Below, one piece after another: positions 1 to 64,000 of a stretch of DNA of 64,000 nt. The position numbers and the translations under genes were made by a program. Every line of letters starts with the position of its first letter. Within the stretch, counting starts at the first letter, position 1. The notes beneath the pieces are model-generated. The model was not told where the DNA came from and ran no database searches. It was given only the letters and a program-made list of their open reading frames with translations. The stretch is from Agelas oroides (lineage: Eukaryota > Porifera > Demospongiae > Agelasida > Agelasidae): positions 4,617,178 through 4,681,177 of the forward strand of contig OX422203.1 in NCBI GenBank assembly GCA_949130485.1, given 5' to 3'.

Positions 1-325
1 TTTTCATCACTCATGGCAAACAGCCTTGTGCAACAAGAAGCTAGAGAGAGTGCAGAACTGACATTGCATTGATTCATTTACAGCATACTGATGCATATAC
101 TGTATAGCGGGAATTTTTGCAAGCATAAGTTTTTGTGAATCACCAACAAACACACAAAAAGATTTCACGATTTTTAATTTCCCAACAAGCTCACAATCTC
201 TGACAACACCTACAATTTCACACTTAGAAATGGCGACCTTGCCAGGAACTCACACTTATCAATGCGCATTGATCGCTGTCAGCGAAGAACTGCCATGCCA
301 AAGGGAGTAAGCTAACTCCTGGGAT
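1..325. other. no gene recognised
   Basis: AT-rich sequence without a convincing exon, repeat or terminal inverted repeat. It may be 3' flank or intron of the minus-strand genes that follow. Confidence 0.4.
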
Positions 326-685
326 TCATTTGCAGTTGGCGGGGATGACAGGCGAGTCAATCGTAATCACAAAATATTTCTGCGGTTTACTCGATGTTTC
401 TATGACGAAGTGAGTTGAATTTCTGTTAATTGAGTTACTTAATCTGGAGCTTGATGTCATTGTGCTTGGCTTCCTCAAATTGTCGTCAGCATAAAATTTT
501 TGGAGGAAGAAATTTTTATGGCTCAAATTGGGTGGGACAGTTATGGCAAAGTGAGTTAAATGCCCCTCCCATTTAAGCCTTGAATGCCCATTCCCATATC
601 TCATTATGTTTAACTTCACACTTTGTGTGGAAATAATTTTCACATAATGAACATCAATGTGCCAGCCGGTGTGGTGCTCCCCCAC
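326..685 (-). CDS. possible exon, unknown
   Basis: An open frame of 119 codons on the minus strand ends in a TAA stop. The composition (mixed polar and aromatic residues, no simple repeats) is compatible with a real terminal exon, perhaps a later exon of the lectin-like gene just upstream on the same strand. I recognise no domain and could not place a clean acceptor, so it may be a chance frame. Confidence 0.15.
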   Translation of the reverse strand: MGEHHTGWHIDVHYVKIISTQSVKLNIMRYGNGHSRLKWEGHLTHFAITVPPNLSHKNFFLQKFYADDNLRKPSTMTSSSRLSNSINRNSTHFVIETSSKPQKYFVITIDSPVIPANCK

Positions 686-873
686 TCAACACACAACTTC
701 TTAGTTGTCTGTAACTGTAATAGGGAAGTGCTGCAAGAGGAAGCGGATAAAAGAGCACTCAGTCCGTTATAGATGAAACATCATCACCATGTAGATACTT
801 CTAATGGGTGCTATAACCTTTCTCTGATACAAATACAAAGTGACATATATAAGACAACAAAAATAAATGCTGA

Positions 874-1686
874 CTAAATGCAGTAAGTAATTTTTTCAAA
901 ACAGTTCATTCTGGTACAGTCTGTTTTATACATGTGGTAACCAGGTAAATTGCATGCATGAACCCCAATCTCTCCTGCACTTTCCACCTGGTGGTCATAG
1001 CAATGGGCGTATGTAGCCGGACATGATTGGGGCTTACAACAAGTGGTCCATCTCTGTGTCTGGTACTCCATATCTTCTATGTAGCAGTGTGAAATAGCAT
1101 GGGAGCTTGAATTTCCACCTGGAGCCTTACAGATAGACCGCACTTCACTAGCATTCACTGTCAGTGTCACACCATTCCATTTCTGTTTGGAGTGATCCAG
1201 CTGGCAAGCTGTTAGTGACACAACCATCGAACCGTGGTCTTCTCTGTCCTCTAATGTTTGGTTATTCAGTAATCTCTCAAGTACTTCTTCCCAGTGAGAT
1301 TGATTGTGTGCTGTGACACAGTCTGCCGATTGTGATTGTTTTATGTACCGTCCGGCACACAGCCATTCGTGGTCACCCTCCTCATGATTACAGGCTTTAG
1401 TTTCCGGGGTCTTGATTGGATGATAGGCAGAGGGAGGACTGTACATGCATGATTTGGTTCTGCTTGGTCCACTGCCAATACTTCCCAAGTACACAAGTCT
1501 TGCACTCCGTCGATCCAATCTTGTACAGTCTCTCCCTTATCTGGTCACGGTTTCTGTTTGTCCTCCCGTCTGTTGCACTTTGTACACCCATACACAGGTC
1601 GGTTTTGCTGTTGTGGATGAGAAACGCTCCAATATGAATGGTTTCCTTGGTGGTGTTATTCTTGATGCTCGATTCAGGTTCAGGTG
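874..1686 (-). pseudogene. CysR / ricin-B-type lectin exon with frameshift
   Basis: After a good acceptor (CTATAG at 1692-1687) the minus strand encodes a cysteine-rich segment with the spacing of a ricin-B-type beta-trefoil, closest in style to the N-terminal CysR domain of mannose receptors. Visible marks are FLIHNSKTDLC, WQWTKQNQIMH followed by SSLCLS, HEWLCAG, QKWNG and QRWTTC, that is, the repeated Q-x-W type core positions plus paired cysteines. Such domains bind sugars on secreted or membrane proteins; that role is inferred. The first part (to about 1408) and the second part (from about 1420) lie in different frames, so one frameshift interrupts the domain. It may be a real lesion or a base-calling error in a C-run. 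The frame closes at 874 with a cysteine-rich tail. No signal peptide or membrane span is visible because the 5' exons are not identified. Confidence 0.5.
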
Positions 1687-1902
1687 CTATAGGAAAGTGA
1701 AATCAAAAATGTATAAATGTTAATTGCTTGTGCACGTTCTCAAAACAGTAAATACTTTTAGGCAAAGCTAAAGACATGGGTTGCTCATGCAGATGCAGAC
1801 TATTTTAGTACAGCTGTATTGCACTTACTAAAAATCTATGAAATACATAAGGCACTCGAGCATTTGGCCACATCAGTTGAGAGTACCATCCTTCTCCTAC
1901 CC
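1687..1902. other. intergenic or intron, nothing seen
   Basis: Short stretch between the end of the SAM/proline-rich gene (stop at 1903) and the acceptor of the lectin-like exon. No feature recognised. Confidence 0.35.
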
Positions 1903-2057
1903 TCATGACTGTCCTTCACAGTTTGCGGTATCTCTCATGGTATCAGGAGAGGAGGATCCTGGAGGGCGCCCCAGACCAGTCCTCAGTAGCTCCTCTACTT
2001 GACTGTTGCTAATAATGTCCATTTCCGCCAGCCAACTGTTCATCTCTGGAGGCAAGG
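1903..2057 (-). CDS. terminal exon of SAM/proline-rich gene
   Basis: Begins after the acceptor CACCATCAG and ends at a TGA stop (1905-1903), encoding about 51 residues that start LPPEMNSWLAEMD and end NCEGQS. The entry phase (two bases before the first full codon) matches the one base left by the proline-rich exon at 3202-3594, giving a GCC alanine codon across the junction. The segment is acidic and serine-rich with no named domain. I infer it is the C-terminus of the gene whose SAM exon lies at 4868-5038. Confidence 0.45.
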
Positions 2058-3201
2058 CTGATGGTGAAGAAAATGTGAGAATTAGAATTATATGACGGCC
2101 ATAGCTGTCCACCGAGCATGCAATGTGTACCTTCACAGTTTGTCTCACAAATCAACTCTCCAGCCATTTCTTCACTTCCTTGTGCTGATCTCCTCTCCGG
2201 CTCTCTTCCTTTTGATGGCTCTTTTTAATCTCTTGTAGCATCCTCCACATCAGCGGTTACCACTGGGAAACAGCTGGCTTCCTTCAGTAAGAACACCCGG
2301 GTGGCGAACAACTGTGTTGCTTTCATCTTAGGTTTGGAAATATAACTCCTAAAGCCACTCTACCAGTCTGAAGATACTTTTAAACAATGCTGAAAGCCTA
2401 TAAACCAGAATGTTTGGAAGGCAAGTGTAATATACAGGTATGCAGAAGAAGAAGAATCGAAGAGAAGTGGTGTCATTTACTGGTGAGCACCTGGTGAGTT
2501 TGTGAGACTGACAAGTTGAAGACCCCCTAAACCCTTTCTTTGTTTTCAGGAAATAGATACATATGTGAGACATTCTTGTACAGTGTAAGGAAGCAGTAAC
2601 AGTTCTATGTTTTGACTGCCATAGCAACAGCACCACCTTCCACCCAATGGTCACCCACCATGTGTCTGGGCCATGTCTCAGTAAGAATCTATGCCTGTGC
2701 AAATTACTAAGAACTTGCAGTTTCCCCACAGGTAATAATAAAAAACACATTATACTACACACTATAAATTTGAATTCTCTTGAGATGGCTGACCTATATC
2801 CTCTAGCGATTTCTGCAGACTCTTAGTATAATATTCCTGCTGTGCTTGATGATCACTCTTGACACTTTTTGATAATTTTATGGCAGGGGCCTTATACCAT
2901 GCATAAGATACCAAGGAATGTACATGACATCGCTACACATTATATACCTCCAATAACTATCAATTTACATCTTACCACTTTTTGCTACTATAACATCAGC
3001 TGGACCTTCAAACCTAAGCACGTGGCATTGTGTTCAAACAATAAATAATTACAAAGATTATGACAAGTAAATACTACTGACTCCGACTCAATTATCTGTG
3101 CTACATATAATTAACTTATTGAAAGAGAGGTGCACAAACCCTACACACAGGGAGATAAAGTGGCTAGCTACTTTAACCTGGCCTCCATCCAGAGTATCTA
3201 C
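2058..3201. other. probable intron
   Basis: Lies between two phase-compatible minus-strand exons. A 137-codon minus frame at 2349-2762 is rich in hydrophobics and microsatellite-like runs and looks like noise. No transposon ends recognised. Confidence 0.35.
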
Positions 3202-3594
3202 CAGTAACCTCCTCCCATATTCGATAGTTCTTCCCTTCTTCAGGAATGGATGTCCTTACTGAAGCCCAGTCTATCATCTGGGGTGGAGATGGTCGGGGTA
3301 CAGGTGGCCATCTTAAATTCTGGGGTGGAGATGGTAGGGTTACAGGTGTCCTGGTTACCCAGGTTTTAACCTGGGGTGGAGATGGTTGGGATGCTGGTGG
3401 GCGAGATGCCCAGTTCACAATCTGGGGTGTAGGTGGTCAGCATGCAGATCCTGGTGAGCAAAATGCCCAGTTTACAATGTGGTGTAGAGGTGATTGGGAT
3501 GCTGGACGCTGTGAATCTGTAGCAGAAGCTTCTCTTTGCGCTGTAGCTGACAGAACAGGGAGGGAATGTGACTTACGTATGTCTGAGCTAATAG
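3202..3594 (-). CDS. proline-rich tandem-repeat exon with an in-frame stop
   Basis: Acceptor CCATTGTAG and donor TACTG|GTAGAT delimit an exon made mostly of five degenerate repeats of 17-20 residues with the pattern P-S-P-P-Q, two residues, then NW or TW or RW (for example PSPPQMIDWASV). Repeats of this sort are usually flexible ligand-binding linkers; that role is inferred. In the second repeat a TGA sits where the other copies have CAA (Gln), at about 3438, so the gene is either disrupted or carries a point difference. Phases agree with the SAM exon upstream (G + CT) and with the terminal exon downstream (G + CC). A plus-strand frame across the same bases is also open, because the repeat unit lacks stops on both strands, and I treat it as a shadow. 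Confidence 0.4.
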
Positions 3595-3602
3595 CTACAA
3601 TG

Positions 3603-4867
3603 GGAAATCTAAAATTCGTAGCCTTCTTTGACTCCATGTAAAGTGGTACGATTTTAGATTTAGCCGTGAAAACAGAGCCATTGCTTTTGGACTCAAGTAA
3701 CTGCATGTGTGTTTGGGCGTGGGTTGGCAACTGATATATGGTAACACTAGCTGAAATCATACAAATACAGTTGAAGCAAAATGGCTCTTCTAAAAGCCAT
3801 GACACTCTGCATAATGAGATTGTACACAAAATGTATGCAGTCTGCCAACAAAGGGACCTAAATAATGTAGATAAGTGCCACACTCAATAGATCTGAATGG
3901 TGAGACATTCCACATTTTTTTGCATGCTTGGTCACATCATACTTAAGTTTCAACCTTCTGGCTAACAATGCCTTCGCCACACCGTTTTGCCTTTCCTTGG
4001 CATGAAGTGAGTGGCAATTAAATCATCTACACCATAAGTTTGCACGCATGGTAGTTTAACACAAGTTATTATATTCATGTACACAGCTTTTTGGTTCACA
4101 GTGTGCAAGGTCAACGCAAACAGCAGTAGGCTACTCAAAACCTCTAGTAGGGCTCCCAATGGAAAATCGAAGGTGCACCAAATTCAAATCTGTTGTGCTA
4201 TCTATCTGAGATACATAAAAGCTGACTATAATAGTTCATGCTGCAAAGGTATTCTTAGCCAATTCGTACCAGACTTGAACAGGTTAAGTGCCAAAAATTG
4301 CAAACTTCAGTTCAAGTGACTTTTGAAGCATTGCTTTTTACTTCTATTATCTTGTGCAAAAAAGCCTTGACCACTCAAGCTTACAGCTGTCAAGATAGTT
4401 ATATCATGTTACAAAACATCTTTGCCGTAATTGATAGTTTGAAGTGACTTTTGACAAGTAAATCTAGCAGGCACCAATGCAGTTGATCATATACCATTGG
4501 TAAAGTATAAAAATACCTGGACCACTCACGTGGGTAGCTGTTAAAGGTTATGTTCATACATAACCCCCATATAAAATCAAAAATCCCATATTTTGGCACA
4601 ACAGAACGAAGGTCATAGAAACTATTCTAACTGTAGTTTACAAACAAGGTCACTTGGTTGTTGGATTTCAGCATACTTGAGTCAAGTTTATTCGATCTCT
4701 GATTTTCCTCTCGGGGTCCCCTACCTCTAGTAGTCTTGCGTAGCTGCGCGAGTCAGGCTACATGAAACTACATGTATACCTATAGTCCTCTGCCCAGACA
4801 ATTTATTTAGTGTAAGGCTTATCACTCAGGGCTAAAAGTGCAGATCACTTTCAAGCTAGAAAAGTAC
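3603..4867. other. probable intron
   Basis: No exon recognised between the proline-rich and SAM exons. A second SAM half would be expected here (the SAM domain is cut after KAFE), but I could not find a segment resembling its C-terminal helices. Confidence 0.3.
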
Positions 4868-5038
4868 CTTCAAAAGCCTTGCAGTGTTGTTCAGGTATCC
4901 CCTGGCTTTTCAGCCATGCTGACACCTCAGCCGTTGACATGTCATCGCTAAAAGTAGGAGGGTTTGCTGTAGGGGACTCCTGGTCCATGACTTTGTTCTT
5001 CAGAGTTGTAAACGGAGGTTTCCTGGCTGTAGCGATCA
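4868..5038 (-). CDS. SAM-domain exon (N-terminal half of domain)
   Basis: Acceptor TTTACTGCAG and donor GAAG|GTACTT bound a 171-bp exon. The last 29 residues read MSTAEVSAWLKSQGIPEQ then HCKAFE, which fits helices 1-2 of a sterile alpha motif domain (V-x-x-W-L-x-x-x-G-I). SAM domains mediate protein-protein oligomerisation. The preceding 25 residues are polar and probably linker. The exon leaves one base (G), compatible with the proline-rich exon at 3594, but the usual N-E-I-D-G second half of the domain is then missing, so either an exon is unseen or the domain is truncated. It lies downstream of the Death-ankyrin gene on the same strand, but the phases of 10330 and 5038 do not join directly (a TGA would result), so I keep them apart. 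Confidence 0.5.
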
Positions 5039-5277
5039 CTGCAGTAAAGCTCTCTGAATCTGGCGGGCAATTGCACAGTAGCCTCGTTCACAGGCTCCCC
5101 AGTTTCGGAACGAGGCTAAGCAATCTAATAGTGCAGTACACAACCAAATATTGACCAATAGGATTCGAGCTTTGAAAGTAACTGCTGTACTGCGCATGCG
5201 CGGTGGCGTAGAGCTTTTGTATATGCACCGCCCGCATATAAAGTGCATACTGTATATATTATCTCTGACCAGGCCAG

Positions 5278-5634
5278 ATGGCTGAACCTCTGACTGAGCG
5301 TGAAACTACCGTGGACACGCTGGTGCTAAGAAATAACGCTTGTCCTATGTGCAGTTTCGGGGCACCCTCTATCACAACACTGTTGAGCCACCTGCGTTCG
5401 GTGCACTCCATGTACCCTCACTCACTTCCATGTAACATGTGGCATTGATGGATGCGTCAACACATCAAAGACGTTTCCAGCGTTGTATTCCCATATATAT
5501 CGTCATCATCCAAATGTAGGCATCATAAGGCGGAGAAGCAGGAGTCAAGACACTGTTCAGGAGGCGTCAACCAGTACGAGTGCATGTAGACGATCGGTGT
5601 GATGTGAATAACGATGGGTATGAAGAGCTAACAG
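5278..5634 (+). pseudogene. C2H2 zinc-finger N-terminal exon, frame-shifted
   Basis: An ATG at 5278 opens MAEPLTERETTVDTLVL followed by a finger-like NACPMCSF...LLSHLRSVH (C-x2-C, H-x4-H). After about 5432 the frame shifts by one and continues with a second finger, CGIDGCVNTSKTF then YSHIYRHH. A donor CTAACAG|GTACTT ends the exon. The paired-finger layout followed by a helical exon (6818-7137) resembles a large dispersed metazoan family of zinc-finger proteins that I suspect is transposon-derived; I cannot name it. The frameshift makes this copy look dead unless it is a sequencing error. Confidence 0.45.
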
Positions 5635-6817
5635 GTACTTCTACAACTGTCAGTACCATAGGCCATTGAACTGGACTCACGGAGAATGCATCAAAATCAA
5701 GAAGAATAACTTGACAGGACCAATGATATAATTCATACAAGGCAAGCTGAAGTACACCTACAAGGTATACAGATTTAATAAGCGCATTTACGAGTTGGAC
5801 TCCCAGCCTCGGTCCCAGGCCGCATGCAATGAAGGCAGGGTGATCACTTAAGAGTATTAAACTTTTCAGAACTACAAGCCGTTAGGTCGATGTAACCTGT
5901 CTGTTGAATTGTATAAACATCAGCCATCTTAATTGTTCTGTTGCACTCTTGGCTTAGCTTGGATGCACCTTTCTCATGCACCTTTCTCAAGCTCCTCTGT
6001 CACAAAACTCTCATCTGCTACTGAACTGTATACACATGATTGTCATTGTAGTTACTACACTAATCTTGTGTGCTCAAACTTGGCTGGCAGATGATTAATA
6101 TGTAGCTTAAGTTGCATACGCTACACGGGTCCTTAATTTTCAGGTTGGATTGTGCAACTTGTAAGGCTGTGGTCAGCCTAGGTGTTCAGCAATGTCATCA
6201 AAACCGTACACATCCGTATACTAAAACTTGCACTGCCATCTTGGAATACAGCTTTAAACATGGCAGTATATGTGGTATTGATTGAAAACAAACTGGCTTC
6301 ACAGATATATAATTAGTCTTTTAACTTATAGAGTGGTGGTATTTCGCCTGATTTAATACACACTTTAAGCTTTCTAAGTGTCTCTTTGCATCCGCCGAGA
6401 TCACCATGGAAGCTATACATCTCATTTAATTCAACATGGCAGCTGTTTTCCGTTTTCTTTGGTGCAGCTATTTTCATGCTTTTAAAAGCTACATCATGTG
6501 AAAACCCTCTTTCTGTGAATGCAATTGTAACTTTGCTGCCTTCATTCCATGCTGCCTGGGACTGAGACTGTATGACACTCAGTAATACAAGATCGTGCTT
6601 TCTTATCTATATTTATAGAACTTAAGTATTTCAGCTTCCCTTGCATGATTTGTGCAACTTTCAAGGCTGTAGTCAGGGGCCTAGTTTAACCTCTACAGAC
6701 CTGTTCATTATTCATTTCATGGCATTTTTTGAGTCCAGTCCAATATGAGGAGTGGCAGCCGTCAAGGATTGCATTGTTAGTTCCTAAACCTGTCACAATG
6801 TGTAATGTCTTTGGCAG

Positions 6818-7137
6818 GAATTGTTGAAGCTGACCTGGATTTCTTGACTGGAAAAAGTATTGAGAACCAACGTCGATCTGGTGCACTTTTTATCCTTAAG
6901 ATGAAGGAGCATAGACGAACATCACAACTAGCTATTGATGATATGGTTGAAGGATGCAGAGGGCTGTTTGCACAAGCTGTCAGTCAGGTGCATGCTAGTG
7001 TGCGAGCCAAGCTCGCCACAGTGGGGATAGAAATAGAAGGATTAGATGATGTTTTTGAGAACTTGGCAGATCCATTTGATGACCTGGAGACTTGCTACAA
7101 GCAAGAAAAGTATTTTCTTGATAACCTTGGACTCATT
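6818..7137 (+). CDS. helical exon of the dispersed zinc-finger family
   Basis: A clean acceptor (TCTTTGGCAG) and donor (CTCATT|GTAAGT) bracket 320 bp encoding a mostly helical segment: GIVEADLDFLTGKSIENQ, FILKMKEHRRTSQLAIDD, then VRAKLATVGIEIEGLD and ending YKQEKYFLDNLGLI. It follows the C2H2 exon at 5278 on the same strand and belongs, by memory of similar proteins in cnidarians and sponges, to the same family. No catalytic motif is visible in this part. The exon is intact although the upstream finger exon is frame-shifted. Confidence 0.5.
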
Positions 7138-7575
7138 GTAAGTGTTACAAGTGATAATCATGTCGATAACTGTGCATAAAAGGCCATTTACAGTCACTTT
7201 GCAACCAAGTTTCCCTCCCAACCTCTGATTAGGGTGCCTGTGTTTTATTTCAACTTTATCACTGAAAGCTCAGTTGGTAGTAGTCTTGTGCCCAGACCCC
7301 ACCCAGCTCGAAGGTTCTTGTGTCACAGGACAATTAGAAAATGCTGAAGTGCAGAAACTGAAGTGCATAATTGGGAAGAATTGGAATGTGAGAGCCAGCT
7401 ATGGGACTTCGATCTCCAGTGAGCAATAACCAGAGTTGCTTAGCAGTAAATTTAGCATTTTTTCAGGAGTAGTTCTGAAAATTGGATGCATCATCACAGT
7501 CGAGAGCACACCAGGAGCGTAGAACCTGTGCATGGTTGGCCCGCTCACTGCAGCATCATGAATAACCCATATAGC

Positions 7576-7885
7576 ACAACGGGCAAATTGAAATGTCAAC
7601 CCAAAACCTTGATGTGTTTCTAGCATTTCATCACAGCAGTATCTTCTAAGCAACAAAAGATCTGACATCCTTTGTAGCAAGTGTTCTGAGTTGATACCTA
7701 ACCTAACGGCTTACAAGCTAGCTACTGCTTGATGAGGCACTGCTCTTACCTGCAATACATCGATCTTTTTCCAACAAAGCTTGCAACCTTCTGTGGCTCA
7801 AGTATTGAGGTGCAATGTTGGCCCAAGTGATTTGTGTCTGTGATCTTTCAGTGAAGGCTTTGTCATGTGCATTGGGGAAAGCTCA
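7576..7885 (+). repeat. duplicated block, copy 1
   Basis: About 310 bp that recurs at 26187-26491 in the same orientation with few differences (for example ...TGATGTGTTTTCTAGC there, with one T less here). Both copies end with the acceptor-like TGATCTTTCAG and the first bases of the exon found at 26458. After GAAAGCTCA the two diverge abruptly. Confidence 0.75.
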
Positions 7886-8940
7886 TACCATTCCACACTC
7901 CCCAAGGACACACCATGGCTGAGCCAACAGGAGGAGTTGATGAAACACAGAGAAGGCTAATTCCTGCATGTACTTATGGCTCCATTAATTAGTTTTGTAA
8001 CTATTTATGCCCTGGTTGAACTGTAGGAGGACAACTTACCTAAAATTATTGTGTTGTATGCACTTTGTGCTAGTAATTTTACCTACACATATACTTGCAG
8101 TCTACAATCCACACTACATTTGCCACGATGAGTTCTTGCAATATTGTTGCTCAAAGTGCAGTTTGTTGAACTTTGTGCATGTTTTATGGCCAGAGCTTTG
8201 CAGTTTCCTGGGAATGCAAGTGCATGGGCTGAGAGATGGAGAGGATTAGAAAAGGTGGGGAAGAACGACCTGCATGATAGCATGATCTTTCAACATGTTA
8301 TGAAGGAGGTCTAGTCTGGAAAAACAAGCACACAGAGAATGAGGTTACCCTGGTTGCAGACAAGCTGAAAAGACAGTAGTTATGTGACGTTAATAACGAC
8401 TACTGCTTGCATAAGACAATCACAGAGGAAGCTACCCCAACCATAACCCTGCAGATCTTAATCACTGCATGCAGCAGATAGTCACATTCACTCAAAAGCA
8501 ATGCTGCATGTTGCATGAAGGGAAGATGATAATGATAGCCATTAGAGAATATCTTACTATGCCTAAGACAATAACACCTGGTGATTGCTCTTGGAATCTT
8601 CCTGAATGTACAAGGTGTAACAGTTCACCCAGTGATCATGAAAACAAATTCTACAAGTGTCAGTACATAACAGCTATAGTTTGCAGTCCAGTATATAGTT
8701 AACAGTGATGCACTGAACCTCTGTGAGGGAGACACCTGCTGTTAGCAAGGGCATGATGCTTTGTCTCACCCTGTAGATAGCAAGATCATTAGAGTGGGTG
8801 GAGAGAAATGGTGAGGAGAGTCCAGGAGATGAGTACATGGTCTGTCAGGGGTAGGAGACAGTAGCCAAAGGTACACACACTCTGTTGGGTGGTGGGGAGA
8901 AGGGGAAAGAGAGGAAAAAGGATTGGGGAGAGAGAGAAGA
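7886..8940. other. no gene recognised
   Basis: Only short overlapping frames on both strands. A G/A-rich purine tract occurs near 8798-8940. No terminal repeats found. Confidence 0.35.
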
Positions 8941-9095
8941 GGCTAGTTTCTGAGAAGCAGTATACTTTGAGGTGACCCAATTTCTGAACAGTGTTGATCT
9001 AGTTTCTGAGAAGCAGTATATACCAATACTTTGAGAAGCAGTTTACTTTGAGGTGACCAAGTTTCTGAACAGTCTTATCCCAGTTTCTGAGAAGT
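8941..9095. repeat. short tandem duplication
   Basis: The motif AGTTTCTGAGAAGCAGTAT followed by TTTGAGGTGACC and TTTCTGAACAGT occurs two and a third times with a variable insert, giving units of about 60-80 bp. Confidence 0.6.
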
Positions 9096-9340
9096 CTCCC
9101 TCACAAACTTTCTCTGGATGCACACAGAAAAGTGTCCCTGTATAGATGTAAAACTTGTGAGGTGGATGTAGCTTCTAACCATGAGTGCCAGATTCTTGGT
9201 ATACTGCATACTTCTCATCATGGCCTTTGCCAGCTCTTGGGTTGGCAGCTTTAATTGCACAGTCAGTGTACAGTGTGATACCAAACACCTGTTGAGTAAT
9301 ACATCTATGATGGTCTTCCTCCACATGCAGCCACATTGGC

Positions 9341-9387
9341 CACACAGACACAGACAGACAGACATAGACACACACACACAATGCACA
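9341..9387. repeat. CA-type microsatellite
   Basis: Interrupted (CA)n/(CAGA)n tract. It creates the long cysteine-valine-rich minus frames and the plus frame across it, which I do not regard as genes. Confidence 0.7.
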
Positions 9388-9629
9388 GGGCTTATGAACA
9401 ATGAACACCTATCCAACAACTTGTATCCTTTTTAAATATATTTAAACACCATACTTGGTTTGTATTCCATGAGTTACTGTAGCTATGCCATCATTGCTGA
9501 TGACTAAAGAAGTCAAAAACTGACCAATTAACAAGCACACGGCAGCCTGTCCATGGCCATTGTCTTCCAGATACACATGCATTTTTGTGACAATATGCCA
9601 GTTTAATTGGTCTCGTCAATTTTCAGAGG

Positions 9630-9895
9630 GCATGCACTGACAGTATCTGCAGAGAAGGATGTCTCAAGCTGGCTCTCCACCTTGCCCATATTGATGAACA
9701 TGGATTCACTCTCCACAAACGTGCTTTCAGGGAAGCTCTTGGTCTACGCTATGGCTGGCGTCCACCAACCTGCCTTTGCACTGCATTTGTGGAGGGCAAT
9801 ACACTGTTGAGCACACTCTGAACTGCTCCTGAGGAGGATATCTGTTGATCCGCCACGACGAACTTCGACATATCACTGCAGACAGTACTACAGTG
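9630..9895 (+). mobile_element. retroelement protein fragment (C-terminal region)
   Basis: Translated pieces such as SSWLSTLPI, DEHGFTLHKRAFREALGL followed by RYGWRPP, and then a cysteine/histidine stretch and RHDELRHITAD match a C-terminal segment that I know from many sponge and cnidarian reverse-transcriptase-bearing elements. It is an old, broken fragment with several breaks; the reverse transcriptase itself is not here. Class assignment (LINE or other) is uncertain. Confidence 0.5.
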
Positions 9896-9900
9896 TCTTC

Positions 9901-9986
9901 AGAGAAAGTGGGGACATTTATTGCAAGGAGTGCCGGCAGCTCAAGACGTTAGTGTCCATATATGCATGCATGTCCCCACTTTCTCT
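9901..9986. repeat. 16-bp-arm hairpin
   Basis: AGAGAAAGTGGGGACA at 9901-9916 and its exact reverse complement at 9971-9986 frame a 54-nt spacer. It directly follows the retroelement fragment. It may be a small foldback element or the inverted junction of two copies. Confidence 0.7.
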
Positions 9987-10329
9987 AAAGACTGGACACA
10001 TGCATGTCTGCCATGCATGAAGTCATAAAAATTATATAAGTCTTCCTTCAGCCCCACTCCCACCCCCACCAGAAATTCCAGCTCTAGTCGTGCTGGTAGC
10101 CAGCACACTGAATGTCTTAACACCATGCAGTTAGTTTTCACCAAAGATCACAAAAATGACAATTGTAAATATAAGTAAGGTGTTATAACCTTCAAATTGT
10201 GTGCATAAAATAGATATGGTACTTTATATTCATGTAGCTAACACAAAAAGTGATGTGAAAATCAGTACTTTAGTGAACATGGCCTGGAATGTTTTCCTCC
10301 TGGTGCCTGGGTCCTCTTGGATCCCTTAC

Positions 10330-10488
10330 CCCCTTCCTGCTGGGGGTGCTGGGGAGGATTATCTCTGGGTCAAGACCCTGGGTCCTCCTGGCCAGCTCCT
10401 TTTTCTGTGTCCTGAGGATTCTCTCCTCCAGTCTCTTGTAGAGGGCCCTCAGGAGCTGACCAGTTGCCAGCACACGGTCACGAACAGT
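10330..10488 (-). CDS. charged helical tail exon
   Basis: 53 codons, phase 0 at both ends (acceptor CCTTTCCTCCAG, donor AAGGGG|GTAAGG). It encodes VRDRVLATGQLLRALYKR and ILRTQKKELARRT, an amphipathic basic helix probably forming a coiled coil, then a proline/serine stretch. Strand, spacing and phase make it the continuation of the ankyrin gene, but no family signature proves it. Confidence 0.6.
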
Positions 10489-13400
10489 CTGGAGGAAAGG
10501 AGGAGACACTGAGTATAGAGTGGTATCACACAATCAAAGGTACATGGCTTACACTAATAATTGAATGTCAGTATAATGACATTCTGTTTTCAGCAACTAT
10601 TCAATGATGACTTGAAAAAATTTAGGAAGAAACTCAGTAACACAACTAATACCTCAGCTGGAAACATGATTGCGAGCAGGAGGGCGAGGCAAATAATTGT
10701 GCTGTGTGGGGTCGAATCTTGTTTTTGACTGTAACGCTCAGGAATGCAATGTACAGCGGCGCATGTGTGTGATCACAAAGTAGAAATGGAGTCCGATGCA
10801 GAGAGGAGGAGATTAACCAGGCTATGAGTGCATTGACACCGCGAGCAGAGGATGATTCCCGGAGGCAGCAATGACGAGAGACTGAGACACCGATAGTATA
10901 GGCACAACCTCATTTGTACTTACATCGGTCAGCCTCTTGTCATTGCTACATGTCTCTGACAGTGTAGCTGCACCTTGTATCATGGTTAATCTATGAGTGC
11001 AGCGACCTGTTGAGCAGAACGTGATTCCTGGAGGCAGCAACGACAAGAGGCTGACCGTCATAGACACACGTAGCTGTTACATATGCAAAGTAGCTCACAA
11101 TACCTCGCTTCCCGCGAGGCTCTCCTGCTTGCAATCATGTATGCCCTAGTATATCACAGAATGAAGATCTTAAGGAAGTAAAAGCGCAAAGCTACTGCCT
11201 GTCAAGCTGAACAAAGCATGGTGGAGATAGTCCCCAGCCGGAGCAGCATGAGCTTGAAAGGTGAATGCTGTTCTGTCTGGGGAATGTAACTTATTTCTTG
11301 GATGTTACCCCCAGCAACTTTGCTGCCATATTTATTATTACCTCCACCCATTCCACTTTGTGTTGTTAAAGTTCAAAGATTTGGTTGCTAAGCAACATCC
11401 GACAAGTGTTCTTGGGTTTCTGTGCACAGTACACATCCAGGGCTCACCTTACTGAGTGGCCTACGACCACCATGCATATGTTTCCTCAGTTCCTCACATA
11501 CTGCATGGTGGCCCTGCACCTCTGCCACTTGATCAGCAGTCACACCATCCTGGGTAGGTATGTGTATGGTTAAGTGTGTGTATGAGTGTGTATGTTGAAA
11601 GGAGGGGAGACTTGTATCACAGGTTTAGTATATGGATATAAATGCGAAAAGCAAACTACTGAAACACACACCTCTCCAAACTATACTTAGTACCACATGT
11701 GGTCTCAACCCAGGCTCCTCCCTCTCACAAGTACACAGTTGGATCAATTAAGTGAGCAAGACAGGAGAGAGAGGAGGGAACCTGTGTTTACTGTTCTGTA
11801 GTAACTTCCTCAGAGACAGTCTGGGAATGAGGCTGTACTCCAGTTAATACCTTGTCTTTGATGCTGAGGTTTGCTCCACCCTGGATCAGGAGCTTCACCA
11901 CTTCAAGGTCACCCTCCTCCGCTCCATAAAACACAGCACTCCTACCTGCAGTCTGGAGAGACATGTAAACATACTATAGTGATACAATCTGTGGGTAGCC
12001 ACTACTATGAGCTGCAATGATATGCAATGCTCATTAAGGTTATAGTATAAACATAGTCTACACAGAGAGCTACGTAGGTTTGTTCACCTTCTCCTGGTGG
12101 TTCACATCTGCCCCAGCAGCCAGTAGTGCCTTCACAGTCCCAGTTTCATCATGCTTGAGGAAGTAAATTTGAGGTTTGACTGCATGAATGAGGGCTGTCA
12201 GTCCATCCTATGGAAGAACAGAATAACCAGAAAACGTCTATTGCAAACATGTATGTACAAGTCCAATTGAATTCAGAATATCTATGACAGTCCATAATGT
12301 GTGCATGCATGCCATTTTACCCAACAGTTCTGCATTAGAACCTGAACAACAAGCAAGACACACAGACTGACATAATTCAGAATAGTGGCTTGGTTCATGA
12401 CAGAACACAGACCAAACAGTACAAATCCAACATGGGTAAGGATGGATATGGAAAACAATGTGCAATGGAGAATGGGCCAGGTGTAGGAAAGTGGGAATAA
12501 CTTTACATATACATAAGCACAAGTACATTATATCATCTTATTAGCATAAACTGAACATTTGTTGCTCATAAGAAAGTGAACTACTGTTAAATGTGATTTA
12601 GGTTACTAAATATTTGTTGTTGTGTCTCACCTCGTCCTGCAGGTCCACCTGGGCCCCACTGGAGAGGAGCAACTGTACCACATCAGTATGTCCACTGCCA
12701 CTGGCCCACATGAGGGCAGTCTCGCCATCCTGAGGAACAGAATGAGACAAAACAGTCAATATCACATGTGATGAACATGGAACAAGGAAACAATGGAAAA
12801 GTGCACAGTTGCTGTAAGGTACTCATGATCTGAGGCAAATGATACCAGTATCAATCTTGCCTGCTAGTCTACATGTACATGCAGGAGCATTAGAGTGGAA
12901 ACATCCAATGCATGTTCCTAATTACTACTGTCTAAATGAAGTGAACCAGACACGATGGCCTGAGGGAATTGAAGGTGTATGCTTCTTATTATCATGAACA
13001 ATATCCAGTGTTTAGCACCTAATGTACGACTAAACACAATAATAATGGCTGATGTAAACGAACTGTATTCTTTCCAATAACATTGGTCCACCTTGCTCAC
13101 ACGCATCCCACAAGGGGAATCATCTTCCTAGTGACAAGATAATGGGATTTCTTCTTGCTTGTTAGAATGTGGCCTCAAGAATGCAACTAACATTCAATGT
13201 AACCTGTTACCATGGCAACACATAAGAATTGTGCTCATCTATCTTTGGTAAAGCAAATTACATATTCCATGGTGGTCTTACATACTAGTTGGTTCCTCCA
13301 TATTACATCTTTTCAATAGAGGTGACTGTTTACATATCGGGCAGCCCTAATAATATGTCCTGATTAACCAAGGTGTCCTTAACTCAGGAGTGTCCTTTAA

Positions 13401-16400
13401 CAAGAGTTCTACTGTAGTTGATGTGTCTCACCTTGTCCTGCAGGTCCACCTGCGCCCCACTGGAGAGGAGCAACTGTACCACATCAGTATCCCCACTGCC
13501 ACTGGCCAACATGAGGGCAGTCTCGCCACTCTGAGGAACAGAATGAGACAAAACAGTCAATATCACATGTGATGAACATGGAACAAGGAAACAATGGAAA
13601 AGTGTACAGTTGCTGTAAGGTACTCATGATCTGAGGCAAATGATACCAGTATCAATCTTGCCTGCTAGTCTACATGTACATGCAGGAGATTAGAGTGGAA
13701 ACATCCAATGCATGTTCCTAATTACTACTGTCTAAATGAAGTGAACCAGACACGATGGCCTGAGGGAATTGAAGGTGTATGCTTCTTATTATCATGAACA
13801 ACATGCAGTGTTTAGCACCTAATTTACAACTAAACACAATAATAATAGCTGCGTGTTCCTAATTACTACCGTCCAACTTTAGCAGTTGGGTTTGTACTTA
13901 ACTCAAGCTGCATTATGCATTATCTGAAATGGGCTGTTTGAAATGTTCAGAGGAATTATAGCTTGTCATGCAGCCCCGGGGCAGCGACTACAAACTATGG
14001 CCTTGGGCATTCTGCACACATGATAAGTCTGGCCTCCTGCAATCCAGTGTGGGGCTAGCTCAGGCTCACCCTAAAAACAACTTGTTGTAGGCTAGACTAG
14101 TTATCTGAGGCAATCAGCCTAATTTAGATGCAGGTCCATTAGGAGCCAGAGAATGGAAATAGGCTGAAATTACTGGCACCACTGGAAATCACTGACATTA
14201 ATACTAAGAGAAACATGTCTCTGGCAAGTGCACACCTTACACACTTGAGCAGAACCATATATTCTGGAGATGTGGTTCTTGGGCATTTGGTCACTGTTAG
14301 GGATAGTGCTACACAGTAGTAATGGTAGCACAAGAGGCAGGCAGTAACATGCTCCTAGTTTACCTGCACTACAGCCCACAAGCTGCAACCCATATTCAGA
14401 ATGTCGGTACACATTTCTCAATATCCCAGATACACCACTGTTGTGATTCTAAATTCCTAACAGAGACGACATACCTCATCTTGCATGTCCACAGCTGCCT
14501 GGGCCCTAAGCAGTTCCTTGACAACATCCAAGCAGCCACCTTTACTGGCCCACATCAGAGCAGTCATTCCTCTCCACTGCACATGGGAGACAGGAAAATC
14601 TGACAGACTTGTCACAACCAAAATTACAAGTTATCACCACCTGCCATAGAGAACAATGGAGCAACAGCTGAAATTCTATACTGCAAGAGACAGTAGGCTC
14701 AACCTATGACATTCTTCATGTAGTAGAGAGATGATATTTTGTCACATTGTGTTGGAGGTTTTGGAAGTGGATGCACCAGACAAAGAACAGTCAGTACTGG
14801 TAGTTAGAGCACCCCTTGGTGAGTCAGTAGTTCAACTATAAATTAATACGAATTTTTGAAAACTACATTAGTTCCAGCTGATCACAGATTTGGGGTAACT
14901 GCTTTGAAATAAGCACATGTACATGGCTGTGTGTTAGTAAGACATAATGTGCTTGATCTAACAGTGACACTCTCTCACTGACCTGGCCTCTGCTGTTCAC
15001 CTCCACCCCAGTACTGAGGAGGAAGACCACATCCTCCAGACAGCCTTCCCGACTTGCCCACACCAGTCCCTCTGACAGCTCATCTACATGCTGGTAGAGA
15101 AATCAAAAAGTATAATTGCATGAGAATACATCTGTACAGAAGCAAGAACAATTTTTGTTTGAGGCAGTGTTGTACTGTTGACAAAATTGAGAGTTATGTA
15201 CTTGTGATTTTACCTTGAGCCATCAGCTTTTTTCATGAACCATAATAGCAAAAACAATCATGTTCGGTATCACTGCAGGGTCTCCTCCCCACACAGACAG
15301 AGCCTAGATATTCCCTAGTCATGGGTGGTTGGCTACATTACCATAGGTAGCACATTGCCTCAGTACAAGCTTCACTTTCTTCAAGGCACGTCATAATCAC
15401 AGTCAATTATTGGTAGTCAGTTGACATAGCTAGTGAATCAAATGTGAAAGGTCCAACATCAGCCACCATGCTGAGCTACACCCACTACTTACTACCATGG
15501 CATGTGTACAATATCCACTTCTATGAGGAAGTTAAGTACTTGACTTGCTCTACATCCTGGTAATTAGGTAGTTGGGGCGAGCCTGGGTGAGCCCCACACT
15601 AGTGAGACTGCATTGGCAAAGTGTGTTTGTAGGCCTATGCTTGTTTGCTTGCTTGCGGCCATATACCGTAAATTTTAAATGAGCACATTCAAATATTTCA
15701 CAAAGATCGATCTTGTGCACGAAGCATGTTACTGCCAGAGTGCAGCGTCGCTGACCCGGAGCGTGGCAACTTACTTTTGTGCTTCTACCGACCATCAACA
15801 GCAGGCCACTCACAGGCGGTACAAATATGGACAACAGTTGAGGTCGCTTGAGGTCAGTAGAGCCAGTCATGCATGGCATGAACGGCACTCAGAGATGCCA
15901 GAAATCCAGCTCATGATTTCATCGTAAAGCTTAGTCCATGCATGTGTAGCTACATTAGCTGCCCTGGCTGGAGACATATGTGATACTTGGCTATCTCAGG
16001 TGAGGACTTAGCTACTTGTGCGTTTTGAAATTTGGCTATAGTGACAAATCCTGCTATATGCCATGACAAGTTAGTAAACCAGCATGCAAAAACACTTTCA
16101 AAGCCCCCTGTGAATGGTAAATGCATGTAGGAGGATGATTGACTTGATGTATGACATAATATCCTGTAGTGTATCAGCTTGCTCAGGCTCGCCCCCACAA
16201 TGTTCTACATTTTCTAGTAATTAGTACACAGGTAGTGGTGCATTTGAATCACCAACACAGTGAGCTATGTACGTACATGGGCCAGTACCTATCCAAACAA
16301 CATACAATCATACCTGATTGATCACTTTAAAGTATTGAATCGAAGAATCAAAAATGTAATGTTGACGCTTGTACTCCTTCAGATCCTCACCATCAATGGT

Positions 16401-17548
16401 GACCTCCTCAATACAGTGGTGCTGTAGGAACTCTGAGTTCATAGCGGCAGCTAAGAAATCAATGGCATGACTCGGAACACTCCACAACAGGTATATGCTA
16501 CCCGGAACTCCCTCCGTGAGATAGAGAGCATAGCAGGCAAGAGATGAACTATGTACCATCGACATGCGATAAACCTCTGCATCTTCCAGTGTGCGATCTT
16601 TCCAGTCTGGACTCAATTTTGTCTTCAGAGCTACAAATTCTGGAGGAATTTTTTGATTCCCTGGGCATGTTTTGACAAAGTCAGTGATCTTTGTTCGTGA
16701 ACGAAATGCTTGCAGAGCTGTGGTGTAAGTGCTCAATTGTTTCTGCAGCTCTTCATCTCCAAACTTGCTGATGGTGTGAGCCAGGAGGCTGCAGTTTAAG
16801 AAGTTCCAGTATCTGTTTAATATGCTGAAGATCTCCTCAACGGTGGTTGCTCTGGCAATTTCAGAAGAATGGTGCTTAAGGAAGTAATCGTGCTGATACT
16901 TCAGTGAGGTTGGGAGGACAGCAACTGAAATTCGAAATTCAACAAAAAAGTCAGATGAAAGTGCTTGCCGTTTGCTGAAGAACACACCAGCTTTTCCCAC
17001 CAGGTCATCATACATGGCCTCAAGTGCAGCAATTTCTAACTGTACCTTCCTCACCCCCTCTGTACTCGTTTCTTCTGTTTGTTCAGTGGGCGGGGCTAAG
17101 GATGAATCTGGATCTATTGCAGTGACATTCTCACACTGAGTGGTCAGAGTTTGGTCAGTGGGCGGGGCTGAGGATGGGTCTGCTGTATGGACATTTTCAG
17201 GCTCAGCTGTCACCAGTAGGGGAGCATCTTCTGACTGGGTGCTGGGAGGCATTTGGTACTTCCTTTTAATTTCTTCTGCAACACGGTTTAGCTTCATTTC
17301 AGAAAGGGCGGTGAGTAGCTTTGTCCACGATGCTTTCGTGTCACTGTCAAGCCATAATTGAAGCATTTCATACTTGCGTTCTTCAACTGTAGAGTGAAGT
17401 TTGGCAAGTTTCTTTAGTTCATGGTAGTCAATTTCCAACCGGATTCCTAATCCCTGCCAGTCATCAACTTCATGCAGTGCATTTGTCAGATTTTTCAGTG
17501 ACAAAGAAGCCCAAGACATCTTTATAGTGCTTTCATAGATATCAGGCA
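10330..17548 (-). CDS. Death-domain / ankyrin-repeat protein, nine exons
   Basis: Nine exons in one consistent reading frame: 17548-16314 (Death domain and helical region), 15090-14983, 14576-14475, 13530-13432, 12729-12631, 12207-12088, 11952-11851, 11549-11448 (seven ankyrin-type repeats, one per exon) and 10488-10330 (charged helical tail). All ankyrin exons are phase 0 and all junctions are GT-AG, giving about 710 residues in view. Death domains recruit partners by homotypic contact and ankyrin stacks bind proteins, so a cytoplasmic signalling or innate-immune adaptor is likely, by inference. The N-terminal order (Death domain first) is the reverse of vertebrate ANKDD1. The start may be MSWASLS within the first exon, or an ATG split across an upstream junction, since the exon opens TG CCT. 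The tail exon ends phase 0 at a donor, so at least one further 3' exon remains unidentified. Confidence 0.8.
10825..11066. repeat. imperfect direct repeat
   Basis: Two copies of about 70 bp (10825-10895 and 10994-11066) share GAGTGCA..GAC, then GAGCAGA, GATTCC, GGAGGCAGCAA and GAGACTGA-like blocks. They lie in the intron before the tail exon of the ankyrin gene. Confidence 0.6.
11448..11549 (-). CDS. ankyrin C-cap exon 7
   Basis: 34 codons, phase 0: DGVTADQVAEVQGHHAVC then EELRKHMHGG. The first helix is normal (T-A-x-x-x-A) and the second ends in a charged, arginine-rich segment, as expected for the last repeat of a stack. A plus-strand frame over the same bases is a shadow. Confidence 0.75.
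11851..11952 (-). CDS. ankyrin repeat exon 6
   Basis: 34 codons, phase 0: GRSAVFYGAEEGDLEVVK then LLIQGGANLSIKDK. A regular repeat. Confidence 0.8.
12088..12207 (-). CDS. ankyrin repeat exon 5 (with insertion)
   Basis: 40 codons, phase 0. DGLTALIHAV and VKALLAAGADVNHQEK form a good repeat, but the turn between the helices carries about seven extra residues (PQIYFLKHDE region). Confidence 0.75.
12631..12729 (-). CDS. ankyrin repeat exon 4
   Basis: 33 codons, phase 0: DGETALMWASGSGHTDVV then QLLLSSGAQVDLQDE. It differs from exon 3 at four residues (D/S, W/L, H/D, E/K), all at or near exposed or junction positions, so the two repeats may already bind slightly differently. Confidence 0.85.
13432..13530 (-). 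CDS. ankyrin repeat exon 3
   Basis: 33 codons, phase 0: SGETALMLASGSGDTDVV then QLLLSSGAQVDLQDK. Nearly identical to the next exon (12631-12729), including the flanking intron, as the result of a tandem duplication. Confidence 0.85.
14475..14576 (-). CDS. ankyrin repeat exon 2
   Basis: 34 codons, phase 0: MTALMWASKGGCLDVVKELL then A-x-V-D-M-Q-D. A canonical ankyrin repeat with T-A-L-M in place of T-P-L-H. Confidence 0.8.
14983..15090 (-). CDS. ankyrin repeat exon 1 (degenerate)
   Basis: 36 codons, phase 0. It reads LVWASREGCLEDVVFLL, matching the A-x-x-G-x-x-x-x-V-x-x-L-L core, and follows the Death-domain exon directly in phase. The usual TPLH is replaced by EGLVWA, so this is a capping-type repeat. 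Confidence 0.7.
15568..16216. mobile_element. possible hAT-type non-autonomous element
   Basis: Imperfect inverted ends GGGGCGAGCCTG..GAGC face each other (from 15574 and back from 16197). The 8-bp string GTAATTAG occurs at 15560-15567 and 16217-16224, as expected for a hAT target duplication, though the outermost bases are diverged. Interior blocks recur, more decayed, at 20795-21215. It sits in the intron after the Death-domain exon. Confidence 0.5.
16314..17548 (-). CDS. Death domain plus helical region exon
   Basis: This 1235-bp exon starts after ATTATTTTGCAG and ends AATCAG|GTATGA. Counting from MSWASLS, residues 8-90 are a Death domain: six predicted helices with LHEVDDWQGLGIRLEI, the Y-x-x-L-x-x-L turn, then MLQLWLDSD, a central WTKLLTAL and a closing VAEEIKRKY. 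Residues 91-150 are a low-complexity linker with two near-identical PPTDQT/PPTEQT blocks. Residues 150-400 are a helical region including YWNFLNCSLLAHTISKFG, a pattern I have seen next to Death domains in other invertebrate proteins but cannot name. Near its end, SIYLLWSVPSHAIDF could be a buried strand-helix pair. A Harbinger-type MITE lies only 66 bp upstream (17615), close to the promoter or first intron. Confidence 0.8.
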
Positions 17549-17614
17549 CTGCAAAATAATGGAGTATGTAGTCATGTTTGCATAACACATAACACATGTA
17601 GTGTGGACCTTTTA

Positions 17615-17929
17615 TGCACCTATCAATGTTATGCCCTACTACTCCCCCTGTACAGGCTACAAGTGGGTCAAGGTGGGGATTTGACTAATCTAAATATCCA
17701 ATATACGGGGCATACCCTAAAATCAATCCCCTTGCAGAAGGTGGGGAATTACTGGGAATTTGACACACACAGTGTAACTGTGCAGTATATGGAAATCATT
17801 GCCATATTCAAGACGTCTTCAGAGGTCATCAAATGCCCAACTATAGGGCAGCCTCTTTTGGTCAAAGCCCCTATTATGCCCGCCATATGCCCGTACAGGG
17901 GGTAGTGGGGCATAACATTGATAGGCACA
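17615..17929. mobile_element. Harbinger-type MITE, copy 1
   Basis: 315 bp with inverted ends TGCACCTATCAATGTTATGC and a 3-bp target duplication TTA (17612-17614 and 17930-17932). A T-W-A 3-bp duplication is the mark of the PIF/Harbinger superfamily. No coding capacity. It is the reverse-oriented relative of copy 2 at 19591. Confidence 0.85.
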
Positions 17930-18072
17930 TTATGCTCTTGAAAATGATCAAAGGGAGTTTCAGTTCCAACCCTTAGACAGGTCTATAAGGATAGGTACAG
18001 AAACCAAGGAAGCTGGTGGCTATCTCTCTCAGCTATAGGTGAGGTATAGCATCTTGGCTTTCTGTTAGCCTC

Positions 18073-18140
18073 GTTCCCTGGCCTCCCCCGTTTTTGTTCT
18101 TCGGTTTGTGTTCGGGGAGGTCTGGGAACATTCTATAACA
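18073..18140. repeat. small foldback
   Basis: GTTCCCTGGCCTCCCC and GGGGAGGTCTGGGAAC form a hairpin with a short T-rich loop. It carries the AGCCTCGTTCCC terminal motif shared with other elements in the window. Confidence 0.55.
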
Positions 18141-19477
18141 AGTGCCACTGCCCGAAGAGATACTTTACGAACTTAAAAGAGCAGTGCTATACCAGAGTGT
18201 AATAGATGCACTCTATCCCACCAAGGGTCAGTGGAGTAGCCAGAAATTTTTAAAGAAGGTTTGTAGAGCTTCCTTCATTCACATAGCATGCAGCAAAATT
18301 TTTGCCCTCTTGTAATTTCACTGGATTCAGGAAGCTCTGTCATTGCTTTTCAGCTTTCCAGCGTACTCAAGCTCAATCCTAATGCAGACCCTCTGGAGAG
18401 ACATTAGCTAGTGCTGTGTGTGTAACATTTGTGTGTATCTAACTTGCTATCCACAACTACAGAACAGGATCACAATCTATACACCACTAAAACCCGATGA
18501 CAACTACAGTACCACTGCAAACTCCAGTAATTCTGATTCTTGCGAGAACTTTTTGTGCCTTCGCTGAAGGGGGGCCAGTTCTGGAAACCCTCCTGCTACA
18601 CAACTCATACTTAGAATTTCCTGTAGTTACTAAATGTTTATTTTATCTAAAATTCCCACTGCATAGGTTTAGTTACATATACTTAAATAGAGGAATTTGG
18701 AGTTCAACAGTCTTACAAGCCACACCCTTCACAGAAAGAGGAACGATCTGGCCTCATACCAAATGTAAATGGGCACAATTTGACCTGAACAACACAACTT
18801 GGGGTCAGTTTGGGTAACATGCATGACATCACATGGACACGAGTGGGTGAAGCACACTGTTAAAGTGTATAATTTCAGGACTCACAACTCAAGCATTGGT
18901 GACAGTATGTTAGACTATGCATACTATGCAGTAGTTATACCAGCCCAAACACAACCCCTAATCCATATATAGCACACAGAGGCAGTGCAATGCTGGTAGA
19001 TTGAGAATCAGAAGGGGGTGTGGCTCACCATACTGGAAATGGGGTACACGGAGTCATAGATAGGCTCTATTATCTATGATGCAGATGACCATCACAAACA
19101 GGGTAAATTAGGGGTATTGAAAGGCTAGCAAAAAGAGGTATAAAGCCTTAGAAACGTAGTAAGAAACTCGGGGAATCAATGAAGGACCAGCCTAGGTTGT
19201 CCACAGACTAACCGTGGTTGTTGAACGATGAAAAGACGCTCGAGGCGAGAGTGAAACACGGCAGATCAAGGAGGGTTGCTCACACACAGTCTCATTCCCA
19301 GACGTCACGCCCCCAAACTATAGGCGGTCACAGAGGGGCGTGTCTGTAACGCGGTTCCTGGCTAGTCTCGTGCCCAGACCCCGCCTTATGGTTACGCCTT
19401 CTTCCGTTGCACATGGCAGTAGTGATACTTACGTGTATGTGCGCTAGTGTCTGGCTCCTGCCAGATGATGGCTTAGT
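18141..19477. other. no gene recognised
   Basis: Includes a 106-codon plus frame at 18497-18817 without splice sites or domain signal, and a CpG-richer stretch at 19180-19400 that could be the promoter of the small plus-strand gene starting at 19478. Confidence 0.35.
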
Positions 19478-22400
19478 ATGTTGATAACTGACAGCGACAT
19501 GTTTCCAGCAGCCTCCCAAGCAGTTATTCGTCTTCTGGTGCACTTCAGAAAAAAGAAGTTTATGGTGAGTTCAGACGAAAGGCTGGATAATGCGCCTATC
19601 AATATTATGCCCCACTACCCCCCGTACGGGCAGATGGCGGGCAATATAGGGGCTTTGACCGAAGGAGGCTGCCCCTATAGTCGGGCATTTGATTACCTCT
19701 GAAGACATCTTGAATACGGCAATGGTCTCCGTATACTGCACAGTTACACTGTGTGTGTCAAATCCCCAGTAATCCCCCACCTTCTGCAAGGGGATTTGAT
19801 TATAGGGTATGTCCCGCATATTGGGGCAATTGATATTTAAATTAGTCAAATCCCCACCTTGCCCCACTATAGCCCGTACAGGGGGTAGTGGGGCGTAATA
19901 TTGATAGGCGCATAATGTGCATATGGTTGGCTATAAATAGAGCATTCAATTCAAAGTCAGTGAAACGCATCTTATTAAAAAGAAAGCCCAGGTCTTGTGA
20001 TGTAAGTAAAGTAAAATGGTGCTATTTAGTATTCTGATAGCAGGGTAATTCTGACAATGACGTTAATTCCACCGTAGTTATTGTGGAGTTGATAGCAAAA
20101 ACTATTGTTGAAGGTTGTCAGGCCTGCTACATGCACAGCAGTTTTCAGCTTTTTACCTTTGTTATGCTTCAGCTATCCAGTATTAGAAGTTCCCCAGCGC
20201 TGTCAGAATAGCCCCCCTTTACTTTACTGTGCTCTGTGTGATATGGGCTTAGCCACTGAAAACAAGTGAAAGGTTCAACTGCCATTACTCTAAAGAGTGC
20301 CCACCCCCTACTTTTGGTCCTATTGAGTCAAAGCTTACTCTAAAGAGTGCCCACCCTGGAGTGATGACACCGTGAACGGGGTGTATAAAGTGAGCGTGGC
20401 TGTGTCGGTTTATGCAAGGCCACCTTGTGTAAAGAAACTTTCCTTAACATAGCACTTCAGGCTTTGCTTCTCAAAGCTCCACGAGTGGACTTCATAATTT
20501 GGCCATGGGAAGCTGTTGTTGTTTAGAGTGTTGCATGCTGTCAGGACTTGAACTTTGAATGCACATGGCTCGGATGCACATTGTTGTTCGACAAGTTATT
20601 TGCTGTGAACTGATTTGAGGACATTGAGTCGCTGTAAACGTAACATGAGTGGTCTTTCGTGGTTAAATGTAGAAACACTTGAAAAAGTGTCCACCCCCCT
20701 TTTTGGCAAACTTATAAGGTGTTTGACCCATGAGTGTTAATTCTTTCACAAGAAGTGAATGTGGTTACCAGCTCCAGTCATTGAGGAAATTTAAGCCACT
20801 AATGGGACTGCATTGTGTGCGTGTGTGTTTGCTTGCTTACTTGTGTTGACTTACCGTAAATTTAAAGGAGTACATTCAAACATTTCATAAATGTCCATGT
20901 GTACTTCAGCTCCAAGGATGAGAATATAAGTGAAGGGCTACTACTAGTCTTGTATGGCCAGATGTAGCAAGAGTAAAGGGCTATTGTCTAACTGTAGCAT
21001 CGAAAATGAGACAAGCTTCTCAACTGTGGCCCATTACTGACAAGGCAGGCTGCATGCTCATGCACAGATGGCAGAAATTATGTACAGTGATTGAGGTTGC
21101 TTCTGGTAAAGTCCATTCATGAGAGCTCATATACAGCAGAGGTTTAGCTCATGATTTGAGTTTGAAGTTTAGTCCATGCTGTGTAGTCATAGTAGCTGCT
21201 CTTGCTGGATAAATGGCTTCACTGTGTGCCATATTTTCCAAGGAAGATTTTAGTTGCATATATGATTTTCTTGAGAGCATACTCTGAAGCTAGCCTCGTT
21301 CACACTCGGGGAGAGCCTGGGAATGAGGCTGCTCTGCAGCTATCACCCAAAGTTCAGGCTCATCCCAGCATGCCTGTATCTACCAATGAGAAATGCAGGG
21401 CAAGAGTTTATCATCTCCCTGATCAGTGTCACACACCACATTGTATTGTATCCTTGTGAACACAATGGACAAGGACATGTCTACAGGTCAGCTGTTGGTT
21501 GTCAGCTGCCTATGTTCCAGTGTTTACAGGCCAAAGGGCACAAATAGTCTCTCATGACCACGCCCCTCATCTTGAATGTAGTGACTGTCAGTACCAAACA
21601 CTTGTACCACTGTCAACTAAGTGTTTTGGTTAAGTTCAATGTTCACTGGGTTCTATATTAGGAGTGCAGAAGTTCAAATAGTTCAAGTGGCCGATAAAGA
21701 TATGTTAGTTTAGGGGGTGGACACAAAGGGCACATTGTTGATTTTGGGGCAGATGCAGAGGGCACATTAGAGCCCCCAAAGGGCACAGTGCCCTTTGGAA
21801 AAGGCCTAGCAAGAACCCTGCTATGTTCATGTCCAACTGTTGTCTACAGGTGGTTGTTGCAGGTGATGCTACATTCCAAGATGTGAAGACTGAAATTGCA
21901 AGAGTATACCAGGGAATATCATCAGCTAGTCTGGATGAGAGGTATGCCAGAACTTTCTGTCATGTCTGGGATGTTACCATGTTGTAAGCATGAGTCATCA
22001 GTGAACCACACCTCCCTGCTAAGGACAGGCCTAGCTGTTACATGCTGGTAGTTGCCCTTTGTCCAGATCTCATCAGCGATGCTGGGGTGACTGGGAGATG
22101 GGAACTGCTATTTTAGTCTGGTAGCTGCATGTAGGTGGTGTTCTGGATAGGTAGCCCCTCAACTGCCAACAGCCAGTTGTCATGATCACACACATGGGCC
22201 TTAAAGCTATCACTGGTTGGATATCAAGTGCACCTTGTCATTAGGTGCATATTATTTATTAGGCACATGCATAATTTATTAAGTGCATGTGCATTAAATA
22301 GAGTGCACAATAGTCAGCGAGAAATCGAGTGAAAGATAACACAGCACACATGATGGTCATCCTGAAGTCAAAGGGGAACAAGAGGAACACGGGTTTTTCT

Positions 22401-24245
22401 GCTTCTGGCTAACACAAAGCTCGCAAGCCATACCCTTCGTTGCTTACTAGAAATTTTCCTATGCATTGGAGCCCCACACATCTCCTTAAATACATGGTGG
22501 CTGTGAATCATGCTCTCTTTGAGAGAGATGGAGTCTTCTGATTTTACGTTGATATTTGTCAGGTGAGTGTCATATCCTCTATTAGGTACTTGTTTGCCTA
22601 CTACTTATGCTCATAAGCACATGCGCTTATTAACCAGAGTCTACAGTAGCACTGTCTGTAAAGGTCTGACTAGACTTAGTGCTTAGCCAGGCTAGGGCGC
22701 TCAGCTGGCTTCAACTGGAGCCATTTTCCATTGGTGGTATTGTAGTTACACTCCACTGTCTCACCTGAAATAGCAGTGCTAACCTTAGTCCATGTATAGT
22801 AGGTGCCAGTTTGTACCTCTTGGCCAGCTTGCATGTTGTTTGAATGTTTTTGTTTTAGATCACAAAGATTGATTGATACTTATAAGCAAAACCCTTTTGC
22901 AAGCCAGACAAACCAACAGACACCCAGGCGTGATGCCATTCAATACCGGTGTGGGACTTGCTCAGACTTGTACCAACTCTAATTAATGTTTCTTGTGGAG
23001 CTTCCTGTTCTTTTTAGACACTCTGAACCTGTGGGTAGATGTATGATACAAGGGTTGAGGGAAGCAAGGGCCAGTAACATTGTTGAGAGTGGAGGAGGTA
23101 CTGTTACATGCTCTAGTGGCACTCACAGATGAAAAATAACCTGACCTCAATCTGGTAGCTACACTAGAGCTTACAATACTCTTGAACTGGTCACAACTTT
23201 GCAGTTTACAGACTAATTTTAATATGCACATTATTTAATCTGTGCATGCACATGACATGTGTGGCATATGCCTGAGCCACCTATCAGTGTGGGTACAAGA
23301 GTGGGAGGAGATTGAGGGTGGGAAATATTTAAGGAACTACACTACCTACTCTAGCCTCATTCCCAGGCCTCTCTGGCTCCAATTTTTGATCACTTGCAGC
23401 ATGAAGGCCAATTTTTGATCACTTGCAGCATGCAAAGGCAGAGAGGAAAGGCTTGCTGAATTTTACCATGTGGTCTGCGGCACAGCTGACTTCAGAGATT
23501 CTTGACGGACAGAATTGACAGAGAGAATTATTCCTCTGTTTTCGCCTCATACATCTAAATTCCTTTATTTCCAGCGCATGAGGCAAGATGCTCTGAGCAG
23601 CAGAATTATTCACATTTCATATCTGCAGTTAAATAGAAGTTAGAGAAGCAAGATAAGCTCTAGCAAAGAGGCAGGAAACATACCCAGGTTTGAAGTATAA
23701 CTGCTGAAGAGTGGTTGTGAAACGCATTAGCATTGCAACACCAAAAGTGTTGTGTGTTTTCGCTTCGTTAGCTGGTAACTCATTGGAACTATGCTTGGAT
23801 ATGCTTCATACGCTTGTCATGGCTCTCTGCTAGCACTTGTCCCATCTTAGTAGCTGGTACAGAATGCTAGCTTGGTCTTTACTATCACTTGGGTATGTAT
23901 GAAGGCAGGATGATATGTCAGTGCCATGGATCATGTGGTACACAAGATTCACCATGCTTTCTCCCTCTATTTTTGCATATTGCAAGTATCAAAATCTAAA
24001 GCCAGGTAAGGCCTGAGAACGAGGCTAACTTTGCAGATTCATTTCAGTCTGACATTGTTTTCTCATGTTCTCTTGTCTGTAGTCCACCAACAGTAGGAGA
24101 GGTGCAAGATGTGTATGGCTGTGCTCTGTTCAGTGAGTATCCTGTGGCTACCATTCTGAGAGATCTGTCAGATGTGTATGCTTTTGAAGAGGGAGAAACT
24201 CCACCCACATTTGCAGAGCAAGGCTCATCAATGTATGGACTATAG
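19478..24245 (+). CDS. small four-exon protein, unknown function
   Basis: Four exons join in phase: 19478-19564, 21850-21941, 22859-22948 and 24083-24245 (TAG), giving about 143 residues. Exon 1 encodes MFPAASQAVIRLLVHFRK ending KKKFM (an alternative start is 21 bp upstream, MLITDSD). Exon 2 reads VVVAGDATFQDVKTEIARV, exon 3 SQRLIDTYKQNPFASQ, and exon 4 PPTVGEVQDVYGCALF ending SSMYGL. All junctions are GT-AG, and the 2-base phase at exons 2-3 and 3-4 agrees. If the exon 3 donor (CCG|GTGTGG) is not used, the frame stops at 22982 after RCGTCSDLYQL, a possible short isoform. The acidic C-terminus and basic N-terminus are clear, but I recognise no family. A Harbinger MITE sits 26 bp inside intron 1. 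Confidence 0.55.
19591..19912. mobile_element. Harbinger-type MITE, copy 2
   Basis: 322 bp, reverse orientation relative to copy 1, with inverted ends TGCGCCTATCAATATTATGC and target duplication TAA (19588-19590 and 19913-19915). Inserted in intron 1 of the small gene, just 26 bp after the donor. Confidence 0.85.
20275..20700. mobile_element. diverged relative of the TA-flanked element at 47.7 kb
   Basis: Shares ordered blocks with the reverse complement of 47709-48187: AAAGAGTGCCCACCCCCTAC, then TTTTGG/C, a TCAAAG.TTACTC block and AGTGCCCACCCTGGAG. The ends are decayed and no target duplication is clear. It lies in intron 1 of the small gene. Confidence 0.6.
20795..21215. repeat. decayed copy of the 15.6 kb repeat
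   Basis: Blocks GGGACTGCATTG, TTTGCTTGCTT, ACCGTAAATTT, ACATTCAAA.ATTTCA and TTTAGTCCATGC occur in the same order as in 15600-15955, showing an older copy of the same interspersed family. Confidence 0.6.
22210..22646. mobile_element. TA-flanked MITE (AACTCTGGTTA family), copy 1
   Basis: About 437 bp flanked by TA (22208-22209, 22647-22648). The right end CTTATTAACCAGAGTCTACAG matches the family ends and the left end is more diverged. The interior AGTCTTCTGATTTTACGTTG and GCGCTTATTAACC blocks match copy 2 at 45123. A TA duplication suggests Tc1/mariner-type mobilisation. Confidence 0.75.
23352..24027. mobile_element. foldback element with AGCCTCGTTCCCAGGC ends
   Basis: TAGCCTCATTCCCAGGCCT at 23352 faces GGCCTGAGAACGAGGCTA ending at 24027, so the ends are inverted repeats about 18 bp long. 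A 30-bp direct repeat (AATTTTTGATCACTTGCAGC) lies just inside the left end. No target duplication is convincing. It occupies the intron before the last exon of the small gene. Confidence 0.55.
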
Positions 24246-26186
24246 TTCATTGGCTTCTCAGTTGGTTCCTGCATGACTGAGGAGAGGATTCTGTGCTGCC
24301 AACTTGAGATTGTGCTTTGATTGGTGCATTCATTCAGAATGTCCACAAAGGTTTTCTGGTTATCAGTAAAATTAGTTAACTTCAAATGCACTGGGCAGGC
24401 TTCTAAGATGTAGCCACTCTGCACTACACGTACATCTACTCTGTATGCTACAATTATCTGTACATGAGAGTACCACCACCATATTGTTCAAAGGTGGTAT
24501 ATATTGTTAGTGGGATAATGTATGCACTCACTTAGGCCCATATCTACAGTGTCCTACAGTGTCCTACAGCCATCTTATTAATAAAGCATTATCTCATTTC
24601 CTGTAGGCACGATAGTCTCCCATACTATGGACTATGGCCATACCCAGTGGTGAGGGTTTGGTGTGTGTAACTGTTCCATTAACTGTGATTCTGCATGACT
24701 CTATCCCAGCATGCTTTTTGTTATGCAGAGTGCATTTGTAATGCCACTCAAATCGCCACTGTGTGTAAACCATGCATACACGTATACTGTCATTATTCTA
24801 ATAGAACAGTAGGAAATTAAATAATATCAAATCCTGCTTCCGCTAGATTAGATTCAGCAAAACTTCTGGGAACCCAATTTCTTCTGCTGGATTAGATCTA
24901 TACCACTGTAATGTAAAGCACTAGCCACGCACGGAGGCCTCGTCACCTTTGCCAGTGACGTCACAAATCTAAAGAACGTTTCCTGGTCCACTAAACAGAC
25001 TTGTTCTGCCCGTGACTTAGCCTGTTTTGTTTTGCTAAGAATGCTTCATGGTGTCTACTACCACAGGCTGTTCCGCTAAATTGGATTTACTCGAAAATAA
25101 CTAGTGCAGCTTCTTTCCGTGTAACTGGATTAACAAAATTCCCAACAATTGAATTTCTTCCTCTAGAATGAATCTACCTTTCTATTAGAATAGTGACGGT
25201 AAATGTATTTGCAGCATGGCCTCTGTGAGTTATGCCATAATTCATGAAATATGCGAGAATAAACAGAAACAGTTGTCTTTGACTACTTGTAAATTTAATT
25301 CACACACGAAAGTGATGTAGAAGTAGATTGGAAATGGAATGTCGCACGAGTAGCTTTTCATGTACTGCATTGCTGACAGCTTCAGGATCATAGATGAAGC
25401 TACTTTCCAACATTCACACAGATAACCTGTGCAGAAACCTATACAGGATTTTCTGTAGCCACTCAACCACAGTTTGGTTCCAGGTGTTATTATAGTGCCT
25501 TTACTACATACACTGGCAATAAATGAGAGACAATACTCAATACTGGTAGCTAGCTGTGAGTCTCATATCCTGTCATAGCAAAGCAGTGCGGGGTTTGTCT
25601 TTATGAAGACCTCTAGTTCCAAGATGGGAATGTTGAGGTACACTCATGCTGGAAGTATTGGGATCATGAGGGAAATTGCTACCTGACACAGGATATGTGC
25701 ATAACACATGTGAAGAGAAATGTCAACAGTGACATTATTTTCCGGAACAAGTGATTGCCTAAGGAAGCAAATCCAGCACTAAGCTTCTGGGAAACTAACT
25801 TGGTATCCTCACAACAACTTGAGAACACACTTGATGTGAGGGTACACATGACCCAATTTTGACAATTTGTGGGTTGATCTTAGTCCAAGCCAATTTTGCG
25901 TTGATCCCTTTTAGCAAGTGGGTCATAGCCATGCAGTTGATTTTGTGACAAGAACGCATAGTTCAGACAATTTATATTATACATCAGAGTAAGAAGAGAT
26001 ACCCCTGTGCCGCACCCACTATCTTGACATGTACTATAAAACCACCAATCAAGTCACACGAATCCTGTAAAGCCAAACCAGGGAAATGTAATCAATTTGG
26101 AAGGCATGCACTGTCCTACTCGGACAATCAAGAAACCCAACGAGCACAAAAAGTACTGTTTGCTACAAGTATTAGTGAAACAGGTG
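24246..26186. other. no gene recognised
   Basis: Long AT-rich stretch after the small gene. Frames are short and lack splice context; no terminal repeats seen. Confidence 0.35.
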
Positions 26187-26491
26187 CAACGGGCAAATCG
26201 AAATGTCAACCCAAAACCTTGATGTGTTTTCTAGCATTTCATCACAGCAGCATCTTCTAAGCAACAAAAGATCTGACATCCTTTGTAGCAAGTTTTTTGA
26301 GTTGATACCTAATAGCTCACAAGCTAGCTTCTGCTTGATGAGGCACTGCTCTTACCTGCAATACATCAATCTTTTTCCAACAAAGCTTGCAACCTTTTGT
26401 GGCTCAAGTATTGAGGTGCAATGTAAGCACAATTGATTTGTGTCTGTGATCTTTCAGTGAAGGCTTTGTCATGTGCATTGGGGAAAGCTCA
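26187..26491 (+). repeat. duplicated block, copy 2
   Basis: Same-orientation copy of 7576-7885, about 305 bp. It spans intron sequence, the acceptor and the first 34 bp of the exon at 26458. Confidence 0.75.
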
Positions 26492-26590
26492 GTCCTCAAG
26501 GAGCCAAATGGAAAGTCTCTTTTTCGAGTTGAAGGTTATCAGAGCCTGCTATTGGACCTATCTGGAGGACAAGATCAAAGAAGTGACTGT
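26458..26590 (+). CDS. orphan exon, unknown
   Basis: Acceptor GTGATCTTTCAG and donor GACTGT|GTATGT bound 133 bp reading EGFVMCIGESSVLKEPNGKS, then LFRVEGYQSLLLDLSGG. Amino-acid choice looks genuine, but no partner exon with matching phase was found; the last exon of the small gene already ends in a stop. The duplicated copy at 7.8 kb holds only the start of this exon. Confidence 0.35.
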
Positions 26591-26779
26591 GTATGTATAC
26601 TAACAAACAGCTTCATAAGCGAGCTAATATACTGATTGCTGAGTTTCAAGACAGTCCATCAAGGTATTGCAGTCTCAATCTAATCTATAGGCAGCTGTGA
26701 TCTGAAAATCCTTCACGAAATCACCCATTTAGTAAAATCCAGAACACCCCAATGTAGGTATAGGAGGGGTGTATATTAA

Positions 26780-27273
26780 GTCTTTAACCACCGTAGGCTG
26801 TTTACTGGAAGTCTTTTTTAGGCTATGGATACCTTCTTTGGTCAGTATTTCCACTTTTGCTTGGAGCTAGCACTGGAAACTTGAGTCAAAGCTTCTTTGA
26901 CACATTCTCTGTGGGTTCATGACCCTAACCACACCCACTCATTAGTGAGCTTTCAATGGTCGGGGCTCACCGACCAGCAAACACTCTGCCTGACTGAAAA
27001 CTGCCTACAGATCTGGAAATGGTGCCCCTACAGGGGAAGAGGGGTGGTTTCTGTGCCCATTTGTGCTAACAAGGTGAGAAATGGTCCAGCCAGTGCCGAC
27101 CAAGCCTGTTCTACAGCCAGCCAAGGCAGCTACCATGCGCACTGCACCCCGTGCTGAAACCCACCTTTTTTGCTAGCTCAAAACCTATCTTCGAAACGGA
27201 TTGCGCCAACTGATAACGTGCGGCCAAAGTCAGACGATGCCAAAATGCGTCATCAGTGGTTAAGGGGTGTGTA
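26780..27273. mobile_element. piggyBac-type MITE, copy 1
   Basis: 494 bp beginning GTCTTTAACCACCG right after TTAA (26776-26779) and ending near TTAA at 27274-27277. The right end CAGTGGTTAAGG is followed by eight extra bases before TTAA. It aligns over its whole length with copy 2 at 48253. A TTAA target is diagnostic of the piggyBac superfamily. Confidence 0.75.
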
Positions 27274-27390
27274 TTAACCAGTATGACAACATCAGGCATT
27301 TGGCCATGACTACTGGTACATCCTTGTGCCTTCTCTTTGAGTAGTCAATTGTTATAGCTCAGTAGCATGATGACCCCAGTTTCTGACTAG

Positions 27391-27888
27391 TCATGGAGTG
27401 TAGGTGTTGCCTACACTCTTGGATGCCTTGTAGAGTAGGTCATGTTTGTCAACTAATGTTTTGGGAATTGGAGAAATTGGTCCATATGGGCTTTTCAGTA
27501 GGCTGGGATCTGTCCCTTGTGTGGCAATATATAGAAGATCCAAAAAATGTTCCTGCAGTCTTCTGTTGCATTTGGCTTGTGTATTAGTGGCATTGAAGGT
27601 ATAAAGCATATTTCTGTGCACTGGTATAGCAGTAGTGGGCTGTTTGAGAAGTTTACCCTTCACAAAGTTTTCTAATGTAACCTTATCATAAAACTGCAAT
27701 AGATCATGCTTCTGCTCTGGTGTAGCCTGTACTTCACTCAGAAAAGTTCTATAATTTGCCTTGGTTGTTGTGAAGCATTTCATGCTGAGACAATCAACGT
27801 ATATTTCTCTGGTGGTTTCTATTTCATAGTGACTATGTGTGAAACTTGCCGGAAGGTTACATGTCTCATTCTGGAAATAATTGCTCAC
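27391..27888 (-). CDS. open reading frame, unknown
   Basis: 165 open codons on the minus strand with balanced composition, for example ANYRTFLSEVQATPEQKHDL and LQEHFLDLLYIATQGTD. The opposite strand is full of stops, which favours coding on this strand. No domain recognised. It may belong with 28007-28381 as parts of one transposon-like gene. Confidence 0.35.
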   Translation of the reverse strand: MSNYFQNETCNLPASFTHSHYEIETTREIYVDCLSMKCFTTTKANYRTFLSEVQATPEQKHDLLQFYDKVTLENFVKGKLLKQPTTAIPVHRNMLYTFNATNTQAKCNRRLQEHFLDLLYIATQGTDPSLLKSPYGPISPIPKTLVDKHDLLYKASKSVGNTYTP

Positions 27889-28006
27889 TTAGATTGTTAT
27901 AAAACAGGCAGGTCTAAAGGGCAGGTAATTACTTCTCCATTTGTTGAAGATTTGGATGGATTACAGCTAGCTTTTGTGTCTTTTGTTGATTCTCATCTCA
28001 TGGCAC

Positions 28007-28381
28007 TCATCTAGAGCAACTGTGTGCAATGCAACTCAGATTCACAGTCAAACCCTCAGCTTTGAGGTGCTGAAGGATAGGTTGTGGCACATGGGCTAGA
28101 TGTTTTAGTTGCTGGAGAATCAGCTGTTGGTGTGTGGATCTGTCAAATGCATGGGAAATGGGAGCCATATTGGTTTCAGACTTGCTACCCAGAGGTGCCA
28201 CACCTTGTAGTGTATGCCTATGTGGAGGGCTACAAATGCAAAACAGTCCTCCATTACAACTTGTTACCAAAGCGGACTCTGTTTTTGTGGCAATTCTTTC
28301 ATGAAGAAAGTGAAGGTTGTGAAAGAGGTTGCAGAATGTGCTAAAGAGGGCACACTCATGAGATTTAAGCATTGTTACCAC
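28007..28381 (-). CDS. open reading frame, unknown
   Basis: 124 open codons on the minus strand ending in TGA. The C-terminal half, HQQLILQQLKHLAHVPQPI then LQHLKAEGLTV, looks like helical protein. A short minus segment near 28640-28690 (KERWATVVGIAKTYG after a TTTTTCAG acceptor) may be another exon upstream. Family unknown. Confidence 0.35.
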   Translation of the reverse strand: MVTMLKSHECALFSTFCNLFHNLHFLHERIATKTESALVTSCNGGLFCICSPPHRHTLQGVAPLGSKSETNMAPISHAFDRSTHQQLILQQLKHLAHVPQPILQHLKAEGLTVNLSCIAHSCSR

Positions 28382-28969
28382 TGTTTTTTAAGTCAGAGAA
28401 TCCAGGGCAAGGTCTTGTAGCAAAGATATTAATGACTATTTACATGTTCTCCTGAAGATTTAGCACTGTATCATGCTAGTCAGGGTCTTTGCCTGGTGAC
28501 AAGACTTTTTGGCCGGTTGAACTAGCCCAGCATCACTGTAAGCTTTCACTACCACTTTCTGAGATATGCCAATCCCCAGGAAATGGTAGAAGCCACCTGA
28601 AATGACTCTACACACAGGGAGTGTAAACAGCCATATGTCTTGGCAATACCAACAACAGTGGCCCACCTTTCCTTAGCTGAAAAACAAAAGAGGGTACAGA
28701 TTTCTCATCACTTTGATAAGGGTGTGTTTGGAGTCAACTCTCTCACTAACTATTTGCACATGTACCCACTGGACACCTCCTTGTCTCTCCTCTTTGCTGT
28801 TGTATATGGTTCAGCAGAGAATGAATGCAAGAATCCCTTCCTGATTTGGCTGTATTTGTAAAATGCAGTAAAATACATCTTTGTAGAGGCAAGTCACATT
28901 TCTTTTCTCTTCTACAGTAGGAAGGAAGTTGGTAAGGGAAGCACGGGGCCTAGCTAGATGAGGGGTACC

Positions 28970-29300
28970 TGTTGTCTCGATGTCATCTAGATTCTGCTCC
29001 CGCACAATGGCCTTGCCTGCTCAATTGTTCAGTAGGCCCATCCAAAGTTCAAGGATTAAATCAATTGTCTTTGCGCACACTAGTCACATTAGCTGTATAC
29101 ATGCAAATTGCATACACTTGATGCTTGACAGTGTGGAATTCATGAAAGATCGTGTCAGTCTTTTGTTTTTAAAGTCAGTACATCCTCACCTGAAGGCCGG
29201 AGTTACTGCAGTTCATGTCGTCTTTGACAACCCTGGTTTGCTGCCTGAAACCCCTAATACAGTAGACAACAGGATTACATCACATACAAGTCCTTGACTC
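28970..29300 (+). pseudogene. gene fragment with VHVVFDNPG motif
   Basis: The plus strand reads SVHPHLKAGVTAVHVVFDNPG then LLPETP, an I/V-H-V-V-F-D-N-P pattern I associate with a dispersed, probably transposon-linked gene family in sponges and corals. Flanking frames break, so it is likely a relic. Confidence 0.35.
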
Positions 29301-29631
29301 ATATGTGTCTTCAGTTCTCCAATGAGCAGACTTTTCCATTCTTTTCAGATTGCAAGCATATGGATGGAGAAGTGGAAATGGTAGTCTACAGATCGTAATA
29401 GGAGGTTCCTATAAATGTGGCAGAGGTCAAGGCAAGGTGGCTGGGCTTACATTTTGGCGTTGCAACTGTCGAGTGACAGACTGTTGATGTAAATGTGTAG
29501 AGATAGAGAGGATATGTGGAACTGCATGCTATTGTTTCAGTTTTCACAATACCTGAGTGTTTGATGTTGACCTTGAGCTGGACTAAACTGTCCAGCAACT
29601 GGTGTTTGTGCATGAGCATCAGATAGATTAG

Positions 29632-29753
29632 AAAATAGTGACTTTAATGAAGACCTGGATGAGAGAATGACAGCGTTTGAAGATCTCAAGGCCATTATGG
29701 ACTTAGTGTTTGGAAGTGACAGTGATGAGGACAACTTTTCTACCAAGTTGTAG
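29632..29753 (+). CDS. acidic terminal exon, possibly transposase tail
   Basis: After a GATTAG acceptor the plus strand encodes DFNEDLDERMTAFEDLKAIM then a strongly acidic FGSDSDEDN and a TAG stop. Acidic C-termini like this occur in pogo/CENP-B-type transposases, but the link is only suggestive and no upstream exon is assigned. Confidence 0.3.
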
Positions 29754-30450
29754 AGTAACTTGTTGCACTACTGTACATGTACCAGCATTTGTTGCATGAT
29801 ACCATACAAGTTCAAAGGCACCGCTATGCCAATAAATTGGATACTGGCACAGTTGGCCGTTTGATGTGCCGACTCGCAAATTACAAAGCTTTTTTTCACC
29901 ATAGTATGCACAAGGAGGGCCGCATCCTACAATTCAAACATTTTGCCTTGGTCCACGATGCAGCTGAAAAAAGGCAGCCGTATACCGCATGGTAGTGTTT
30001 TTGCAGTTCCCCCAGCAGTTGCTCGGACTCCGTAGGCACAGTAAGCCGAGAGCTTAGCTCCCTGTTGCTCTATCATCAGAGCACTCATCAGCAATACAGT
30101 GAATACGGCCGTCATTCCAATACTCAAGCAGCGAGATCGAACAGGGCAACAACCAAGCGTACGAAAACAACATACCGGACTTACACTGCAAACATCGACG
30201 CGCTCAGCTCACAAAGTCGTGTATCACTTACCTCTGCTGTTTGTCAAATAGTCATTTTCCCAGTGTCAGACTACTGCCGTTGCCGCAAGGTACGTAGCTC
30301 TGTTTTGCGATTGAACTCGAGCAGTACTAGTAACGTCTGCTTAGCCCAACGAATTTCAAATTGCTAAACAGCAAATTTTATAGTACTGATAGTTGCCATA
30401 GAAACAAGTGACGTAAATGACACTGTTGCTTACATAATATCATGCAACAA

Positions 30451-30502
30451 ACTAGTTATTGACCACATTCTCGCGTGGCACTCAAAGTGGTCAATAACTA
30501 GT
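30451..30502. repeat. perfect 16-bp-arm palindrome
   Basis: ACTAGTTATTGACCAC (30451-30466) and GTGGTCAATAACTAGT (30487-30502) are exact inverse complements around a 20-nt loop containing TCTCGCG. Very small foldback element or cruciform. Confidence 0.85.
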
Positions 30503-31329
30503 ACTTGTTGATTAAAATGCACATTAAGTGAAGCTTACTTTCTATATAATTCAACCTAACCGCATCCAAGATGTTCATATTAAGAGGCTAATGCTGCAGG
30601 TTATCCTTGGCTCAAACACTTTAGAGTTCAGTGCTACGTATACGTAGGTAAAAGGTTTGTGACTAGAACAAAGTTCACTGCTACTTAGCTACAAGGCTTT
30701 ACTAGAGTTTAATTTGTGCTGCAAATTCACCTGAAGTAGAATGCCTTAGAGTTCAGTTTAGTGGCTTCTTAAAAACTTTACCTTCAAGGGAGGAGCCAGA
30801 AATCAGTTTATCAATCGTGTTATTAGCCCGAAGCACAGTAGTGCACTCAATACATGTAGTAATGATTTTATATGGAACACATGGATGTCATGTAAACGTG
30901 AAAATCCCTTCTGGTGCCGCTGTGAGGGGTGAGGGTGGTGTAGCTGGTGAATGAAATCTTGTTGGTGTACCAAAGTTTCATTCCTGGGGTAAGTGCACTG
31001 TGCCTTCAACAAATACCGTAAAGCTACAATTGTATGTGTGTGAGAAATTTATCTGATTTTGGAAAGTCTGGCCTCTCAACAAATTTATGCGATTTTTATT
31101 GATGCGTTTTTGTCTGTCAAGCATCTTTAATTAGCTGATTACAGGTGCATGATTCCATACTGGTATGTACACAAGTTAAACAAGAGTGCATCAAGCTGTC
31201 TTAGTCACTGTCTAAGGAAAATGTTACTGAGGTCTTGGAGATCTAGCTCTGGATCTGCCTCTGGAAGACCCTTCTCCAAGGCTTTAGTTATCCCAGCCTT
31301 CTTGAATCGATCCATTCTTGACTATGTCT

Positions 31330-32642
31330 GGATTGGTAATCATAAGCTGAAATAACCCACCTGCTGCTCAGTTCCTTCACCATCGACATCTGTATGTCCA
31401 CCTGTACTTCTTCAACTTGTGTACCAGCTGCTAATTGCTTGCTGACCTCTCAGGTATACCACTCGCTAAACTTGCTCCTTAATTGTCTTTAAATGGCTTG
31501 TTGACACTGAAATTGAGTGGCTGGAACAGGTCAGTGCAGTTGTTTGGGACATGCACCTGAAGGATTTTGTTGTTTTCAGGGAGAGTGCACACTGTCACAC
31601 ATATGTGACCTTTGAAGACATCAAAGATCACGAGGGCAACTTGGTCAGGAGTAGATGATTTCCTGCGAACATTTTCATTGTGCAGTAGAATCACATTCTC
31701 TTGAAGCGTGGTTTCTTCATTTGCCCAATGGTTTGGCGTATGCCATATGTCACAACCATTGGGAAACGTCTGAGAAGGATGGCATCTCTCAGTTTTTCCT
31801 TGGTACAAAATTTGCAGTGGAAGTAGCTCCCCTGAGAGTGTACCTGCAAGTGTGGCTGTGACTTGGCATTTGTCATTAAGGTTATGATCAACTGCGCCAA
31901 AGGCTGCTTTAATATTTCGAAAACCGTAACTGATATTTATGTCAAACAAGTTATAGTCCAACAGCACAGGAACGAAATATTCGGAGAAAAATAAGCTTCT
32001 GTTTAAAAACACCCCAACGCATTCGAACCAGCAACTAGCCCCACCGCTCAAATGCTTTTGCGCCAATTTACTCAGTGACTGTAAAGAGTTCGATCTGAAT
32101 TTTTTTCTGGCATTACTTCACAGTATTAACTAGGTTGGCACGTGAAGATATCTGGCGCTTTATGTATACTTTTAGTAATATTTGTAGGAATTTAGGCATA
32201 AGAAATGCGCTTTGGAGCGTAGAATCTTCAATTCAAGTCCAATTTTCGAGATTTCTTTACGTGCCGCCCTGCTAAATACACTGCGCTACCCGTACAACAC
32301 ACCAGAACACTGAAGAAACACTTTCCTTGCCTTATATTTGGCACAAGGATAAGCGATCTGCTTTTGAAATACGGCAAGGCCTCGAGCATCGCCAGTGAGT
32401 TTAGGGACGCACATTCGTGCAGCGTCCGCAATAAATAATTATTGTGTACTATGTCAACTATAATTGCTTACGTAAACAATTGGCCCATGCATTTCACAGG
32501 TTTCGAACCAGTTGATCGTAACCTTAAGACCAGCAATTTCGACTCTCTTTGCTCCTTCTTGTTCCAGGGTTGAAGAATGTTGATTGAAGTGCAATGTCTC
32601 GAGCTTCGAACAAACGTCCTTAATGCACGCTTGCACGTTCAC
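31330..32642 (-). mobile_element. pogo/CENP-B-type DDE transposase relic
   Basis: Pieces of a DDE_1-type transposase on the minus strand: STLEQEGAKRVEIAGL (around 32,560), DKCQVTATLAGTLSGE and LQILYQGKTERCHP (from 31,876 down), NHWANEETTLQ, ALVIFDVFKGH with the second acidic residue, VPNNCTDLFQPLNFSVNK, and a tail near 31,340-31,440. These match the jerky/Tigger family order. The 5' part with the DNA-binding domain is absent, a stop follows the SVNKPFKDN segment, and the body is split by a 644-bp TTAA-flanked insertion. It is dead. Confidence 0.7.
31880..32523. mobile_element. TTAA-flanked MITE inside the pogo transposase
   Basis: Inverted ends GGTTATGATCAACTG (31880) and CAGTTGATCGTAACC (ending 32523), with TTAA at 31876-31879 and 32524-32527. 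The transposase reading frame on either side is collinear when one TTAA is counted, so this is a clean insertion of piggyBac type. The ends differ from the other TTAA family here, so it is a second family. Confidence 0.8.
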
Positions 32643-33157
32643 ATGGCTTGAAGTGGGTGTGGTTGAAGAAGTGTAATTATTAGGTGGGGCTAATATAGTG
32701 TGATATACAGATTTTATGCGACCAACATAAGTTGCATAAATTATGATAAATAGAACTCATGCATACAATTGTAGCTTTACGGTACCCAGTCAGATTGAAT
32801 GTCCAACGCTTCCTCTGGCCTGTGTATTATATTGTATTATGCGGATCCTTTATTTCGCATCTTTGAGGTGTAATGTGACATTCACAAAACGCACAGCTTC
32901 TAAATTTGATGTGCATTATTACTTTCTACAGTTCGTAGTAAAGTATAACTGTTTGTGTCACCATCTACGAGAGCTTTAAACCTTCTGCATGCTACCTTCT
33001 GACTTACAACCATAATGGTTCCCTGCCCGTTTTTTCATCCTGTTTACCCACAGTGGCAATTTGACTAAAACAGTCGGATGAAAATGAGCACTGGGGTGTT
33101 GATTGTAGTGTATATTTTTTCCTTCTGCATGTACACTTTGTTACAATTTTGCTCCAG
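32643..33157. other. no gene recognised
   Basis: Upstream region of the 33158 exon. No promoter motif is evident; the ATG of that exon directly follows an acceptor, so a 5' non-coding exon may lie here or further upstream. Confidence 0.3.
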
Positions 33158-36100
33158 ATGCAGTCTACACCTGGATTCCCATGTCGTGGTAAGTATACAA
33201 TTGCATGGTTTCCAGTGTCATTGTGGATTGTATCTGACGCAGATGAGCATGCGTAAAAAGTGGTCTAGCTTTGGTGCATTCAAACTACAGTTTGCTGCAC
33301 AGTTGAATGGACAGAATCCGTGAAACGATTGAAACACCTTCTGCTAGTCTGGGAGGAGATACTGTCCATCAATAGGTGGTGTACATGCAAATTAAAACAC
33401 ATAGGTGTTAGCAATAGCTACATACAACTTGCAAAAACTACTGAATAATGATGTTTAGTTTGGCATCACTGGATCTTTGCTTGCACCCTGGACACTCTGC
33501 TAGCCGATAGTGTTTGGGCAGATGCTATCCATTAGCAGACTTGTGCCCCCTTGCTCCATGTTGTATGCTGATCTGATAGTCCAAAGTATTTATGTAACCA
33601 GGCCAACATGGCTGTGTGTGAGTCTATTGCTATTGAGAACATTAGATACTGTTGTAAGTATGTAATGTGGGCTTTGTAACACGGTGACTTAGCACAGTGA
33701 CAGTACCTGTATGTTTGCTTTGGTGTTCTTTATGTGGGACAGGCATTTCAACTTATGATTTTCCAACAGGCAGTGTGAGTTTGGATGCAAAAACTGATGA
33801 AAACTCTTGTGTTTTGACACCCCATACTACCAGCTATTGCAGTTCACCACTATATCAACACAGTTCACCAGAGAACACTGTCATGCATTCTCCTTCATCA
33901 CGGTACGTATGTGAAAGTCAGTGTACGTATGTGTATGTCCATGTTCTACTTGAGGCATTTAAGGTACAGGTCACAATAGTACATGGAGCTATCGAGTACA
34001 TCGATGTCTCCTTGACAGCTCTCCACCCCATTTTAGGTAAATTAAAGGTATGGTTCTAAGAGCCAATTCTCAAGCTTTGTACAAAAATTTGCACCCCTAA
34101 AAGTAACTCACTATTTTGTGGGTCAGTGGCTGACAATGACAACTTAAAGTGTGTGTATTAAACTAAGCTAGCTCTTTCACCATATCTCAATGCACCGGCT
34201 ATTACAGATTTCTGCCATTTAAGAAAAATCATAGTATGGTTTTTGTTGCTGAGATTATCACAAAATTTGACACAGGTCTACATAGGGCCAAAAACTCAGC
34301 AATTCATGCGCTACTACTATATGATAACGTTTTGTAGTTATGTCAAGAGTACAATTAATTTTGATCGGACAAACTTGAAGATTGGTCAAACATTACTTTG
34401 TATGTTTGTGGAAACACAATCAATTTTTTTGCTCTTTTTTTTTTACCAGCTGTATGTAAGATGCTTACTTTTCGTTATAGCTAGAATCAATTTTTCATTC
34501 TCAAAATACTGAAAGAACATGAACACAATAAAATTCCATGATGTCATGTGCATGTATAGGTACAAAAAGAGAACAGAGGGTATACATTGCTATAATTAGT
34601 CTGATTCGAGCCAATCTTCAAGGGAGATTGTCGAGTGTAAACTGATCACTGTCAGACCGCTTAGACTTCAGAGCTGGATGAGCACGTGTATCCTAGACAG
34701 TAAGCCTACTTGTCTTGTCTAGCCACCACAGATCCACTGCACCACTGCTATCCCACTGTGTGGCAAAAGTGGTGCTTCTGTACCTATTTGAACAATATGG
34801 TCAAGTTTGTCTTCACCCAGGCTAGACCGTCTCTCTCTCTTGATTATCTTCAATTGGGAGAAGACTCTCTCCAGGTGACCGTTAGACATGGGGAAACAGA
34901 AGAGCAGCTCCACAACCGAGAGGATAGAGGTCCACTTCCTTGTATGAAAAAGTTTCCACCATATTACGTACCATATAATCTTCTTAGACGAGGTTTTAAG
35001 TACCGTTTAGCATAGTCCACAAGATCATCCCATTCTTCTTTTACAAAAGAGCAGCTAGTCCACCTTTGCATTCTCCGATGGCACAGCAAACCGTGTACAG
35101 ACATTCTCCAGTGCTTCATGCCCGAAACTGGTATCCTCGCTTCTTTGCCATCCGTGTGTTGCAAGAATGGTCAGTGCATGCGTCAACAGGTCAGTGCTCT
35201 GTACCTTTACACGCTCATGCAAGCACTCCTGAACAGCATTTATGTATTCTCGATGGTCATGTTAGAGCCTCTTTGTACCTCTTTAAAGTCTACACCTTGA
35301 TATGTGACAGTCACACTGCCACTCTGACTTTCCTCTTTAATCCTGCCCATAACTTTTTTGACTGTTGGTAGGTCCTCCAAGGGAGCTTGTTTCAATTTTT
35401 CAACCATCTTAGAGGTTTTTAGGATAGCTTAATTTTCCTGACCGCACACACTTCATATTCCTGCAGAATCTTGCACAAGATTGCAGATGGCTTTAGAACA
35501 TCATGGAAAAAAGCAGATCCAAGAATCATTCGGGACTCACTCCACTTCATTGCGTATCCCTTTATAGCTTCTTGAGATCTTCAGCTAAAGTTGTCAGATG
35601 ACTAATGTAAGCTCCAAAGTTGTCAACTAGCCTTGAGTTCCTGTATCACACCCTCCAGCTCTCAACACTTTTTAGGTGATACATAATAGACAGGCATTAG
35701 CATCTCATCAATATGTTTGAAGGGTGTGCTATTCAAGGTATCTTTCAGCGAGAGCTCAAGCCTGTGTGCCATGCACCAAAAAACCTCAGTCAATGGTGCT
35801 GCTGTCTGAAGGTACCCTTTCACTCCACCATCAGCTATGTCTACGGGTCATTCCAAGTCATTACAACAAAAGCTTTCACATGACCGTCTCAGAATTGGAC
35901 TAAACTTGGTATGCAAGTAGTACCTTTGGTTTTGTGATGCCACACAAAATTTCACTCTCATAATGAAAAATGCAACTTTTAAAAAGATTTTTCGGCGCTG
36001 ACTGCTATTTAATTCCCTGTAACTTTGCCATTTTAGGTCACTTTGTAAAATAAATTACATCATCTTGCAGCTTAAAGAATGGGCTTTCACGTGGTATATT

Positions 36101-39100
36101 ATATGGCTTCATCCGATAAAGGTACAGAAAGACCACATTCTTTAAGCTTTGACTGTTGACCTCTCAAAAAGTACTGATTTTTTTTTCCTGATAATTTGTG
36201 TGGATACTCTCTAGATCCTTCACTAACAGCTGTACAAATCTTATTTTGGGGCTTCATTGGGATCAGGAGATACATACTGGTATAGAGTGGTAGCTATGTA
36301 GGCTATTTCAGTCCACTTCACTACATTTTTCCCCACCATTATGGCCTTTTGTCATGAGTTTGAACAATACAATCAATTCTAAGTCAGGTTAGTCATTACA
36401 CAGTAATACATTATTCATTATACAGTAGACTAAGTAAGAAACAAAGCACAAAATGAATAGAGTTTTCTTTACTCTGCTGTCATAATTTGAAACTTTTCAG
36501 AAGCAGTTGTAATTTCTTTCTTAGACAGAGTGTAAACACGGCCTGTTCTTGTTTGGGTGTCTCTAATCACTGGACTGGAATATGGAATGGAATATGGAAT
36601 GGAACGGTAGAATGGAAAATGGAATGGAACGGTTATTGTACACTGCATGGATAAAATATAGTACACATACGTACTATATTATCCATATACACAGTGACAT
36701 CTAACTTGTGTAGTTGGCGATGTTCAATCTAGGTTGAGCTACTTACTGTGACTTCTGGGGTTATTATCTCACCTTAGATCATGGTTGTAGTAAATGCTTG
36801 AATATGATTGGTCAACAGCAGGTGTTCTAAATCCCATAGAATACTTGTAAATTCTCATAGAACACCTGTAATTTTATTGCTTAGAGCATGAGGCCATTGT
36901 TTTGGCCTTACATTGTCAGTAGTATGTACATGGATTATGTATAAACAAATATTTTGATGTGTGTAAATACAAGTATATTTTGTGTAAATAAGCGAATTTT
37001 TGTTTTCTGTAAATCAAAAAAATTGTTTTTCCATTCGAGCGTATGCGGAAGTCCGGTTATTATCCGTACACCACCTCCGTGAGCAGCGCTGTCTTTGAAA
37101 CTGGCTGTGTTCTTCGAGTGAAGACAACGCTTTGAACAGCCGTTCGTTGTTCTCAGCGTGACCTTTCTTCACCAAGGTATATCGTAACCTGCACCCGTAC
37201 TTTCAGAACACAGGTGAGTTATAGTTCGATTGTCGAGGTGTGTTCCGTTCGCTCGGTTCGCTCTGCAGGGTAGCTAGCCCGACGGCTCTTCGTGTCCACA
37301 GCTTTCCGTCGCTTGTGATGGCGGTATTTGCTTCGAAAATATGCTGGAGTTTACAATAGTGCTAGCCATGATCTAAAAAAGTGAGACACTGAGACCAACG
37401 GGATCTACGCGATTTATAAACCCTCGGGCCCCCTAGTAGCGCCCTCGCTGCGCTCGGGACGCTACAGCCCGGGGGTCCTCGGGTTTCTAAATCGCGTAGA
37501 TCCCTTGGTCTCAGTGTCTAACTATTATTTAGAGTACAGCTAACTCATTTCTAGCAATTTGATTGGTCAATGAGAGGTAACTAAATCTGATAGTTACCTC
37601 TCAGGAGGTAACTATCAGACCTGATAGTTACCTCCTACAGAATGTCCTGTAAACAATAATAGCAAACATTGTCAACAATAATTTGTTTTTACAAACTGTA
37701 GATTGTTATTGCATACAAACAATAAATACAAGGTATAAACAATGCAGCTGCATGCCATTGAAGGTGAACTTTGAACCGTCTTTCTTCCTCACTCAGTCGA
37801 GTTCCTGAATTTAAGCGGGTTAGCTAGCCAGTGCAGAAATTTCTTTGGCTATAGGTCTGTTAGTTGACTGCAATATTCTTCTGTCCGGGGCTGTGTTGGC
37901 ACCACAGCCTAACGTAGTAGTGTGTAGCTGGTTTTTCGGGTGCTGCAGACACTTGGCAGCGAGTCAGCTGTGTCTTCGTTGCAGCGCAAGGCCTGGCTGT
38001 GTCTCAGATAAAGTGAGCACAGCACGTTAGTGGGAGGGGTGATTCGCGGAATCCATTGTGGGCGTGGTGTGCCGTCGAGTGCGGTCGGCGGGAGACAGTG
38101 AATGTCGCCGTTCGACTTCTTTGGTCGGCGGGAGACCGTGAATGTCGCCATTCGACTTCTTTGGTCGGCAGGAGACCGTGAATGTCACCATTCGACTTCT
38201 TCGTTGCACCGTTTGAGAGCTGAAACACTACAGTTTCGCCAAAATCCATCGTTTTCATCGTTTTCAGTGACTTTGCGTCGTATTTATAGCTGTTGCTATA
38301 CTCTAAATAAGTTAGACGCCTCGACCAATGGGAACTACGCGATTTATAGAAACCCTCGGGCCCTTAGTAGCGCCCTCGCTACGCTCGGGACGCTACAGCC
38401 TCGGGCCCTCGGGTTTCTAAATCGCGTAGTTCCCTTGGTCTCGGCGTCTAACTATTATATAGAGGCTGTATGAGCTAGTCCAGCGTTGCCGGCATACTTG
38501 TATCATGATGTCAAGGTCAGAAAATGGGGCTTTCCTGAATCCGTGTCTCCTGGACCCACTCCTGCTACTATGCAGCTAATGACTAGCTACAGTCCCATGC
38601 ACGGGGAGCACACTTAGAACTGTTAAGCAAGGCTGCTAAAAAGGTTGTGAGGCCTAGGAGTGACCGAGGCTCGATGTGCACAGACGATCAGCACTAATTT
38701 CTGCCATCACATTATTGTCCACAACGACATTCCATAACTCTGGCTTTGCAAGACTACATTAACTATTACCTGATGATGAGCTAACTACAGTACCATGCTT
38801 AGATATAGAAGCATGTGGGCAATGCCGACTTGTTTATAAAGCCTCTGCAGTGAGATAGCAACCCTAGAGATACACTAGGCAGTTCAACCTAGATTGAGCA
38901 GCACCAGTTACACGAGTTAGCTGCAACTGTGCAAATTCACCGTTCCATTCCATTTTCCATTCCACTGTTCCATTCCATATTCCAGTCCAGTGATTAGAGA
39001 CACCTGTTTTTGTTCTTGGACCTACAAGTGTTAAAATGTTATCCATTAGTACAGTACGTATGTCTTGGGTTCCTGGATATTTGTATGAACTGGAAGGCCC

Positions 39101-42100
39101 ATGTGGATGAAGAAATGGTAGCTTTACCTGACTGTCTTTCTGGATGATTTCTGATACACAAACCAACCACCACTTTCCATCACACAAGCATGTGACAAAA
39201 CCAACAATTGATTCTGGTGGAAGATCATTTGTTCTTAGAGTAACTCCCTCCTCCCTGGCAGCGTCTCTAACTTTACAATGTCAGCAGATGAATGTGGATC
39301 GTGTGCATAAGTGCTTGACGCTGAAAGGACGCACATAAATACGTTTGTAAATAATCGCTATTTCAGGCACTCGGAAGTTCACCAGTTGTCCTTCTAGTGA
39401 GTCATCGCCAACAATTAAGCGCCGCAACTAAACAGCCTAGAGTCATATACCGTCCTTTCCGAAATGCAAGGAAATGTACGGTATATTGTAGACATCTTAC
39501 TCTGCGAGCTACGTAGCTATTTACTATACGGCTCTGCTTCTGTCCCAAAATGGCCCCAGAAGCAATCTCAGAGCATCTAATTTCTAAAAATTTCCTTGGG
39601 GGAGCATGCCCCCAGACCCACCTAGTGTTGCATGCTTATGCTGACTTTGCATAACATCTAGGCCTGTTTTATAAGGGAGATGTGGTTCATTGATTGTTCA
39701 TGCATACATACACTTTGGACATCCACGTAGCCCACCTTCTGGAAATCCTGGCTACGAGCCTGCAATTCTAGGAAAAAACAGCTACACACCTAGCTTATAA
39801 GAGCAAGCCTTCATGTTTTCACATATTGTGATTCTTATGCAATGTAAGACCTAATTTTACGTAAGAAATTCAATTTCAGGAATTTACGATGAATCCAATC
39901 TAACATAAGGTCACAACCTAATTATTTTTCATACTTACGTAGTATTCGAATAATTACGGTACAAAGTGTGCAAAACCAGTGGTTAAAGTATTTTGGTTCA
40001 ATATTGTGTATCTAAATATAGCATCAAATACAACAGAACTGTGATCTTACTTACAGAGTGGGCCAAACCAGTTACACTTAGGATTAAAGTACTTTGGTTC
40101 GACGATATATGTATCAGCATGGAACCACTGTTTACATCCTGAATCCTGAACATTCAATCCATTTGGTCTCTGCCAGTGCAGTAGACACTTATCAGTTCGG
40201 TTGTTTTGATCTTTGCTCTTCGCCTTATCCTCTTAAGAGGGATGTGACCTTGTTCCAGGCATTTCCTGTAAAGTTCCCTCATTTTTGGCTGATCAAAACA
40301 GAACAGTCCTGGCTGTTTTCCAAACACAATAGATGTGACAAAAGCAATTGCGAACAACCCACAGTCATACCCCCCTGCCTGCATTTGTACATCCATGTGC
40401 TTTAACTCAACTGCTGGCTGAATTGCGTACAACCCACAGTCATCCCCCCCCTGCCTGCATTTGTACATCCATGTGCTTTAACTCAATTGCAGGCTGAATT
40501 GCGTACAACCCACAGTCATCCCCCCCTGCCTGCATTTGTACATCCATGTGCTTTAACTCAATTGCAGGCTGCTTTGTTGCAAGCAGAGAAGCTATTTGTG
40601 CTTTGCAAAGTGTTAGGCAGCAGGACTAAACTGAATCATACACTTCTACTGGCCAGATTTGAAAGTAAACTAACCATTTGCCGATGGTGATTTCTGTCAT
40701 AGTCTCTCTTTTGACGATCCTGGGCATTCTTTATGTTCGTGTTCGCTTTGCAGAAGAGTGTCGTCCTGAACTTGAGCATTTCTTCCTCATACTGACCAAC
40801 AGCATCTCGTCCTCAATTGGAAGAACTGGTTTCCTGCCACTTCCCTGCCTGCATGCGTGAACAGTAGATACCAGGCTCTTTTTCTCCTGACCAACCAAGA
40901 GCCTGGGTACGAGGCTAATGGGAATACAGGGAAAGTGTGAATCAAGATGCAGAAACTCGGATCGTTGGTTGTACCGTGTGGTTGGTAATTTTCGCAGGTA
41001 TAAAATTTCGCATAACAGGCCCAAATCAGGGTTTCAGAAATTTTCGCAGTTTTAGTTTTACGTAGCAGTCAGTGAATCTGGAACCTGTGCGTTGGTTAGC
41101 TACTTACAGTTGTCCTAACTCCAATAGAAGCCCGTCAGCGAGTGTGCCTTTGATGGCTATTTCTCAGGCCAAACGGGAAACAGACGAATGAACCGGACAG
41201 CGGCACATGATACTTTATACTTGATCTGGTTGTGCCAGTGTATTTTTTCTCCTCATACAGGAACAAAGAGCCGAGATTGTAACCTCTCTCCATAGATAAT
41301 TCTAGGCATTTGCTTAGCTTTAGCCGTCTAGGGGCCATGCAGTGACTTCCATTCATTCTACCGTAGGGCTTAGTGACCCAGTCATTCTATCCAAGTGCTG
41401 GATGACTGCCCCCTGGGTAAAATGACCCCCCATGCACTACTGCTCAATTTCAATTGCCAGTATACATACTTTTGCAAATTTTAATAACAAAACATATGAG
41501 GTGGACCAGATCTTGTCCAATCTTGTTGGCAAACTCCCGACCCTGGTCAGAGATGATGATTTGGGCATAACGAAAGTTACAAAATAGCGAACAGATGTAA
41601 TGGCTATGATGTTCTATTTACCTGCAGAACAGCTCATAAATGAAATGTGTAACTGGACAAACCTCATTGACAGAGGCAGTCTGAAGAACATCAATAACAG
41701 GGTTACAGGGATAATTATGCATGTAATTGTGATGTATGTTCAAAAAGTTTTTTGCAAAGAAGGAATACAAAAGAAGTCCAACCACCTAAAGCATCAGCTT
41801 ATTGATATTGTGAATGATGATGACGTACTCTTCCACTGGTCAATGCTTGCTATAAACTTAGATGCTTCCTATGATTGCTGAACAGTGGGTTACTGTTCGA
41901 GGATTTTCTTTCACATCTTGCCTATTCAGAAAAGCAAAGGAACACGCATGCAACTTGTAGATAGTGCATCAAACAGCAGTGGTATTGAGTGTACTCAGTA
42001 GGCTTTAGTAGGTACACATTTTGAAGCATAATAAAAATGAATTTAATATGTGATTATTATCATACTGAAATGCAAAGTGATTAACAGTTAACTTTCAGTG

Positions 42101-45100
42101 ACAATTAGATCGCCTCTTTCCAGGGGTCTGTTCTCCTTATTGGATTATACAACTTCCTTCATCTCACAACTGCAGTTTCCTGAGGCATCATTATGCCTAC
42201 AAAAGCTGCTCACTACCCTCAGTACCTGTGTGTTCTTGTAAACTTCAGCCACAGTTGGATTTCATTTGTGCCGCCCCTTTCGCGCTGGCAACCAAAGGAC
42301 TTCTCAATGGGATCTTGGCATAGTGCCTGACTCAGAGTTGATGTCACTCTGGGGAGAGAAAAGAGATAGGGGACAAGCTCCAGAAAGGACATTGCTGAAA
42401 TGGGCAAATACGTATTTAAAAAGAATGACTTCATTAGTTAGGAAATATTAACTTCACACTGTACCTGTTATCCGTAGTCCTAAAAGAGTTTCATGGCTGA
42501 GCAGCATCCTCTTTTTTTTGTGTGTGAAACCAGATCGACTCTCTACACCCTTTTCCCACTTTTCAAGGTATGGCAGAAATTCATTTTGAATGCACTGCAG
42601 GGAATCATCATTGTGAGAATAAGATATTTTTAGTGCATTCTATGTTATGATAATTTTTATATACCTTTAACCAGAAGTCATTGGAGGAACAGTAAGGCAA
42701 CTGGAAAGACTTTCGCTGAGTGACACCCTCAGTGTAGTTTCTTATGTTCAAAGAATCAAAAAACTTGTCGAACATGCTGGCAAACTTGGCACTTTCTTCA
42801 ACATCTGGCCCACCAGTCAGTTGTAGTGCTTTTGAAACTGGTTCGCTGAGTACCTACAAAAATAACAAGAAGTACATCAATAATTTTATGTTCACAATAA
42901 TTATTGCAATGAAGTTTCATGTTACCTGGGCAGCTAGGTCCAGTCGCATTTTTGAAAATGCGGTGAAGTAGATGTGCTCTGCCTTGAGCTTTGGGACAAG
43001 GGAAAGACCAGTGCCTTTGCCAGCATCACTAAGGTACAGGTAACAGTGAAAATTTACACGTAATCATTGTTTCAATTATTACAGATGATACTTACACACA
43101 GGTTGTGATTTTCTGATGCCCAGCAATTTCGGATTGTTTTCAGAAGATGTGGTGGGTCCGTACCAAGAAGCAAACAGGTCTCTTCCATCGGTGGCATGGA
43201 CATTTTGTACCACCTATTTGGAAGTGTGCAACCTTACTAGCCATCTGTTGACTGAGGCTTCATCAAAATTCTGAATTTTTGGGGGTAATATTTTACACTT
43301 ACCAGTGTCAAAACACAAACAGGCAATAACAAAATATCATGAATTAACCACACTTACTTTGAAGCCATATCTTTTCAGACGGTACACTGCTTCTCAGAAG
43401 AGCTCAAAAGGCAACTCACCACAGATACTCGCACATGGAAACTGAGCATATGGGATTTGCAGACTGGTGAAAAGCCTTCACACCATGAAGGTCATCATTG
43501 ATTTGGCAAGTGGCTTGTCAACATGGCTGATGTTGTTGATGTCACGTTTGAATATGAGTAAGTGCTCATTCACCTCACCAAGATCTGTGAAACCAATCAA
43601 GGTGCCAGTGTGTTTGTCGTAGACAAGATTCTCTGTGATATGCATCTTGTCAAGCAGTGGAATGACACTCTTCTGCCAGTCTTCGAGGGTGGTGCATGGG
43701 AGCAGCATGTGTCAGCTGCTCATCAACATTAGTAGAGAATCGTGAGCTAGATGCACAAGAATGGGTGTAGTCTCGAAGATTATGTTGTGATGGTAATGAA
43801 AGAACATTACGTGCACTTTTGTATGCCTTCTGCGATTGGTGTCACAGATACAGGCACCGTCTGATCATCAGTGGATGCCATCTCATGCCTCTGCAATCAC
43901 TCTTGGAAGATTGATCCTTCTTCAAAGCTGCTAGAGACTGCTGCTCCCAGAAAATACGTTTGAATCGATCTTCTGGGAGCTTTGCAATGGCACCTTGCTC
44001 ATTATTCATGGTTCTGCACAGGTGATTGTGGAGACCTATGTCTACACCTGATACCTTGACTTTGGGTGAGCCTCTCAATGAGTTGGTCACACTGCAATTT
44101 CGTCCTTCTGAGCTCACTGCATTGCTTCTTCATCCTCTCAATCTTCTGTCCATTAAGTAGTGGTAGTTCATGTGGCTAGTCAGATCAGCCCTCCTGGCTT
44201 CTCTTTCGGCTTGCGATGGCACATAGTGTGTTGCGATATTTTGCACACGTGTGGATGGCTCTTTTGAAGACAACAGCATTTCACACTGGCTGTGATGGAG
44301 TGTAGTATATAGTAAATCTGTGCTGTCCTTTTGAGCAACTGTTCTGGTACCTAAAAGTAAAATTATGCAGTCATTAAGTGCATAATGAATTAATTTAGCA
44401 ATGAAAGGCAGCAAAAGGATTAATGAAGATACCAACCTGATCAATCCAAAAGCACTCCACCCTGCTGCTCTGTCAGATACAGAAACTGCTGGTTTGGTTT
44501 GCCTACACAGACCTTCCCTTCTTCTATCTTTGCAATCACATCATTGACCCTGGAGAGCTTTGATGGGAATGCAATCTGGATGTTTTAGGGCTTCTGCATG
44601 GAAACGTGGTGGCTGACACTGCAGGCGACAAAAGAGCAAGCCTTGAACTGGTGTTGTTGAGCCTGTCATATCAACCCAGCTTTGGGGAAGCGCACTTGTT
44701 GCTTTCAATCTGGAGTAAAGCTTGGAGACAGTGCTCACATAAGCTGCAGTGAACGAAGGAAAAACTCACACTTGAGTTTGGTGATGATTGTACATCTGGG
44801 ACTTGTCTTGGGCAGCATACTTCTTCCTTTTATGATTCTTAGTAACATAGAAACGTAGTTCCTCCTCCCCATTCCTACTAATACTGGAAGAATAAGGTGG
44901 AATATGTTCATTACACAATTAATGCGAAATTGCCCAAAATACTAAAGCAAAACTTTTTACATTTAACAATTACTTTACCAAAATGTTTAACCCAATACAT
45001 GTACTATATTTTGCACTTGTCAAACTTTGGCAACTCTCTGTAAATAGTCTAACTAGTCCCACAAACAATGTACAGTAGTCAGTAATACATATTTGTTGTA

Positions 45101-48100
45101 ACAAAATTTATCACTGTATCTACCATAAACTCTGGTTATTAAGTGCACCTTGCTATTAGGCGCATATTATTTATTAGGCGCATGCAGTCTTCCTGGTCAT
45201 GGTATCATTTATTTAGCGCATGTGCAAAAGTACACGATAGCGGCAAGAGGTTGAGTGAAATCCATGGCATCAAGAACACACAGCACACTCGATGGTCATC
45301 CTGAAGTCAACCAAAGAAGAGCTACACAGGTTTTACCTGCTTTTGGCTAACACGTAGCTCGGAAGCCACACCCTTTGCGGCTTACAAGACTAGAACTGAT
45401 TTCTCCCAAGCGTGGAGCCCTGCATGAATACACGATGGATCCAAACTACGCTCTCTTTGAGGAGGATGGAGTCTTCTGATTTTACGTTGTACTCGCCAGG
45501 TGAGCGTGTCTTACGATCTACCGAACAGCACCAGAAAGCTGCGTGTCATGTCTACCTGTTGGGCGTGGCTTTAATTATTGAAGCCTTTATTTAGCGCATA
45601 TCCTCTATTAGGCGCATGTTTGCCTACCACTTACGCTCATAAGCGCATGCGCTTATTAACCAGAGTCTACGATAATTCGATGTCCTAGTCTAATCCTTCA
45701 GACAAGGAGCTACTATTCCAGACTTGATCACAACATATCTCTAAATGTTATAGCATATTTGATATACTGTATAACCTGAAATATTGGCGGTCTTTAAATT
45801 TGTCGATTTGGGTGTAAAGAATATTGGCGGAATTGGCAGTTGCCCCCCAAGCAGCGTATTACGTCATCATAAATATTGTGCAACGCTATTCACCTCCTTT
45901 ATTTTTCATCAGGGTGTAGGGGAGAGTCTGGGAATGCAGTTAGACATGGCTCTGAGCAAGTGTACCTGTATTTGGTACAGTTCAAACATTTAACTTGAAG
46001 CAACTTGGCTTTCTCTTTGTTTGATTTGGTTTTGTTTTTCTATGAGTTGCTTGAAGGCTTCATCTTAAGAACGATAAAGGTTCTTTGTTACAACATCATA
46101 CATGTCTTTGTTGTGTGAGCTAGGGTGTGTGCCCATGAATTTGCATGAATAGCCCTACAAGGTTTATGAGTGCACATATATAGGGTGTTAGCTCTTTTGA
46201 TTGGTGACCACAGAAAATCTTGAGCCCCATTCTCTGGCTTGGCATTCAGAGTTTTTAATTACAGCTGGTGAAAGATCATCGCCTCCTGAAAAGAAGAGCA
46301 TCTTCAGCTGTATTAGTTTGTCTCACAGATGCTGGATTTCACTTGATTCATTGCATGGGAAGTTTGGAAATGATGATCATGTTGCGAAAAACTTTCAGCT
46401 TTTCAGAACCAGTAAGCTATCTTGACTTAAGCGATTTTGATGTCCTGCCTACATAAAACTCGATGCCAGGAATTCCAACACCTTTGAAAAATTTTTTTAT
46501 GTGTTTTTGTACTTGGTAATATCAAAACTTGGTAATATCAAAACTTGGTAACATCACAACTTGGTAACATCAAAAGTTGGTAATATCAAAACTTGGTAAC
46601 ATCAAAAGTTGGTAATATCAAAACTTGGTAACATCAAAAGTTGGTAATATCAAAACTTGGTAATATCAAAACTTGGTAACATCAAAAGTTGGTAATATCA
46701 AAACTTGGTAATATCAAAACTTGGTAACATCACAACTTGGTAACATCAAAAGTTGGTAATATCAAAAGTTGGTAATATCAAAACTTGGTAACATCAAAAC
46801 TTGGTAATATCAAAACTTGGTAACATCAAAACTTGGTAACATCAAAAGTTGGTAACATCAAAACTTGGTAACATCAAAACTTGGTAATATCAAAACTTGG
46901 TAATATCAAAACTTGGTAATATCAAAACTTGGTAACATCACAACTTGGTAATATCAAAACTTGGTAACATCAAAACTTGGTAACATCACAACTTGGTAAT
47001 ATCAAAACTTGGTAATATCAAAACTTGGTAACATCACAACTTGGTAATATCAAAACTTGGTAACATCAAAACTTGGTAATATCAAAACTTGGTAATATCA
47101 AAACTTGGTAATATCAAAAGTTGGTAATATCACAACTTGGTAATATCACAACTTGGTAATATCAAAACTTGGTAATATCAAAACTTGGTAACATCAAAAG
47201 TTGGTAACATCAAAACTTGGTAATATCAAAACTTGGTAATATCAAAACTTGGTAACATCAAAAGTTGGTAACATCAAAACTTGGTAACATCAAAACTTGG
47301 TAACATCAAAACTTGGTAATATCAAAACTTGGTAATATCAAAACTTGGTAATATCAAAACTTGGTAATATCAAAAGTTGGTAATATCAAACTTGAAAACC
47401 ACTTAAGTTTGTCAATTGAGTTTTGTCCAGCAGGACATCTGAAACAGATGAAAACATATGTACTGCTAGCAACATCTATCTCTGTGGCATAGCCAAAAAC
47501 CTAGATGGTACTCAATATGAAAGTTGACTCCATTTACGTCAGTACTGTGTAGTCTTTGAACTTCTGCATTGATGTCACTCTAAGCATTGTTTACAGATTC
47601 ATACTTCTTTGGCTCCTTGAACACAGCAAAAATGTGGTTTCCTTCACTTGAGCATGCTTTTTGACCCTCATTTAAGAGCTAGAATGTATGTAAACATTAC
47701 TATGTGTACCGTAGTCTCGCGAAAAAGGGCCCATGGGCGGAGCACCTTGCAAGTCTGCCAAAGAGGGGGGTGGGTGCTCTTTCGGGTGTTTCCGCATTTA
47801 ACCATGAAAGAGCACCCATGTCATGTTTACTGCGACTCGATCTCCTTGGAGCAAGTGAGTGGACAAGCAATAGTGGGCAACAGAATAACCAGCGGCTTTG
47901 AAGTCGAGTCCTGACGGCACACAACACTCTGAATGGCACCACATCACCGTGAGCATGGTGTAGCTCGCAGTGCACACCGCATTAGCTACGTCCGTCTACG
48001 CAAAGATGCCTTGTAGCAACTTTCGGTTAAGTAGTACACAAAGTTTCTTACCTCAGATACGCATACTGTGCTTCTCAAACTCCACGCGAAGCTCGCTCCA

Positions 48101-51100
48101 GGGTGGGCACTCATTCGAGTAAACTTTGACCCTGTACAGGATATTGGGCGAAAAGTAGGGGGTGGGCGCTCTTTCGCGAGACTACGGTAATTTCATATCA
48201 ATCCTAGTTTCATCTCCAGACAGCTTTAATCACAAAGCATAATCCCTATTAACTCTTTAACCACCGTAGGCTATTTACTGGAGGTCTTTATTAGACTATG
48301 GATACCTTCCTTGGTCCGTATTTCCACTTCTGCTTGGAGCCAGCACTGGAAATGTGAGTCCAAGCTTTATTGACACATCCCCTGTGAGTTCACGACCTTT
48401 GCAACACCCACTCATTAGCGAGTGTTCAATGGTCAGGGCCCTCCGACTAGAGAAAAAAGCTGCCTAAAATGCCAGAAATGGAGTCCCTACAAGGTGAAAG
48501 GAGCGTTTTCTACGCCCATTTGTACAAGAAAGCAGGCAAATGGCCCTCCCAGCATTGGCCAGGCCTTTTCTACAGCCAGCTGCAACAGCCGCCATGCACT
48601 GTCAGCCTGAGGGGTGCACCCACCCACCTCCCCCTGTCCCACCCTTTCTGCTATTGCAGAACCTATCTTCAAAACGGATTGCGCCAACTGATAACATGCG
48701 GACAAAAACTGACGTGAAAAAGCGTCATCGGTTGTTAAAGGATTAAGTCCAGAATCAGATCCTGAACATAAGTGCACAATCTGTCCTCAAGGGATTGTTG
48801 AAACCCCACTCTTCAATGTGATGTTGGCCGGATGTCTCAGTGACTGTTTAGCTCTTTGATATGTTGTTTTAAAAGCATCATGTTGAACATGTCAACATCT
48901 TCTTCACAGTTACGTGTTTCTTTTCAAAGCTGAATGGTTCGTTGTGTCGCAACTCAATCTTCTCGATTTTCCTTGTCCTAGTGTTCTTCACTTCTACAGA
49001 AAATGATCTGTATCCTTCCTTCTCAAGCCAAAACAGTGAATCTTGGCACTGGTGCAACCAAACATTTTTGAGTCCACATTGGTGAGACTGTGAGTATTCA
49101 TTGCGATGCTTGGTTTTGTTTTCAGTTCAAGTTCCAAACATAGCCTCCTTGCCTACTTCTTGTGACAGAAAGCAGACCTTTATATTCCAACTTTCTATTC
49201 TTACTCTGCGATGAATCAAGCTGCTCAAACAGGCTTGCAGCTTTCTCTGTTGAAGCTCTTAATAACTTGCTGCTGTAGACTGTCAATCTTCTGCTGCATT
49301 GCTGAGACTTGGAGAGTTCCTACGACAGTGTAGTGATCGCGTACTCAATCAGATAGGCAGGATTGCTAAGGATCACGGAATACACTGAGACGACATGAAC
49401 TCGTGTACATCACTGACCAAGTACAACACGCATGCGCACACATAATAATGATGACATAACAATATACATAATTCAACACTACATCTCCCTCCCAGGAGGG
49501 TTTTCAGTTATGTCCAACTTGGATCGAGTCTATCAGGAGGTCTCGCCATGTGACCTGTTTTCGATCGTGTTTCTCGTGAGTTTGCCGGACTTGGGGTTTC
49601 ATTGTGCTCATTCAGTTCAGTTTCTTCCCCATCCGTCTCTTGTACAGGCAGCCTCACGAGGTGCTTCCGATTTCGACGATATGGCCCATCGGAGGTCTCG
49701 ACAACATGTGATCGTGGTGCTGTCTCATCCACAACGATCCCAGAAGTGTCTTGGTCAAGGATCCACACTGCGTCACCTGGCTCTAACAAAGGTAGTTCCT
49801 TAGCTCTGTGGCGCTGGTCGTGATTTCATCTCTGCCTCTCCTTAATGTGGTGATCTTTCTCCAGCTCTGAAAAGTTAACCACTCTTGGAGTTCTCTGTTC
49901 TCGTACCATAGGGAGAGTGGTACGGAGATTTCTGCTCATGAGCAGTTGAGCCAGGCTGAACCCACACTCCAGAGGGGTGCTTTGGTATGCAAGGAGTGCC
50001 AGATAGTGATCTCCTGACTTCTTCAATAAACTTTTTATAGTCTTGACTGCCCTCTCTGCCTCCCCATTGCATTGGGGGTGGTAGGCGCTACTGGTAATGT
50101 GTTCGAACCCACATTGTCGAGCGAACTCTGCGTACAGTTCAGCAGAGAATTGTGGTCCACTGTCACTCACAATGACTTCCGGGATCCCATGACGTGCAAA
50201 CATCGAACGACTCCGAGGTCTGGTTGGACAGTCTTGCAATCTCGATCCACCTTGAGGAATAATCAACGATGAGTAAGTAAGTCGACTTGTTCCACTCAAA
50301 TAAATCAGTCCCAAACTTCTGCCAGGGGAGTTGTGGAAGAATGGAGGGTCAAAGTGGCTCTGATCCCTGTTTTGTGTTTCTGAGGCATTCCTGACAGCTC
50401 TTCATAGTGTCCTCTAACCGTTTGGATAGCCCTGGCCACCACACTGAGTATTTAGCTCGCTCCCGACATTTCGTAATCCCTTGGTGTCCATCATGGAGTT
50501 TGCTGAGTATACTAACATGGAGAGAGGCTGGTATCACAACTCGTGAACCTCTCATTAGAAGGCCTTTTTCAACTGTCAGCTCTGCTGCTACTGCGTAGTA
50601 TGGCTTTACTGACTCTGGCATGTCATGCTGTTCCTTTTACGCAGCTCACAACTCCCATCCTTTCCATGCGTTCCAGCTCGGCCTTAACTTTGGGTAGCAT
50701 TGGAATGGCAACACGCCGTGGGGTAGTGAGTGCATAGGGTTTGGCGTCCTCCTTGAGCTGAATCTTGTACTCTCCTTCAAGTTTCCCAAGTCCATCAAAC
50801 AGTTTTGGGAACTCGTGTAGCAGGTTTTAGTTCGACTGCACTGCGTTCACCCTGCTCACCAGGTCAAGGGACTCAATAGCAGGGCGTCCAAGCAAGGCAC
50901 GACTGAGTCTCCGCACTACAAACACATCCTCTGTCACTTGTTTGTCTCCATACCATAGGGTTGCAACAAACTGTCCTTTCACAGGCAGTATCTTATGGCC
51001 TGGGCCACTAAGGATTTTCTTGGCTGGCTTGAGACGGGCACCTGGTATGCTCTTGAACACCTTATGTGGGATCACACTCACATCTGCCCCGGTATCGATT

Positions 51101-54100
51101 TTGAACTTCAGGGGTTTCCCATTCACTGCCAGAGTAATAACCCAGGGGTTTGCATGCTCGGAGTCCTGCACAACCCCTATGAAAGCATCCTGGTCTGCGG
51201 ATTCAACCACACTGACATTACGACTGACTTTAGAGCGGCACATAATCTGGAAGTGTCCCCTCTTGCCACACTTGTGGCACTGCTCTTCCCTGGCTAGGCA
51301 TTGTTGCCGGCTGTGCTCAGGGGATCTCCCACACCTAGAGCAGGTTCTTGGGAGGTGTATCCTTCTTTGGCTTCCTCTTGAAGTTGCCATAGGACCTGTG
51401 GAATCACTTTTCCAAAGCATCAATGACTTGCTCCTCCTGGAAATCATTCCTCAGGAGGGTTTGCTGCTGTTTGACAGACTCTGACTCCCTTGCTGCTTTG
51501 ACTGCTTTGTCCAGATTCAAGTCAGGGTCTAGTTGCAGCTTTCAGACAGAGCAGCGTTACGAAGTCCAACAATGCGGTCGTGTATCATCTCATTCAGAAG
51601 TGTCCCATAACCACAGTGCTCCGATAGGCGGTACAAGTCCATAATGAAATTGTCGATGGGCTCGCTCTCTTCCTGTTTTCATCTATTGAATCTCGCTCTT
51701 TCTAAGATAACATTCTTCAGTTTCACGAAATAGCCCTCGAATTTGCTGAGTACCGTTTGGTATTTCTTACGGTCAGCGTCCGACAGCCCAAAAGATCTTA
51801 AAATGTCGTCGGCCTCGTCCCCCATACAATAAATCAGCGTATGTACCTGGATGGATTCTTCCTTGTCGCTCAGTCCAGATGCATATCGATAGCATTCGAA
51901 TCGCCGAGCCCACTTGGGCCACTCCTCTGGTCGGCTGAAATTAAAACGCTCTGGTAGAGGTACTTGGAAGGCGGCCATTTTGTTGCCTTGTGGTCTACTC
52001 GTTTAGGCTCTGCAGAGTTTCGCTTCTCTCAAATGACATTCGTTCCATGCTCTGGGATGGGTTGAGGTACCGCTGCCACCGTGTAGTGATGGTGTACTCA
52101 ATCAGATAGGCAGGATTGCTAAGGATCACGGAATACACTGAGACGACATGAACTCTTGTACATCACTGACCAAGTACAACACGCATGCGCACACATAATA
52201 ATGATGACATAACAACATACATAATTCAACACTACAGACAGTAGTTGTAACTTCCAATTCTGCCCTTGCCATGGTGCGTGTCCTCTCGGGCGTTTCTTTC
52301 AGGTGATTAGCCCACCTGACCAGCACTTTATGCAACCTATCAGTGTACTATATCACGATGCCAAGTCGATGCTGTATATTCTCAATTCACAACAGTGGAT
52401 GCCGGATTTGTTCCACCATTTCGTTTGGTACGAAATTACTACTCCACTAACATGCATCTGTAGTTATAATGCAGTTGCATATGGTTTAGCTCACTGTCAG
52501 GGATGTACATGGTCAGAGGGTTTCAGTAACTCTGGAATAGCTAGGTTTACGTAGCTGTGGAGTGTGCTGTTGTACTTCATGGAATTTACTGTGTGATAGT
52601 TAGCTATAGATGTGGATTGGGTCATCCAGTATGCCAGATAGCACTGATCACCCTTATCCATGACTTTCGTCTCAGCTTTTTCCTCCTGGTGCACCAAAAC
52701 AGCATGGAAAACACATTGCAATAGTGAAAGTCATGTACTGTAAGTTTCCGAAAATACGCCCCCTTCGAGCAAACACCCTCCCCCCACTTTAACCCCCAAG
52801 TTATTACATAGGTATTTTTCCCCCGCAAAATACCTATGTAATAACTTGGGGGTTAAAGTGGGGGGAGGGCGTTTGCTCGAAGGGGGCGTATTTTCGGGAA
52901 CTTACAGTACATGACTCTGGGAATGCTTAGTGAGCTTTTGGTTTAGCTCCGGAGTTCGTAAACACGTACGCACAAAATTTCTGTCGCCTCGTTTTCTGGC
53001 CAATGCTAAGGTTTTTGTTGCTCGCACTGGGAACGTGAGCTTACTCGGAGTCGTCCCCCGTTACCACAGACGATGCAAGTTGCTTCGGTGCCTCTTGGCT
53101 TAATATCAACGCAAGCGCCGCTGATTTCCTATAGTACACGTTTAGCGAAGCTGCCGTTCTTTCACAAAGCCGCGGCAGTCGTCGTGATTGTCGAATTTGC
53201 GCGTATTCAAGATACAAAGAATGGAGGGAGGGGGCATATGCACGAGACGAACTGAATATTCGAGCAAACACCCCCTCCCCACTTTTGTCTAAAAGTAGTG
53301 TGCAAAAAGGGGGTGCGTATTTTCGGGGGCTTATGGTAAATGACTGGTTGTAGCTTTTCATGAAAGCACATAGCCAGTAGGTCTAGTACCATGGTAACTT
53401 CAATAAAGATTGGCCGAGAGTGCAAATGGAGCACCTGGCCAAACTATACATCACCTGATTTCTCACACCTTGGGTTACGTTACTCTTGGTTTGAAATTTC
53501 TAAGACTTACATGCAGGTAAAAGTCAAAGTTCATGTACTCGCCATTACTTAACTGGGTGACAGTGATTAGCATAGGTAACTTAACTTACATGGCTTTTGA
53601 TGAGAGGAATCTGGTGGTGATGTGGAAAAACTGACATTTTGTTACTGTACAAAGTTATTTCATAAAACATGTTATAATTTCCTGTACTAACCAGTAGTAA
53701 AAAGGTGCTAAATAGAGTGCTAACCATTTCTGTAAAAGTCGACCAAACTCCAGTCTACCCATCAGTAGTATTTTATTGACCCATAGGATAATAGACCATT
53801 TGATTTGCTTTGATTTGTCAGTAGCCTCGGCCCCCACCCAGTGAAAGTTTCCCGCAATATGGTATATGAATTTTTGCATGTCTTTATCGTTGTACGCAGA
53901 GAATCTACTGAAGTGGAGGTGTGTGGAAGAGAGAAGAAACCAAAATGGAAGAAAAGAAAGTACAAATCTGCAGCTGTTATAGTTGACTCAGACTCCTCTG
54001 GTGAAGATAAAAAACAGAAGCACCCCAAGAAAGAGCGACAAGAAGTTGAGTGTATATATCCTGGTTTTTCTTCAGGCTGGAGCTCTGAAGAAGAAAAAAC

Positions 54101-57100
54101 TCCTGGAGCTAATGCACACACCAGACAAGAATGTCCTGAAACGTTTGACTCTGATGAAGGAAAAACTTCTGGAGGCAATGAATGCAGACTCATCAAAAGG
54201 CAAGAACTTGCTGAAACCTCTAACTTGGACGGGAAAAAAAATTCTGGGGGCAATGAATTCAGAAGCATTAAAAGACAGCAAGTTGCTGAAACTTCTAACT
54301 TGGAAGAAGAAAGGACTTCTGGAGCTAATGAACACAGACTCATTGAAAGGCAAGAAGATCTTAACACTCCTAACTTGGAAGAAGAAAGGACTTCTGGAGC
54401 TAATGAACACAGACTCATTGAAAGGCAAGAAGATCCTGAAACTCCTAACTTGGAAGAAGAAAGGACTTCTGGAGCTAATGAACACAGACTGACTGAAAGG
54501 CAAGAAAGTGTTGAAATATCCAGCTCTGAAGATGAAGGGATTTCTGGAAGTGAGGAATGCATATGCATTGAAAGGCAGGAAGATGCTGAAACCTCAAATT
54601 CTGAAGGAGAAAGAACTTCTGAATCTAAAGTTGTTGAAAGGCAAGAACTTAATGAACAGTCTAGTTCTGAAGAAGAAAGAATATTCACAGATAATGAACA
54701 CAGACTTGTTGAAAGGCAGAAACTTGCTGAAACTTCTAAATCAACAAGCACTGAAGTGAATAGAACTGCTCTGTTAAAAAGAAAAGCGGAAGTGATTAGT
54801 CAGTCACCTTATGGTAAGCTTGTTGTTTGTCCACTTTGGAGATGGGTATAAAGTATAATCACGTTTCCACACCTTCACTAGCTGTCACTTACAGTGGGCG
54901 AAAAAGGAGAGTGAAAGCCTTGGGTGAATCTGTCATGTGGGTGATGCCATTGTCTACCTATATATATATATATATTTTTTTTTTTTTCTGATTTATGCAA
55001 TATATGCAAAGGGCAGAGCAGTTAGCAACCTAATGCTATCAGAAGAGCTAGCCCGAGAATACAAAACAAGACAAGTAAAGAACTAGACAGGACAAAACAA
55101 ATAATTACAGACCAAGTGACCAGCAACAAGGGAGAATTTAAAAAGAAAGTGAGGCTAATTTAAGCTTGCGCTTAAATGAAAAGGTTGTGGGAGCACAGAC
55201 AATACTGTCAGGTAAACAATTCCATAGGTGAGTACAGCTGATAAAAAAAGATGATTGATATAAGGAAGTTCTGGCAAAAGGAGTGACGAGAGGGTAGGAG
55301 TGATGGTGCCTTAGATTAGGATTTGGGTGAGGGGTGAGAAGGGAGTGTGGTAAGATAGAGTGGCCCGAGAGGATGATATATATTGTTAGACAGAAGGGGG
55401 TGAGGTCTGATGGATCCTAAGTAGGGATGAGGCTATTATGCTCAAAAATTCACCCTTTATGCTATGCTAGAATGCTTCAAACTATGTCCGATTATGCTCT
55501 TGGTTTGTCCCTATTATGCTCATGCAGCAAGTTAATCAATTAATAGAATTTAGTTAAAACTGCGCCCCCAAGATGCTCACACCAACAAAATTAGCACTGT
55601 TGATCCACCCTTTAGAGTGTAGTGCTACTTAGCTGCTTTTATCATGATCTTTGTCAAAACAAGCTTCACCACAAAGGAGGAGTCAGACATGAAACATCCC
55701 TTATGAATAGAAAGGCACACCTCAAACAGCTTCATACCCATGCGCGCACAGCGGAAGCACTTTACGCGGTCAATGTTGCCTTCCGATTATTCCCGATTAT
55801 GCTCGCTCTGCAGAGCTACCGATTATTCTGGAAACTATGGCCCGCATATTAGCCGCATCCCTAATCCTAAGACCATTTCTGGTAGTATCCAACAAATGGT
55901 TAGAAGCCAGTGGCCAATGGTTGAAACCCAATGGTTGAAACCCAATGGTTGGAACCCAATGGTTGGAACCCACTGTTGTGCAAAAAGTGTTGCTCGTTTT
56001 TTAGGATGATGAAATGCACTGGCAAAATAGAATCCATCAACCTCTACCTCTCTGTAGGTAGACTTTCACATCATTCTTGAGTTGTACCTGTAAGTGGCCA
56101 AAAAGGAAGGCTAGAGAACAGTAGGAAGTCACTTATCCAAACTTCAGGTATTTGAACATGTCTGTTAACTGAATTCATTTATCCCAAGCCACACCCACTA
56201 TGTTTGGCTACTGTCATCAACCGGAAGTCGGCTTTAGCTGTTCAAATGGCCGATATCGAGTATTGAAGGACTCGCTTCACCTGATGTATAGTAGCATGAG
56301 AGATAGGATACTTCTACAGGCATCACGATGAAGGTAAAACAAAGTGAGCCACTGGGTACTGCATGCACAAGAAACTGAGCGACCGCTTTAATTACAGACT
56401 GTTATGTACATTCTAGTGCTTGCTACGTAGTAGCCAGGGGATGCATTGCAGACCAATGACAGCTTGACACTAGTATGGCATGCAGCTTGCTCATACTCAT
56501 TTACAGTTTGCATCATGTGGGCGGATATATTGGCTGCATACTTCAGTAACTGTTATATCACATCTCAGTCATCTGAGTACCCTCTGGTTAACATGTTCGG
56601 ATAAGTGACTTACTACTGTGTCTGTGGTAAATCCATTGGTAATTCAGAGTTCAAAGAACCTGATTTGTTTGTGTAGACAATGCAGTGTTAATTACCCACA
56701 ACAGCCACAAGACATACCAATTTCACCCAAGCACATAACCCCCATTTTGGCAATTTGACCGTTTCGTGGGGTTCCTTCTTGTCAACTACCTTATCAACTG
56801 CCTCAACCAGATGTCACGTTGAATAGTCATTGCTCTCATGGTAGCAGCTGCATAATTGAAGTGCTGAGCAAAACAGATACCATCCTCCCACTGGTAGTAT
56901 ACTAGACTACAATTTGATACCTGCTATGGAAAGTGACAAATTTGTTTACAAATACCAAATATGTGTACGTGTTTATGATGGAAGATATGTTTTTGTTTTA
57001 CATGACTGTAGATTCTGAGAGTTCCCCAGAAAGCACTGATGAAAGGCCCCATAAGTTCATTAAACTATCTCCACTTTCTGCCCTAGTGGGATCATGTAAG

Positions 57101-57374
57101 TTTTCCTCGATGTTTATGTTGCCGAGTTATTGCCTTAGTCACTGTAGAAAGAAATTAGTCTTTCTACTGAAGAGTGAAAGTTTCTTCTTGAGTTATGCCT
57201 TAATGCATGAGTGGGAAAGTGAACTTCTTACATTTTATAGATCCTCGACAGCAAGATTTGCATAAAAGGAGGCACCAAGACTTACAAAAGTCTGTCATGT
57301 CACCCTCATCACAGAGCCAAAGTGTTTCAATGAAGCTATCTGAACTATTAGATGATGAAGAACTGTGGGACTAG
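33158..57374 (+). CDS. acidic repeat protein, five phase-compatible exons
   Basis: Exons 33158-33188, 33743-33902, 53900-54813, 57012-57095 and 57241-57374 (TAG) join with GT-AG junctions and matching phase at every step, giving about 440 residues. The N-terminus is serine/threonine/proline-rich (PLYQHSSPENTVMHSPSS), followed by a lysine-rich stretch (KKPKWKKRKYKSAA) that could be a nuclear localisation signal, a block of 25-residue acidic repeats, then HKFIKLSPLSALVG and the C-terminus KLSELLDDEELWD. It looks like a largely disordered nuclear protein; function unknown. The second intron would be about 20 kb and full of transposons, against introns of 2.2 kb or less elsewhere in this gene, so exons 1-2 could instead belong to another gene. 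Exons 3-5 together are firm. Confidence 0.5.
33743..33902 (+). CDS. exon 2 of the acidic repeat gene (assignment tentative)
   Basis: Acceptor ATGTGGGACAG and donor TCACG|GTACGT. It encodes ISTYDFPTGSVSLDAKTDEN and then a Ser/Pro-rich run. It joins the ten-residue mini-exon at 33158 (MQSTPGFPCR) through a split glycine codon. It leaves CG, which fits the A that opens the 53900 exon to make arginine. Confidence 0.55.
34060..34718. other. no gene recognised
   Basis: AT-rich intronic sequence with a T-run near 34,430. Nothing else supported. Confidence 0.35.
34719..35870 (-). mobile_element. hAT transposase relic (ZNF862-like)
   Basis: The minus strand carries, in order, VDIADGGVKGY, FWCMAHRLELSLKDTLNS, SPKKC.ELEGVIQELK, KGYAMKWSESRMILGSAFF, then a TLATHGW-type segment, VKEEWDDLVDYAKRYL, and the hAT dimerisation signature MSNGHLERVFSQLKIIKRER with RSSLGEDKLDHIVQI. 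Several stops and frame changes interrupt it, so it is inactive. No BED finger or terminal repeats were found; upstream sequence beyond 35,870 is foreign. Confidence 0.75.
36070..36147. repeat. 12-bp-arm hairpin
   Basis: GCTTAAAGAATG (36070-36081) and CATTCTTTAAGC (36136-36147) flank 54 nt. Possibly the core of a decayed foldback element that cut the hAT relic. Confidence 0.5.
36545..36740 (+). repeat. inverted dispersed repeat, copy 1
   Basis: Contains GTGTCTCTAATCACTGGACT, a (GGAATGGAA)n microsatellite and, about 90 bp on, GTTCAATCTAGGTTGAGC. The same blocks occur in reverse complement and reverse order at 38882-39022. Confidence 0.75.
36741..37372. other. possible 5' exon / promoter region
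   Basis: CpG-richer than its surroundings, with a donor-like AACACAG|GTGAGT at about 37,212. It could be a 5' non-coding exon, but no coding exon follows in phase, so this is only a hint. Confidence 0.2.
36819..36868. repeat. 11-bp-arm hairpin
   Basis: CAGGTGTTCTA and TAGAACACCTG flank an AT-rich loop. GATTGGTCAA lies just before it, as it also does before the palindromes at 37571. Confidence 0.6.
37373..37532. mobile_element. 160-bp palindromic MITE, copy 1
   Basis: The two halves are inverse complements over about 60 bp each: TTAGACACTGAGACCAA, then ATCTACGCGATTTA and ACCCTCGGG, with a GC-rich centre (GCGCTCGGGACGCTA). No coding capacity. Flanking target duplication not resolved. Confidence 0.8.
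37571..37634. repeat. compound palindrome
   Basis: GAGGTAACT, GATAGTTACCTCTC, GGAGGTAACTATC and GATAGTTACCTCC alternate in orientation, so that two palindromes (CTGATAGTTACC/GGTAACTATCAG) share an arm. It can form alternative hairpins. Confidence 0.75.
38082..38204 (+). repeat. 40-bp tandem repeat, three copies
   Basis: Unit GGTCGGCGGGAGACCGTGAA continues TGTCGCCATTCGACTTCTTT. The three copies differ at a handful of positions. All frames across it are shadows. Confidence 0.9.
38303..38462. mobile_element. 160-bp palindromic MITE, copy 2
   Basis: Same length and layout as copy 1, with GTTAGACGCCTCGACCAA and GAACTACGCGATTTA arms. It lies 770 bp from copy 1 in the same orientation. Confidence 0.8.
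38882..39022 (-). repeat. inverted dispersed repeat, copy 2
   Basis: Reverse-complement relative of 36545-36740: AACCTAGATTGAGC, (TTCCATTCCA)n, then AGTCCAGTGATTAGAGACAC. The pair encloses both palindromic MITEs and the 40-bp tandem repeat. Confidence 0.75.
39023..40153. other. no gene; one decayed hAT-like relic
   Basis: Around 39,493-39,770 the blocks GGGGGAGCATGCCCCCAGAC and, at the end, CCTGGCTACGAGCCTG resemble the hAT MITE at 62543-62944 (GAGGGAGCATGCCCTCAGAC, CCTGGCTACGCCACTG). The rest has no recognised content. Confidence 0.4.
40154..41000 (-). mobile_element. relic with Ulp1-like peptidase and Pol-like segment
   Basis: At 40154-40468 the minus strand encodes MQAGGYDCGLFAIAFVTSIV and PKMRELYRKCLEQGHI, the Cys-bearing end of a Ulp1/C48-type cysteine peptidase (Q-x-G-G-x-D-C-G-L). 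At about 40,650-40,850 a segment with NIKNAQDRQKRDYDRNHH resembles the region after an integrase core in Ty3/gypsy-like Pol proteins. The combination of both occurs in some metazoan elements. This copy is old and broken. Confidence 0.45.
40357..40577 (-). repeat. 75-bp tandem repeat over the peptidase active site
   Basis: Three near-identical units of 75-76 bp (CCTGCCTGCATTTGTACATC and following bases). On the minus strand each begins with the H-M-D-V-Q-M-Q-A-G-G-x-D-C-G-L block, so the catalytic-cysteine segment has been multiplied. Confidence 0.85.
41001..41590. other. no gene recognised
   Basis: Short frames only; no terminal repeats seen. Confidence 0.3.
41600..41975 (+). pseudogene. transposon-type gene, C-terminal fragment
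   Basis: The plus frame ELINEMCNWTNLIDRGSL-like (LIDRGSLKNIN, then NDDDVLFHWSMLAINLD) is followed, after a one-base shift near 41,880, by EQWVTVRGFSFTSCLFRKA. The L-x-x-R-G-x-L ... V-R-G-F-S-F pattern is the C-terminus of a dispersed transposon-linked family known to me from cnidarians; I cannot give a superfamily name. Confidence 0.4.
42105..44770 (-). mobile_element. P-element (THAP9-like) transposase relic with introns
   Basis: The minus strand reads through a P-element transposase in order: CDQLIERLTQSQG and KLPEDRFKRIFWEQQSL (about 44,100-43,950), GMRWHPLMIRRCLYL, HITENLVYDKHTGTLIGFTD and LGEVNEHLL (43,640-43,560), PYAQFPCASICGELPFELF, GTDPPHLLKTIRNCW (43,190-43,120), LVPKLKAEHIYFTAFSKMR (43,010-42,950), VLSEPVSKALQLTGGPDVEE, NIRNYTEGVTQRKSFQLPY, RSGFTHKKKRMLLSHETLLG and QALCQDPIEKSFGCQRERGG near 42,280. 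Spliceosomal-type breaks are kept (for example LAAQ|GTAACA). A coding-like N-terminal stretch reaches 44,738, but no THAP zinc finger is recognisable. Several stops show it is inactive. Confidence 0.8.
45123..45672. mobile_element. TA-flanked MITE (AACTCTGGTTA family), copy 2
   Basis: 550 bp between TA (45121-45122) and TA (45673-45674). Ends AAACTCTGGTTATTAAGTGC and GCGCTTATTAACCAGAGTCT are inverse complements with one or two differences. GCGCAT/ATGCGC motifs recur along both arms. No coding capacity. Copy 1 is at 22210. Confidence 0.85.
45673..46204. other. no gene recognised
   Basis: AT-rich spacer between the TA MITE and the start of the minus-strand transposon relic. Confidence 0.3.
46511..47390. 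repeat. 16-bp minisatellite, about 55 copies
   Basis: Unit ACTTGGTAATATCAAA repeated without any length change for 880 bp. By eye only three positions vary, each with two states: C/G at position 2, T/C at position 9 and A/C at position 15. It lies inside the unclassified transposon gene. Confidence 0.97.
47709..48187. mobile_element. TA-flanked element with CCGTAGTCTCGCGAAA ends
   Basis: 479 bp with inverted ends CCGTAGTCTCGCGAAA / TTTCGCGAGACTACGG and TA at 47707-47708 and 48188-48189. Inside each end GGGTGGG.GCTCTTTCG-type blocks recur. Counting one TA, the flanking transposon frame reads on (DMKL then HIVMFT), which confirms the borders. A decayed relative is at 20275. Confidence 0.9.
48253..48742. 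mobile_element. piggyBac-type MITE, copy 2
   Basis: 490 bp with ends CTCTTTAACCACCG and CGGTTGTTAAAGGA, flanked by TTAA at 48249-48252 and 48743-48746. It aligns throughout with 26780-27273. ORFs inside it are shadows. Inserted in the unclassified transposon gene. Confidence 0.9.
49329..49483 (-). repeat. 3' LTR
   Basis: 155 bp, TG...CA ends, preceded on the minus strand by the polypurine tract. Confidence 0.95.
52082..52236 (-). repeat. 5' LTR
   Basis: 155 bp, about 97 percent identical to the other LTR by eye. Confidence 0.95.
52738..52907. mobile_element. 170-bp near-perfect palindromic MITE
   Basis: CTGTAAGTTTCCGAAAATAC at the left is answered by GTATTTTCGGGAACTTACAG at the right, and the pairing runs almost to the centre (ATTACATAGGTATTTT). 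TA flanks it (52736-52737, 52908-52909) within CATGTA/TACATG. It can fold into one long hairpin. Confidence 0.9.
52910..53899. other. intron; partial relative of the 52.7 kb palindrome
   Basis: At about 53,255-53,338 TTCGAGCAAACACCCCCTCC and GCGTATTTTCGGGGGCTTAT match the arm of the 52,738 element, but the matching left end is missing, so it is a half or rearranged copy. The rest has no recognised content. Confidence 0.55.
53900..54813 (+). CDS. acidic repeat exon (exon 3)
   Basis: Acceptor TATCGTTGTACGCAG, donor CTTATG|GTAAGC, 914 bp. After a lysine-rich basic stretch and an SDSSGED acidic patch come about nine 25-residue (75-bp) repeats; the best conserved reads LEEERTSGANEHRLIERQED followed by PETPN. 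The three central units are nearly identical (phase 54301, 54376, 54451), which points to recent expansion. The charge pattern alternates E-rich and R/K-rich segments, typical of solvent-exposed helical or disordered arrays. The minus strand and another plus frame are also open here only because the 75-bp unit lacks stops. Confidence 0.75.
55422..55863. mobile_element. hAT-type MITE with 8-bp target duplication
   Basis: 442 bp with ends TAGGGATGAGGCTATTATGC and GCATATTAGCCGCATCCCTA, flanked by exact 8-bp copies of ATCCTAAG (55414-55421, 55864-55871). Internal GATTATGCTC motifs repeat. Inserted into the LINE fragment. Confidence 0.9.
55895..55975 (+). repeat. 15-bp tandem repeat
   Basis: About five units of AATGGTTGAAACCC type (AATGGTTGGAACCC in the later units). 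Confidence 0.8.
56119..56618. mobile_element. pogo/Tigger-type MITE
   Basis: 500 bp with inverted ends CAGTAGGAAGTCACTTATCC and GGATAAGTGACTTACTACTG. The CAGTRG..CTTATCCGAAC consensus is typical of pogo-like elements. The expected TA flank is not clear. Confidence 0.7.
57012..57374 (+). CDS. terminal exons 4-5 of the acidic repeat gene
   Basis: Exon 4 (57012-57095, acceptor GACTGTAG, donor ATCAT|GTAAGT) reads SESSPESTDERPHKFIKL. Exon 5 (57241-57374) follows after a 145-bp intron through a split tyrosine codon, reads PRQQDLHKRRHQDLQKS and ends KLSELLDDEELWD before TAG. The acidic, tryptophan-containing last residues could be a short binding motif. Confidence 0.7.
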
Positions 57375-58548
57375 AAGTAGCTTAGCTAATATACTTTGTC
57401 CATGTTATTGCTACTCACACACTGGCCTAATTTCAATTGTTCTCGGAACAAGCATTATCATGATCTGTCACTGAATATGTATCTTCATTACCATACATCT
57501 GACCCAGTATTACAATTCTTATTCAAATGATTCGGAAACGCATGATCCAATCTAGCACAACAAATTTAATTTTGATAATTTTCAGTTTGGATCCAATTCC
57601 ATGAAATTAAGCCTTTCAATTACCATATTTGCCCCAAGAAAGCTTGGTTGACACGATTTTCCAGAGAAAGAGCTAGACTGTCCTACTTTGGCATTTGTTG
57701 CTGCTGTAACTGCTGCTATGTACTAAGATCCTCACTTCTTGACAACAAGAAATTTGAGACTAAGAAATGAACAGGACTGAATACCGGTAAGTTTCTGTGC
57801 ATGTTTTGGCAAAAAGTTTTTAAGTTTGAATCTATTGATCTAATCTAATACAAGTCCTGGCATTTATGGGCAGATCTAACTCAACACATGCCTACACAGA
57901 CTATTTGACATTATGATTGCAGTTTGAAGTAGTTCCAAGTACAAAGCTAGATTGTTGTGTGGAAGGGAATGTACGTATATGGAATAGAAGCCCCCAAGAG
58001 TTAACTACTTCATCTTACACATGAATGTTTTTCCATTGTTTTATATTGTAGAACGTGATGATTTAAAAAAATGACATCATCTTCACTCTTGCTAAGCCAG
58101 ATATGTTTGCTTGCTTGCTTGTTATTTGTTGTGAAAATAACAGCTGAGTATTTTGAAACACTTATCTAAAGAGGTTTTGTAGTACTGACCAACTAGTGTG
58201 TTATGTGATTATTTTTTGGGGATGTCCATATACATATCAACACATTTCTTGTGGGATCTAAGTCCAGTTTATGGCACAAAACAGATTGAGCCAGAAAAGT
58301 TCTAATGAATTCTGTACTCCAGAATCTGTACTTCAAAAAATTAATCATCTGAAATATTTTAACAACCCCAAAGAACCCTTATTGGTTAAGTTAATTGAAA
58401 AAAAAAATTTTCTTTCAACCAGGACTGAGACACAAATATAGCTCCTAGCCAGCTAGGTAGCTACAGTCAGTTTCTAATATTTGCATGCAGAATGTCTAGG
58501 TTTTACTATCTAGGATAGTCACTATAGCATATCAAATTCCTCGGGAAT
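57375..58548. other. no gene recognised
   Basis: AT-rich 3' flank of the acidic repeat gene. A GCTTGCTTGCTTG run is at about 58,109. CATAGCATATC/GTTATGCTATAG-like inverted words sit around 58,520-58,560, just before the next fragment. Confidence 0.35.
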
Positions 58549-58979
58549 TTGTTATGCTATAGTGATTATACTAGATCCATTGAGAACAAACAAGTTCAAT
58601 GGGATGCTGCAGTGACCAAAGATGCTGCCTATTCTTGTGGGATAATTGGTTTTAGTGTTCTGCATGGCTTGCTGCTGGCTGAGATTGAGCAGGAGACAAG
58701 GTTCATGTTGCACTTCCTGTGTCGTCTTGCTCCAACCTACTATGACATGATGGTAGCTGCCATCGTTAGTGGTTCAAGAATTGTACTTACTTGTAGTTGT
58801 ACTCTAGCACTAACAGTGTCACAAGATATTGCATTAATCGTTTTGGAAATTTACCAGAAATAGTGTACCAGTCACAGTATGGCTGCTTTGTAGATCAGAT
58901 GTACAGATGTGTGCGCGAATGGTCATCCCCCAAAAATACAGTTCCAAATGAAGAGCTAGGTTATCTGTTACCAACTTGA
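58549..58979 (+). pseudogene. gene fragment, unknown family
   Basis: The plus frame WDAAVTKDAAYSCGIIGFSV, FMLHFLCRLAPTYYDMMVAA and SQDIALI is followed in a shifted frame by RFGNLPEIVYQSQYGCFVDQ and PNEELGYLLPT before a stop. Both parts look coding and are adjacent, so one frameshift near 58,830 is likely. I recognise no domain. Confidence 0.4.
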
Positions 58980-59357
58980 GCTCGGAAAATAACTTGCCGA
59001 TGTTTCAACTGAATGCTCCAGTCATCATCAGGGCGAAAGTAAAGAAGCGTGAACAAACGTTGCAATTAGTGTTGAAAGAATGTGCACAGCTGCAGTGCTA
59101 TATCTCCAGTGGGAAAAATTTACTTGAACAAAGTTGACATAAAAGATGAGACAACTGATTTTTCCAATTAAGATGCATTTCAGGAGTAGAAAAATGACTG
59201 CAAACCCAGATAATTAGAAAATTCCTTGACGTGCAGTACGTTGCCAGGTATACTACCAATAGGCCACGGTACACAGTTTTCACATAGCTATAGTACTATA
59301 TAGCTGTACAAGTGTGGAAAAGTGTCATGTAAGAGTACAAAATTTTACTTAATGTCT

Positions 59358-62300
59358 TTAAGCTTCAATCTCATGATAAGGATCCTCATTGTGCACTTCT
59401 AACTTGCTAAAGGCAGACAGATGTGCATAACCAGCGAGATTTTCCAAGGTCTGTGACATCAAGCTGGCCAGCTTTGTGAACGTTGGCCTTTCGTTGGGAT
59501 TCACATGCCAGCACTTGAACATGAAGAGGTAGCTACGGAATAAAAAAAGAAGTAATTTAGCCTTCAATTCTCATGGTGCATTTAATGTTAGTGTATTGAT
59601 ACCCAGGTTCTGTTACACATCCACCAAACCTGCCATAACTTGTAATTACCACTGCCAACAAAGGTGTATTTCATAAGAATAAAATAATAATGCCTCAAGA
59701 CTGAACAAGAGCTGAATCATGAAAAAGGATCGCTAAATCCACACAAGAAAATGAGATTGGTCAAGGTTGGATCTACACTATACAGTTGTAGCCCCACTTC
59801 ACCACAATAACACAAGCTATGTATTTAATTGAAGTATATGCATAGCTAATGAGCAACTGTCTCCAAATACAGACACAAAAAGGCTTCCTTGTGGTTATGC
59901 TTTAGTATACTAACTGCGCCCCAAGATGCAAATATGCAGAAACTAACTTTTGCTTGCTTTGTAGACTTTAGTAAAGCTTTTGATAATGTCAAACATAGTC
60001 TACTATGGAAGAAATTGCAAGACATGCAATTTCCTGATAAAATGTTGCAGATGTTGAAGTGCATATACAAAGAAAATACCAACTGTGTGAGAGTGAATGA
60101 GAGTTTCACTAAACCCTTCAGGGTCTCAACAGGTCTACGGCAAGGGTGTGTGCTATCTCCAATTCTGTTCAATTTGTTTGTAAATGACCTCCCAGCTTCT
60201 ATCGCAGCCACTAATGAAGGGGTTCAGTTTGGAGACAGCACAATATCCAGTCTGCTATGTGCCGATGACCTTGTCATGATAGCAGATAGTGAACAGGCCT
60301 TGCAGACACTACTTGGGAAAGTCCATGAATGGTGTTCCTTATGGAGCATCAAAGTTAACAGCAACAAGTCGGCTATAGTCCATTTCCGCCTACGTTCTCA
60401 CCCCCTAACTTCAGCAAGTTTTACACTAGGAGAACTGGTTATTCCAATCTCCAGTCACTATATATATTTAGGCATACCTCTTGATGATCACCTGACTTTC
60501 CAGATGGCTGTGCATACACGAATTGAAAAACCCTCTGCTCCTTTTATGCCCTAGTAGGTCACCTAATGAAAATAGGTGGCCCATCCTATAATGTCTACAA
60601 AAGGCTCTTTGACTCAATGGTGGCTCCCATACTAGATTATGGAGCACCTGTGTGGTCCAGATTCTGTTCATTAAGGGAAGTTGAGAAAGTGCAAAACCAA
60701 GTTTACAGGTTCTTTCTGGGAGTCGGTAGCAAACATCCACTGGCAGCTGCATCTGGGGATATGTGTTGGATGCCAACTTCATGCAGACATAAACTGGCCA
60801 CAGTTGCATTCTGGTGTCATCTCGTACAAATTGATAACAACAGAATCTGCAAGAAAGTGTACATAGAACGCAAGAGGCTTACCGAAGAACAAAACCAAGA
60901 CAACTGGGCAAGTCAAGTCAAGCAGACTTTAACTGGGTGTGGCCTGCAATACTGGTGGCACCAGAGCTCCTGTGAGGGGCTCTCACACAGTGAACTCCAG
61001 CATGTAGTCACCTGCTGTCTCTTTCGCCTGGAAAAAGAGAGATGGCAAACTGAGGTTTCATCCAAACCAAAGTTGATAAAACAGAATATGGGAAAACAGA
61101 AGAATATGTACAGAAAGTTAGAGTAAAATCTCACAGATCTCTGCTGGCACGACTGAGAGGAGGAACAGCACCACTACAAATTGAAACTGGTAGGTACATC
61201 GGCCTCCAAGTAGAAGAGAGGATATGCAGGTCATGCAACACACGGCAGGTGGAAGACGAACAGCATTTCTGTGTGGGGTGTCCAACTCTGGAAGAGGCTA
61301 GAGCCCCCCTTCTGCATCTCTTGAACCTCCATCATGTGGACACAGGAGCACTCTCTGACGAGGACAAGTTCATCACAATCATGCAGAGCCCAGACGGTAG
61401 AACAGCCAAACTTCTTTATAATATGTTTTTAAAATGTAACTCATAACTATGTTGTTAATATTAGTGACTTGTAAGCCGTGGTGTCGGCTGGGAGTGTATT
61501 ATTATTATTATTATAATTGAGAAAACACACCAACATAGGTGTAAGAGACAAACAACTAAATTAAAATGTAAATACACTCATGTCACTGAAATAAAATTAT
61601 AATACATAAGCCAGAAGAAGCAGTCATGAACTCCAATCTGAGTCAATACATATATAGTGCCATGGTGTACCTACCCCGTGAATTAAAATCTTGTTCACCA
61701 ACAAGTGTGGGAAAATGGTGCTGGATGGTGAGATCTTTAATGGGTCAGTAGACCTTATACTGTAGACCAAACAGTTAATGTAAAGTTTTTCTCATAGAAA
61801 CTGTAGTGTAAAGTTATAACTCTTGCACAATCCTTAGGCCTATGACATAAAGCCTCCTAGCTTAAAGCAATACTATTCAGCTAAGGTACTACTGTTTTGG
61901 GCAATTTGGGGTATAGTTTAGAGTTGATTAACTACAGGATATATGTATACGTGTGCATATTACAAGTGTAATCATCGTACAAAACAGATTGTTTTAACCA
62001 CAGTCATTACCATTGTTGCAGACAATCTGAAAAAAATAGCTAGTGGTATGAGAGGGTCATGACTACCATGCGTCACTACATTGTAGTGATAACCAAGACT
62101 CGATTGCTACACTTTGCTGGGCTCACAATTAACACAAAGTGTGTACATGTACCTGTATGCATTACCCTTTCATCCGAAAGCTTTATTATTTTAATTGTTT
62201 AAAGTAACTGAACTGTTCATCTATTTAGCTGTATATCAAATACAGTTCCAGGTCCTGGACCATTTATGTGGGACATTCAACCATCCAGGGCAAGGAAGCT

Positions 62301-63553
62301 ATGTATGTCAAGACTAGCAAGAAGGGTTGGAGCTAAGACTTTGTCAATCGAGTAGTGTGTCATAATCGGATACATATCCCATATTTGATGAGTTAATTAC
62401 TTGAGCATTTGCACCCAAACCCTACATCATAGATTGTCTTTTTTTTATATCACTTTGCTTCTTGTGCTAATTGCTGAGCCCAGCACAAGTCTAGCCAGTC
62501 TCTTGATCACTACAAGTTTGGTAGTCATGTCGTATTGTCTACCAGTGGTGTAGCCAGGCTGGGGCACACTGGGGCATGTGCCCTACATAGCAACTAAAGG
62601 CTGTACCCTACCAGTGCCGGTATACACATGCAAATTATCATCACTAATAGTTTCCTTGTTGATCGCTAAACAGTCTTGAAATTGAATGGCTCAGTGTTGC
62701 TATGTGTATCCACAGAATTACGAGTCTTGTACGCTTACTGTATGCAAGTTTGCCATACACTGTGCTATACGGTATGGCCTAAACTGGTCTCAGAACCGAC
62801 CTGAGAGGCTGTAAAATTCCAAAATTTTCTGAGGGAGCATGCCCTCAGACTGCCCACTAAATGCTTCTGCACTGCAGAAGTTCATACAAACGTGGTGTGC
62901 CCATGCTGTGCCCTAGCATTGGCGGTGTCCTGGCTACGCCACTGTTGTCAGCCTCATAATTATGTACAAAAGTCTATAGACAAATGTGATCTCCATTACT
63001 GAGCAAGTGATAAGCATTCAGCTCAACCTCCATCACTCATGATCTTGATCCACTAAGCCAACAGGCAAGTTCAGTGCAAACATCTAGCTCGACTTCCATC
63101 ATTCATGATCTCAACCGTAAAGTGCGCTACTGATTTCCAAGTGAGCAAGCTTGGCATGAGCACCTAGCTTAAACTACGCCACTCAGCGTTTTCTGGAGTC
63201 CACTTATGGGTATTGCAGTTTGTTAGTGACCGTCTACTCTAACCTAACCTCATCACTCAGCAGTTCTGAGCTGTATTCACAATAATGGCCAGGCTCTACG
63301 AGGCTCATTGCATGGATGTGTGTACCTTAGTTATGGTGTTTAGGTAGCCATTGTCTTAGCAACAGGTCATTCCTTTGTATTGAGATTTGTGGCACTGTGG
63401 CTGGGAGCTTGTTAGCTACCCTGTTAATAAACACAGTGTTTCCTTACATTTCCTCAGAGCATGCAGCATTGTTTGGTTAGTCCAGTCTGTGCCCATTCTC
63501 CAGAAAAGCGGGAAGGGAGACTGGGTCCACTCCAGGGTAAGGAACCCTCCCTC
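59358..63553 (-). CDS. tyrosine-kinase gene, last two exons
   Basis: Exon 63553-63448 encodes GRVPYPGVDPVSLPAFLENG then HRLD, a stop codon, PNNAACSEE. Exon 59532-59358 encodes IYLFMFKCWHVNPNERPTF, TLENLAGYAHL and a tail ending EDPYHEIEA before TAA. Together they are kinase subdomains X and XI (the P-Y-P-G-x turn, C-W-x-x-x-P-x-x-R-P-T-F), and the junction is exactly in phase (GAA AT|C TAC). The 3.9-kb intron contains a LINE on the opposite strand. The in-frame TAA (about 63,472) stands where kinases have K, R or E, so either this is a recent pseudogene or the base is wrong. The catalytic loop lies outside the window. The tail tyrosine (D-P-Y-H-E-I) resembles an SH2-binding site, which is inference. 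Confidence 0.75.
59889..61525 (+). mobile_element. 5'-truncated LINE with reverse transcriptase
   Basis: Motif A ACFVDFSKAFDNVKHSLLW, motif B TGLRQGCVLSPILFNLFVND, motif C LLCADDLVMIAD (CADD in place of the usual YADD), then a thumb region with SHYIYLGIPLDDHLTF. The frame shifts near 60,530 into VAPILDYGAPVWSRF and again near 61,120 into SLLARLRGGTAPLQIETG, RICRSC and DEQHFCVGC, a C-terminal Cys/His knuckle. It ends in a (TTA)n tail at about 61,500-61,517. The start is truncated and frameshifts make it inactive. The knuckle and trinucleotide tail suit the I/Jockey/CR1-like group. It lies antisense in the kinase intron. Confidence 0.85.
61526..62542. other. kinase intron, nothing further seen
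   Basis: AT-rich intronic sequence with no exon or terminal repeat recognised. Confidence 0.4.
62543..62944. mobile_element. hAT-type MITE (CAGTGGCGTAGCCAG ends)
   Basis: 402 bp with ends CAGTGGTGTAGCCAGG and CCTGGCTACGCCACTG, the widespread hAT terminal sequence. The 8-bp flanks TTGTCTAC and TTGTCAGC agree at six positions, so the target duplication is slightly decayed. In the kinase intron. Confidence 0.85.
62985..63260 (+). repeat. degenerate tandem repeat
   Basis: Three to four units of about 75-90 bp share AGCTCAACCTCCATCACTCA, TGATCT..A and GAGCAAG blocks with steady decay to the right. Confidence 0.6.
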
Positions 63554-64000
63554 CTGTGAAAAGCTCCCAGCATGTTACTCCATATGACCACTGCAACAGA
63601 AATTACTGTTTATGGCACGTTCGCATGTTTTCCTAATTTACGGATTATAGCTTCTACATACAAATTAGGCACAGAGCTGAAAAACAGTGGAGGTGTAAAT
63701 CATGCATGTATGAAGGAGGATGGGATATACCATGTGATCTTCCACGTTGTCATGATTACTACACATGTGAATACTACAGTCAATATCGATTGTCAAACCA
63801 GACAAATCTGGCTAGGGAAAGTTTTCACCTAAAGATTTCTCAACATGTGAAAGTTATTTGAAACCCATACCAGTCTACCCTTTGGTCCTATCTTATCTGT
63901 AACTTGCAGTAGAGGTTCACAATATAGCCAGAATATCTCACACTGCAGTACTGTGCCGACTTGTGCACTAGGAATACTAACATTCCTAGTCTTAACCAAT
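63554..64000. other. kinase intron, truncated by window end
   Basis: Upstream intron of the kinase gene. The preceding exon (kinase subdomains VI-IX) is not in this stretch. Confidence 0.4.

Follow-up and report, generated by a model that had tools for sequence, protein, structure and literature searches.

Side-by-side insertions and a 16-bp minisatellite in a likely single, decayed host gene of the sponge Agelas oroides

Does an interrupted locus in the genome of the sponge Agelas oroides record a stack of successive insertions, and into what kind of gene were these made? The window analyzed here, a stretch of 64,000 nucleotides from contig OX422203.1, holds between 46.1 and 52.35 kb an array of 55 units of 16 bp, a TA-flanked element, a TTAA-flanked MITE, and a GACAG-flanked LTR element, set among short host pieces that we call A to E. 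Along the minus strand, the order is E, LTR element, D, TTAA element, C, TA element, B, array, and A. The original prediction described this arrangement as a four-layer stack inside one transposon gene. That reading was rejected, as 0 inserts were found within another insert and all of them lie side by side. Taken as a whole, the locus is best explained by a dead host gene, probably of a RAG1-related type, three parallel insertions into it, and an amplified array, an account that we consider fairly probable.

Borders and contents of the mobile inserts

The element at 49329–52236 (minus strand), between host pieces D and E, has the borders that were predicted for it, with 155-bp LTRs (49329–49483 and 52082–52236) and target-site copies of GACAG on both sides (49324–49328 and 52237–52241). 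The element was read unaltered, with no joining or mending. Pfam searches placed the protease families RVP (9e-6) and Asp_protease_2 (1.9e-6) over the cut-off and found Integrase_H2C2 at 7.8e-15, with the integrase core rve at a sub-threshold 2.3e-5. The likeness to Ty3/gypsy elements consists of TG...CA LTRs, a 5-bp target duplication (4–6 bp being the size expected for this group), CCHC and protease pieces, and then H2C2 plus integrase core, a set of domains that does not decide between Ty3 and BEL. Where Ty3/gypsy elements carry reverse transcriptase and RNase H, in contrast, the order here is protease then integrase, and separate searches of 15 minus-strand frames (5 + 10) detected neither RVT_1 nor RNase H. 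A missing reverse transcriptase would mean that the element borrowed enzymes for its movement or lost this part after landing. By its coding content, it appears to be a defective LTR retrotransposon, that is, a non-autonomous or dead derivative. Its protein-like sequence presumably crosses over near 50.63 kb from where the RT region begins to the integrase region. Elsewhere in the window, Pfam identified RVT_1 at 59853–60551 (E 1.5e-27), within a set of LINE-like remnants with overlapping frames (59853–61443).

The element at 47707–48189, between host pieces B and C, was likewise confirmed as TA-flanked, with TA on both sides and 27-nt inverted ends that differ by 2 mismatches. When the region 45600–53400 (array left out) was shuffled by dinucleotides, an inverted pair of 27 nt with 2 mismatches or fewer appeared in none of 60 shuffles; the real region has 140 window pairs at this limit, a count that includes a hairpin at 52729–52916. 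A TA duplication together with terminal inverted repeats is the pattern of Tc1/mariner-type (TA) MITEs, although the superfamily is not settled by it. One end of the TA element was searched for in IMG/VR and in GTDB contigs, with 0 matches in each. A stretch at 20292–20364 is 77% similar over 82 nt to one of the ends and is perhaps of the same family.

Between host pieces C and D, the MITE at 48253–48742 is bounded, as predicted, by TTAA on both sides (48249–48252 and 48743–48746). A second copy, 74% identical, is located at 26774–27266. Both copies begin at TTAA on the left; on the right, the second copy extends about 7 bases further before a TTAA. The TTAA duplication and CTTTAAC-like inverted ends are shared with piggyBac-type MITEs. 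The element has no transposase, and by this signature we take it to be piggyBac-like.

Several other features surround the locus. The hairpin at 52729–52916, upstream of host piece E, is near-perfect, with 90-nt arms that are 98% complementary and 8 nt apart, and related stretches were seen at 53259–53285 and 53311–53345. An open frame of 345 codons at 53814–54848 (plus strand) runs over a 75-bp tandem array (54165–54628, 78% matches) and had no Pfam family over the cut-off. A DDE_1 transposase remnant lies at 31482–32117 (Pfam E 1.4e-5), and a 458-codon frame at 16311–17684 (minus strand) contains a death domain (Pfam E 4e-12). Judged by this death domain and the reverse transcriptase, the window reads as eukaryotic, animal-like DNA. 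When the whole window was scanned, Rfam gave 0 hits and the tRNA search also gave 0.

Continuity and kinship of the host pieces

The host pieces all lie on the minus strand. The most upstream piece seen, E (52242–52350), is putative, with a frame that is open as far as the LTR target site. Stops interrupt all three frames of D (48747–49323), B (47395–47706), and A (about 46091–46510, the most downstream piece), and C (48190–48248) reads LSGDET in one frame. The pieces were proposed to be collinear parts of one gene, with a coding frame that reads through when the TA element is ignored. We joined the 75-nt flanks at each insert and compared the frames with those of 5000 equally long random joins taken from other parts of the window. 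The LTR site gave one fully open frame and the array gave two. No frame was fully open at the TTAA and TA sites, with longest runs over the junction of 30 and 26 codons, respectively. At least one fully open frame was present in 25% of the random joins and two in 1.7%; runs of at least 30 codons occurred in 83% and of at least 26 codons in 94%. The read-through claimed for the TA element is thus at chance level, its 26-codon run being matched or beaten by 94% of random joins. It is uninformative, and the one at the LTR site says little, since random joins do as well. The array junction alone stands out, and random joins do as well as the other three sites. An open frame across so short a join says little, and we rejected read-through as proof of one gene because random joins are equally open.

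The host pieces could be chance frames between unrelated repeats. The frames are short and broken, and three of the four junctions show no more continuity than chance would give, both of which fit this explanation. Against it stand the array junction, where two frames are fully open (an outcome of 1.7% of random joins), and collinear matches to a protein family, though these depend on the window. We regard chance frames as very unlikely.

The family in question is taken here to be an invertebrate transposase family believed to be RAG1-related. Its consensus was composed after the window had been read, so its matches are not independent of the window and serve as a lead. On the minus strand, the consensus matched piece D at 48872–48753 (40 residues, E 1.2e-6, with a risk of circularity), piece B at 47684–47499 (E 5e-8, not independent of the window), and piece A at 46506–46108 (E 3e-7, with the same dependence). 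These matches follow one another in order, and the best reversed-query E was 1.2. The consensus also matched amphioxus RAG1L (6b40) with an E of 0.0035, in the part that spans the CxxC and the second aspartate. Among the acids of a D-D-E triad, LSGDET in piece C is a candidate for the first aspartate; the region of the second may be what closes piece B, although the aspartate itself is not evident there, and the third acid is not confidently readable. The in-order match to this RAG1-like consensus suggests that the pieces likely belong to one common host gene. This part of the original prediction is favored by the consensus and has no support from Pfam or the PDB.

Thirteen host-region queries (5 + 8) found 0 Pfam families above the cut-off, and the 'transposon-type' nature ascribed to the host was not confirmed by them. 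The PDB yielded no relevant match, the sole listed one (E 1.8) being unrelated. Across Pfam, PDB, and window searches, no direct similarity of host pieces to RAG1, RAG1L, or Transib was found. Mouse RAG1 did not match the host frames (best E 1.6 at 46339–46401, on the opposite strand), nor did the amphioxus RAG1L 6b40 fragment, whose best match in the window lay elsewhere (E 4.6). The likeness to RAG1/RAG1L/Transib DDE transposases lies in a host-fitting consensus that matches amphioxus RAG1L, whereas the host pieces have no direct match and no RAG2-like partner or termini were identified. The consensus itself had 0 matches in Pfam and 0 relatives in plasmids, phages, and IMG/VR. A host piece scanned against IMG/VR gave 5 pattern matches and 0 relatives, and window positions 46000–48000 gave 0 matches among plasmids. 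A GGDWKFLA pattern led to 2 IMG/VR contigs, with GGDWKFLA in none of their long frames; a host piece compared with one of the two (L001) gave 0 matches, and a longer pattern of this type gave 0 in GTDB contigs.

The host may, alternatively, be a decayed ordinary gene rather than a transposon, having received the same insertions. The host pieces match neither a Pfam family nor a solved structure, and neither the ends of a host element nor its target duplication were identified, as would fit an ordinary gene. However, the pieces match the RAG1-like transposase family in order, and the consensus of that family reaches amphioxus RAG1L in the PDB (E 0.0035). We consider an ordinary gene unlikely.

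Part of the host gene appears to have been deleted. Consensus residues 85–205 fall in the gap between the B and A matches, and only about 35 codons of piece B remain past its first match. In one frame, this tail of B (last 35 codons) matches residues 166–184, in the second-aspartate region, better than all of 1000 shuffles. The counterpart of these residues in the window was unseen when the consensus was composed, and the same place was found in the whole-window search, at E 19. Another frame of the tail contains a CxxC-like FICFRC and matches residues 96–122, with 11 of 1000 shuffles as good. The two readings cannot share this short stretch in an intact protein, given that in the mouse RAG1 fragment the CxxC and the second aspartate are 62 residues apart. 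We favor residues 166–184, as their frame stays open through the array and continues as the piece A frame whose match begins at residue 206. Under this favored reading, about 80 family residues would have been lost inside piece B near 47.48–47.50 kb, the array being elsewhere an almost clean interruption, so that the exact border claimed for it within the coding stretch would nearly hold. The less likely alternative, with residues 96–122, would put a loss of about 84 residues at the array and ranks below a loss inside piece B.

The minisatellite and relative timing

The locus had been offered as a relative clock, with the host oldest. Position does place the host before each insert. The inserts are not nested, and position therefore tells only this: the proposed order stood for host before insert and failed for any nesting order among the inserts. 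Divergences were a second proposed means of ordering events, and they served for the LTR element. Its LTRs differ at exactly 4 of 155 positions, where about four had been predicted (95% Poisson range 1.1–10.2 differences, 0.7–6.6%), which dates a fairly young insertion. For the TTAA element, the K2P of 0.29 over 479 sites dates the split of the two copies and not the insertion at this locus.

The minisatellite at 46511–47394, between host pieces A and B, consists of the predicted 55 copies of a 16-bp unit, ACTTGGTAATATCAAA, and 54 of 54 spacings are exactly 16. Three positions vary, each with two states: position 2 (G in 11 units), position 10 (C in 23), and position 15 (C in 7). Outside these positions, the units have 0 differences, and there is no private mutation. 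Seven of the eight possible combinations of the three positions are present, with no significant association between positions (Fisher p 0.33, 1.0, and 0.12). Clustering of like units was rejected over lags 1–8 (smallest one-sided permutation p 0.26), and one of six next-unit tests gave p 0.039.

Had the array been unchanged since the LTR insertion, about 11 changes would be expected in its 880 bp. The probability of none is 1e-5, or 0.045 if the lowest value of the LTR range is used, with equal rates assumed. The lack of private mutations against this expectation indicates that the present units probably postdate the LTR insertion or are subject to continuing homogenization, and the array does not appear to be an old layer. 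In fact, a tandem array within an old element need not be old. The array is possibly an assembly artefact. Its unit had 0 matches in IMG/VR.

Internal tandem repeats are carried by many transposons, and apart from a shared ACTTG nothing marks off the edges of the array. Both points would agree with a minisatellite that was an original internal repeat of the host element. By the family consensus, however, the array interrupts a coding stretch in frame, and we find an original repeat very doubtful.

What the locus may record

Our preferred account, with amplification of the array inside the host gene, involves ordinary events. An old DNA-transposon gene, probably for a transposase distantly related to RAG1, would have died first. 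The dead gene would have gathered stops and frameshifts, lost about 80 codons, and then become a neutral landing ground. Two MITEs, one targeting TA and the other TTAA, and a Ty3-like LTR element would each have entered it a single time, at different points and by ordinary mechanisms. Separately, slippage or unequal exchange within the coding stretch would have amplified a 16-bp unit to 55 copies, which would have been kept uniform. The whole locus is ordinary repeat history and genome decay.

PMC2672092 and PMC6911290 describe the relative clock that is provided when younger elements, with their target duplications, interrupt an older one. The locus resembles such nested or multiply interrupted transposable elements in having an old element cut by younger ones, with target duplications, but its inserts occupy separate places along a single host and give no nesting order among them. 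A multiply interrupted repeat of this kind is a routine record of genome decay.

Deuterostomes, protostomes, and cnidarians are the RAGL groups named in the available parts of PMC7204232 and PMC8355894, where sponges or porifera are mentioned 0 times. The host might be a RAG1-related transposase fossil, perhaps outside the named RAGL groups, that carries a live, freely recombining minisatellite; we hold this combination to be decidedly unlikely. The possible RAG1 kinship of the host is nevertheless a loose end worth following. If the host were RAG1-related, its presence in an early-branching animal would bear on when the V(D)J recombinase's ancestor arose.
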